This document shows positions 1-40,935 of a stretch of 40,935 bases of DNA, in pieces. Both the position numbers and the translations under genes were made by a program. Under the pieces are notes generated by a model. That model searched no databases and was not told the origin of the DNA. It worked only from the letters and a program-made list of their open reading frames with translations. Each line of letters starts with the position of its first letter. The first letter of the stretch is position 1. Source of the DNA: Salinivenus lutea (GTDB taxonomy: Bacteria > Bacteroidota > Rhodothermia > Rhodothermales > Salinibacteraceae); the NCBI GenBank assembly GCA_002894685.1, contig NCRC01000029.1, positions 1 to 40,935 on the forward strand. Reading direction: 5' to 3'.

Positions 1-261
1 GTTCTCGTGGATGCGCGCCAGGGCGCGGGCCTCCTCCATCATCCCGTCGAAGTCGGTCGCCGTCACCTCCGCGGAAACGTCCCGCGGGGTGCCGCCCGGA
101 CCCTCGCCGACGATCTCGCAGATCCGGTGGACGTGCTCGTGAAAATCGACGTTCCCCTCCGCTTTGACCAGGGACGGGTTCGTCGTCACCCCGTCCAAAA
201 TGCCCATGTCCGTCGCCTCGCGAATCTCGTCGAGATCGGCCGTGTCTACAAAAAATTTCAT
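1..261 (-). CDS. tal: transaldolase, N-terminal part (runs off the window)
   Basis: This is the first 87 codons of a transaldolase of the short, TalC/fructose-6-phosphate-aldolase-like class. The enzyme moves a dihydroxyacetone unit between sugar phosphates in the non-oxidative pentose phosphate pathway, in the cytoplasm. The protein begins [13 protein letters not shown], followed by the GVTTNPSLV segment, which is the family's best-known N-terminal signature. The catalytic lysine lies further along and is outside the window. The gene is transcribed leftwards and is divergent from the GlmU-like gene, with about 200 bases between them. The family call is firm. Whether the enzyme is a true transaldolase or a fructose-6-phosphate aldolase cannot be decided from this fragment. 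Confidence 0.9.
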
Positions 262-350
262 GACGTTAGGGGAATCGTGGCGGGTAGCAGATAGAGAGTT
301 GGACGTACGGTGAAGATCGAACCGAAATGCGTGTTCCTAACGAGCGATCA

Positions 351-410
351 GGGCCGAGGTTTTCGCTCCGCCGCCGCAGAACGTGCCGTACCGGTGACAT
401 TCCTCGGCCC
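351..410 (+). other. long-range inverted repeat in the leader of the GlmU-like gene
   Basis: Two perfectly complementary 9-base arms, GGGCCGAGG (351-359) and CCTCGGCCC (402-410), are separated by 42 bases and end about 50 bases before the ATG at 461. In RNA they could close a structured leader. There is no T-run after the second arm, so it does not look like a simple terminator. Its role is unknown. Confidence 0.35.
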
Positions 411-460
411 GGTCCTTACGTTGCCCGTTGTCCCTCCTATTCAACAGTCCCTCTCCGGTC

Positions 461-1750
461 ATGCATCTCTGCCTTTTCGAGGACGACCAGGTGCCCGGCC
501 TGCGGCCCCTGGTGGAAACCCGTTCCGCGTACGACCTGCGCCTCGCCCGTCGCACAATCGCGGAAACCACCCGGGACGCATTTGCCCCCGACGGCCTCGT
601 GCTGCATACGCGCCGGGCCCTCGCCGGCATTGCGGCTCAGTCCCATCCCGGCGCGGTCGTCAACACGCTCCCCGACGGCGCGGACGTGCTCTTCGTCAAC
701 GGCCGCTTTGTGGCGGACGATGTCGCGCTGCTCGACCGTTTGCGGGAGCAAGTAGAGACCGACGCGCCCCGCCTCTTCCTCCAGGGCGACTGTCTCGTGG
801 CGGCCTGGGTCCCCGACGCCAGCGCCCATCTCTCCCCGGACGCGTGGGACCGCTCAGCACTCGGACCGGCCACTTTCGACGCCCCCGTCACCCCCGTCGA
901 GGGCGCGACGCTCGTCGAGCGGCCCTGGGACCTTCTGGGCACCCTGTCGGCCGCCCTTCCCCGCGACGTGGCCGCCCAGACCACCGTGCCGCCCGCCGGC
1001 GCCCTTCCCACCCGCCACCACGCCACCGTGCACGACAGCGTCGTGGCGGTTGAGCCGGGCCGCATCCACCTGGGCACCGGCGCCACCATCCGCCCCGGGG
1101 CCATCCTCAATGCCTCCGACGGCCCCATCGTCGTCGACGACGAGGCCACCATCCACGAACAGGCCGTTCTCAACGGGCCCTGCTATGTGGGCCCGAAGAG
1201 CGAGGTCAAGGTCGGGGCCGACATTACACAGAGCGCGCTCGGCTACTACTGCAAGGTGGGCGGCGAGGTGCACGACTCCATCCTCCACTCGCTCTCGAAC
1301 AAGGCGCACCCTGGCTTTCTGGGCCATTCGTACCTGGGGCGCTGGTGCAACCTGGGGGCCGACACGAACACCTCCAACCTCAAAAACGACTACGGCGAGG
1401 TGAGCGCCTACGCCCCCGCCGAGGAGACCTTCGTGTCCACCGAGCGCCAGTTCGCCGGCCTCTTCATGGGCGATCACTCGAAGTGCGGCATCAACACCAT
1501 GTTCAACACGGGCACCGTCGTGGGCACGTGCTGCAACCTGTTCGGGGGCGACTTTCCGCCGCGCTACGTGCCGCCGTTTTCGTGGGGCGGTCCGTCGCAG
1601 GGCTTCACCACCTACCGCCTCGACAAGGCCCTGAGCGTCGCCGAGACGGTCATGGGCCGCCGCGACACCGCTCTGACGGACGCCGACGCCGCCTGCCTCC
1701 GCGACCTGTTCCAGCGCACCGCCGACGAGCGCGACCGGCACCACGGCTGA
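461..1750 (+). CDS. GlmU-like sugar nucleotidyltransferase/acyltransferase (bacteroidete type)
   Basis: The 429-residue protein matches the bacteroidete-type GlmU-like family, thought to make UDP-N-acetylglucosamine for cell-wall and lipid A synthesis. The N-terminus shows the family pattern of a hydrophobic strand followed by LFEDD, a Pro-Leu turn, TRSAYDLRLARRTIAE and a poorly conserved nucleotidyltransferase-like region. From about residue 195 to 380 there are left-handed beta-helix hexapeptide repeats (for example GATIRPGA, VGADI, LGHSYLG, NLGADTNTSNLKNDYG). The classical GGxGTRL loop of E. coli GlmU is absent, as is usual in this family. The ATG at 461 was chosen because the only upstream in-frame start is a TTG at 428 that adds a non-conserved tail. 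A pyrimidine-rich tract rather than a Shine-Dalgarno precedes it. The exact sugar substrate is inferred. Confidence 0.8.
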   Translation: MHLCLFEDDQVPGLRPLVETRSAYDLRLARRTIAETTRDAFAPDGLVLHTRRALAGIAAQSHPGAVVNTLPDGADVLFVNGRFVADDVALLDRLREQVETDAPRLFLQGDCLVAAWVPDASAHLSPDAWDRSALGPATFDAPVTPVEGATLVERPWDLLGTLSAALPRDVAAQTTVPPAGALPTRHHATVHDSVVAVEPGRIHLGTGATIRPGAILNASDGPIVVDDEATIHEQAVLNGPCYVGPKSEVKVGADITQSALGYYCKVGGEVHDSILHSLSNKAHPGFLGHSYLGRWCNLGADTNTSNLKNDYGEVSAYAPAEETFVSTERQFAGLFMGDHSKCGINTMFNTGTVVGTCCNLFGGDFPPRYVPPFSWGGPSQGFTTYRLDKALSVAETVMGRRDTALTDADAACLRDLFQRTADERDRHHG

Positions 1751-1756
1751 CCCGCC

Positions 1757-2383
1757 TCACCCGAGGAGCCCGACGAGCAGGTGCAGATACACCGCCTCGG
1801 CCCAAAGCACCGGCACCACGTACATCATGAGGCGGCGGTCGGCCCCGCCCGTAACCGGGCTCCGCGCAAAGCGGCGGCCAAAGCTGAGGAGCGGCAGCAG
1901 GCCCAGAAGCACGTAGGCGCCGATCGTCCACCGGGCGGTGGCGCGGTCCTGAAGCCCATCCGCGGGGCGCTGCACCGACTGCACCCACCCGAACACGGGG
2001 GTGCGCACGACCGCCAGCGTGTCGCGCCCGCCCACCTTTTCGCCGAACGACCGGCCCACGGCGACGGTCTCGGAGCACCCCGCCCGATCGGCGTACAGGT
2101 ACGTCCGCCCGTCCCGCCGCTCCGAGCACTTCTCCGGCGCCAGCCGCACGAGCCGGAGCGTGAGGCCGTCGGGCTGAAACAGTCGCGAATCGACCGACCG
2201 GGCGTAGGGGACGCCCTCGGCGACCGTCCCGGGCCGCACCGCGTCTGCGGCCAGCAGGAGGGCCAGGGCCGCCGTCGGCACGGCGAGCACACGGGCGCCC
2301 CGCACCGTCCACCGGATGAAGGTCTGCCAGTACAGGTCCCCGTCGTAGAGCCGGCGCCGATGCCACGGATCGCGAGTTGCCAT
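1757..2383 (-). CDS. hypothetical membrane protein
   Basis: I do not recognise the family of this 208-residue protein. It has a short cytoplasmic-looking N-terminus, a hydrophobic segment at about residues 31-48, a central polar domain of about 90 residues containing two cysteines (in the EKCSERR and AGCSET contexts) that might form a disulfide outside the membrane, and two hydrophobic segments near the C-terminus (about 151-166 and 186-207). That predicts three membrane spans. Its stop lies 6 bases from the stop of the convergent GlmU-like gene. It is followed upstream by the phosphoesterase gene on the same strand, 32 bases away, so the two may be co-transcribed. Confidence 0.65.
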   Translation of the reverse strand: MATRDPWHRRRLYDGDLYWQTFIRWTVRGARVLAVPTAALALLLAADAVRPGTVAEGVPYARSVDSRLFQPDGLTLRLVRLAPEKCSERRDGRTYLYADRAGCSETVAVGRSFGEKVGGRDTLAVVRTPVFGWVQSVQRPADGLQDRATARWTIGAYVLLGLLPLLSFGRRFARSPVTGGADRRLMMYVVPVLWAEAVYLHLLVGLLG

Positions 2384-2415
2384 TCCTCAGGGGGATCAAA
2401 CAAAAGAATCGAACG

Positions 2416-2913
2416 CTACGCGTCGCCGTCGAGGTGAATGACATCGACCTCCGACGGGACCCCATCGCGAAGGCGCAGGCGCAGGCAAGTCTTCTTTTTG
2501 TGGAAGCCCTGCCGTCCCGCGGCCCCCGGGTTCACGTACAGCATGTTGTCGAGCCCCTCGACCCGCTCCACGCGCAGGATGTGGCTGTGGCCGCACACAA
2601 GCACGTCCGGCGGGTCGGCGCGGAGCTGCTCCCCCATTCCGTTTTGCCAGCGTCCCGGCCGCCCCGCAATGTGCGTCATCCACACGTCGAGCCCCTCCAC
2701 CTCGAACCGAAGGTGCTCGGACACGCGGCGGCGGATGTCGGGCCCATCGGCGTTTCCCCAGACGGCCTTCACCGGGGCCACGGCCTCCAGCCCGTCCAGA
2801 ATCGCGAGGTCGCCGATGTCCCCCGCGTGCAGAATGAGATCCGTCCCCTCCAGATCGTCGACCAGGTGGGGATGAAAGTAGCCGTGGGTGTCGGATACGA
2901 TGCCGATCATCAT
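2416..2913 (-). CDS. YfcE/MJ0936-type metallophosphoesterase
   Basis: This 165-residue calcineurin-like phosphoesterase belongs to the small YfcE/MJ0936 class, which hydrolyses phosphodiesters with two metal ions. All metal-binding blocks are visible in order: SDTHG near the N-terminus, GDIGD, GNADG, THIAG and GHSH. The length is normal for the class, and no membrane segment is present. Two adjacent ATG codons (2913 and 2910) precede the first strand. I list the outer one. The natural substrate cannot be told from sequence. It lies upstream of, and on the same strand as, the small membrane protein gene. Confidence 0.87.
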   Translation of the reverse strand: MMIGIVSDTHGYFHPHLVDDLEGTDLILHAGDIGDLAILDGLEAVAPVKAVWGNADGPDIRRRVSEHLRFEVEGLDVWMTHIAGRPGRWQNGMGEQLRADPPDVLVCGHSHILRVERVEGLDNMLYVNPGAAGRQGFHKKKTCLRLRLRDGVPSEVDVIHLDGDA

Positions 2914-2951
2914 CGGAAAAACAGAGCTACAAAACGGCCAGCAATACACAA

Positions 2952-2985
2952 GCGGGGCCAAGCGGATGGATCCCGCTCGGCCCCG
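2952..2985 (-). terminator. hairpin terminator after the MBL-fold hydrolase gene
   Basis: A GC-rich hairpin lies between the stop of the MBL-fold gene (3022) and the start of the phosphoesterase gene (2913). Its arms are GCGGGGCC-A-AGCGG and CCGCT-C-GGCCCCGC, with a mismatch near the middle. On the minus strand it is followed by TTGTGTATTGC, a weak T-rich stretch. It probably separates the two transcripts. Confidence 0.5.
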
Positions 2986-3021
2986 CCGTGCACGGTCTCG
3001 AAAACGTGCGTTGGACGTCCG

Positions 3022-3705
3022 TTAGAGCGTCGCCGTTTCGTCGGCCTCAAAGACCTTTGTGTCGTAGCCCGCGTCCTCGAACGTCTCCACGAAGTGATCG
3101 AGGTCCGTCTCGAGGGGCGGGAACGTGTCGTAGTGGAGCGGCACCACGAGGTCCGGGTTCACCATCTCCGCGGCGTGCAGGGCGCCATAGATGCCCATCG
3201 TGAAGACATCGCCGATGGGGGCCAGCATCACGTCCACCTCCCACAGGTCGCCGATCCACTGCATCTCGGCGAAGGGGGCCGTATCGCCGGCATTGTACAC
3301 CACGTCGTCCCCCAGGTCCAGAACGAAGCCGAGCGGCACGCCGCCGTAGCTGCCATCCGGGAAAGAGGAGCTGTGCCGCGCGTGGACGGATTCGACGTAT
3401 CCCCAGTCGAGGTCGACACTGCCCCCCTCGTTGAGCGGCTGCACGCTCTCGTGCCCGTACTCCTGCCCCACGTACTGCGTAATTTCGAAGTTGCTAATAA
3501 AGAGCGGGTCGTCCCCGGCCAGCACCGCCTCCGTGTCCGAAAAATGGTCGAAGTGGGCGTGCGTCTGAAGGACCACGTCGGGGGCCACGTCGTCCGCCGT
3601 GGTCTCCGTGTGGGGGTTCTCCTCAAAGAACGGATCGAAGAGGAGCGTCGTCCCCTCGTCGGTGTCGATTTGGAAGGTGGAATGCCCGAAGTACGTGAGA
3701 TCCAT
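3022..3705 (-). CDS. metallo-beta-lactamase-fold hydrolase (UPF0173 type)
   Basis: The 227-residue protein is a compact metallo-beta-lactamase-fold hydrolase like the UPF0173 group. It starts MDLTYFGHSTFQI, the typical first strand, and has the zinc-binding HAHFDHF block at about residue 50. Further conserved points are a GDT segment near residue 140 (NAGDTAPF) and a late PLHYDTF histidine. There is no signal peptide, so it is cytoplasmic. Substrates of this group are mostly unknown. The start is preceded by a pyrimidine-rich leader. It is followed by a hairpin, so it is probably expressed alone. Confidence 0.85.
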   Translation of the reverse strand: MDLTYFGHSTFQIDTDEGTTLLFDPFFEENPHTETTADDVAPDVVLQTHAHFDHFSDTEAVLAGDDPLFISNFEITQYVGQEYGHESVQPLNEGGSVDLDWGYVESVHARHSSSFPDGSYGGVPLGFVLDLGDDVVYNAGDTAPFAEMQWIGDLWEVDVMLAPIGDVFTMGIYGALHAAEMVNPDLVVPLHYDTFPPLETDLDHFVETFEDAGYDTKVFEADETATL

Positions 3706-3918
3706 GGCGCAGGAGAGTCGTGGGAAGAGAAGAAACGAACGATATCTCTGCGGTGGAACGGGGGAGGGGACCGGTGCTGTTTCGCCCCGGACCGCCCGAA
3801 GGATTCCGCCTCGCCCGCCCTGCCTTCACGGACGAATCATCGGGGACGCCCAATCTTCAGAATGGACGGCCCGTACAGACACATCCGTCAGAAATGAACC
3901 AGTAATGAAGAGCAGTCC

Positions 3919-4383
3919 ATGAGCGACACTCCCGACGACTTGCCCGCCGTGGGCACCCATCGGGGCGGCGATTCGCCCGGGGACCTTGGCCTCTCCAAGA
4001 ACTCTCCCGAGGGCCCCGATCCAAGCGGCGGCACGGCCCACCCCGCGGACGCCCTCTTTCAGCTCATTTCCGACGCCTCCGACGACCGCATCCAACTGCG
4101 GGTGCACTCGGCTCGCACGCACGTCTCCCCGCCGGCGGAGGCCGATCGGGAGGAGATCGGACAGTATCGAACCGTGGAGGCCCTCCGGGACGCCCTCGAT
4201 GCGACCGGGATGGACGGATGGACGGGCGTGTTCGAGAACCCGGACGCCGGACGGGCGCTCACCGCCGAGGTTGCCCCGGACCATCCCTGGATCGGATCGG
4301 AGAAATACCCCACCATCACGTTCTTTCCGGAGGCCGACGCCGCGTCGGACTTCGCCGCTTCGCTTGATCTATCGACCGAATAG
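3919..4383 (+). CDS. hypothetical acidic protein
   Basis: I do not recognise this 154-residue, strongly acidic protein. The first 45 residues are Gly/Pro/Asp/Ser-rich and look disordered. The remaining part looks folded and carries the phrases RVHSARTHVSP, WTGVFENPDAGRALTAEV and SEKYPTITFFPEADAA. It ends 5 bases before the flavoprotein gene, so the two are almost certainly co-transcribed. That spacing is the only clue to its role. It has no membrane segment, signal peptide or cysteine motif. Confidence 0.6.
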   Translation: MSDTPDDLPAVGTHRGGDSPGDLGLSKNSPEGPDPSGGTAHPADALFQLISDASDDRIQLRVHSARTHVSPPAEADREEIGQYRTVEALRDALDATGMDGWTGVFENPDAGRALTAEVAPDHPWIGSEKYPTITFFPEADAASDFAASLDLSTE

Positions 4384-4388
4384 CGCCT

Positions 4389-5096
4389 ATGCCTGATTTT
4401 CTTTCCGCCACCGTTGCCGGCGTCACGCCCCTCACGCCCCGCGTTCGCCAGCTCCTGCTCCGGGTGGACGGCCACACGTTCGACTACGCCCCGGGGCAGC
4501 ACGTGAGTGTGCGGCGCACCGTAGACGACGGCCCCATCTTCCGCCCGTATTCGCCCGTCAACCTGCCGGGGACCGACACCCTCGCCCTCGCCGTGAAGCG
4601 ATACGAGGGGGGCGCCTGCTCCCCCTGGCTTCATCAGCGACAGGTCGGCGACGAGATCACGATCACGCCCCCCTCCGGCAACCTCCACCTCCACGCCCCC
4701 GAGCGGGACGCTTTGTTTTTGGCCACCGGCACGGGCCTCACGCCCATGCTCGCGATGCTCTCGCAGTACGTGGACGCGGGAACGGGACGGGCCGTCCTCC
4801 TCTTCGGCGAACGGACGCAGGAGGACCTGATGTACCGGGCCACGCTCGACCGCCTGGCGGCCAGCCACGACCACGTGGACGTGCGGTACGTGCTCTCCCA
4901 CGAGGACTGGGACGGGCCGACCGGCTTCGTGCAGGACCACCTGGACGCCCCCCTCGCTTCCCTCGACGCCCCCCAGGCCTACGTGTGCGGCGTGCCCGAG
5001 ATGGTGGTGGAGACCCAAACCGTCCTGGCAGACGCCGGACTCTCCGAGGCCGATGTGTTCAGCGAGGGGTGGGAAGAGGGCGCCGTGGACGAATAA
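4389..5096 (+). CDS. ferredoxin-NADP reductase-like FAD/NAD(P) oxidoreductase
   Basis: The 235-residue protein has the two-domain ferredoxin-NADP(+) reductase fold. The FAD-binding barrel is marked by FRPYSPVN (RxYS motif, about residues 57-64) and by the GACSPWL phosphate-binding segment. The NAD(P)-binding domain has ATGTGLTPML at about residue 117 and the C-terminal YVCGVPEMV. It carries no iron-sulfur domain, so it must pass electrons to a separate partner such as a ferredoxin or an oxygenase subunit. No partner is seen nearby. It follows an unknown acidic protein gene with a 5-base gap and converges on the ECF sigma gene. Confidence 0.85.
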   Translation: MPDFLSATVAGVTPLTPRVRQLLLRVDGHTFDYAPGQHVSVRRTVDDGPIFRPYSPVNLPGTDTLALAVKRYEGGACSPWLHQRQVGDEITITPPSGNLHLHAPERDALFLATGTGLTPMLAMLSQYVDAGTGRAVLLFGERTQEDLMYRATLDRLAASHDHVDVRYVLSHEDWDGPTGFVQDHLDAPLASLDAPQAYVCGVPEMVVETQTVLADAGLSEADVFSEGWEEGAVDE

Positions 5097-5103
5097 ACCT
5101 CCG

Positions 5104-5691
5104 CTAGCACTCCATCCGGTGGCAGAGGTGCTCGCGGAGCTGCTTCCGGGCCCGGTGCAGCCGAACCCGCACATTCACGTCGGTGAGCCCGAGCTGTTCG
5201 GCCACCTCGGCGGTGGACTTCTCCTCCAGGTCGCGGAGTTGAATGACGCGTCGGTAGTGGTCGGGAAGCTCCTGCAGCGCATCGTGGACAATCTGCTTGC
5301 GCTCCGTGGCCACCACGGCATCCTGCGTGGCCGTGGCGGTGCCGCCCTCCTGGTCAACCCCCAGAAACTCGATGGTCTCGTGCTCCAGGTAGTTGTGGCG
5401 CTTCGACGACCGAAGGTGCCCGTACGCCAGGTGGCGGGCAATGGAAAACAGCCAGGTGGACACTTTGGCCTCGCCCCGAAAATCTTCAATCTGGCGGTAG
5501 GCCTCGGCGAAGGTCTCCTGGACGATGTTCTCGGCCTCGTCGGGGTCGTCGATGATGTTGATCACGAAGCGGCGGATCCGCTCCCGTTCTTGCTCGAACA
5601 GGCACCGGAAGGCCGTTTCGTCCTGGGCCTTCAGGGCCGCGACGTCCGGCGGTTCGTCGGACGTGCAGGGGGCAGACGGTTGGTGCGGCAT
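5104..5691 (-). CDS. ECF-type RNA polymerase sigma factor
   Basis: This 195-residue protein is an extracytoplasmic-function sigma factor of the RpoE-like group. Region 2 is clear: FRCLFEQERERIRRF, then DDPDEAENIVQETFAEAYR, then STWLFSIARHLA, which binds the -10 element. Region 4 is the C-terminal helix-turn-helix around ELPDHYRRVIQLRDLE to STAEVAEQLGLTD, followed by NVRVRLHRARKQLRE. The ATG at 5691 gives a normal length; the frame stays open upstream but without family similarity. No anti-sigma gene is adjacent: downstream lies a convergent flavoprotein gene and upstream a divergent peptidase gene. Its signal and regulon are therefore unknown. Confidence 0.92.
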   Translation of the reverse strand: MPHQPSAPCTSDEPPDVAALKAQDETAFRCLFEQERERIRRFVINIIDDPDEAENIVQETFAEAYRQIEDFRGEAKVSTWLFSIARHLAYGHLRSSKRHNYLEHETIEFLGVDQEGGTATATQDAVVATERKQIVHDALQELPDHYRRVIQLRDLEEKSTAEVAEQLGLTDVNVRVRLHRARKQLREHLCHRMEC

Positions 5692-5776
5692 GGGATCGAG
5701 TCCGGTCGTGAGGAAGGAGCGATCGAGGGAACGTTGTGTCCGTCGTCGCTCCAACGTACCTTCATCGCTCCTCCAT

Positions 5777-5805
5777 GTTATCACAGAAGTATAACAGCGG
5801 GATAA
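5777..5805. promoter_or_regulatory. AT-rich dyad between the sigma factor and peptidase genes
   Basis: In the 136-base divergent gap there is a strikingly AT-rich patch in GC-rich surroundings. It holds the inverted repeat GTTAT-N9-ATAAC (5777-5795), and overlapping it a TTATC (5778-5782) facing a GATAA (5801-5805). This is a reasonable place for promoters of both genes and for an operator. No factor can be named. Confidence 0.35.
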
Positions 5806-5827
5806 GATTTTTCTTGTCCCTTCCGCC

Positions 5828-6982
5828 ATGCGCCGCGCCCCGGTCCTCGTCCTTCTCCTCGTCCTCTTCGGTCCCATGAGCGCCGCCGGCCAGTCCGACT
5901 CCCTTCGGATCCGCGACCTCGGGGTGGCGCCGGGCCTCTTCGACACGGGGTCCCTGAACGCAATCACGGACGTGGCGGGGGTGCAGGTGGGGCACCGGAC
6001 GCTGATTGAGGGCGATTCGGTCCGGACGGGCGTCACGGCGATCCGTCCACACGGGGGCAATCTGTACCAGGAGGCGGTGCCCGCCGCGGTGCACGTGGGC
6101 AACGGTTTCGGCAAGGCCGCCGGCTTCCTGCAGGTGCAGGAGCTGGGCACCATCGAGACCCCGATCGTGCTCACGAACACGCTCGACGTGGGCACGGCGG
6201 TGGACGCCACGGTGCGCTGGACGCTGGAGCAGCCGGGGAACGAAGACGTCGGCTCGGTGAACGCGGTGGTTGGCGAGACGAACGACGGCTACATGAACGC
6301 CATCCGCGCGCAGCCCGTGACGGGACAGGACGTGATTGCTGCGATTGAGTCGGCCCGCGGCGGCCCCGTACCGGAGGGAACCGTGGGGGCCGGCACGGGC
6401 ACCAGCACGCTTGGGTGGAAGGGCGGCATCGGCACCAGCTCACGCGTAACGCCCGACGACCACGGCGGCCACACGGTGGGTGTGTTGGTGCAAACCAACT
6501 ACGGCGGCATCCTGCGCATCGACGGCGTTCCCGTGGGCGAAACACTGGGACGGTACGACTTCCGCTCGGCCGTAGAGGCGAACGACGCCGAGCGAACGTC
6601 GGACGACGGCTCCGCCATGATCGTCGTGGCCACGGACGCCCCCGTCTCCCCCCGCAACCTGGAACGGATGGCCAAGCGCACCATGATGGGCCTCGCCCGC
6701 ACCGGCAGCTACGCCAGCAACGGCTCCGGCGACTTCGCAATCGCGTTCTCCACCCAGAACCGCCGCGCCGGAGACGCCGCGCCCCGCCCCGACACGCTTC
6801 TGCCGAATCGCCGCATGAGCCCGCTCTTTCTCGCGACGGTGGAGGCGACGGAGGAGGCCGTCTACAACGCGCTGACCGCGGCCACCACCGTTACGGGACG
6901 CGACGGCCACACGCAGGAGGCCCTGCCGCTCGACCGCCTCCGCACGATTCTGCGCGAGGCCGGCCGCCTCGACTCGGAATAA
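5828..6982 (+). CDS. P1-family (S58, DmpA-like) aminopeptidase, secreted
   Basis: The 384-residue protein belongs to the P1/S58 family (DmpA- and BapA-like), N-terminal nucleophile aminopeptidases that cleave themselves into two chains and release N-terminal D- or beta-amino acids. A signal peptide occupies about residues 1-21 and ends in AAGQ, so the enzyme is exported. Family landmarks are LNAITDVAGVQVGH, the TGVTAI strand, and the segment WKGGIGTSSRV (residues 202-205 are G-T-S-S), which sits where family members cleave to expose the nucleophile. The C-terminal part with TDAPVSPRNLERMAKR also fits. The substrate is unknown. A small hypothetical gene follows after 11 bases. Confidence 0.87.
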   Translation: MRRAPVLVLLLVLFGPMSAAGQSDSLRIRDLGVAPGLFDTGSLNAITDVAGVQVGHRTLIEGDSVRTGVTAIRPHGGNLYQEAVPAAVHVGNGFGKAAGFLQVQELGTIETPIVLTNTLDVGTAVDATVRWTLEQPGNEDVGSVNAVVGETNDGYMNAIRAQPVTGQDVIAAIESARGGPVPEGTVGAGTGTSTLGWKGGIGTSSRVTPDDHGGHTVGVLVQTNYGGILRIDGVPVGETLGRYDFRSAVEANDAERTSDDGSAMIVVATDAPVSPRNLERMAKRTMMGLARTGSYASNGSGDFAIAFSTQNRRAGDAAPRPDTLLPNRRMSPLFLATVEATEEAVYNALTAATTVTGRDGHTQEALPLDRLRTILREAGRLDSE

Positions 6983-6993
6983 CGCTCGCTCTC

Positions 6994-7263
6994 ATGTCTC
7001 TCGACCCGAACGCCATCGATGGCGACGAGGAGATCGCAGCCACCTTCCGCCGGCTGCGGCGCGACGGCTACTCGCGGCCCGAGGCCATGCAGGCCCTCCT
7101 CGACGCGCTCAACGTGTCGCTGGCCGAGGCCAAGCACCTGCTGCTCACCCACGACACGTGGGCGGAGGTCCAGGCCGCCGCGGCGTCTCCCGCCGCCGAT
7201 GCCGCGTCGGCGTCCACGGACGACGAGTCGAATCAATCGACCCCGCCCCCGGCGCCCGGCTAG
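6994..7263 (+). CDS. hypothetical small protein
   Basis: This 89-residue protein has two parts. The first 65 residues are predicted helical, with the phrases EEIAATFRRLRRDGYSRPEA and VSLAEAKHLLLTHDTW, which could form a small helix-turn-helix-like bundle. The tail is an Ala/Ser/Pro-rich linker of low complexity. I do not recognise a family. It starts 11 bases after the peptidase gene and so is probably in the same transcript. Its TAG stop overlaps the stop of the convergent glycogen synthase gene in a shared CTAG. Confidence 0.6.
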   Translation: MSLDPNAIDGDEEIAATFRRLRRDGYSRPEAMQALLDALNVSLAEAKHLLLTHDTWAEVQAAAASPAADAASASTDDESNQSTPPPAPG

Positions 7264-8489
7264 GCGGCCGCGCCGTTGAGGAGGTCGTCGTAAAACGCAA
7301 GCGTCTGCTCGGCGATGGCGCGCCAGCTGAAGTGCTCTTCGACGCGCCGCCGGGCGGCCTGCCCCATCTGTTCCCGTTGCTCCGGGTCGGCCATGAGCGC
7401 GTTGACGCCGTCGGCCAGGCGACGCGCAAAGGCCGCCGGGTCGGCCGGCTCCACATCGTCGCCTTCGGTCGGGTCCACATCCACCAGCAGGCCCGTCTCC
7501 TCCGGCACCACAATCTCCGGGATGCCGCCCACCCGCGAGGCCACCACCGGCGTCTCGCAGGCCATCGCCTCCAGGTTGATGATGCCGAACGGCTCGTAGA
7601 CGCTCGGGCACACGAAGACGGCGGCGTGCGAATACATCGTGATCACGTCCTCGCGGGGCAGCATCTCCGCGAGCCACACGATGCGGTTGTCCGTCTCGGC
7701 CCGGGCCGACTCGACCCGCGCCTCCATCTCGGCGCCGATCTCTTCGGTGTCCGGCGCCCCCGCGCACAGCACCACCTGCACGTCGTCGTCGAAGTGGCGG
7801 ATGGCCTCCACGAGGTGCAGAATGCCCTTCTGCCGCGTGATGCGCCCCACGAAGAGGACGAAGGGCTGCTCGGGGTCGACGCCGTACGACTCGAGGGTCG
7901 CGCGGTCGGGGCGGGGGCGGTACTGTTCGATGTCGATCCCGTTGTGAATGACGCGCGTCTCGGCGTCGCCCACGTCGTAGAGGTCCTGCACGTCCCGCTC
8001 CATGGCTCCGGAGACGGCTACAACGCCGTCTGCATTTTCGTAGGCGGTGCGCTCGACCCACGACGACGCGTCGTACCCGGTGCCCAGCTGCTCGCGCTTC
8101 CAGGGGCGGTGCGGCTCCAGCGAGTGCGTCGTGAGCACCAGCTTGCCGCCCGTCAGTTGCTTGGCGAGGCAGCCGGCAAGGTGCGAGTACCATGTGTGGC
8201 AGTGCACGATGTCGGCGTCGGCCACGGAGCCCGCCATGATCAGGTCGCGCGCCATGGCGTCCATGAACTTGGCGTGGCGATCGTCCTGGTACGGCAGTTC
8301 GACGTCCGGCGTCACGCCCCGCACCCGCAGGTTGTCCTCGGCCTCGTCCTGCTCGCCAAAGCAGAGCACCTCGATGTCGTGTGCGCCGTCGTCGAGCGCG
8401 GAGAGCTCGCGGGTCAGGTATTCCACGTGCACCCCGGCCCCGCCGTAGACGTTGGGCGGGTACTCGTTGGTAAGAATGGTGATGTTCAT
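7260..8489 (-). CDS. glgA: GT4-family glycogen synthase (GlgA/GlgM-like)
   Basis: This 409-residue glycosyltransferase has two Rossmann domains and matches the actinobacterial-type GT4 glycogen synthase family. The N-terminus TNEYPPNVYGGAGVHVEYL is that family's donor-binding loop. The C-terminal domain has LFVGRITRQKG and the EPFGIINLE block (E-x7-E), which holds the nucleotide sugar. Members transfer glucose from ADP-glucose either onto glycogen or, in mycobacterial GlgM, onto glucose-1-phosphate to give maltose-1-phosphate. The ATG at 8489 starts the first strand directly; a longer frame to 8615 adds an unrelated tail. The gene lies downstream of glgC on the same strand, so the pair makes and uses ADP-glucose. 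Which acceptor is used is not decidable here. Confidence 0.85.
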   Translation of the reverse strand: MNITILTNEYPPNVYGGAGVHVEYLTRELSALDDGAHDIEVLCFGEQDEAEDNLRVRGVTPDVELPYQDDRHAKFMDAMARDLIMAGSVADADIVHCHTWYSHLAGCLAKQLTGGKLVLTTHSLEPHRPWKREQLGTGYDASSWVERTAYENADGVVAVSGAMERDVQDLYDVGDAETRVIHNGIDIEQYRPRPDRATLESYGVDPEQPFVLFVGRITRQKGILHLVEAIRHFDDDVQVVLCAGAPDTEEIGAEMEARVESARAETDNRIVWLAEMLPREDVITMYSHAAVFVCPSVYEPFGIINLEAMACETPVVASRVGGIPEIVVPEETGLLVDVDPTEGDDVEPADPAAFARRLADGVNALMADPEQREQMGQAARRRVEEHFSWRAIAEQTLAFYDDLLNGAAA

Positions 8490-8625
8490 AAGACAGAAGC
8501 GTCGTGAAAAAAAGGACGTGAGGGGCCTCCGGCCGGGCCGTTGGCGGTCGGGCTCCGGTCCTGGGGGAAAGAAGAGCCGATGCGAAGGGGGGAACGGTCG
8601 GGCCCCACGCTCCACAGGCCTCCCC

Positions 8626-9897
<1,272 letters not shown>

Positions 9898-10012
9898 AGG
9901 AGAAGGGCATCGATGGGCAGAAAAGCAGGCGCCCCAGACCGGCGACGATCAGGCAAAATGACTCCGGGACTTTTTCAAGAAAGTGATGCCGTCCGTGTGA
10001 TGCAATGCGGGG

Positions 10013-10240
10013 TCAGCGAATCAGCCGCAGCACGAGGTTGACGAGCACCGTGAGGACGATGCTCAACAGAAGCATGGTGCCCAGCGGCAGATAGATCCGT
10101 ACGTTCTCTCCTTCGTACGCGATGTCTCCGGGAAGCGACCCCAGATCCACAATCCGTCCCAGCCCCCACACGACGGCCCCGAGCACCACCAGTCCCCCAC
10201 CCACATACAGCAAGAATCGTCCGAGGCTCTCTGCGGTCAT
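10013..10240 (-). CDS. DUF2905 small membrane protein
   Basis: The 75-residue protein has two membrane spans (about residues 9-28 and 52-73) joined by a loop with LGSLPGDIAYEGENVRIYLPLG. That loop, with the Leu-Pro-Gly-Asp-Ile pattern, marks the DUF2905 family of unknown function. It lies upstream of glgC on the same strand, with a 115-base gap, and is divergent from another small membrane protein gene. Confidence 0.85.
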   Translation of the reverse strand: MTAESLGRFLLYVGGGLVVLGAVVWGLGRIVDLGSLPGDIAYEGENVRIYLPLGTMLLLSIVLTVLVNLVLRLIR

Positions 10241-10320
10241 GGCGTGTGAGAACTTTTGGGGCGTCCTGAACACACCCGTCGGGATCCTCCCACAGCGCGG
10301 GTATCGTTCATCCGAGCTTC

Positions 10321-10339
10321 GCGGTCCTACCGGGACCGC
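10321..10339. other. short perfect hairpin in a divergent gap
   Basis: GCGGTCC and GGACCGC form a seven-base-pair stem around a five-base loop, in the 168-base gap between two divergent genes and about 70 bases before the ATG at 10409. No T-run follows on either strand, so it is more likely a leader structure or a protein-binding dyad than a terminator. Confidence 0.3.
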
Positions 10340-10408
10340 TCGAAAACTCTGCGGCACGCCGTTCGTGAGAAGGGCGACGTTTCCCTGGCCAAACCCCTGT
10401 CCGACATC

Positions 10409-10879
10409 ATGACGGTGTATCTTCTCAAGTGGACCTTCGTCCTCCTTCATATCATTACGGCGGCCGCGTGGTTTGGACTGGGGCTGCGGCTGGCCGGGCG
10501 GGCCCGCACCATCCTCGATGTGGGGGGCGAGCGGGGGGCGGCCCTCGCGGAAGACGGCGGGCGGTCGGTGTGGCTCATGAACATCTTTGTGGTCCTCACG
10601 CTCGTCTTCTCGCTGGCGGCCTTCATTGCCGGCGGCCACTTTGCGACGTACGGACCGGCCTACCACTCCGCCGTCACCCTTATCGTTCTCCTGACCCTCG
10701 ATCAGCTATTCGTGATCCGGCCGGGATGGGACGCGCTTCAGTCCGCCCTCGGGAGTGGGGACGACGCGGCGGCCGAGTCCGCCCGAAAAAAGGTGGCCAT
10801 CGGCACCGGGGTGGGGCACCTGCTCTGGCTCATTCTGCTGGGCCTCATGTTTGTGGATCGATTTGGGGCCGCGCTGTAG
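10409..10879 (+). CDS. small integral membrane protein, unknown
   Basis: This 156-residue protein has four predicted membrane spans (about residues 6-29, 55-75, 86-105 and 131-152). The first contains a conserved-looking LLHIITAAAWFGLGL with His and Trp, as seen in the CopD-like/DUF2269-type membrane proteins, and the loop after the second has GGHFATYG. I cannot assign a function. It converges on the SPOR-domain lipoprotein gene with 17 bases between the stops. Confidence 0.65.
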   Translation: MTVYLLKWTFVLLHIITAAAWFGLGLRLAGRARTILDVGGERGAALAEDGGRSVWLMNIFVVLTLVFSLAAFIAGGHFATYGPAYHSAVTLIVLLTLDQLFVIRPGWDALQSALGSGDDAAAESARKKVAIGTGVGHLLWLILLGLMFVDRFGAAL

Positions 10880-10896
10880 CCGAAGGCGTCATCGGG

Positions 10897-11307
10897 TTAC
10901 GGAGAGGCACCGGAGGCAGAACGCCGACCGGGAACCACGAACGCCTCCGGGTACGACTCCCGCGCCGCCGCGAGCACCGTTTCGGCCTCCTCCCGCGACG
11001 CAAACGGCCCGAGCCGGACCCGGTAGAGCGGGGGTCGGTAGGCAATGTCGACCGGCGATCCCCGCTCCGTCTCCAGGGGCCGCGGCAGATTTCCCGGGGC
11101 GGACTCGTTCCACCAGTCCAGCACCGCCCCCAGGGCCCGCTCGGCCTCCGCCTTGTCCTCGGTCATCCGGACCTGCACGTGGTACACCCGCGGGGTCTGC
11201 TCTTCGTCCGCGGTGGATTGGGGGCCCGTACACCCCACCGCGCTCCCCAGCAGAACCCCCAGCCCGCCCCACACGAGGAGCCCCACAGCCGACGGCAGAC
11301 GTAGCAT
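10897..11307 (-). CDS. SPOR-domain lipoprotein
   Basis: The 136-residue protein has a lipoprotein signal peptide with lipobox SAVGC at about residues 22-26, followed by a short linker. The remainder resembles a SPOR domain, which binds denuded peptidoglycan glycan strands at the division site: a first strand YHVQVRMTEDKAEAERAL and a second repeat YRVRLGPFASREEAETVL with the usual VGPF-like turn. The ATG at 11307 is chosen over an upstream one at 11346 because it starts the signal peptide. It probably sits on the inner face of the outer membrane. Confidence 0.75.
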   Translation of the reverse strand: MLRLPSAVGLLVWGGLGVLLGSAVGCTGPQSTADEEQTPRVYHVQVRMTEDKAEAERALGAVLDWWNESAPGNLPRPLETERGSPVDIAYRPPLYRVRLGPFASREEAETVLAAARESYPEAFVVPGRRSASGASP

Positions 11308-11418
11308 GGACACGGGATCGTTGTACAAAAGAGGCATGGTTCTCAACCGATGGGCGGGGGTGCGCGTTGCACTTCGTCCCGTCGAGCGTCATAATAGAGT
11401 CCTTCTCGTTCCCTCGCA

Positions 11419-12312
11419 ATGCCCCGCGCTCCCATGAGTAGGTTCTTTTTCCGTACGGTCCCCCGTCTCCTGGTTGCCGGCCTGCTGCTCGGTCTGCTCG
11501 CACTCCCCGTGGAGGCCCAGGAACGCGGCAACACGCTTCCGCGAACGAGCCCCAACGCCACGGTGAGCCAAACCATCGGCATCACCGAAGTGCAGGTTGC
11601 CTACGGCCGCCCCAGCGTGAACGACCGAACCATTTTCGGCGACCTGGTGCCGTTCGGGGATCCCTGGCGCACCGGCGCAAACGAAGCCACGACCTTCTCG
11701 GTCTCGACGCCGGTGCGGGTGGAGGGACAGACCCTGGCGGCCGGTACATACGGCCTCTTCACCGTGCCGGGGCCGGAGTCGTGGACGATCATCTTTAACG
11801 ACGTGGCGGACCAGTGGGGCGCGTACGAGTACGATGCGAGCGAGGACGTGCTGCGCGTAGAGACAACGCCGGAGTCGGCCGACGCCCAGGAGCTCCTGCA
11901 GTTCACCTTCGAGACCGTTACCGACACCTCGGCCACCATGGTGCTCCACTGGGCGACCACCCGCGTGCCCGTCGATCTGACCGTGAACACGACTGACGCC
12001 ATGCGGGCCCAGGCCGAAGAGGCGGTCGCCACCGCGGAGAGCTGGCAGGCCCCCGCCCAGTACGCCTCCTACGCCCTGGAGAACAACGTTCTGCTCTCGG
12101 AGGCGCTGGACTGGATTGACCGGTCCATCGAGCTCAACGAGCGCTTCGAAAACCTGGCCCTGAAGGCACGCCTCCAGGCGGCGCAGCATCAGTACGCGGC
12201 GGCCCAGTCGACGGCCGCGACGGCCCTGGACCGGGCGGAGACCATGGAGGCGCCGCCAAACGGGGTGGACGCTCTGCGGACCCAGGTCGAAGAATGGGAG
12301 CGCCAGAAGTAG
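11419..12312 (+). CDS. DUF2911-domain secreted protein
   Basis: This 297-residue exported protein has a signal peptide ending near VEAQE at about residue 33. Residues 40-190 match DUF2911, common in Bacteroidota: SPNATVSQTIGITEVQVAYGRP, FGDLVPFGDPWRTGANEATTF and LAAGTYGLFTVPG are its strongest phrases. The C-terminal 90 residues are helical and look like one or two tetratricopeptide-like repeats. The function of the family is unknown. A second ATG at 11434 would shorten the signal peptide and is equally possible. A pyrimidine-rich tract precedes the start. A lipoprotein gene follows after 43 bases. Confidence 0.85.
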   Translation: MPRAPMSRFFFRTVPRLLVAGLLLGLLALPVEAQERGNTLPRTSPNATVSQTIGITEVQVAYGRPSVNDRTIFGDLVPFGDPWRTGANEATTFSVSTPVRVEGQTLAAGTYGLFTVPGPESWTIIFNDVADQWGAYEYDASEDVLRVETTPESADAQELLQFTFETVTDTSATMVLHWATTRVPVDLTVNTTDAMRAQAEEAVATAESWQAPAQYASYALENNVLLSEALDWIDRSIELNERFENLALKARLQAAQHQYAAAQSTAATALDRAETMEAPPNGVDALRTQVEEWERQK

Positions 12313-12355
12313 CGTTCTCCTTCGCGCCGTCCCTCTCTCCCCCGATTGTGTTGAT

Positions 12356-13138
12356 ATGCGCTCACTCGTGTCCGCCATCCTTGGGGGCATACTGCTCCTC
12401 GTCGCAGGATGTCAGTCCTCGTCGTCCCCTGCTCCGCCCCAGGCCTCGTCGATCATCGACCGGGCCCTCGCCACGCACGGAAGCGACGTGCTGGACCACG
12501 CCACCATGCGCTTCACTTTCCGGGGCGCCTCGTTTCGCCTCGCCCACCAGCGCGACGGCCGCTTTCACTACCGGCGCTCCCTCACCGATTCCCTCGGCCG
12601 ATCGGTCGTCGAGGGGCTCACGAATGACGGGCCGTACCGGGTCGTGAACGGGGATACAACGACATTGGGGGCGGAGGGACGGGCCGAGGTGGAAACCGCC
12701 GTGAACTCGGTCGCCTACTTTGCCCGCCTCCCCGCCCCGCTCGACGCCCCGGCGGTGCAGCCCTCCTACCGCGGACGCGACACAATCGACGGGACGCCGT
12801 ACCACCGCGTTCGGGTTACCTTTCAGCAAGAAGGCGGCGGACGCGACTGGCAGGACATCTTTCTCTACTGGTTCCACACGGAGACCTCCGCGATGGACTA
12901 CCTCGCCTACGCGTACGGCCTGGGGCCGGACGAAGAGACGGGCACCCGCTTCCGGAAAGCCGACAACGTCCGCCGTCGGGGCGGCGTCCGCATCGCGGAC
13001 TACGACAACTATACGGCGGACACGCTGTCCCCGGACCAGATGCACCGCTACCCGGAGCTGCTCGCCCGGGACGCGCTGACGTACGTCTCCCGCGTCGCCC
13101 TCGACAGCGTGGAGGTGCGCCCCCATCCCACCCCCTAA
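12356..13138 (+). CDS. outer-membrane-type lipoprotein (DUF6503-like)
   Basis: The 260-residue protein carries a lipoprotein signal with lipobox LVAGC at residues 15-19, followed by a Ser/Pro linker. The mature part begins with IIDRALATHGSDVLDHATMRFTFRG, typical of the bacteroidete DUF6503-like lipoproteins that share a LolA/LppX-like incomplete beta barrel. Late landmarks are YHRVRVTFQQEGGG, FLYWFHTETSAMDYLAY and GVRIADYDNY. Such proteins may carry lipids or bind membranes, but this is inference from fold. It lies between a DUF2911 gene and a DUF1614 gene on the same strand. Confidence 0.75.
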   Translation: MRSLVSAILGGILLLVAGCQSSSSPAPPQASSIIDRALATHGSDVLDHATMRFTFRGASFRLAHQRDGRFHYRRSLTDSLGRSVVEGLTNDGPYRVVNGDTTTLGAEGRAEVETAVNSVAYFARLPAPLDAPAVQPSYRGRDTIDGTPYHRVRVTFQQEGGGRDWQDIFLYWFHTETSAMDYLAYAYGLGPDEETGTRFRKADNVRRRGGVRIADYDNYTADTLSPDQMHRYPELLARDALTYVSRVALDSVEVRPHPTP

Positions 13139-13171
13139 CCGTTCGGCTCTGTCCCACTCGCTGCTCGCCCT

Positions 13172-13864
13172 ATGCGCTCGGCGCCCCCTGGCTGCTTCTC
13201 CCTGCTCGTTCTGGGACTGGTCCTGCTCCTCCCGTTCGTGCTCGCGAACGCCGTGCTCACCGCGCTCGGCAAGCTCGGACTGGGCCCCACCAGCTCCCTG
13301 CTCGTGGCCGTGGGCATCTTCGGCGGCAGCCTCATCAACATTCCCGTCACCCGCATCGACCACGAAACGGTCGTCGAGTATCTGCCGAATCAGCTGCTCG
13401 GGCTCGGCCGCCTGCTTTCTCAGCCGGTCCGGCAGCGAACGTATACGGTGATTGCCGTCAACGTGGGCGGGTGTCTGATCCCCACCGCCCTCGCGGGGTA
13501 TCAGGTGGCCCGACTGGCCCTCAACGCCCCCAACGTTCTCCCCGCCGCGGGCCTCGCCATCACCCTCAACATCGGCCTCTGCTACTACGTTGCCACGCCG
13601 GTGGCCGGCACGGGCATCACCATGCCCGCCCTCGTTCCGTCGCTCGCCGCGGCCCTCTGCGGGCTCGTGCTGGCTCCCACCTGGGCCCCGCCCGTCGCCT
13701 TTGCGGCGGGCGTGCTCGGTCCGGTCATCGGGGCCGACTTCCTCCACCTCGACGACATCGCCCACATCGGCACCGGGATGGCCAGCATCGGCGGGGCCGG
13801 CACCTTCGATGGCATCGTCCTGTCGGGACTCGTGGCCACCCTCCTCGTCCCCGGCGCCCTCTAG
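13172..13864 (+). CDS. DUF1614 integral membrane protein
   Basis: This 230-residue protein has about six to seven membrane spans. Family-typical segments are GGSLINIPVTR after the second span, VNVGGCLIPTALA, and GADFLHLDDIAHI followed by GGAGTFDGIVLSG near the end. They fit DUF1614, a family of unknown function found in archaea and bacteria. It is 33 bases after the preceding lipoprotein gene and is probably in one transcript with it. Charged residues (Asp, His) inside the last hydrophobic block are unusual for a simple membrane anchor and suggest a transport or catalytic role. Confidence 0.8.
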   Translation: MRSAPPGCFSLLVLGLVLLLPFVLANAVLTALGKLGLGPTSSLLVAVGIFGGSLINIPVTRIDHETVVEYLPNQLLGLGRLLSQPVRQRTYTVIAVNVGGCLIPTALAGYQVARLALNAPNVLPAAGLAITLNIGLCYYVATPVAGTGITMPALVPSLAAALCGLVLAPTWAPPVAFAAGVLGPVIGADFLHLDDIAHIGTGMASIGGAGTFDGIVLSGLVATLLVPGAL

Positions 13865-13895
13865 GCCCTTCCGGCGCCGCCCCTAAACAAAAAAA

Positions 13896-13929
13896 AACGC
13901 CCGCCCCGGCATTTACCGGAACGGGCGTT
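13896..13929 (-). terminator. strong terminator of the cold-shock gene
   Basis: A hairpin with arms AACGCCCG-CCCCGG and CCGG-AACGGGCGTT lies between the convergent DUF1614 and cold-shock genes. On the minus strand it runs straight into TTTTTTTTTGTTT, the classic shape of an intrinsic terminator for the cold-shock gene. Confidence 0.85.
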
Positions 13930-13937
13930 GCTGTTCG

Positions 13938-13969
13938 TGTGCACGCGCTCCGTGGGGAACGCGTGCACA
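13938..13969. other. second hairpin between the cold-shock gene and its terminator
   Basis: TGTGCACGCG and CGCGTGCACA form a perfect ten-base-pair stem with a 12-base loop, ending 6 bases from the stop codon of the cold-shock gene. It is followed by no T-run. In the message it would sit just before the terminator hairpin and could protect the 3' end. Confidence 0.6.
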
Positions 13970-13975
13970 GCGAGC

Positions 13976-14206
13976 TTAGAGCACGCCGCTGGCGTCTTCC
14001 TCGACGCGCGACACGTTGATGGCGCTCAGGCCCTTGTCCGTGCGCTCGGTTTCAAACTCAACCGTTTCGCCGTCTCGGAGGCCCTCGTTCCAGTTCATCC
14101 CCGACAGGTTGTTCTGGTGGACGAACACGTCGTCGCTGCCATCCTGCGGCTTGATGAATCCGTAGCCCTTCTCGCTGCTAAACCACTTTACTTTTCCGCG
14201 CTTCAT
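13976..14206 (-). CDS. cspA: cold-shock-domain protein
   Basis: This 76-residue protein is a single cold-shock domain, an RNA/DNA-binding OB fold that loosens RNA structure. Both nucleic-acid motifs are present: KGYGFIKP (RNP1) and DVFVHQNN (RNP2), after the usual MKRGKVKWFSSE opening. The C-terminal extension (VEEDASGVL) is acidic, as expected in a halophile. The gene is monocistronic, with a strong terminator behind it and a 288-base upstream gap before the tRNA gene. That gap holds no other gene and presumably carries its promoter and a long leader. Which paralogue it is cannot be told. Confidence 0.93.
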   Translation of the reverse strand: MKRGKVKWFSSEKGYGFIKPQDGSDDVFVHQNNLSGMNWNEGLRDGETVEFETERTDKGLSAINVSRVEEDASGVL

Positions 14207-14224
14207 AAAACACTGTGTTGTTTT
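14207..14224 (-). promoter_or_regulatory. A/T-rich hairpin touching the cold-shock start codon
   Basis: Read on the coding strand, AAAACA and TGTTTT flank a six-base loop and abut the ATG at 14206. The weak stem would melt or form with temperature and could affect initiation. This is only a structural suggestion. Confidence 0.3.
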
Positions 14225-14494
14225 GTTGGTGCCTCACCCTTCGGAACGGCAACCGGCGGGCGAGGAAACAGAGTCTTCTCGGCGCGACGACCGGCGACGG
14301 GGACGCATGCTGTGTGTTGACTCTCTCACCCCGGGGACCCGATCCCGGTTCCCGTTCTTTCTCCGGATGTGGCGTCTTCACGCGTTCCGCGTCTCGTCCC
14401 GCCCCGGCCCCGTACGGGGTTCACGTCGACTACACGACCGGAATGAATCCAACCCCGAATCGGCTCGTATCTGAATATCCGATTTTGATTCCTC

Positions 14495-14569
14495 GGGCCC
14501 GTAGCTCAGCCTGGATAGAGCATCGGCCTTCGGAGCCGAGTGTCGGGGGTTCGAATCCTCCCGGGCCCG
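14495..14569 (+). tRNA. tRNA-Arg (anticodon TCG)
   Basis: All four arms fold: acceptor GGGCCCG/CGGGCCC with discriminator G, D-stem GCTC/GAGC, anticodon stem TCGGC/GCCGA with loop CTTCGGA, and T-stem GGGGG/CCTCC around TTCGAAT with one G-T pair. The anticodon at loop positions 3-5 is TCG, reading CGA-type arginine codons. The gene is 75 bases and does not encode the CCA end. A terminator follows within five bases, so it is transcribed alone. Confidence 0.96.
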
Positions 14570-14573
14570 CTTC

Positions 14574-14599
14574 CCCCGCTTCGCTGCCGCGGAGCGGGG
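14574..14599 (+). terminator. terminator of tRNA-Arg
   Basis: CCCCGCT and AGCGGGG form a seven-base-pair stem, with inner GC pairs, directly after the tRNA and followed by ATTTGTTTT. This is a typical intrinsic terminator on the plus strand. Confidence 0.8.
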
Positions 14600-14656
14600 A
14601 TTTGTTTTGGACGGCACGGAGGGGCGAACACGCCCTCGCTTCTTCCCCCGGCGATC

Positions 14657-16060
14657 TCAGTTCGACTCGACCGCCGGCGGTGCCTCTCCCCGGTCGGAGG
14701 CCCCTGTGCCCGGCCCCCCGCCCGAATGGGCCAGGGCCTGCGCCAGCGCCGCGTCGCGCCCCGCCCGGACATCGTCGACCCGCAGGGGCACCTCCACATC
14801 CGGGGCAATCCCTACGCCCTCGAAGACCGCCCCGCTGGGGAATCGTTCGCGCTTGGCGCCAATGAGGGCCATCATCCCGTTCCCGAGGTCCACCATGTGC
14901 GGCTGGCCCGTGCTTCCGGCCGTGGCCTCCCCAATCAGGAGACCGCGGCCGTTGTCCTGAAACGGCATGACGAAGTCCTCGCAGGCCGAGTGGCACCCCG
15001 AGTCGATCAGGAGGATCACGTCTCCGGTGAACGCGTGGCCGGTGGGCGGGTGCACCCGGGCGGGCCATGCCAACTGTGCCCGCGGAAAGTCGCCGTACCA
15101 CCCATTGCCCCCCTCGCCCCAGGACCGGTGCAGGCCGGGCGCCATCGGGGTTGAGCCGGCCCACCAGCGGTACGGACGCTCCATGAGGGCCTCGTGGAGG
15201 CGCGTCGGGGTGCTCCCGCCCCCGTTCCCCCGCACGTCGACGACGAGGGTCTCGGCGGCCCGGAACTGCTCAACGAGGGCCACCGCGTCGGTTTCGAACT
15301 GCGGGTCCGCAAAACTGGGCACGCGGATGTACGCCACGGACTCCTCCCGCAGCCACCGCCCCGTCGTGGTCGGCGCCGGCGGACGGGCCGGCAGCGCCTG
15401 CCGGTCCACATGCACCTGGGCGCCGTCGGCCAGGGTGAGGGTAAACGACACGGGGAAGTACAGCCCGCCCGAGAAGAACCCGGGAATGTCGGCAAACAGC
15501 AGGTGCTCACGCCACACGTCCTTCGACGCCGAGAGATACCGCCGGCGGTCGCTGTACACCTCCTCAAACGGCGTCCCGTCCAGCGCCGTCACCACATCGC
15601 CGGGGCGAAGGTCGGATCGCTCACTCCGCGTCACGACCCACTGGTCTTCGATCTTGCGCAGGGCAAACCCGAGCCGCTGCCCGTCGGGGGCCTCCAGGAG
15701 AACGCGGTCCAGGAGAATGGTGTGGCCGTTGCCGAACTGGGCGAGGAAGGCCTGACTCTCCAGCACAAAGCCGCGGCGGTCCGGCGTCGCAAGCGCGGCG
15801 GCAAGGTAGCGCCGGTAGGCGTCGTCGACGTTCAGGTCGGGGACGCCGTCCCAGTGCGCGAAGTAGGCATCAAGTCCCGCGTAGAGCCGTGAGGCCACGT
15901 AGGCCCGCTCGGCAACCGAGAGGGACGTGCGCGTCTCCGGGGCGCCTTGCGTCGTGGAGGAGGACGCCAGACGGTCGGCGGGGGGAGCCTGTGCCCACGC
16001 GCCGAGGATCGGCCAAAGCGTGGTGGCCAGGCAGAGGGCCCCGAGAAGGAGGTGCCTCAA
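14657..16060 (-). CDS. S41-family (C-terminal-processing-like) peptidase, secreted
   Basis: The protein is an exported S41 serine peptidase, related to tail-specific and tricorn-core proteases. A helical region and a PDZ-like segment (LRPGDVVTALDGTPFEEVY) precede the catalytic domain. There, VAYIRVPSF, ETLVVDVRGNGGGS, then GDVILLIDSGCHSACEDF are the core blocks. The serine in SGCHSACE is the likely nucleophile and the later EATAGSTGQ fits the family. The start is uncertain. I used a TTG at 16060 because the signal peptide (RHLLLGALCLATTLWPILGAWAQA region) begins there; an ATG at 16201 would add 47 residues that show no family features. The C-terminal 30 residues are Gly/Ser-rich. It converges on the tRNA gene. 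Confidence 0.85.
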   Translation of the reverse strand: MRHLLLGALCLATTLWPILGAWAQAPPADRLASSSTTQGAPETRTSLSVAERAYVASRLYAGLDAYFAHWDGVPDLNVDDAYRRYLAAALATPDRRGFVLESQAFLAQFGNGHTILLDRVLLEAPDGQRLGFALRKIEDQWVVTRSERSDLRPGDVVTALDGTPFEEVYSDRRRYLSASKDVWREHLLFADIPGFFSGGLYFPVSFTLTLADGAQVHVDRQALPARPPAPTTTGRWLREESVAYIRVPSFADPQFETDAVALVEQFRAAETLVVDVRGNGGGSTPTRLHEALMERPYRWWAGSTPMAPGLHRSWGEGGNGWYGDFPRAQLAWPARVHPPTGHAFTGDVILLIDSGCHSACEDFVMPFQDNGRGLLIGEATAGSTGQPHMVDLGNGMMALIGAKRERFPSGAVFEGVGIAPDVEVPLRVDDVRAGRDAALAQALAHSGGGPGTGASDRGEAPPAVESN

Positions 16061-16303
16061 CGGAGGAACAGCAGCGATAGGGGTAGAAAACGGCCGTCGT
16101 CCCCGCAGCCGATCCCTGGAAGATACGACCCGGCCCGTGTGCCCGGAGGGTGTTTTGGCGCATTCGGGATCCTCCGCGGAACACACGTGGGCCGTTCGCA
16201 CCGGTGGACCTCGGCTTCGTCCACGACCGGAGACGGAGCGGCAGTCGGTGCCCCCGTCCCCTTCTCTAGGTCTTGCGCAAAACGCTGAGGGACCGGCGGC
16301 CCG

Positions 16304-16684
16304 CTAGCACGTCGAGTGAAAGAGGCCCCCAACGGCCGTCTGGTCGCGCAGCTCGTTGTACCGCTGGACCGCCTGCTCGGTCTCCAGAACGTGCACCTCC
16401 ACCCCCGCGTCCTGGAGGTGCTCCAGGGTCTGGGGCTGAACTTTGAGACGTTCGTTCATGCCCCGCGAGAGCACCACCGCCTCGGCTCCATGCTCCAGCA
16501 ACTCCTCGACGTCCGCGGGCTGAATGCCTGGCGAGTGCGACGTGCCGGTCTCGTTCCAGTCCCACGCCCGGGCGCCCCCGGGATACAGCTTCGCGTCTTT
16601 GAAGGGCGTCTCCCGCCCCTCAATTTCGAGGCAGCCCCAGGAGATGTGTGTGATGCGGGGCGACGGGTCGGTCTGCGGAGCCAT
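16304..16684 (-). CDS. Mth938/NDUFAF3-like domain protein
   Basis: The 126-residue protein matches the Mth938-like (DUF498) family, whose mitochondrial member NDUFAF3 helps assemble respiratory complex I. Landmarks are ITHISWGCLEIEG, the FKDAKLYPGGARAWDWNETG segment, and AEAVVLSRGMNERLKV, followed by GVEVHVLETEQAVQRYNEL. It has no signal peptide or membrane span. Its bacterial role is not established. The gene sits between the S41 peptidase gene and the GGDEF-like protein gene on the same strand, with gaps of 243 and 92 bases, so co-transcription is not obvious. Confidence 0.85.
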   Translation of the reverse strand: MAPQTDPSPRITHISWGCLEIEGRETPFKDAKLYPGGARAWDWNETGTSHSPGIQPADVEELLEHGAEAVVLSRGMNERLKVQPQTLEHLQDAGVEVHVLETEQAVQRYNELRDQTAVGGLFHSTC

Positions 16685-16776
16685 GGTCCTGGATCGCTTG
16701 ATGGAGGTTTCGTGAATGGGGGAGGGTCCATCAACGAGTCGCCGACGGCGAGAGTTCAGGCCCGAGAAGGCCTCGC

Positions 16777-18258
16777 CTACGCAACAATCGTGCAGGTGCC
16801 CGTCTCGTAGGCCTCGCGCAGCGCCTCGGTCGCGTCGGCGCGAAGGCGCTCCGGCTCGGTGTGGCTGGGGCCCCGAACCGCCACGCCCACGCTGATCCCG
16901 CCTTCGAGCGCGCCCGTCTCGTCGGCCAGGGCGTCCTGGACGGCCACGGCCCACTGCTCCGCCTCGTCGGCGTCCCCGCGCAGAAAAATGCCGTAGGTGA
17001 GTTCGCCAAACCGTTCGATTCGCTGTCCCGGGGCCTCCTGCTCCAGTCGGGCCCGGAGGCGGCGCTCCGTCGTCGCAACAACATCGTCCCCGCGACGGGC
17101 AATCGATTCGGCGCGGTTCAGGTGGACGAGCGCAAGCGCGAGATCCTCCTCCGTCGCCTGGGCCGCCTCCATCTCCTCCGCGATGATGGTGCGGCGGGGC
17201 GGCGGAAGGTCCTCCTCGTTGCCCGTCTCCGACCCGTCGGCGTCGCCCGTCGGGGCCTCCGGCGAGTCCGCACCTTGCCCCGGGGCGCCCGTGCCGGTCT
17301 GATCGGTGTTCATCGGGGCCGGCGGGTCGCCGCCCAGGAGGAGGTCGGCCATCTCGGCGTAGTGCTCCAGAAGGCGGCGCGCCCGCGACGCGGCAAGGTC
17401 GGTCGCCCCGTCCGTGTCCGCCAGCAGGAAGATCGTCGCGGGATCATCGGGGCGCTGCACCGGGGCCACCGCCATCTGCGTCAGTTCGGCGGGCGGGCGG
17501 GGGTAGTACCCGAGGGCCGAGCGCGACTCGTCGTCGAGCGACTGCACCGCCACGGCCTGACGCGACATGCGGGCCGACAGCAGGGGCCGCTGCGTCTCGA
17601 ACGTGCCGGTCGTCTGAACGTCCGCCGTCACGCTGGCACACGCCTCGATCCGGTACGACAGGGTCACGTCCTCCTGCACAAGCAGGCAGACGGTGTGGGC
17701 GCCCAGGGCCGCCCGGGCCGACGCAAGAAGCGGCGAGAGCCCCGCGTCGTCGGACGAAGACGCCGTCGTGGAGCCGCGCTCGTCCTCCGCGACCGGTTCG
17801 TCGGCCTTCGATGCCGATCGGGACTCCTCGGTCGAGTCGTCCGTCTCCGACGCCTCCTCTGGCGATGACACGGCCGGGTGATCGAGGGCCGGAGGGGCCG
17901 GGTTCGAGGACGGCGTGCGGGTTCGCGGGTCGCCCGTCGGGCCGGCGGACGTGGACGCAGCGGGAGACGGCTCCTCCGGCTCCGCCGAGGGGTCGGTGGC
18001 CGGCGGCGCGCCCTCGGCCCCTTCGGGCCGGACGTCCACAATCCCAAACTGCTCCAGGTCCTCCTCCGGATCGGGCTCCTCCCGGCGGGTCGGCTCGCGC
18101 CGCTGGTGGCTCTGGTAGCGGTTCCACATCTGCCACCCGATGAGGCCCAGCGCCCCCACGAGCGGCAGCCCCGCCCCGACGTACAGCCAGGAGCGATCGA
18201 AGACGAACGCCAGCACGGCGAGCAAAATGGCGAGGAGAACGAGAAAAACGCGAAGCAT
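16777..18258 (-). CDS. membrane protein with GAF-like and degenerate GGDEF-like domains
   Basis: This 493-residue protein has two N-terminal membrane spans (about residues 2-20 and 26-44), then about 120 residues of very acidic, Pro/Ser/Thr-rich linker. A folded region at about 170-312 resembles a GAF-type sensor. After a second linker, residues 345-493 align in order with a diguanylate cyclase domain: LALALVHLNRAESIARRGDD, then RRLRARLEQEAPGQRIERF, then GELTYGIFLRG at the active-site hairpin (residues 418-422), and GGISVGVAV. The GGDEF signature is replaced by GELTY, and the upstream metal-binding aspartate is Asn or Glu. It is therefore probably catalytically dead and may bind nucleotide or a partner. 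The fold call is mine by pattern and needs a profile search. Confidence 0.65.
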   Translation of the reverse strand: MLRVFLVLLAILLAVLAFVFDRSWLYVGAGLPLVGALGLIGWQMWNRYQSHQRREPTRREEPDPEEDLEQFGIVDVRPEGAEGAPPATDPSAEPEEPSPAASTSAGPTGDPRTRTPSSNPAPPALDHPAVSSPEEASETDDSTEESRSASKADEPVAEDERGSTTASSSDDAGLSPLLASARAALGAHTVCLLVQEDVTLSYRIEACASVTADVQTTGTFETQRPLLSARMSRQAVAVQSLDDESRSALGYYPRPPAELTQMAVAPVQRPDDPATIFLLADTDGATDLAASRARRLLEHYAEMADLLLGGDPPAPMNTDQTGTGAPGQGADSPEAPTGDADGSETGNEEDLPPPRRTIIAEEMEAAQATEEDLALALVHLNRAESIARRGDDVVATTERRLRARLEQEAPGQRIERFGELTYGIFLRGDADEAEQWAVAVQDALADETGALEGGISVGVAVRGPSHTEPERLRADATEALREAYETGTCTIVA

Positions 18259-18373
18259 GCGATTGGAGACGGGCGACGGCCGAGCGATGCGGAAATTGGC
18301 TGTAGAAGGTATTTTGCCCCGGCGGCAATGTCAATAACTGGGGCCCCGGACCGGGGTGGCACGAGGCGATCCG

Positions 18374-19609
18374 TCAGTCCGGGACGCTCGCGGAAGCGTC
18401 CCCCACGGCCGAGGCGATGGCGTCGGGCACCCCACGCTCCATCGGGAGGGTGTCGGCCTCGTCCGGCAGCTCCACCGACGGCAGCCGGAGGGGCGGCTCG
18501 TACGCGTCGGGCAGAGGGTTGGGCTCGGCCCAGAGGGTGCCGTCGTAGCTTTCCATGAGCACCCGATCGCCGGCCCGTCCCTTCACATAGCTGCGGTTGA
18601 GCGGCACCTTGCCGTGGGGCGTATCGAGGACGTAGTCGGGGATGGCGAACCCGGAGGTGCGCCCCCGCAGCTCCCGCAGGATGTGCATGCCGGTCTCGAT
18701 GGGCGTGCGGAGGTGCGCCGTGCCGCCAATCAGCTGTGCCTGATACAGATAGTAGGGGCGGACACGCATCCGGACGAGGCCCTCGTTCAGGGCCTTCATG
18801 GTTTCCACGTCGTCGTTGATGCCGCGCAGGAGCACCGTCTGGTTGCCGACCGGGACGCCCGCGGATTTGAGTCGGTCGATGGCCGCGGCGGCGTCGTCCG
18901 TAAGCTCTTTCGGGTGGTTGAAGTGGGTGTTCACCCAAATCGGATGGTGGCGCGCCAGCAGATCGCACAGCGCGTCGGTGATGCGGTACGGGAGCTTCAC
19001 CGGCATTCGCGTGCCGAACCGGATGAGCTCGACGTGGTCGATGGCCCGCAGCCGGCTCAGCAGCCACTCCAGGTTGTCCTCGTTGAACGTGAGCGGGTCG
19101 CCCCCGGTGAGGAGGACATCGCGGATTTCGTCGTGGGCGGCAATGTAGTCGAGGGCCGCCTGGTGCTCATCGGTCCGCATGAAGAAGCTGGCGTCGCCCA
19201 CCATGCGCTTGCGGAGGCAGTAGCGGCAGTAGACCGCACACTCGGCCGTGATGCAGAAGGCTACCCGATCCTCGTAGTTGTGGATCAGGTTCTTGACCGG
19301 GGAGTGGCCGGTCTCGTCGAGCGGGTCCATGCCGTTCACGATGTCGGGGCCCAGTTCGTCCATCGTGGGCACCACCTGCCGACGGATGGGGCACGACGGG
19401 TCGTCCGCATCCATCAGGTGGGCGTAGTACGGCGTCACGTTCCACCGGAAGATGTCGTCCGTCTTTTCGATCGCGGCCCGCTCGTCCGGCGTGGGATGGA
19501 TCCAGTCCGCCAGGGCCTCGGCGCTGTGGATGCGGTTCTGCATTTGCCAGCGCCAGTTGGTCCAGTCCGCAGGGGTGGCGCGCGCTGGAATGGTGGACGG
19601 GGCAGGCAT
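18374..19609 (-). CDS. KamA-like radical SAM aminomutase, altered substrate site
   Basis: The 411-residue protein is closely related to lysine 2,3-aminomutase, a radical SAM and PLP enzyme that shifts an amino group from the alpha to the beta position. The radical SAM cysteines are Cys124, Cys128 and Cys131 (CAVYCRYC). LLTGGDPL at about residue 166, TRMPV, and VGNQTVLLRGIND fit the family closely. Two places differ from lysine 2,3-aminomutases. The QCDL segment that holds the substrate's side-chain amino group reads QAQL (residues 290-293). The PLP-lysine loop, normally DAPGGGGK, is shortened to DTPHGK (Asp329 and Lys334 kept). The substrate may therefore not be lysine. The ATP-grasp ligase gene lies directly upstream, 50 bases away. 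The strand, spacing and shared theme suggest an operon. Confidence 0.85.
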   Translation of the reverse strand: MPAPSTIPARATPADWTNWRWQMQNRIHSAEALADWIHPTPDERAAIEKTDDIFRWNVTPYYAHLMDADDPSCPIRRQVVPTMDELGPDIVNGMDPLDETGHSPVKNLIHNYEDRVAFCITAECAVYCRYCLRKRMVGDASFFMRTDEHQAALDYIAAHDEIRDVLLTGGDPLTFNEDNLEWLLSRLRAIDHVELIRFGTRMPVKLPYRITDALCDLLARHHPIWVNTHFNHPKELTDDAAAAIDRLKSAGVPVGNQTVLLRGINDDVETMKALNEGLVRMRVRPYYLYQAQLIGGTAHLRTPIETGMHILRELRGRTSGFAIPDYVLDTPHGKVPLNRSYVKGRAGDRVLMESYDGTLWAEPNPLPDAYEPPLRLPSVELPDEADTLPMERGVPDAIASAVGDASASVPD

Positions 19610-19659
19610 GCGGTGCGGGGGGTGCGTGAATAGACACTTCTATTAGACGGGGACGTGGC

Positions 19660-20685
19660 CTAATCGTTGCCGGCTCCCGGCGCCGCATCGGTTCCCGTAA
19701 GCCGCACGAGCCCTCGCTGAAAAATCTCCGCCAGATAATCAATGTAGTCGCGCCCCATCAGCTCCGCGATAATGGCGAAGGTGTCGTCGGGCGCAAATGT
19801 CGGCAGCGGGTTGACCTCCAGAAACCAGGGCTGTCCGTCGGCGTCGACCCGGAAGTCGGCCCGGGCAAAGTCGCGACAATCCAGATGGTCGAAGAGGCGG
19901 AGCGTGTGGGCCTGAAGCGCCTCCTCCAGCGTCGCGTCCAGCGTGCCCCCGAGTTCGTAGTCCCATTCCTGTTCGGCGGCGGGGCTGCCCCGATGCTCTA
20001 GGGCGTGCACCCCGATGCCCGAGGCCGGCTCCACCCCGCGCTGCAGCACCGGCAGGGCCTCGGGCGGGTCGTGCCCCACCACGGCGACGGTGAACTCGCC
20101 CCCGCCCGACACGAACCGCTCGACCAGCGCGTCCTGGGCGTAGGTTGTCGTCACCCGGTCCACCGCGGCGCGCAGGGCCTCCACATTCTCCACCCGACTG
20201 TCCGGCGTAATGCCCTTCGAGGTGCCCTCGTGGCGGGGCTTCACGAAGAGCGGGAAGGGGGGCAGATCGTCGGGGTCGACCGCCGTCGCCGCGCCGTACG
20301 TCCGATGCGGCGGCGTCGGGACCCCCGCCGCCGTCACGAGGTCTTTCGTCCACGCCTTGTCGAGCGTCAGGGAGAGCGTGAGGGCGTCGGACCCGAGGCA
20401 CGGGATGCCCGCCATCTCCAGGAGAATGGGCGCGTAGGCCTCCCGGTTGCGACTGTGGGCGCCCTCCGCAATGTTGATGGCCGCGTCGAGTGTGAGCCCG
20501 CGGTGAAGCCGGTCGCGCAGGTCGGAGGCCGGGCCCACGCGGACGGGGGTGTGGCCGAGATGCTCGACCGCCGCCGCGAGAGTGTCGACGGTTTCTGCCG
20601 GCTCATACTCCGCATCGGCATCCGGCGGGTCGTCGTCGCGCCAGGGGTAGCGGTCGAACGTGTCGTAGATCAGTCCAATTCGCAT
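19660..20685 (-). CDS. ATP-grasp ligase, D-Ala-D-Ala ligase-like
   Basis: This 341-residue protein has the D-alanine-D-alanine ligase fold of ATP-grasp enzymes, which join a carboxylate to an amine through an acyl phosphate. The ATP-binding parts are clear: FPLFVKPRHEGTSKGI (about 145-159), QDALVERFVSGGGEFTVAVV, and the metal site ARADFRVDADGQPWFLEVNPLPTF (Asp277, Glu290, Asn292). The N-terminal segment reads NIAEGAHSRNREAYAPILLEMAG in place of the HGxxGEDG loop of true D-Ala-D-Ala ligases, so a different substrate is likely. I chose the ATG at 20685 because MRIGLIYDTF is the first strand; an upstream ATG would add a non-conserved tail. It precedes the KamA-like gene and is divergent from a small unknown gene. 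Confidence 0.85.
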   Translation of the reverse strand: MRIGLIYDTFDRYPWRDDDPPDADAEYEPAETVDTLAAAVEHLGHTPVRVGPASDLRDRLHRGLTLDAAINIAEGAHSRNREAYAPILLEMAGIPCLGSDALTLSLTLDKAWTKDLVTAAGVPTPPHRTYGAATAVDPDDLPPFPLFVKPRHEGTSKGITPDSRVENVEALRAAVDRVTTTYAQDALVERFVSGGGEFTVAVVGHDPPEALPVLQRGVEPASGIGVHALEHRGSPAAEQEWDYELGGTLDATLEEALQAHTLRLFDHLDCRDFARADFRVDADGQPWFLEVNPLPTFAPDDTFAIIAELMGRDYIDYLAEIFQRGLVRLTGTDAAPGAGND

Positions 20686-20780
20686 TGGCGTGGGGTCCGT
20701 GGCCTGACGGGCGCGGTCTGCCCTCAACAGACGACCCTCGGCGTCGTTCATCGTGGCCTTCTCGTCACTCCCGCCTCGCC

Positions 20781-21098
20781 ATGACTCAGAAAGCACTGAT
20801 TGTTCGGACGGGCCCCAACGGGCACGACGGCCTGGAGGCCCTCAACATTGAACTGAAGCGCGGGTGGCGAGTGGCACAGGTGGCCCCGATGGGCGGCGCG
20901 GCCGGCCCCGCCGAGACGCCATGCCACGCTGCGCTCGTCGTTCTGGAGCGGGGCACCGCGGACCGGCCCGCCCTGGCCGTGGAGGCACTGGAGCGCCTCG
21001 AGCGGGGCGGGGAGTCGGTCCTGGAAGACGTCATCGAGGAGCCCGACGAGGTGGTGGACGACAACGGCACAGAGCCGCCCGACGCGCCCCGCTCCTAG
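20781..21098 (+). CDS. hypothetical small acidic protein
   Basis: I do not recognise this 105-residue protein. It begins MTQKALIVRTGPNGHDGLEALNIELKRGWRVAQVAPMGG, which looks like a short alpha/beta fold, with HAALVVLERG as a second strand. It ends in an acidic, disordered tail (EEPDEVVDDNGTEPPD). It has no signal peptide. It is divergent from the ATP-grasp gene (95 bases apart), and a hairpin follows. Confidence 0.55.
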   Translation: MTQKALIVRTGPNGHDGLEALNIELKRGWRVAQVAPMGGAAGPAETPCHAALVVLERGTADRPALAVEALERLERGGESVLEDVIEEPDEVVDDNGTEPPDAPRS

Positions 21099-21109
21099 CA
21101 CCAAAAAAG

Positions 21110-21141
21110 AAACGGCCTGCCCAACCATGGACAGGCCGTTT
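21110..21141 (-). terminator. terminator between two convergent genes
   Basis: AAACGGCCTG and CAGGCCGTTT form a perfect ten-base-pair stem with a 12-base loop. On the minus strand it runs into CTTTTTTGG and so terminates the DUF4397 lipoprotein gene. On the plus strand the flanking bases are not T-rich, but the stem could also slow transcription from the small upstream gene. Confidence 0.8.
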
Positions 21142-21173
21142 CCCAAAACAGTCCCAAAACCCCCTCTACCGGA

Positions 21174-21962
21174 CTACTGAGCGGGCGTGTCTACCTGTAC
21201 CAGGGCCCCGAACGGAGGATCGGCCTGTGGATTATCAATCGCGACCCCCGTGATAAATTGGCCCGGCTGCACCGGAAGGCCGTCGCTGCCCCCAACCTTG
21301 AGGTTGAGCACGACCGGCGACTTCTGGCCCGCGGGCGTCACGGACAATTCGCTTCCTTCCTGGCTCACTGCCTGCGGGGCGAACTGACCCGCAAAGCCGC
21401 CCGGGAAGCTGTCGGTGAACTCAAAGCCAGAAATCAATGGCTCAACATTTTGAAGGTCTGTGCCCGGAGGCGTGAGGTAAATGTCGACTGCCCCAGCCCC
21501 CACCGAGCCGTGCACAAGCCGAATTCCGACCTCATCGTTGCCAAGATCCGTATCTAATCGGTCGCGCAGCACAACCGGCTGCGGGGCCCCGTCTTCCGCG
21601 TCAAGGTTGCCCGTCGGGACGATCGTATACTGTGCCCCCTCTTCCAAATTTGCCTCACCCGCTGTGGTAGAAAGGACAGTCTCTCCATTCGCGTCCCGGA
21701 ACTCAATCTCCGTGTCAGCGCCCACAGGGATGTTTACGTACGATGTAACAGTCGGGTCGTCAACAGCGCTACTCGACGGCATATTAATGATTTTTCCCTC
21801 CCCGTCTACAAAGACATCTACAGAGCTTGTGGCACCTGAAGTGTCCGAAAGGGCGTGAATGAATCGCACCTGAGCGGTTGGGCCTTCCCCTCCATTACTA
21901 TCACATCCAACGAGGCCAATGCTGAGAAGCAACCCTGCCAGAAGGATAAATACGTTCCGCAT
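21174..21962 (-). CDS. DUF4397 lipoprotein
   Basis: The 262-residue lipoprotein starts MRNVFILLAGLLLSIGLVGC, with the lipobox LVGC at residues 17-20. The mature part begins after a short Gly/Asp linker with AQVRFIHALSDTSGATSSVDVFVDG and repeats the theme at IRLVHGSVGAGAVDIYLTPPG. Two copies of this beta-sandwich motif are the hallmark of DUF4397, a surface-exposed domain of unknown function common in Bacteroidota and some halophiles. The gene is visibly less GC-rich than its neighbours. It is divergent from the FadL-like gene, with 266 bases between them. Confidence 0.87.
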   Translation of the reverse strand: MRNVFILLAGLLLSIGLVGCDSNGGEGPTAQVRFIHALSDTSGATSSVDVFVDGEGKIINMPSSSAVDDPTVTSYVNIPVGADTEIEFRDANGETVLSTTAGEANLEEGAQYTIVPTGNLDAEDGAPQPVVLRDRLDTDLGNDEVGIRLVHGSVGAGAVDIYLTPPGTDLQNVEPLISGFEFTDSFPGGFAGQFAPQAVSQEGSELSVTPAGQKSPVVLNLKVGGSDGLPVQPGQFITGVAIDNPQADPPFGALVQVDTPAQ

Positions 21963-22133
21963 AATTGTATGTCTGAGCGTGTTTACAGAAAGAGCGAATA
22001 TGGCAACTGTGGATCGTCGGGGATTTGCAAAACACGGCTCACTTCGGAGAGGTCCCAATCAGAAGCGCTTTCTTCCAACTTACATTTCACGTGGATAGGG
22101 AAAACCCGCTCTCTTCCAAGAATGCGGGGCTCG

Positions 22134-22162
22134 TTGCAATTTACGCAACCGATTGCTACTCT
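22134..22162 (+). promoter_or_regulatory. possible promoter of the FadL-like gene
   Basis: TTGCAA (22134-22139) and TACTCT (22157-22162) are 17 bases apart and lie 67 bases before the ATG at 22229, in an AT-rich stretch. The first box overlaps the small inverted repeat TTGC-AATTTAC-GCAA, which could be an operator. This is a match by spacing and shape only. Confidence 0.35.
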
Positions 22163-22228
22163 CTAAAGTTAGATGCACCCAAACCAATCTTCTGGGTTCC
22201 ACACTCTTTTTCTCTTCTCTCCTGCCCC

Positions 22229-23647
22229 ATGCAGCCCCGTCGGTCTACGATTCTGGCGTTTAATCTCCTTCTGTTTTCTTGTTTTCTGTTGACCGTACAG
22301 GCTCCGAATGTAGCTCGCGCGCAGGGCTTCAGCGTGTACGAACAGGGCACGTGCACCATGGCCCAGGCGGGGGCGGCCGTGGCGAATGCCTGCGACGACG
22401 GGTCGGCCATTTTCTACAGCCCGGCGGACCTCCTGGAGACGGACGGGCTCACCATCAGCGCGGGCGCCACGATGATTGCTGCGCAGGGCAGTTTCACCGA
22501 CGATTACACCCGGGCCGAAACAGACCTGCAGAACGACCCGATTCTGGTCCCGCACCTGTACGGGGCCTACCGCCTGTCGCCCGACCTGGCGCTGGGACTC
22601 GGGGTCTACGTTCCGTACGGGCTCGAAACGCAGTGGCCCACCACCTGGGATGGGGCCTTTGAAGGGTACGATAACGCCCTGCAGTCAATCTACATTCAGC
22701 CCACCGTGGCCTATCAGGTCACCGAACGCATTCGCGTGGGCGGCGGACCTATTGTGGGCATCAGCAGCGTAACGCTCAACCAGCAACTGGACGCGTCGGG
22801 CCAGGCCGTGCCCTCCGACGACGTGCCGAACGGCACCACCTTCGGCAACCTGGGGGTGCCCTTCCACACGGCGTTTGCGGACGCCCGGCTGGAGGCAACC
22901 GGCGCCACCGGATTTGGCGGGCACATTGGCGTTACGGTCGATGCCACCGACTGGCTCGACCTTGGGGCCCGCTACCTTTCGGAGGTGAAGTTTGAGTACG
23001 AAGGAGACGCCACCTTCGAAAAGGTGTCGACGGGACTCCAGTTGCCCGCCAACAATCCCATCACGGGACAGCCCACACCGCTCGATTTCGTGCTAGACCC
23101 CGCCTTCGTCAACGGTCCGCTGGTTACCCAGTCGCTGGAGACCGAACTGACGATGCCGGCGCAGGTGGTCGCCGGCGTGGCGGTGCAGGCCACGGAGGCG
23201 TTGCTTCTACAAGTCGACTACCAGTGGACCGGCTGGTCGAGCTTCGACAACATTCGGCTCGACTTTGAGAATGAGTCCCTGAATCAGACGCGACGCGAGG
23301 CCTACGACAACACCAGCGCGGTGCGCGTCGGCGGCTCCTACGAGGCGACCGACGCCCTCACCGTCCGCGCGGGCTACCTGTTCAACCAGGCCGCCGCGCC
23401 GGACCGCACCGTGACGCCCCTGCTCCCCGAGGCCGACCGCAACCACTTCACCGCCGGGCTCAGTTGGCAAATCGTTCCCTCCACCAGCCTGAACGTCGCC
23501 TACCAGTATCTCGGACAGAATGACCGGCGGGGCCGCACTCGGGGCGCCCGTCCGGGCGAAAACAACCCCACCGCCGAAGAGCTCAACAGCGGCCTCTATT
23601 CCTTCAACGCCCACCTCGTCGGGACCACCGTCACGATCAGCCTTTAA
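22229..23647 (+). CDS. FadL/OmpP1-type outer-membrane transporter
   Basis: The 472-residue protein is a beta-barrel porin of the FadL/TodX family, which lets hydrophobic molecules such as long-chain fatty acids through the outer membrane. A signal peptide (about residues 1-32, ending ARAQG) precedes the diagnostic hatch segment GFSVYEQGTCTMAQAGAAVANACDDGSAIFYSPADL. The paired cysteines in it are unusual. Barrel strands follow: PHLYGAYRLSPDLALGLGVY, VPYGLETQW, and others. The ATG at 22229 was chosen because it starts the signal peptide. The gene ends 6 bases before an SGNH lipoprotein gene, so uptake of a lipid or ester and its hydrolysis are plausibly coupled. Confidence 0.9.
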   Translation: MQPRRSTILAFNLLLFSCFLLTVQAPNVARAQGFSVYEQGTCTMAQAGAAVANACDDGSAIFYSPADLLETDGLTISAGATMIAAQGSFTDDYTRAETDLQNDPILVPHLYGAYRLSPDLALGLGVYVPYGLETQWPTTWDGAFEGYDNALQSIYIQPTVAYQVTERIRVGGGPIVGISSVTLNQQLDASGQAVPSDDVPNGTTFGNLGVPFHTAFADARLEATGATGFGGHIGVTVDATDWLDLGARYLSEVKFEYEGDATFEKVSTGLQLPANNPITGQPTPLDFVLDPAFVNGPLVTQSLETELTMPAQVVAGVAVQATEALLLQVDYQWTGWSSFDNIRLDFENESLNQTRREAYDNTSAVRVGGSYEATDALTVRAGYLFNQAAAPDRTVTPLLPEADRNHFTAGLSWQIVPSTSLNVAYQYLGQNDRRGRTRGARPGENNPTAEELNSGLYSFNAHLVGTTVTISL

Positions 23648-23653
23648 CGTCCC

Positions 23654-24977
23654 ATGATGTTTTCCTCTTCCTTCCGCCCCCCTCCCGCCCGGTGGGGACT
23701 CCTTCTCCTGCTCGGCCTGTTGCCCCTTCTGGTCGGCTGCTCCGACGAGTCGCTTCTGGAGCCCGAGTCGACGGACGCCCGGTTCGACCGGTACGTCGCG
23801 CTCGGAAACAGCATTACGGCCGGGTTCCAGTCCGACGGCATCAACCAAACGCTTCAGCAGCAGTCCTACGCCGTGCGACTGGCGGACCAAATGAGCACGC
23901 CGTTCTCCCTCCCGGCGCTCAACGACCCCGGCTGCCCCCCCTCCCCTCACGCAGATCTTTCCCCCGGAGCGGGCGGCCCCGGTCGAGTGTGCCCTGCGGG
24001 AGTCGCCCGTCCCCACTCGCATCAACAACGTGGCGGTGCCGGGCGCGTGGGTGCAGGATGCCCTCACGAACGACGCGTCCGACGGCGCCAACCCGAATGC
24101 GCTCACGAGCTTCATCCTCGGAGGGCGCACGCAGGTCGAGGCGGCCGCCGAAATCGCCCCCACGTTCGCCACCGTGTGGCTCGGGAACAACGACGTGCTG
24201 CGCGCCGCCCTCGCCGGCGATCCCTCCATCTCCACGGACCCGTCCACGTTTTCGTCGCGCTACACCGGGGTGCTCGACAGCCTGGAAGCCGCGGGGGCCG
24301 ACGCCGGCGCCCTGGCCGGTGTGGCCGACGTGACCCTCATCCCCAACCTCTCGCCGGGCGCGGCGTATTTTGCCGCCGACCAGAGCGGCCAATTGCCCTC
24401 CAGCTTCAACGTCGCCAACACCTGCGCCCCTTCCGATCAGGGCGGCGTGGGCGACCAGATGCGGGTGCCCTTTCGGTACGGCATCGGCGTCTTTCTGCAG
24501 CTGGCCAGCACAGGGCAGAGCGTGGAGCTGGACTGCACCGACAACCGGTCCCTCGGCGAGATCTTCGACGTGTCGACCCTGGAGCAGCTGGGGGCCGCCG
24601 ACATCGCCTCCAACTCCCTCCTGACCCCCGCCGAAACGCAGACGCTCGCCGACCGAACGCAGACCTACAACAGCGTTCTCCAGCAGGAGGCTGAGGACCG
24701 CGGCTGGGCGTACGTCAACGTCAACGCCGCCCTGGGCGCCCTCTATGCAGCCGGGACCGACACCCCCACGGACCCCTCCGACGACCTCGTGCCGAAATTC
24801 CCCAACCTCGACTCCGACCAACCGACGTTCGGCACGTTCTTCAGCGAAGACGGGGTGCACCCCAGCTCGGCCACGCACCAGGTCGTGACCAACCTGTTCG
24901 TGGACGCCATCAACGCCGAGTACGACACCTCGCTCGAGCCCATTGAGGCGCCGGACGTGCCGGCGCCCCCGCAGTAG
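23654..24977 (+). pseudogene. SGNH/GDSL-like lipoprotein, frameshifted
   Basis: Two overlapping reading frames together give one SGNH-hydrolase-like lipoprotein. The first frame has a lipobox LVGC, then FDRYVALGNSITAGFQSDG (block I, the nucleophile Ser) and continues to ALNDPGCPP. The second starts in phase at PLTQIFPPERAAPVECALRE and carries NNVAVPGAWVQDALTND, then VWLGNNDVL (block III) and EDGVHPSSATH (block V, Asp/His). The switch falls at a run of seven C at 23935-23941; removing one C restores the whole protein. Either the gene is broken in this strain or the base is a sequencing error. The 6-base spacing from the FadL-like gene implies one transcript. Members act on esters at the cell surface. 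Confidence 0.8.
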
Positions 24978-24991
24978 CCCCGCCAGTTCGC

Positions 24992-25990
24992 TCAGGAGGG
25001 GAGCGTGTCCGGGGCGGTCGTGTCGGGAGTCGTCGGGGTGGGCGCCGTCGTGTCCGGCCGCAACGAGTCGGGGGCGGGGTCGGAGGAGGTCACGGTCGTG
25101 TCGGACGCGGGCACGGCGAGCGTGTCCGGCGGGGGCCCCGGACGCCCGCCCTGCGTCGTGTCGGCGGCCTGGAATCGGATCGTCCCGTTGTTCGTACGCA
25201 CCTCAATTGACGCCTCCCCCGTCCCCATCTCGGCCCGATACCGCCCGCCGGCGTCAAGGGGAGTAAATCGTTCGTTCGTGGGCGAGAGCCCGTCAGTGCG
25301 AATGGCACCCGCGTTCGTCTGGGCCTCCAGCCGGGCCGAGGCGTCCGGGGGCAGGTGCAGCGTCACGTCGCCGTTGGCCGTCTCCAACGTCACCGTGGCA
25401 TCGGGCGGGACGGTCTGAAAATGGGCCGCGAGATCCCCGTTCTGCACCGACACATCGACCGAGGCGGCGGCCCCCCGAATGGTGACCGGCCCGTGGTCCT
25501 GCCGGACGGTGAGGGGGCCCGTTCCCCCGTCAATCGTCACCGGCCCGCTCACCTGCTCCACCCGCAGCGTCGTGGCCCGCGGAACGGTTCCCGTCACATC
25601 CACCGCCGCGTAGGCCATCGACTGCCGGCCGCTCTCCAGCGTGTAGGTGTACGTGTCCTGGCTGCCCGACTCCGAGATCGAGATGTCGTCGCGGGCCGCC
25701 CGGGCCGTTTCCGGGGTGTCGCCCCGGCCCCGGCGCACGAACGTCAGGTCGGCGGTCGCGTCGTCGCCGCCGCGAATCGACACGGCCCCGCGGAAGCCAT
25801 CGAGCACCAGGGGCCGCCCGCTGGGCGCGACGGTGCGCGAGAGGGTGTCGGTGGCCTCGACCGCCCCAAGCTGGACGGCCCCGTCGGGGGCCCGATCCAC
25901 GTCTGTCTCTTCGGCGGATTGACACCCGCCCACGAGGATGAGCAAAACGGCAACGAGGAGGCGGAATGCCGGAAGGGGGAGCCGAATCAT
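24992..25990 (-). CDS. DUF4097-type lipoprotein
   Basis: This 332-residue lipoprotein has a lipobox LVGGC at about residue 23. The middle 200 residues repeat short beta-strands with alternating VTIRG, VDVSVQNGDL, VTLETANGDVTLHLPPDA and SIEVRTNNGTIRF phrases, a right-handed beta-helix pattern typical of DUF4097 (DUF4098) proteins, often surface- or periplasm-located. The last 50 residues are Pro/Thr/Asp-rich and disordered (runs of DTTAP-like units). The ATG at 25990 starts the signal peptide; a longer frame to 26056 is less likely. It lies downstream of ftsX with 62 bases between and is convergent with the SGNH gene. Function unknown. Confidence 0.8.
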   Translation of the reverse strand: MIRLPLPAFRLLVAVLLILVGGCQSAEETDVDRAPDGAVQLGAVEATDTLSRTVAPSGRPLVLDGFRGAVSIRGGDDATADLTFVRRGRGDTPETARAARDDISISESGSQDTYTYTLESGRQSMAYAAVDVTGTVPRATTLRVEQVSGPVTIDGGTGPLTVRQDHGPVTIRGAAASVDVSVQNGDLAAHFQTVPPDATVTLETANGDVTLHLPPDASARLEAQTNAGAIRTDGLSPTNERFTPLDAGGRYRAEMGTGEASIEVRTNNGTIRFQAADTTQGGRPGPPPDTLAVPASDTTVTSSDPAPDSLRPDTTAPTPTTPDTTAPDTLPS

Positions 25991-26052
25991 GACGGGGAGC
26001 GGAAATGAGGACGGGAAGAGGGGGAACAAGAGAGGGGGTCGAAGAAGACGCC

Positions 26053-26931
26053 TCAATGGAGTTCAATGTTCTGGATGAACCGCCGCGCCGCCACGTACGA
26101 CCCGCTCCACCCCAACACCATGCCCATGCTCACCAGTCCCCCAATCAGCGATAGCTGAAGGTTGAGGGAGGGCGGGGCCTTGTCGAGCTGTTGCAGGAAG
26201 AACCGGTAGAGCCCCCACACGGCCCCGCCGGCCAGCAGCCCGCCCAGGAAGCCCTGCAGCAGTCCCTCTACCAGGAACGGCCGCCGCACGAACCGGTCGG
26301 TCGCCCCCACGAGCTTCATGGTGCGAATGAGGAGCCGGCGCGCGTAGATGGTGAGCCGGATGGTGTTGGCCACGAGAAAGACGGACGCCAGCACCACGAT
26401 GGCCCCGAGGGAGAGGCCGATCGCGCTGATGAGCTGGCGGTTTTGTACCACCTGCGCGAGCAGGTCCTGATTAAACACCACCTCGTCCACGCCCTCCCAC
26501 TCGCCGATTGTGGACGCCATCTGATCCATACTGTCGGGGGTGGCGTACGCCGGGGCCACCTCGATGCGCACAGAGGCCGGCAGAAACGTCGGGTCCTCGA
26601 ACACCGACGCCTCCTCTCCAAACTCCTCGCGGAAAATCTGTGCGGCCTCCTCGTGGGACACGTAGTCGGACGCCGCCACCCCGGGCATGGTCTTGATGCG
26701 GGCCCGGAGGGCCTCCTGCGTGTCCTCACCGGCCTCCTGCGCGATAAAGACCTCCATCTCGCCCGCCTGCTCCCGGAGCGTATCGGCGATGACCTGGGCC
26801 TCGTACCCCACCACCGCGAAGACGCCGATCAGGATGAGCGCAACGGTGATGGCGCTCGTCGACGCAAAGGCGGCAAACTTCGCCCGCCCGAAGTTGGCAA
26901 ATCCTTCGCGGATGAAGTACGGCAGCGTCAC
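26053..26931 (-). CDS. ftsX: cell-division protein FtsX
   Basis: The 292-residue inner-membrane protein is FtsX, the partner of the FtsE ATPase, which activates peptidoglycan hydrolases at the septum. It begins MTLPYFIREGFANFGRAK, has its first span at about residues 24-43, a periplasmic domain of about 120 residues, and three more spans after residue 165. The strings LIRTMKLVGATDRFVRRPFLVEG, followed by GFLGGLLAGG, are typical of the family. FtsE is not in this window, as is common when ftsX is separated. A pheA gene is upstream (89 bases) and a lipoprotein gene downstream, all on the minus strand. Confidence 0.93.
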   Translation of the reverse strand: MTLPYFIREGFANFGRAKFAAFASTSAITVALILIGVFAVVGYEAQVIADTLREQAGEMEVFIAQEAGEDTQEALRARIKTMPGVAASDYVSHEEAAQIFREEFGEEASVFEDPTFLPASVRIEVAPAYATPDSMDQMASTIGEWEGVDEVVFNQDLLAQVVQNRQLISAIGLSLGAIVVLASVFLVANTIRLTIYARRLLIRTMKLVGATDRFVRRPFLVEGLLQGFLGGLLAGGAVWGLYRFFLQQLDKAPPSLNLQLSLIGGLVSMGMVLGWSGSYVAARRFIQNIELH

Positions 26932-27020
26932 GGAAGCAGGGGACGTGTTGGGGAGACGTGCGAGGCGGCGGGGTTCAAACGTACGAAGGCCGCGTCCGAA
27001 AGGTAAAGGCCCCGCGGGCG

Positions 27021-27887
27021 TCAGGCCTGCGGGTCGTCCGGCGTCCCGTACGTCGGCCCGTAGGGATAGCTGCCCAGCACCTGCAGGTCGCTCGTGATTT
27101 CGCGGAGGTGGTCCAGGGCGCGCCCCACGGCCTCGGTCCCCGCGGCCCCGTCCACGTCCAGGTAGAAGCGATAGCGGCCCGGATGGCCCACCAGGGGCCG
27201 GCTCTCGATTTTCAGGAGGTCCAGCTCACGCAGCGCAAACACCGCAAGGCTTTTGAAAAGCGCCCCCGGCACGTTCTCCTGCAGCACGAAGGCCACCGAC
27301 GTCTTGTGATCCGTCTCCGAGGCGGACGACGAGGAGGCCTCCTCCGGCGCCAGCACCAGGAACCGCGTGAAGTTCGCCGGATCGTCCTCCAGCCCCTTCG
27401 CCAGCACCGTGAGGCCGTAGCGCTCGGCGGCCCGGGCCGAGGCGACCGCCGCCACCGTCGGGTCGCCCGCCTCGGCAACGGTCTGGGCCGCCCCCGCCGT
27501 GTCGGGGGTGGCCTCCGTGGTGGCCTGGGGGGCGTGGGCCTGCAGCCAGGCCCGGCACTGCCCCAGCGCCTGGGCGTGCGACCGCACCGTGTCCAGGGCC
27601 TCGACCGACGCCCCGGCCGGGGCCATCAGGTGGTGGTGGATGCGAAGGCTCAGCTCGCCCACGATGGCGACGTCGTGAGTGCGCAGGTGGTCGTAGTTCA
27701 CCCGCACGCTCCCGAAGACGGCATTTTCGATGGGCACCAGGCCGCGGTCGACGGCCCCCGACGCGACCGCCGCAAACACGTCCTCGAAGGCGGGGCACGG
27801 CGCCGGATCGGCCCCGTCGAATCCGCGCAGGATGGCCTCTTCGCTGTAGGCGCCGGGGGCCCCCTGAAACGCAATTTGTGTTCCCAT
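27021..27887 (-). CDS. pheA: prephenate dehydratase
   Basis: The 288-residue enzyme converts prephenate to phenylpyruvate in phenylalanine synthesis. MGTQIAFQGAPGAYSEEA opens the catalytic domain, IENAVFGSV and LAKGLEDDPANFTRFLVL (the conserved Thr-Arg-Phe) complete it. A regulatory ACT domain follows from about residue 195, with GALFKSLAVFALRELDLLKIESRP, the segment that senses phenylalanine. There is no chorismate mutase domain. The ATG at 27887 starts the catalytic domain, preceded by a short non-purine leader. The enzyme is cytoplasmic. The gene is upstream of ftsX on the same strand, though the two have no known functional link. Confidence 0.95.
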   Translation of the reverse strand: MGTQIAFQGAPGAYSEEAILRGFDGADPAPCPAFEDVFAAVASGAVDRGLVPIENAVFGSVRVNYDHLRTHDVAIVGELSLRIHHHLMAPAGASVEALDTVRSHAQALGQCRAWLQAHAPQATTEATPDTAGAAQTVAEAGDPTVAAVASARAAERYGLTVLAKGLEDDPANFTRFLVLAPEEASSSSASETDHKTSVAFVLQENVPGALFKSLAVFALRELDLLKIESRPLVGHPGRYRFYLDVDGAAGTEAVGRALDHLREITSDLQVLGSYPYGPTYGTPDDPQA

Positions 27888-27967
27888 TACAGTGGAGCCG
27901 GGGCGATAAAAAAACCAGTGGTGCGACCCGCCGGGGGCAGATCGCTCCCTCCCACGGACGCGCCCAA

Positions 27968-27985
27968 GGGGGCGTTCCCGCCCCC
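27968..27985. other. GC-rich hairpin next to the hsp20 terminator
   Basis: GGGGGCG and CGCCCCC form a seven-base-pair stem with a four-base loop, 10 bases from the hsp20 terminator on its downstream side. It could back up that terminator. No T-run adjoins it in either direction. Confidence 0.4.
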
Positions 27986-27995
27986 CAACAAAAAA

Positions 27996-28026
27996 CCGCC
28001 CCGACCGGACGCACCCGTCGGGGCGG
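27996..28026 (-). terminator. strong terminator of hsp20
   Basis: CCGCCCCGAC and GTCGGGGCGG form a perfect ten-base-pair stem with an 11-base loop, followed on the minus strand by TTTTTTGTTGG. This is a textbook intrinsic terminator for the hsp20 gene. Confidence 0.88.
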
Positions 28027-28091
28027 CACAGATCCACGACCCGTTCCGTGGACCGCCGAGCCGCGATGCGACCCGGCGGGACAACAACAAG

Positions 28092-28538
28092 CTATTTGAT
28101 TTCGATCTGACGGCGAGTGCTCGTCTCCGTCTTCGGCACGTGGATGGTGAGCACGCCGTTGTCGTAGGCGGCCTCAATCTGCTCCGCGTCCACGGCGTCG
28201 GGGAGCGTGAAGGTGCGGTGGAAGGTCCCGAAGGCGCGCTCCACCCGCACGTACTCCTCATCCTCCTCCGTGCGTTCGCTGGTGCGCTCGCCGCTCACGG
28301 TGAGCGTGTTGTTCTGCAGGTTGATCGTGATGTCGTCCTTCGACATGCCCGGAACGTCCAGGCGCAGGCGGAAGGAATCGTCCGTCTCCAGCAGGTCCGT
28401 TCGCGGCGACCACACGGGCGACGAGCCACGGTCCTCGCCGTCGCGGTCGCGGTCGAAGAACCGATCGAAGAGGCTGTCGACCTCGCGCTGGAGGTCGCGG
28501 ATCGTACGGTTCGGGGAATAACGTGTCATCTGCGTCAT
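28092..28538 (-). CDS. hsp20: small heat-shock protein (Hsp20 family)
   Basis: This 148-residue chaperone has the alpha-crystallin domain at about residues 40-135, which holds unfolding proteins in solution. The start reads MTQMTRYSPNRTIRDLQREVDSLFDRFF, a usual N-terminal arm. The core shows LRLDVPGMSKDDITI, then NTLTVSGER, then YGNF-like RAFGTFHRTFTLPDAVD, and GVLTIHVPK. The C-terminal IxI tail is QIEIK. It has one of the few purine-rich ribosome-binding sites in the window, which decides the start. The upstream gap of 250 bases holds the promoter, but I see no convincing CIRCE element. Confidence 0.95.
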   Translation of the reverse strand: MTQMTRYSPNRTIRDLQREVDSLFDRFFDRDRDGEDRGSSPVWSPRTDLLETDDSFRLRLDVPGMSKDDITINLQNNTLTVSGERTSERTEEDEEYVRVERAFGTFHRTFTLPDAVDAEQIEAAYDNGVLTIHVPKTETSTRRQIEIK

Positions 28539-28544
28539 GGGTAT

Positions 28545-28550
28545 CACCTC
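28545..28550 (-). promoter_or_regulatory. Shine-Dalgarno site of hsp20
   Basis: GAGGTG lies six bases before the ATG at 28538 on the minus strand. It stands out because most genes in the window have a pyrimidine-rich leader instead. Confidence 0.75.
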
Positions 28551-28788
28551 GGGTGGTTGACCTGTTCAACAATCGGCGAACATGCCAACGACCGGCGTCG
28601 CATGACGCCCGGCCCCAGCATTTCGCTGCGTTGTACAACCCAACAAGTCGCGTTCCATCCCCTGCCGCGCAGGCGTTTGTCCCTGACTTCTCCGCTCCGC
28701 TCTGCCGACTTGACAGACGCCCGGGAGGGCCCCTGTCCGGCTCGTCAGACGCGTCCGCAAATTTGACAATCGGGCCCCGACCGCGCCC

Positions 28789-30348
28789 CTAGCGGGGCAC
28801 GATGTCCACCACGAGGGGCAGGTGGTCCGAGGTTGCCTGGGTGTCGTTGCGCTCCACCCCGAACGCCGACCGGCGGTCCGGTGCGAGGGTGCTGGTGCGC
28901 AGCACGTACTCGTTGACGATCTCTACGACGCTATCCGAAACGTAGACGTAGTCGAGGCGCGACGGGGGGAAGCTGCTCTCCGCGTCGACCCACGTGGCGT
29001 GGGACGGGGCGCCCGTCTGCCGCGGATTGGCGTCGAGCAGGTCCGTGCCGTCCCAGTCCGGCGCCGCCGACGGCCCGAACGCATCGTTGTTGACGATCTG
29101 GCCGGTGCGCAGGGTGGTGGGCTGCTGCGGGTCGCCGACAAAGTTCATGTCTCCCGCAATGACGATGGGCGTGTTGTCGGGCACCGCGAAGGGACCCTCC
29201 CCGGCCTTCACGTCGCGTAGAAAGCCCGCGATGCCGTCCACCACGCGCTGCCGCCGAGCGTCGCGGGAGGGGGAGGCGTCGGCGTAGTTGCAGCAGGGCG
29301 GGTGCGTGACGATGAGGAGGAGGGGCGAGCCGAGCGCAGACTCGGCGTCGAGGAGAAACGCCCCGCTCCGGTTGTCCTCATACCCCGGAATGGCGTGGCT
29401 CGCCTCAATCGGATACTGGCTCACGGCCACGAGGTCGAGCCCCTGCTTGGCATGGTGCCACCCGTCGGTGCCGGTAAGGGCCGCCACCCGATCGGCCGTT
29501 TCCTGCGAGGACTGGTCGTACACCTCCGAAAACCCGATCACGTCCGCGTTCACGTTCCGGAGCACGCGCCCGTAGCTGTCGCGGGCCTCGGACGCGAAGA
29601 GGCGCCCCTGCAGCACGTTGAACCCCAGCACGCGCAGGCCGCGGTCCGGCTTCTGCAGCGAAACCTCCGGGAGCGGGGGCAGGTCGGCCTCCGAGAAGGC
29701 GTACCCGACCCCGCCCTCCCGATCCGGCAGTTGGTCCTCCGGGCCGGCCAGCGCCACGCGGATCGAGTCGCCCGCAAACAGGGACGAATCGCCGATGGGG
29801 CGCGCCGAGCGGTCCAGCGACAGCTCGAAGGTGGAGGCCCGCACCGTGGGCAGCGCCGAGAGCCCAACATCCGCGTGCCCGATCTCCGACGACGAGCCGT
29901 TGGCGTAGACCTGCCCGCTCCGCTCCCCGAAGGTCCAGGTGAGGTCGGCCCCGAGGCCGCGCGTGCGCCGGCCCGTGGTCGTGTCGTTGTCGGTGTCGAG
30001 ATAGAGCGTCAGGTCGTTGCTTTCCGACAGGTTGATCGGACGCCCCGTCTCGAAGCGGAGGAAGAGGTGCTCCGCGTCGTGGCTGACCCAGAGGCGCCCC
30101 AGATCGATCTGGTCCCCATCGCCCGAGGGGTCGCTGTGGCGCACCGGGACCGGCGCCCAGTCCTCCCCCGACTCATCAATCACGATGCGGGCCGGCTCGG
30201 TCGGATAGGAGAGGGACGGCTCGTCGGTCTCTGCCGGGGGGTCGTCCGGCTCGGTCGGCGGGTCGCCCGAATCGTCCATGCCGTCCGGCCCCGAGCAGCC
30301 GATCAGGAGCAGGACGCAGGCGAGAAGAAGGGAGCGCGAGAGGGACAT
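28789..30348 (-). CDS. endonuclease/exonuclease/phosphatase-family lipoprotein
   Basis: The 519-residue protein starts MSLSRSLLLACVLLLIGC, with the lipobox LIGC, then an Asp/Pro/Glu linker of about 30 residues. Residues 50-200 look like a carbohydrate-binding, CBM9-like sandwich: IVIDESGEDWAPVPV, LGRLWVSHDAEHLFLRFETG, LTLYLDTDNDTTTGR. Residues 230-519 are an endonuclease/exonuclease/phosphatase fold: VLGFNVLQG, VIGFSEVYDQ, VIAGDMNFVG and TSDHLPLVVDI hold the catalytic Asn, Glu, Asp and His. Substrates could be nucleic acid or phospho-lipids at the cell surface. It is divergent from the decarboxylase gene (201 bases). Confidence 0.82.
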   Translation of the reverse strand: MSLSRSLLLACVLLLIGCSGPDGMDDSGDPPTEPDDPPAETDEPSLSYPTEPARIVIDESGEDWAPVPVRHSDPSGDGDQIDLGRLWVSHDAEHLFLRFETGRPINLSESNDLTLYLDTDNDTTTGRRTRGLGADLTWTFGERSGQVYANGSSSEIGHADVGLSALPTVRASTFELSLDRSARPIGDSSLFAGDSIRVALAGPEDQLPDREGGVGYAFSEADLPPLPEVSLQKPDRGLRVLGFNVLQGRLFASEARDSYGRVLRNVNADVIGFSEVYDQSSQETADRVAALTGTDGWHHAKQGLDLVAVSQYPIEASHAIPGYEDNRSGAFLLDAESALGSPLLLIVTHPPCCNYADASPSRDARRQRVVDGIAGFLRDVKAGEGPFAVPDNTPIVIAGDMNFVGDPQQPTTLRTGQIVNNDAFGPSAAPDWDGTDLLDANPRQTGAPSHATWVDAESSFPPSRLDYVYVSDSVVEIVNEYVLRTSTLAPDRRSAFGVERNDTQATSDHLPLVVDIVPR

Positions 30349-30549
30349 AGAACAGCCGTGGGCGGTCCGGAGAGATAGGCGCATCCGTAGGATACGAGTC
30401 AGCCCGGAGGGAGTCACACCACCACCGGCCATGCCGTCCGGAGTAGGGGGAAGCATTCGCGAAAACACGGTCCGGGCCCCCTCGCCCCGAAAAGATTGGG
30501 CGCCCGGGCCGTAGAAGGGGTCCACTGCGCTCATAAACTGGTTCGTCTC

Positions 30550-33009
30550 ATGCCGGACTCCTCGACCGACCCGCTCCACAAAGCCGCCTTTCTGGGGCCG
30601 AAAGGCGAAAACGCCGACGAACTGGAACGGATGCTCCTGGAGGTGCTTCGCGACCACGTCTTTTGGCGCCGCAACTTCCACCCGAGCGACCCGCGCCTGA
30701 TTTCCGAGACGGACCGGCGCACGGAGGCCTTCGACGAGATGTCGGCACAGCTCCGCGACGAGCTGTCCCAGATCCTCGCAAAACTGAAGCGGGCCGCCCC
30801 CCTCTACTCGCCCCGCCAGGTGGCGCACATCGTAAGCGACCCTTCGCTGCCGGCCTTTATCGGGTACTTCGCCGGGCTGCTCTACAATCAGAACAACGTG
30901 GTGGCGGAGGTCTCGCCCGAGACCGTGCGTGAGGAGAGGGCCTACTTCCGATCGCTGGCCGAGATGGTGGGCTACCCGGACTTTCTCCCCGAAACCCTCC
31001 CCCCCGACGCCCGCGCCCACCGCGCCGACTACAGCTGGGGCCACCTCTGCAGCGGCGGCACCGTCGCCAACCTGGAGGCCCTCTGGATTGCACGCAACAT
31101 CCGGCTCTACCCACTGGCCGTCCGCCTCGTCGCCCACCAGACGGACGACTTTGCGGGCTTTGCGGACCTGAACGTGACGACGGCCCAGGGGGACCGGGCG
31201 CCCCTCCACAGCCTCTCGACCTGGCGCCTGTCGAACCTCCCCATCGACGCCATCACGGACCTCCACCTCCGCATCAAGGCCTCGCTGGGCGAGGACGACC
31301 CGGCCCGCGCCAAGGCCTTCCAAGAGGCCCTCCCCAGCGTCCGCAAGGCCGGGCTCGCGTCGTTTCTCTTTCAGTACAACGACGCCTTCCCCGACGACCC
31401 GGCCCGCCTGCCGAGAGTGCTCATCTCTCAGGCCACGCACTACTGCTGGCAGAAAAACATGGACCTGGTGGGCCTGGGCGCCGACGCCCTCGAGACCCTG
31501 CCCGTCGACGACCGCATCCGGCTCGACACCGAGGCGCTCCGCGAGCGGCTGCACGCCTGCATCGAGCAAAAGCAGCCCGTCCTCGGGGTGATCTCGATCG
31601 TGGGCACGACCGAAGAAGGCGCCATCGACCCGCTGCACGAAATCGAGGCGGTTCGCGACGAGGTGGCCGACGCGGGCCTCACGTTTTGGCACCACGCCGA
31701 CGCCGCGTTCGGCGGCTTCTTCGCCTCGATGCTCCCGAAGACCGACGACGGCTCGTTCGTGGCCCCGGACGAGCTCTCCCCCGACCTCGCGGGCCCCGAC
31801 GGCCTCCTGCCCATCGACGATGCGGAGGCCCTCACGGCCATCGCCGACACGGACTCCCTCACCATCGACCCGCACAAGTTCGGGTACGTGCCCTACCCGG
31901 CCGGGGCTGTCCTTTTTCGCGACTACCACGTGCGCGACGCGATCGCTTACAAGGCGCCCTACCTGGCGGACGACGACCAGGCGGGCTTCGGCGGCTTCCT
32001 CGGCCAGTGGACGCTGGAGGGCTCCCGCCCCGGCGCCGCGGCCGTCAGCTGCTACCTCTCCCAGGAGCTGGTGCCCCTCACGCCCGACGGGCACGGCCGC
32101 TTCATGCGCAACTGCATCGAGGCCAACCAGGACCTCGTGTCGGCGCTCCAGAATCGGTTTTCCGACGCCAACGCCGAGCTCACGCTTCGTCCCTTCCACC
32201 CGCCCGAGACGGTCGCCTTCTGCTTCGTCGTGGCCCCCGACGCGGAGCTCGAAAGCATCGAGGCCCTGAACGAGCTCACCGAGCGGATCTGGCAGCGCAT
32301 GACCGTCGACGGCCGCGAGGACATCAACCAGTACGCGTTCCTCCTCTCCCGCACCGAGGTCGACGTTAGCGACTACGCCCACGTGCTCGACAACATCCTG
32401 TCGCCCGACGTGCTGGCCGACGCCGTGGAGAACGACGCCGGCCTCACCCTGCTGCGCACCTGCCTCATGAACCCGTTCCAGTCCGACTGGAACGACGCGG
32501 AGACGCCCTTTGCCGAGCGGGTGGCCGACTTCCTCTACGACGTTGCCGTGGACGAGTACCTGGAGCAGGTGCTCCCGCCCGCCCCGCGCCCGAACAACAC
32601 GCGCCGCCCCGTCCTGGTCGTGGAACAGACGCCGCGGGCCCGCGAGGGCCTCGCCCGGCGCCTGGAGCAGGACGAGAAGGTGATCGCCCACTTCGACGTG
32701 CGCTCCTGCAGCGCCGCCGACCTCGACGGCGAGACCAACGGCCGCCTCTCCACGGCCCACACCACCATCTTCCACGTCAACGCCGAGGCGCCGGAGCGGA
32801 TGCTGCGCCTGATGCAGCGGTTGCTCGACACCGGCGCCGTGCCCCCCGAGCGTCTCATGGCCGTCGTAACGGGCAATGGCGCCGCCGCCCTCCCCGACCG
32901 AATGCGCCCCCTGGAGGTGCCTCCCCACAACCTGATCGCCGAGGACGAGCTCTCCGCCGGCGCCCGCCGCCTGATCGTGCGCCTCAGCACCCAGCGCGCT
33001 GCCGTGTAG
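30550..33009 (+). CDS. PLP-dependent group II decarboxylase with receiver-like C-terminal domain
   Basis: The 819-residue protein is much longer than a typical group II decarboxylase (about 460-560). The catalytic part, about residues 60-660, matches the glutamate/aspartate decarboxylase family: SPRQVAHIVSDPSLPAFIGY, NQNNVVAEVSPETV, SGGTVANLEAL, FWHHADAAFGG (Asp384 holds the PLP ring) and DPHKFGYVPYPAGA (Lys443 binds PLP). It most resembles the PanP-type aspartate decarboxylases, but the substrate is not proven. The last 135 residues, from Pro687, have the layout of a response-regulator receiver (RPVLVVEQTPRAREGLARRL, TTIFHVN, RLMAVVTGNG), but the phosphorylated aspartate is missing. The start ATG is set by the family-like N-terminal helix. 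Confidence 0.85.
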   Translation: MPDSSTDPLHKAAFLGPKGENADELERMLLEVLRDHVFWRRNFHPSDPRLISETDRRTEAFDEMSAQLRDELSQILAKLKRAAPLYSPRQVAHIVSDPSLPAFIGYFAGLLYNQNNVVAEVSPETVREERAYFRSLAEMVGYPDFLPETLPPDARAHRADYSWGHLCSGGTVANLEALWIARNIRLYPLAVRLVAHQTDDFAGFADLNVTTAQGDRAPLHSLSTWRLSNLPIDAITDLHLRIKASLGEDDPARAKAFQEALPSVRKAGLASFLFQYNDAFPDDPARLPRVLISQATHYCWQKNMDLVGLGADALETLPVDDRIRLDTEALRERLHACIEQKQPVLGVISIVGTTEEGAIDPLHEIEAVRDEVADAGLTFWHHADAAFGGFFASMLPKTDDGSFVAPDELSPDLAGPDGLLPIDDAEALTAIADTDSLTIDPHKFGYVPYPAGAVLFRDYHVRDAIAYKAPYLADDDQAGFGGFLGQWTLEGSRPGAAAVSCYLSQELVPLTPDGHGRFMRNCIEANQDLVSALQNRFSDANAELTLRPFHPPETVAFCFVVAPDAELESIEALNELTERIWQRMTVDGREDINQYAFLLSRTEVDVSDYAHVLDNILSPDVLADAVENDAGLTLLRTCLMNPFQSDWNDAETPFAERVADFLYDVAVDEYLEQVLPPAPRPNNTRRPVLVVEQTPRAREGLARRLEQDEKVIAHFDVRSCSAADLDGETNGRLSTAHTTIFHVNAEAPERMLRLMQRLLDTGAVPPERLMAVVTGNGAAALPDRMRPLEVPPHNLIAEDELSAGARRLIVRLSTQRAAV

Positions 33010-33090
33010 ACGCCCCGCGAGAGGATCTTCCGCATTTGCCTCGCCGTAGCACTCCTTCCTCTTTCTTCCTCCCACCGGCCTTTGGGCCCC

Positions 33091-33744
33091 ATGCGCTCTA
33101 CCGTCCGTCGCCGCACCGGCACCCTGTTCGTCCTTGCACTCGGAAGCCTGCTCCTGGCCGCCTGCGGAGGCGATACGTCCAGGTCGTCGTCCCAGACCGC
33201 GTCGAATGACCTCTCGCTGGACGTGGACACGGTGCTGACCGACACCACCTACACGCTGGTCAACCAGGACAGCACGACCCTCTCTCTTCCCGATGCGTTC
33301 CTCGGGACCCCGGTCGTGCTGGGCTCCATCTACACGAACTGTCCCAACATTTGCCCGCAAATCACGGCCAACATGAAGGCCGTGCGGGACTCCCTCGAAC
33401 ATCCAGAGGCCGTCCAGTTCGTGTCGGTGACCTTCGACCCGCGGCGGGACACGCCCTCCCGCCTCGCGGCCTACCGCGCCCAGTATGACCTCACCGACAC
33501 GTCCTGGGAGTTCCTGACCGGCGACCGCGAAACGGTCGATCGCTTCCTGGATCGACTGGGGGTGCGCCGCCGCATAAAGGGCACGGATCGGGAGTTTCCC
33601 GCCGCCGACACGACGGAGTACATCTTTACCCATTCGAATCAGATCACGCTCATTGACGCCCAGGGACGTGTACGGGCGGAATACGGGGGAAGCCAAACCC
33701 CGCCCTCCCTCATCGTACGCGATCTCGAAAAACTCCAGTCCTGA
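33091..33744 (+). CDS. SCO1/SenC-family copper chaperone, lipoprotein
   Basis: The 217-residue protein is a Sco1/SenC thioredoxin-fold copper chaperone that helps load the CuA site of cytochrome c oxidase. The signal peptide has a lipobox LLAAC, so it is anchored in a membrane. Copper ligands are complete: the CPNIC motif (Cys-x3-Cys) in GSIYTNCPNICPQ, and the late histidine in IFTHSNQITLID. VSVTFDPRRDTP is another family block. The ATG at 33091 is chosen; the longer frame starts with TTG. It heads a three-gene run with a PCuAC-like and a SafE-like gene (3 and 30 bases apart), a known type of oxidase-assembly neighbourhood. Confidence 0.9.
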   Translation: MRSTVRRRTGTLFVLALGSLLLAACGGDTSRSSSQTASNDLSLDVDTVLTDTTYTLVNQDSTTLSLPDAFLGTPVVLGSIYTNCPNICPQITANMKAVRDSLEHPEAVQFVSVTFDPRRDTPSRLAAYRAQYDLTDTSWEFLTGDRETVDRFLDRLGVRRRIKGTDREFPAADTTEYIFTHSNQITLIDAQGRVRAEYGGSQTPPSLIVRDLEKLQS

Positions 33745-33747
33745 GTC

Positions 33748-34254
33748 ATGGTTGATGTAGGCGATCACCCGAGCGCACTGGTGTTCAGTCTGGTCGTTGC
33801 AAGCCTCTTGCTCTGGGGGTGCCAGGGCAACTCCCCATCGGAGGAGGCGTCGGGGCCGCCGCCGCTGCCCGATGGCGAACTGGCCATCGAGGGCCCGTGG
33901 GTGCGCCCCGCCCCGGCCGGGAGCAGCAGCGTGCTCTCCATGACCATCGCGAACGGCCAGTCTACCCCCGACACGCTGCTCGACGTGCGCGCCCCAATCA
34001 TTGATAGCACCCAGGGGTACGCCGCGGCCTCGGACACCAGCGAGGGCCCGAGGGCGCTGTCGTCGTTCCCGGTGCAGGCTCGAAGCCGGGCCGCCCTGGC
34101 TCCGGACAGCCAACACGTCGCCCTGCGGGGCCTCCAGCAGCCCCTGACCGAGGGCGAGTCCCTCGTGCTGACCCTGGAGTTTGCGCAGAGCGGGCTTCAG
34201 CGCATCCGGGCGCCCATCCAGTCCACCCCGCCGACAGACACCCCGTCGTCCTGA
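33748..34254 (+). CDS. PCuAC-like lipoprotein lacking the usual copper ligands
   Basis: This 168-residue lipoprotein (lipobox LLWGC) has the PCu(A)C-type fold pattern: IEGPWVRPAPAGSSSVLSMTIANG, then LLDVRAPI, then DSQHVALRGLQQPLTEGESLVLTLEF. PCuAC proteins carry copper(I) to oxidases with a His-x10-Met...His-x-Met set. Here the first His/Met pair is absent (STQGY replaces the ELHE-like segment) and the last site reads HVAL, with Ala where the second Met should be. Only one of the four ligands (His) is left. It begins three bases after the Sco gene, which keeps its own copper site. The signal peptide start is an ATG; the function is inferred from fold and neighbours. Confidence 0.7.
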   Translation: MVDVGDHPSALVFSLVVASLLLWGCQGNSPSEEASGPPPLPDGELAIEGPWVRPAPAGSSSVLSMTIANGQSTPDTLLDVRAPIIDSTQGYAAASDTSEGPRALSSFPVQARSRAALAPDSQHVALRGLQQPLTEGESLVLTLEFAQSGLQRIRAPIQSTPPTDTPSS

Positions 34255-34284
34255 CGACTGCCCCCCTTCCTTCCCTCCGCTCCA

Positions 34285-34968
34285 ATGAACTGGCTGCTCG
34301 CCGGATGTGCCTTTGGGTTTGTGGGGAGCCTGCACTGCATCGGCATGTGCGGGCCCCTCGCGCTGAGTTTGCCGGGCGAGGGACAGGGGCGCGTTCAGTT
34401 CGCTGTGGAGCGCCTGCTCTACAATCTGGGGCGGGCCATGACATACACCGCCCTCGGGGGCGTGGTGGGCGCGGCGGGGCACGTCGTCTCGCTGGCGGGC
34501 GCCCAGCAGGCCCTGTCGGTCGCCGTAGGGGGGCTCTTTGTCCTGGCCGCAACCGTGCCGTGGGTAAGCCGCCAGGTGACCCGGTTCGAACAGGCCCCGT
34601 CGGCCCTTCTTCAGCGGGTGATGGCGCCCATCGGGACGCTGTACCGGCGGGGAGGATCGGGCAGCCTGCTCATCGTCGGGCTGCTTAACGGGCTCCTGCC
34701 GTGCGGCTTCGTGTACGCAGGGCTGGCCACGGCCCTCACCGCCGGGACCGCCGCGGCGAGCATGCTCTTCATGGCGGGCTTCGGGCTCGGCACCTTCCCC
34801 GCCATGCTGGGCGTGAGCCTCGTGGGACGGGTCGCGAGTGCCGCCTGGCGCACCCGACTGCAGCGCCTCGTGCCCGTGGCGCTGGCGCTCGTGGGGCTTC
34901 TCCTCATCCTTCGGGGGCTCGGGCTGGGCGGAATGATTAGCCCCGCCCTCTCAACGCTGGGGCCGTAG
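34285..34968 (+). CDS. SafE/DsbD_2-type membrane protein
   Basis: The 227-residue protein has six predicted membrane spans and matches the sulfite exporter SafE/cytochrome-c-biogenesis DsbD_2-type family. Both halves carry the family's conserved cysteine/glycine corners: GSLHCIGMCGPLALSL near the N-terminus and NGLLPCGFVYAGLA in the second half. Relatives sit near cbb3 oxidase genes and are thought to act in copper or thiol handling. It follows the PCuAC-like gene by 30 bases, with a pyrimidine-rich leader. No oxidase subunit genes are in the window. Confidence 0.82.
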   Translation: MNWLLAGCAFGFVGSLHCIGMCGPLALSLPGEGQGRVQFAVERLLYNLGRAMTYTALGGVVGAAGHVVSLAGAQQALSVAVGGLFVLAATVPWVSRQVTRFEQAPSALLQRVMAPIGTLYRRGGSGSLLIVGLLNGLLPCGFVYAGLATALTAGTAAASMLFMAGFGLGTFPAMLGVSLVGRVASAAWRTRLQRLVPVALALVGLLLILRGLGLGGMISPALSTLGP

Positions 34969-34986
34969 TCGCCCGGACGGCCGCCG

Positions 34987-35988
34987 TCAGCGATCGGCCG
35001 CTTCCGAGAGGGCGCGGGCCAGGCGTCGGGCCGTCTCGGCAAACGGACGGAACGTGCAGCCCAGCTCCGTGCGGGCCCGCTCGTTGCTGTACCGGTAGGT
35101 GCGGGCGGCCGAACGGGCCAGCGAGCGAGTAAAGACGGGTGGGCGTCGGGTCAGGACCCCCACCGCCTCGGCGAGGGCGCCCCCCACCGTAAGCAGGGCC
35201 GAGGGGGCGGTGTACCGGGGCGCCTCCACCCCGAATCCGTCCGCGAGCGCCCCGACGATCTGGTGCCACGACAGGTTTTCCCCTCCCAGGAAGTACCGCC
35301 GCCCGGTGTCGCCGTGCCGCATGGCCTTTCGGTGGCCGACGGCCACGTCCTGCACGTCCACCACATTTGTGCCGCCGGACGGAACCGCGGGCACCCACCC
35401 GCGGCGGACGGCGTCGACGATGCGGCGGGTGCGCGTCTCCTCCTCGCCCACCCCGAACACGAGCGACGGGTTCACGATGACGGCATCGAGGCCCTCGGCG
35501 ACGCCGCGGTGGACCTCCAGCTCCCCCTTCCGCTTCGAGCGCGCGTAGGCCGAGCGGTGGGGGGCGTCCTGCCACTCAGTCGTTTCGTCGATGACGAGGT
35601 CCGGGTCGACCGGGCGCCCGAACGCCGCCATGCTGGAGGTGTACACGAGCCGGTCCACGTCCGCCGCCAGCGCCGCGTTCACGACATTGGCCGTCCCCTG
35701 CACGTTCACGCGACGGAGCGCCTCCGCCTCGCCCGACGCAAACCCCACCCGCGCGGCCACGTGGTACACCCGATCGATGCCGTCTAGCGCCGCACGGACG
35801 CTTCGGGCCCGCGTGATGTCCCCCTCGGCGTGCTCCACCCGATCCGCCACCGCGCCCAGCAGGTCGAGCGAGGAGGTGGGCCGACGAAAGATCCGAACCG
35901 CCGCCCCGTCCGAGACGAGACGCCGCGTGAGCACCGACCCCACGAACCCCGTCGCGCCGGTCACCAGAATGCGAGGACGATCAGTCAT
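34987..35988 (-). CDS. NAD-dependent epimerase/dehydratase (extended SDR)
   Basis: This 333-residue protein is an extended short-chain dehydrogenase/reductase. The NAD(P)-binding TGATGFVG is at about residues 11-18, followed by HVAARVGF and a Tyr-x3-Lys active site in SAYARSKRKGE. It resembles the dihydroflavonol reductase/hopanoid-associated HpnA branch in the order of blocks (VNVQGTANVV, NPSLVFG, GGRYF-like RRYFLGG). The substrate is unclear. The ATG at 35988 was taken over an upstream one because MTDRPRILVTGATG is a normal start. A biotinyl-domain protein gene is upstream on the same strand, 41 bases away. Confidence 0.88.
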   Translation of the reverse strand: MTDRPRILVTGATGFVGSVLTRRLVSDGAAVRIFRRPTSSLDLLGAVADRVEHAEGDITRARSVRAALDGIDRVYHVAARVGFASGEAEALRRVNVQGTANVVNAALAADVDRLVYTSSMAAFGRPVDPDLVIDETTEWQDAPHRSAYARSKRKGELEVHRGVAEGLDAVIVNPSLVFGVGEEETRTRRIVDAVRRGWVPAVPSGGTNVVDVQDVAVGHRKAMRHGDTGRRYFLGGENLSWHQIVGALADGFGVEAPRYTAPSALLTVGGALAEAVGVLTRRPPVFTRSLARSAARTYRYSNERARTELGCTFRPFAETARRLARALSEAADR

Positions 35989-36029
35989 ACGGAAAGCACA
36001 AGACGAGACCACAAGCCGCGCACGACGCC

Positions 36030-36539
36030 CTACTCCGTCGCCTCAATCTCGATGAGCAGGGCCTCCTTGTCCACCGCATCGCCGCTGGCCGCGTGGATGG
36101 CCGTCACGATGCCCCCGGACGGCGCCTTCAATTCGTTTTCCATCTTCATCGCCTCAAGCACCAGCAGGCCCTGGTCGGCCGTCACCTCGTCGCCCTCCTC
36201 CACCAGCACATCGAGCACGAGGCCGGGCATGGGGGCCCGCACCTCACCGCCCGCCGCCGCGTCCTCCCCCAGCCCAAACTCGTCGAGCAGCAGGTCGCGC
36301 TCGTCTTTGACCCGAACGGTGGTGCGCTGCCCATCGATCGTTACCTCCAGCTGATCGTCCCCCACGGGCTCCACCGAAACCGGCACGCTCCGCCCCCCCA
36401 CGATGAGGGACACGTACCCCTCGCGTAGTACCTCGAACGTGTACGCCTGCTCCTCGCCGTCCACCACCAGATGGTCGTCGCCCACCGTGATGTCGAAGGT
36501 GCGATCGCCCACAAGGGCCTGGTACTGCGCATCGTCCAT
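36030..36539 (-). CDS. biotin/lipoyl-attachment domain protein
   Basis: The 169-residue protein carries a C-terminal biotinyl domain (about residues 95-169) with LEAMKMENE, where the second Lys is the biotin site, preceded by APMPGLVLDVLVEEGDEV. The N-terminal half, about 90 residues of short beta strands (YTFEVLREGYVSLIVGGRSV), resembles the linker domain of sodium-pump or acyl-CoA carboxylase biotin subunits. It would carry carboxyl groups for an acyl-CoA or pyruvate carboxylase whose other subunits are not nearby. The ATG at 36539 begins the first strand. Confidence 0.87.
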   Translation of the reverse strand: MDDAQYQALVGDRTFDITVGDDHLVVDGEEQAYTFEVLREGYVSLIVGGRSVPVSVEPVGDDQLEVTIDGQRTTVRVKDERDLLLDEFGLGEDAAAGGEVRAPMPGLVLDVLVEEGDEVTADQGLLVLEAMKMENELKAPSGGIVTAIHAASGDAVDKEALLIEIEATE

Positions 36540-36639
36540 GACAGAACGGAAGGTCGATTGAGGTCCGATACACGGCACAAACTCCCGCCGACGCGCATAG
36601 TTTGACATCCCCAGTTCCTTCACTATCCGCCCGACTGTC

Positions 36640-37323
36640 GTGTCTGACGAGGTGCGCCTGACCCCGGACCTGCTGATTCGTGCCTACGCCAGCGGCGTCT
36701 TTCCGATGGGCGACGACTGCACCGGTCGCCTCACCTGGTACGCGCCCGACCCTCGGGCCCACCTGCCGTTCGAGGCGTTTCACGTTCCCCACAACCTCCG
36801 CCGGCGCGTCCGGCGCCGCGAGTTTTCGGTGACGAGTGACGAAGCCTTCGAGGCCGTCATCCAGGGCTGTGCGGACCGCGATCGCACCTGGATCACGCCG
36901 CGCATCGTTCGGGCGTACACGGCACTGCACGAACGGGGGCCCGCCCACAGCGTGGAGTGCTGGCAGGACGGCGAACTGGCCGGCGGGCTGTACGGGGTCG
37001 CCCTCGGCGGGGCCTTCTTCGGCGAGTCCATGTTTTTCCGGGAGAGCCACGCGTCGAAGGTCGCCCTGGTCCACCTGGTCCGCCAGCTCCGCGCCGGCGG
37101 CTTTGTGCTGCTGGACACACAGTACTCCACCGACCACCTGGAGCGCTTCGGCGTCACCGAAATTCCCCGCGCCGAGTACGAAGCCCGCCTCGCCGACGCC
37201 CTGGCCCTCATTCCCGACTGGTGGCCGCTCACCGACGCGGAGGCCGCCGCCCTCGACACCCCGCCCCGCGCCTTCCACCGGACGCCCGCCGCTCCGCGAA
37301 ACGAGAACGACCGCGAGGGGTGA
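36640..37323 (+). CDS. aat: leucyl/phenylalanyl-tRNA-protein transferase
   Basis: This 227-residue enzyme adds Leu or Phe from tRNA to proteins with N-terminal Lys or Arg, marking them for ClpAP (N-degron pathway). Family blocks are clear: LIRAYASGVFPMG, WYAPDPRAHLPFEAFHVP, WITPRIVRAYTALHERGPAHSVE, GGLYGVALGGAFFGESMF, and ASKVALVHLV. The start codon is GTG. It is divergent from the biotinyl protein gene (100 bases). A DUF1460 lipoprotein gene follows. Confidence 0.95.
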   Translation: MSDEVRLTPDLLIRAYASGVFPMGDDCTGRLTWYAPDPRAHLPFEAFHVPHNLRRRVRRREFSVTSDEAFEAVIQGCADRDRTWITPRIVRAYTALHERGPAHSVECWQDGELAGGLYGVALGGAFFGESMFFRESHASKVALVHLVRQLRAGGFVLLDTQYSTDHLERFGVTEIPRAEYEARLADALALIPDWWPLTDAEAAALDTPPRAFHRTPAAPRNENDREG

Positions 37324-37356
37324 AATGCGCGATCCAATTTGAAACGCCCTGCGCCC

Positions 37357-38292
37357 ATGCCCGTCGCTCGCTCCCTCGTTCCGCTCCTGTTCGCCGCCGC
37401 CCTCCTGGCCGCCGGCTGCGAGCCGCGCTCCGACGCGGCGCCCTATCCGCCGTCGGACACCACCGTCGCCCTGCCCGACAGCGTCCTCTCGCCCCCCGAC
37501 TCGGCCACGGCCCGCCGGTTCGCCTCCGCCATGGCGTACGGACAACGCCAACGGGGCGAGACCGAGTCCATCGGCGGCCTCATGCAGACCCTGGGCGCGC
37601 GATTCGAAGGCGCCCCCTACCTCGAAGGGACGCTCGACACCGTCGACACCGAAACCCTCGTGGTGCGCCTCGACGGCTTCGACTGCGTCACCTTCATCGA
37701 GTCGACGTTCGCGATGGCGCGCGGCCTCGTGGCGGGCGACACCACGTACGCCGGCTTTGCCCGGCGCCTGGCCGAACAGCGCTACCGCGACGGCCGGCTC
37801 CGCGGGTACTGCAGCCGCCTGCACTACTTTACCGAGTGGCTGGCCGACAATGAAGCCCGCGGCCTGGTCGACCGCCTCGGCGACACCCTTGGGGGCCGCC
37901 CCCTCACGGACTCGCTCAACTTTATGAGCACGCACCGCTCGGCCTACGACCGCTTCGCCACCAACGACCGCCTCTTCGGCTGCGTCCAGGAGATGGAGGA
38001 AACGCTCTACTCGCGTCAGCAGCAAGACCCCGTGCGGTATGTGCCGCAGGACTCCATCCGGGCCGTCTACGACGAGCTCCGCGCCGGCGACATCGTAGGC
38101 ATGGTCACGTCCATCGACGGCCTCGACGTAAGCCACAGCGGCCTCGTCTACGCCCACGAGGACGGCGGGCGCGGCCTGCTGCACGCCTCCCTCTCGGACG
38201 GCATCGTGGTTTCGCCCGATCTTCAACGGTACGTTCAGACGATCGACCACCAAATCGGTATCGTAGTGGCCCGCCCGCGGCCCACGCCGTAG
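37357..38292 (+). CDS. DUF1460 lipoprotein (NlpC/P60-like amidase)
   Basis: The 311-residue lipoprotein begins with a signal and lipobox LLAAGC at residues 16-21. The mature part matches DUF1460, N-acetylmuramoyl-L-alanine amidase-like proteins of the NlpC/P60 superfamily. RLDGFDCVTFIE holds the likely catalytic Cys and VSHSGLVYAHEDG the His. SRLHYFTEWLADNEARG and LNFMSTHRSAY fit as well. It may cut peptidoglycan or related amides at the cell surface. The ATG at 37357 is used; the longer frame begins with TTG. It follows aat and precedes pfkA by 49 bases. Confidence 0.85.
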   Translation: MPVARSLVPLLFAAALLAAGCEPRSDAAPYPPSDTTVALPDSVLSPPDSATARRFASAMAYGQRQRGETESIGGLMQTLGARFEGAPYLEGTLDTVDTETLVVRLDGFDCVTFIESTFAMARGLVAGDTTYAGFARRLAEQRYRDGRLRGYCSRLHYFTEWLADNEARGLVDRLGDTLGGRPLTDSLNFMSTHRSAYDRFATNDRLFGCVQEMEETLYSRQQQDPVRYVPQDSIRAVYDELRAGDIVGMVTSIDGLDVSHSGLVYAHEDGGRGLLHASLSDGIVVSPDLQRYVQTIDHQIGIVVARPRPTP

Positions 38293-38341
38293 CGGCCCCC
38301 ACCCGTTCGATGACGTCTCACCCACCGTTCCCTTTCCCTTC

Positions 38342-39325
38342 ATGCAGGACTTTCAGCGTCTGGGCGTGTACACCAGCGGGGGCGACGCCCCCGGAATGAA
38401 CGCCTGCCTCCGCGCCGTCGTGCGCACCGCCCTCGCCAACGACCTTGATGTAACTGGCATCCGGCGCGGCTACGAGGGCATGATTGAGGGCGATTTCGTC
38501 GAGCTGGATCGCCGATCCGTCTCCAACATTCTGCAAACCGGCGGCACCGTCCTCAAAAGCGCCCGCTCCGAGGCCTTTCGGACCGAGGAGGGCCGCCGCC
38601 AGGCCGCCGAGCAGCTCGCCAAAAATCGCATCGACCTCCTGGTGGCCATCGGGGGCGACGGCACGTTCCGCGGCGCCACCAAGCTCCACGACGAGCACGA
38701 CATCCCGGTGGTCGGGGTCCCCGGCACCATCGACAACGACCTCTACGGGACCGACGCCACCATCGGGTACGACTCCGCCCTGAACACAGCCATTGAAAAC
38801 ATCGACCGGATTCGCGACACGGCCGATGCCCACAACCGCCTCTTCCTGGTCGAGGTGATGGGGCGCGACTCCGGGTTCATCGCTCTCAACTGTGGCATCG
38901 GCGGCGGGGCCGAACTGGTCCTCATCCCCGAAACCATCACCGAGATGGACATGGTGAAGGAGCGGATCCTTTCGCTCATGTCGGCCCAGCGGCGCTCCAC
39001 CATCGTCGTGGTGGCCGAGGGCGATGAACTGGGCGGCGCCCGCGGCATCGAACAGGCCCTCCGCGACGATCAAGACTTTTCGGACATCGACCTGCGCTCG
39101 ACCATCCTGGGCCACACGCAGCGCGGGGGCGCCCCCACCGCCAGCGACCGCGTCCTGGCCAGCCGCCTGGGACTCGAAGCCGTCGAAGCCCTCCTCGACG
39201 GCCACGCGGACGTCATGGTGGGGCTCGTGAACAAAGACCTGAAGCTGACCCCCCTACAGAACGTCTTCGGCCGCCGCAAGTCGATCGACTACGACCTGCT
39301 GAAGCTGACACAGATTCTCAGCTGA
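38342..39325 (+). CDS. pfkA: ATP-dependent 6-phosphofructokinase
   Basis: This 327-residue enzyme phosphorylates fructose-6-phosphate in glycolysis. VYTSGGDAPGMNA opens the ATP site and IGGDGTFRGA closes it; glycine at the position that is aspartate in pyrophosphate-dependent enzymes points to ATP. PGTIDND and MGRDSGFIA bind the sugar and catalyse. LGHTQRGGAPTASDR is the late signature. The start follows a pyrimidine-rich tract. The 181-base gap after the stop leads to menG and holds the repeat described separately. Confidence 0.95.
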   Translation: MQDFQRLGVYTSGGDAPGMNACLRAVVRTALANDLDVTGIRRGYEGMIEGDFVELDRRSVSNILQTGGTVLKSARSEAFRTEEGRRQAAEQLAKNRIDLLVAIGGDGTFRGATKLHDEHDIPVVGVPGTIDNDLYGTDATIGYDSALNTAIENIDRIRDTADAHNRLFLVEVMGRDSGFIALNCGIGGGAELVLIPETITEMDMVKERILSLMSAQRRSTIVVVAEGDELGGARGIEQALRDDQDFSDIDLRSTILGHTQRGGAPTASDRVLASRLGLEAVEALLDGHADVMVGLVNKDLKLTPLQNVFGRRKSIDYDLLKLTQILS

Positions 39326-39385
39326 GTGAGGGCCGCGTTCGCCTGGGGACCTGCCCCCCGCATGCGATCTGCCTCTCAGTGGGGC

Positions 39386-39409
39386 GCGTATTGCGGAAAG
39401 CGTATTGCG
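39386..39409 (+). repeat. direct repeat that is the inverse of a unit in the next repeat
   Basis: GCGTATTGCG occurs at 39386-39395 and again at 39400-39409, split by GAAA. Its reverse complement, CGCAATACGC, is found in the heptad tract at 39489-39498, just before the menG start. The second copy could pair with it over 11 bases. Confidence 0.7.
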
Positions 39410-39445
39410 TGGCGCTCGACTGCCCGGACCGGTCCCGTCCCCCCT

Positions 39446-39501
39446 ACGAAATACGAACGACGCGATACGAACGACGAAACACGAACGACGCAATACGCAC
39501 G
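39446..39501 (+). repeat. eight ACG-headed heptads before menG
   Basis: Eight consecutive 7-base units all begin ACG: ACGAAAT, ACGAACG, ACGCGAT, ACGAACG, ACGAAAC, ACGAACG, ACGCAAT and ACGCACG. Odd units vary and three of the even units are identical, giving a 14-base super-period. The tract ends five bases before the ATG at 39507 and so forms most of the near leader. Confidence 0.8.
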
Positions 39502-39506
39502 ATTCC

Positions 39507-40241
39507 ATGTCCTCTACCCATCCCCCCATCGGCGAGGCCGACGGCAAGGCCGAGGCGGTCGAGACCATGTTCGACGCCGTGGCCCCGCGCTACGACCTCC
39601 TGAACCGCGTCCTGAGCTTCGGGATCGACCAGTACTGGCGCACCCAGGCCGTTCGCCTGCTCGCTGATGAACAGCCCACCCGCGTGCTGGACGTCGCCAC
39701 GGGGACGGCCGACCTTGCGCTGGAGGCCCAGCGCAGGCTCCATCCGCGCGAGGTGGTCGGGGTGGACCTCTCCGCCGAGATGCTCCGCTACGGGCGCAAA
39801 AAAATCGAGCGCAACGGCCTCTCCTCCCGCATCGCCCTGGTGCAGGGAGACGCTGCCGCCCTGCCCTTTGACGACAACGCGTTCGACGCCGCGCTCGTGG
39901 CCTTCGGCGTTCGCAACTTTGAAGATCTGGAGGCGGGGCTCCGAGGCATCGGGCGCGTGCTGCGCCCCGGCGGCCGGCTGGTCGTGCTGGAGTTTAGCTC
40001 GCCTCGGTCCACTCCCATCAAGCAGCTTTACGGCTGGTACAGCCGGCACATCCTCCCCCGCATCGGGGGCGCCCTGAGTCCCGACCAGGGGGCCTACGAG
40101 TACCTGCCCAGCTCCGTCGCGGCCTTCCCCGACGGCCCCGACTTCCTCACCCGCATGAGCGAGAGCGGCTACTCGGACCTCCTTTGGCGCCCCCTCACCT
40201 TCGGCATTGCCTCGCTCTACCGCGGGACCCGTCCCCAGTAG
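39507..40241 (+). CDS. menG: menaquinone/ubiquinone C-methyltransferase (MenG/UbiE)
   Basis: The 244-residue SAM-dependent methyltransferase puts the last methyl group on the quinone ring. [25 protein letters not shown] is the family's first signature and [14 protein letters not shown] its SAM-binding loop; [17 protein letters not shown] and [14 protein letters not shown] complete it. The gene start at 39507 leaves a leader made of heptad repeats and no Shine-Dalgarno. An upstream in-frame ATG at 39405 would translate those repeats and is unlikely. prmA follows after 10 bases, so the pair is probably co-transcribed. In this group of bacteria menaquinone is the usual product. Confidence 0.95.
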
Positions 40242-40251
40242 CGCCCCCGCA

Positions 40252-40935
40252 ATGGACACCGTCGAGCTGATTCTTTCCGTCCCGGACGTCGACCAGGAGT
40301 GGCTCATTGGGCTGCTGTCCGACTCGGCGACCGGGTTCGTCCAGGAGACCGACACCCTGCGCGCCTACGTGCCGGCCGAGGCGTGGTCGCCCGCCGACCG
40401 CGAGGCCCTCTCCGCGCGCCTCCACGCGGCGGGCTACCCCGACGCGCTCAGCGTTCGCGCCGTTGCCGATAAAAACTGGAATACCACCTGGGAGTCCGAC
40501 CTCGCCCCCGTCCGCGCCGGCCCCTTCCTCCTCTGCACCACGACCGCCGCGGTGCCGCCCGAGCACGCCGACGCCACCGTCCTGCGCATCGACCCGCAGA
40601 TGAGCTTCGGCACCGGCCACCACGCCACCACGCGGCTCGCCCTGCGCCTCCTCGCCGACGCCGTCGCCCCCGGCGACCACGTGATCGATGTGGGCACCGG
40701 AACGGGCGTTCTGGCAATTGCCGCGTGCCGGCGGGGCGCCGCCTCCGTCGAGGCGGTCGACACCAGCCCGCGGGCCACGGCGAATGCCCGAGAGAATGTG
40801 TCCCGAAATGAGGTGGCCGACTGCGTGACGGTACGGGACGGCTCGCTCGACGCCGTGCCGTCCGGGCGCGCCGACCTCGTGGTGGCCAACATCACCCGCG
40901 CCCCGCTGCTCTCCCTCCTCCCCGCCCTCCGAGAC
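40252..40935 (+). CDS. prmA: ribosomal protein L11 methyltransferase, N-terminal part (runs off the window)
   Basis: The 228 codons present encode most of PrmA, which methylates ribosomal protein L11. The N-terminal domain has the family phrase [10 protein letters not shown] and [18 protein letters not shown], which links to the SAM domain starting [20 protein letters not shown]. The VVANIT motif near the window end is where L11 methyltransferases bind their substrate. The gene begins 10 bases after menG. The 3' end is outside the window. Confidence 0.92.

Follow-up and report, generated by a model that had tools for sequence, protein, structure and literature searches.

Among described enzymes, the closest relatives of the system reported here are the radical-SAM 2,3-aminomutases of the KamA family, for which, to our knowledge, only three amino acids have been characterised as substrates. 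In the lysine 2,3-aminomutase (LAM; KamA/AblA) of Clostridium subterminale, structure 2A5H, the lysine side chain is bound by Asp293 and Asp330 and its carboxylate by Arg134. The textbook users of beta-lysine are AblB and EpmA. In a blasticidin-type locus of Kitasatospora, an "ATP-dependent carboxylate-amine ligase" is encoded by the second gene downstream of blsG, which encodes the arginine 2,3-aminomutase BlsG (TIGR04468). KamA genes with ATP-grasp neighbours also occur on a Thioflavicoccus plasmid, in Bradyrhizobium barranii, on Sinorhizobium/Rhizobium plasmids and in a Myxococcota genome (G591), with one such neighbour annotated as belonging to the biotin carboxylase subunit family, and no ATP-grasp gene is annotated near the KamA genes of Deinococcus, Leptospira, Xenorhabdus and Bradyrhizobium LCT2. 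As for the pair studied here, searches of an open-access library, judged by titles and abstract openings, yielded no description of it.

The window, by which we mean the whole stretch of 40,935 nucleotides of Salinivenus lutea that was analysed, carries these two genes and the motifs on which our comparison is based:

19660..20685, minus strand: Ddl-fold ATP-grasp ligase (PF07478; fold match; conservation begins at the ATG).
19610..19659, minus strand: gap of 50 bases between the ligase stop and the aminomutase ATG, both genes being on the same strand.
18374..19609, minus strand: KamA-family radical SAM/PLP 2,3-aminomutase of 411 aa, carrying Gln292 where LAM has Asp293.
19217..19240, minus strand: CxxxCxxC radical-SAM cluster motif, Cys124 to Cys131 (from the translation and the family rows).
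18722..18742, minus strand: QAQLIGG, residues 290-296, with Gln292 against LAM Asp293 (from the alignment).
18608..18625, minus strand: PLP-lysine loop DTPHGK, residues 329-334 (from the alignment).

The two genes are probably read on one transcript, and we assign a probability of about 0.6 to the reading that together they make up a two-step pathway in which a beta-amino acid is formed and then ligated by the ATP-grasp enzyme.

That the gene at 18374..19609 encodes a KamA-family protein is clear from its score against TIGR00238 (338.1 bits, cut-off 199.2), and the translation places the cluster cysteines at Cys124, Cys128 and Cys131, as the first-pass annotation had reported; these three and the PLP lysine K334 are present in 32/32 rows of a set spanning two phyla. 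The predicted structure superposes on 2a5h with a Z score of 40.9 (329 residues aligned, 1.7 A, 44% identity over the aligned residues), with parts of the radical-SAM loop (125-141) modelled at a pLDDT below 50. None of the more specific families claims the protein, however. BlsG gives the best NCBIfam score, 442.3 bits, yet this lies under the cut-off of 600, and the same holds for AblA (TIGR03820; 426.5 bits against 525.4), EpmB (TIGR03821; 245.1 against 369.3) and glutamate 2,3-aminomutase (TIGR04368; 424.5 against 650), the last being a comparison by HMM score. In a tree built without four long-branch rows (Bradyrhizobium, EpmB-like, Leptospira and Thioflavicoccus), the 16 paired aminomutase rows fall on one side of a branch and the 10 reference rows on the other, with support of 100/99, and the BlsG rows group apart from the family. 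The aminomutase is thus a new and distinct subfamily of a known kind of enzyme.

What sets this subfamily apart is a change in the substrate pocket, where the YQCDL of 2A5H reads YQAQL. The glutamine at 292 is found in 48/49 rows of the window's class, the remaining row being a gap, and in all 32 rows of the two-phylum set, whereas 10/10 close relatives among the reference sequences have Asp at the equivalent position; the loss of Asp293 noticed in the first pass is therefore a property of the family as a whole. D329, T330, P331, G333 and K334 are conserved in 47/49 class rows (the other two are gaps) and likewise in 32/32 of the second set. Lys334 corresponds to the PLP lysine 337 of LAM and is accompanied by Gln257 in all 32 two-phylum rows, Arg133 (LAM Arg134) is kept in 31/32, and the family has Asn or Val where LAM has Arg112. 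BlsG shows the reverse arrangement, with Asp293 retained and Thr in place of Asp330. The four KamA subfamilies with ATP-grasp neighbours mentioned above differ as well, their residues at 293/330 being, in the order listed, D/D, R/S, D/C and D/D, and the ATP-grasp proteins beside them are unlike the ligase of the window. The loop DTPHGK is indeed two residues shorter than the DAPGGGGK of 2A5H, but this shortening, which had been noted in the first pass, is not specific to the family, because arginine 2,3-aminomutases (BlsG) and rhizobial KamA proteins have it too.

Whether the pocket has lost its specificity for lysine, as its changed residues had been taken to imply, is a different matter. Of the AblA pair of pocket residues, Asp293 is replaced by Gln and Asp330 is present as Asp329, an acidic residue in the same pocket that is invariant in the family, and lysine may therefore still be the substrate. 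A further acidic pocket residue is what the first-pass annotation had named as speaking against its reading, and Asp329 partly fits that description. One could accordingly picture a plain lysine 2,3-aminomutase, with Gln accepted at 293, whose beta-lysine passes to the ligase; the chemistry would then be known and only the ligation new. The retained Asp329 and Arg133, the 44% identity to 2a5h over 329 structurally aligned residues, and the LAM-type KamA of G591, which has both Asp residues and adjoins an ATP-grasp gene, are in keeping with such an enzyme, but the Gln found wherever a family row is ungapped at this position, against Asp in 10/10 close references, and the AblA score of 426.5 under a cut-off of 525.4 make us consider it rather unlikely. 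A bolder reading, which we hold at somewhat less than even odds, is a 2,3-aminomutase of novel specificity, acting not on lysine, arginine or glutamate but on, for example, an amide or shorter cationic amino acid, which with its dedicated ligase would yield an undescribed beta-amino-acid dipeptide.

The partner protein matches PF07478 (92.2 bits, gathering score 24), and its model superposes on DdlA 8evv with a Z score of 28.7 (298 residues aligned, 2.9 A). It shares with Ddl the fold over residues 35-369 and the ATP-grasp site of Arg, Asp, Glu and Asn (R312, D314, E327 and N329, the last three in 30/30 rows). The longest open reading frame, taken from its first start codon, spans 19660..20796; in that numbering sequence conservation starts at about residue 38, and residues 1-15 and 27-32 have a pLDDT below 50, so that the ATG at 20685 proposed earlier is the better start. 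In spite of its fold, the ligase is not a Ddl. Its score against TIGR01205, the D-Ala-D-Ala ligase family, is 106.3 bits under a cut-off of 245.65, and the HGxxGEDG loop is absent, the aligned stretch reading IAEGAHSRNREA where the genome's own Ddl has HGGAGEDG, which agrees with the earlier description of a protein that lacks this loop and keeps its metal site. The residues R188, E190, K194, R253 and H264, invariant among the ligases, are absent from the genome's own Ddl; the hhalign alignment to Ddl covers the protein from residue 118 onwards. The genome's own Ddl is a separate gene (G000:C6), which rules out the ligase as the Ddl of this cell, and since 14/15 genomes checked have a further Ddl over the family cut-off, a role as wall Ddl can be set aside for the family.

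The strong result of this study is the pairing of the two genes, which is conserved across two phyla. In the window's class, from which 146 genomes were sampled, 57 carry the aminomutase and 55 of these carry the ligase too; 2 have only the aminomutase, 1 only the ligase and 88 neither, these being raw counts uncorrected for ancestry. In 12 class genomes both genes are kept although they are not within 5 kb of each other. For Myxococcota, where the aminomutase occurs in 62/377 sampled genomes, the ligase accompanies it in 62/62 and is adjacent in 59; 7 further genomes have the ligase only, with part of the aminomutase present in 3 of them, and 308 have neither, again as raw counts uncorrected for ancestry. 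The conserved neighbourhood that the first-pass annotation had offered as a check is thus borne out. Of 80 loci, 63 have the ligase upstream of the aminomutase and on its strand, with an alignment-to-alignment gap of less than 150 bases in 51 of the 63; in 14 loci the ligase was not found in the examined stretch. Protein distances of the two enzymes are correlated (0.81 over 59 pairs), a value reached in 0/2000 permutations. One gene can apparently occur without the other, as G020, a genome of 99% completeness, encodes the aminomutase and lacks an orthologue of the ligase, and three Myxococcota assemblies have the ligase followed by MurJ, with the aminomutase absent from the stretch.

The established uses of beta-amino acids hardly account for the pair. 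Searches in 24 of the 119 aminomutase carriers recovered no EpmA and no AblB over cut-off, and the missing AblB sets these carriers apart from the AblA system. The products suggested in the first pass, a compatible solute, a peptide or a wall part, are conjectural. Beta-lysylation of EF-P, with KamA supplying the beta-lysine, would draw on the fact that EpmB is also a KamA-family protein whose model gives the aminomutase 245 bits. That score is under the EpmB cut-off of 369.3, however, and EpmA/GenX over its 286.9-bit cut-off was found in 0/24 carriers, among them the window's own. The top matches reach 264.5 bits and belong to frames of more than 500 aa that resemble lysyl-tRNA synthetases. 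As the EF-P pathway also has no role for an ATP-grasp partner, we have rejected this explanation, on the 24 carriers checked, as hardly credible.

Slightly less remote, though still very improbable, is a compatible solute of the N-epsilon-acetyl-beta-lysine type or a supply of beta-alanine for pantothenate. Several carriers do belong to halophilic genera (Salinivenus, Salinibacter and Longimonas halophila), and N-alpha-acetyl-alpha-lysine has been reported in Salinibacter ruber (PMC4685198), but AblB over cut-off was found in 0/24, the nearest being G018 with 197 against 205 bits, and the acetylated solute was rejected on this ground. Moreover, the reported Salinibacter compound derives from alpha-lysine. 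Pantothenate, through a natural alanine 2,3-aminomutase that would produce beta-alanine, might serve the 10/57 class carriers without PanD; the other 47, the window's genome among them, have this enzyme, as do 115/146 class genomes, so pantothenate is not a general explanation, and it was likewise rejected.

Another possibility is that the product becomes part of the cell envelope or is anchored to it, for instance as a peptidoglycan precursor flipped by MurJ. The ligase has the fold of Ddl, and 21/33 loci contain MurJ-type genes (cluster 1), in most cases immediately after the pair. Of 16 genomes checked, 14 have their best MurJ match within 2.5 kb of the aminomutase; in G457 it adjoins the ligase, and in G456 there is none. 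On the other hand, a MurJ query found no match in the 58 class stretches around both genes, and in G457, G673, G752 and G778 the ligase is followed by MurJ without an intervening aminomutase. CstA-like genes (18 loci) and caprolactamase/hydantoinase-like genes (17 loci), both kinds under their model cut-offs, recur in Myxococcota about as often, and the MurJ neighbourhood may for this reason reflect the gene order of a lineage. The proposed link to the wall comes from MurJ as a neighbour in one lineage, and we judge an envelope product improbable.

We also considered a third conserved partner gene and rejected it, as the recurring MurJ, CstA-like and caprolactamase-like genes of Myxococcota look like lineage gene order. 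In the window's class the commonest neighbour besides the pair is the protein at 16777-18258; its cluster is found in 17 genomes, and no Pfam family matches it above cut-off. An enolase-superfamily gene adjoins the ligase in two class genomes only, and a threonine ammonia-lyase gene does so in L064; both occurrences are too narrow to be informative.

Computation shows the folds of both proteins, their conserved catalytic residues, the altered pocket and a pairing that spans two phyla; these results confirm what was first observed at this locus, with the interpretation given to it partly supported. In the two-step pathway that we favour, the aminomutase would act on a polar L-amino acid, either cationic or an amide, and shift its alpha-amino group to C3, yielding a beta-amino acid. 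The ligase would then convert a carboxylate to an acyl phosphate and from it form the amide bond that places the beta-amino acid in a dipeptide-like conjugate. That the two reactions take place, that they follow in this order and that the enzymes share a metabolite are inferences from the computed results. A subfamily cleanly marked by one diagnostic pocket change and tied to one ligase over two phyla points to a hidden metabolite, and a system of two genes is one that can be expressed and tested. If the pathway is true, Ddl-like ligases would also seem to have been recruited more than once for beta-amino acids, because KamA genes with ATP-grasp neighbours recur in other subfamilies.

The two genes lie on the minus strand, with 50 bases between the end of the ligase gene and the aminomutase gene downstream:

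19660-20796, minus strand: open reading frame of the ATP-grasp ligase, probable start ATG 20685
18374-19609, minus strand: KamA-family aminomutase, 411 aa

The closest named record to the aminomutase is Salinivenus iranica CB7 (100% identity in the table of matches, 99.5% by tblastn), to whose counterpart the ligase is 96.3% identical, and the window's own genome holds a single KamA-family match. Immediately downstream of the aminomutase, a 493-aa protein (16777-18258, minus strand) gave no Pfam match over the cut-off; its C-terminus resembles, by eye, a degenerate GGDEF domain, and its cluster was found again in 17 fetched Rhodothermia genomes. A 1897-aa open frame at 28789-34482 (minus strand), with a C-terminal endonuclease/exonuclease/phosphatase domain, is perhaps a large secreted nuclease.

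The aminomutase exceeded the cut-off of the general KamA model (338 bits vs 199.2) and fell under those of the arginine (442 vs 600 required), lysine (427 vs 525), and glutamate (425 vs 650) aminomutase models and of EpmB (245 vs 369). Its predicted structure aligned with clostridial lysine 2,3-aminomutase (LAM, PDB 2A5H) at Z 40.9 over 329 residues (1.7 A), the runner-up entry reaching Z 13.8. The radical SAM cluster cysteines, which the first-pass annotation had found conserved in the window, are indeed invariant, as are the PLP lysine K334 and Gln257, in all 32 rows of a family set whose source records bear titles such as Salinibacter, Rhodothermales, Balneolales, Deltaproteobacteria, and Myxococcota; Arg133 (LAM Arg134) is Arg in 31 of them and Cys in one. 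The replacement of LAM Asp293, also noted then, extends to the family as a whole, this position being Gln292 in 48 of 49 Rhodothermia rows (a gap in the remaining one) and in 32/32 rows of the two-phylum set. Asp occupies it in all ten close references (LAM, two AblA, Deinococcus KamA, two BlsG, an Embleya relative, and three rhizobial KamA) and in three remoter rows (EpmB-like, Leptospira, and Thioflavicoccus), and Arg in the KamA of Bradyrhizobium barranii. LAM Asp330 is retained as Asp329, and because one of the two pocket acids is kept, lysine may still be the substrate. BlsG is the mirror image, with Asp at 293 and Thr at 330. The PLP-lysine loop is shortened as had been described, but BlsG and the Sinorhizobium and Rhizobium KamA share the short loop, which is therefore not a diagnostic loss. 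Further residues set the family apart from the ten references, among them N107, L132 (adjoining Arg133), and T297, and in a tree from which four long-branch rows were omitted (an earlier tree with them was hard to read), the paired rows and the references fell on opposite sides of a branch with support 100/99.

The ligase model matched Ddl structures across residues 35-369 (best Z 28.7, 298 aligned, 2.9 A). As initially proposed, it lacks HGxxGEDG and keeps the metal site: in place of that loop the family carries an AEG stretch, in which E111, R116, R118, and E119 are invariant, and it retains R312, D314, E327, and N329. The window's genome has a separate Ddl gene, and such a gene scored over the cut-off in 14 of 15 genomes checked, the match in the fifteenth (G020) being below it. 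In two Rhodothermia genomes (L079, 7304-9463, and L071), an enolase-superfamily gene abuts the ligase gene; its product in L079 fell below NCBIfam cut-offs and matched 3iji best in the PDB, with L-Ala-D/L-Glu epimerase among further matches, which may point to a dipeptide as product. At two other loci (L064, 6471-8764, and L059), from family f3, the ligase is separated from the aminomutase, and its frame and the frame of a threonine ammonia-lyase gene overlap.

Conservation of the pairing, on which the original proposal depended, was found in both phyla sampled; the counts and distance correlations that follow are not corrected for shared ancestry. Among 146 Rhodothermia genomes, 57 carry the aminomutase (at least 61% identity; remaining matches at most 40%, except short fragments) and 56 the ligase: 55 have both, two the aminomutase only (G020 and G124, where the gene runs into a contig end), one the ligase only (G133, 87% complete), and 88 neither. 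The genes are within 5 kb in 43 of the 55, 110-616 kb apart on one contig in four, and on different contigs in eight, the partner being absent from the fetched stretches in the seven of these examined. Both are thus kept even where unlinked, and such joint retention argues for joint function. Across 394 sampled genomes of the phylum, the aminomutase orthologue is confined to this class, other KamA proteins (E < 1e-90) being at most 50% identical. In Myxococcota, 62 of 377 genomes have the aminomutase (at least 60% identity; next group at most 51%), and all 62 have the ligase, within 3 kb in 59; in G685 the ligase tail adjoins the aminomutase at a contig end, and in G456 and G457 the genes are on different contigs. 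Seven further genomes have the ligase without an aminomutase among the matches listed; of the six examined, G627, G730, and G787 hold part of one, and in G673, G752, and G778 the gene immediately after the ligase is MurJ, and the stretch contains no aminomutase. Of 80 named-record loci, 63 have the ligase upstream of the aminomutase on its strand, including 25 of 28 of Myxococcota/Deltaproteobacteria type (grouped by title and neighbours), the other 17 showing another arrangement (3) or no ligase in the stretch examined (14). Between the two proteins, pairwise distances show a correlation of 0.81 (59 pairs); within the two groups it is 0.66 for 24 pairs and 0.83 for 35, and in each of the three tests 0/2000 permutations were as high.

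The simplest pathway is probably that the aminomutase would make a beta-amino acid, which the ligase would then join to a second molecule. Comparable arrangements have precedents. In a blasticidin-type locus, a carboxylate-amine ligase is the second gene downstream of blsG, and Sinorhizobium and Rhizobium have KamA with an ATP-grasp-type gene beside or near it. On a Thioflavicoccus mobilis plasmid (L213, 2476-7957), genes annotated as diaminobutyrate transaminase, SbnA, ornithine cyclodeaminase, and Ddl-like ATP-grasp, the last abutting a convergent, opposite-strand KamA of another subfamily, look like a small diaminopropionate/beta-amino-acid peptide cluster. A Bradyrhizobium barranii plasmid (L215, 195-4960) carries in a row a distant KamA (Arg/Ser at the two pocket positions), a gamma-glutamyltransferase, a 7TM protein, and a Ddl-like ATP-grasp gene with relatives on several rhizobial plasmids. 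In the myxococcotal genome G591 (L226, 1-2745), a LAM-type KamA that has Asp at both pocket positions adjoins a second kind of ATP-grasp gene, whose ~700-aa relatives in other genomes (L233, L235) apparently comprise, by eye, two ATP-grasp units in tandem. Against the generality of the arrangement count the KamA genes of Deinococcus, Leptospira, Xenorhabdus, and Bradyrhizobium LCT2, with no annotated ATP-grasp gene nearby; likewise, no KamA is annotated within 5 kb of the NGR234 ATP-grasp gene.

Several roles were considered. EpmA and AblB are the textbook users of beta-lysine, and neither was found over its cut-off in the 24 carriers checked (of 119). Beta-alanine supply as a general need was rejected, since 47 of 57 Rhodothermia carriers have PanD. 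A possible envelope link came from Myxococcota, where in most cases the best MurJ match of the genome comes after the pair; other neighbours there are, however, about equally conserved, and the MurJ query returned nothing in 58 Rhodothermia stretches. A bulk osmolyte is mildly disfavoured in Salinibacter, because Salinibacter ruber, according to a review, balances salt mainly with potassium and has relatively low organic solutes (PMC1224877).

No description of the pair was found in the open-access literature searched, and within that literature it is so far undescribed. The aminomutase and ligase are a real, coherent, and widely conserved pair made up of known enzyme kinds.
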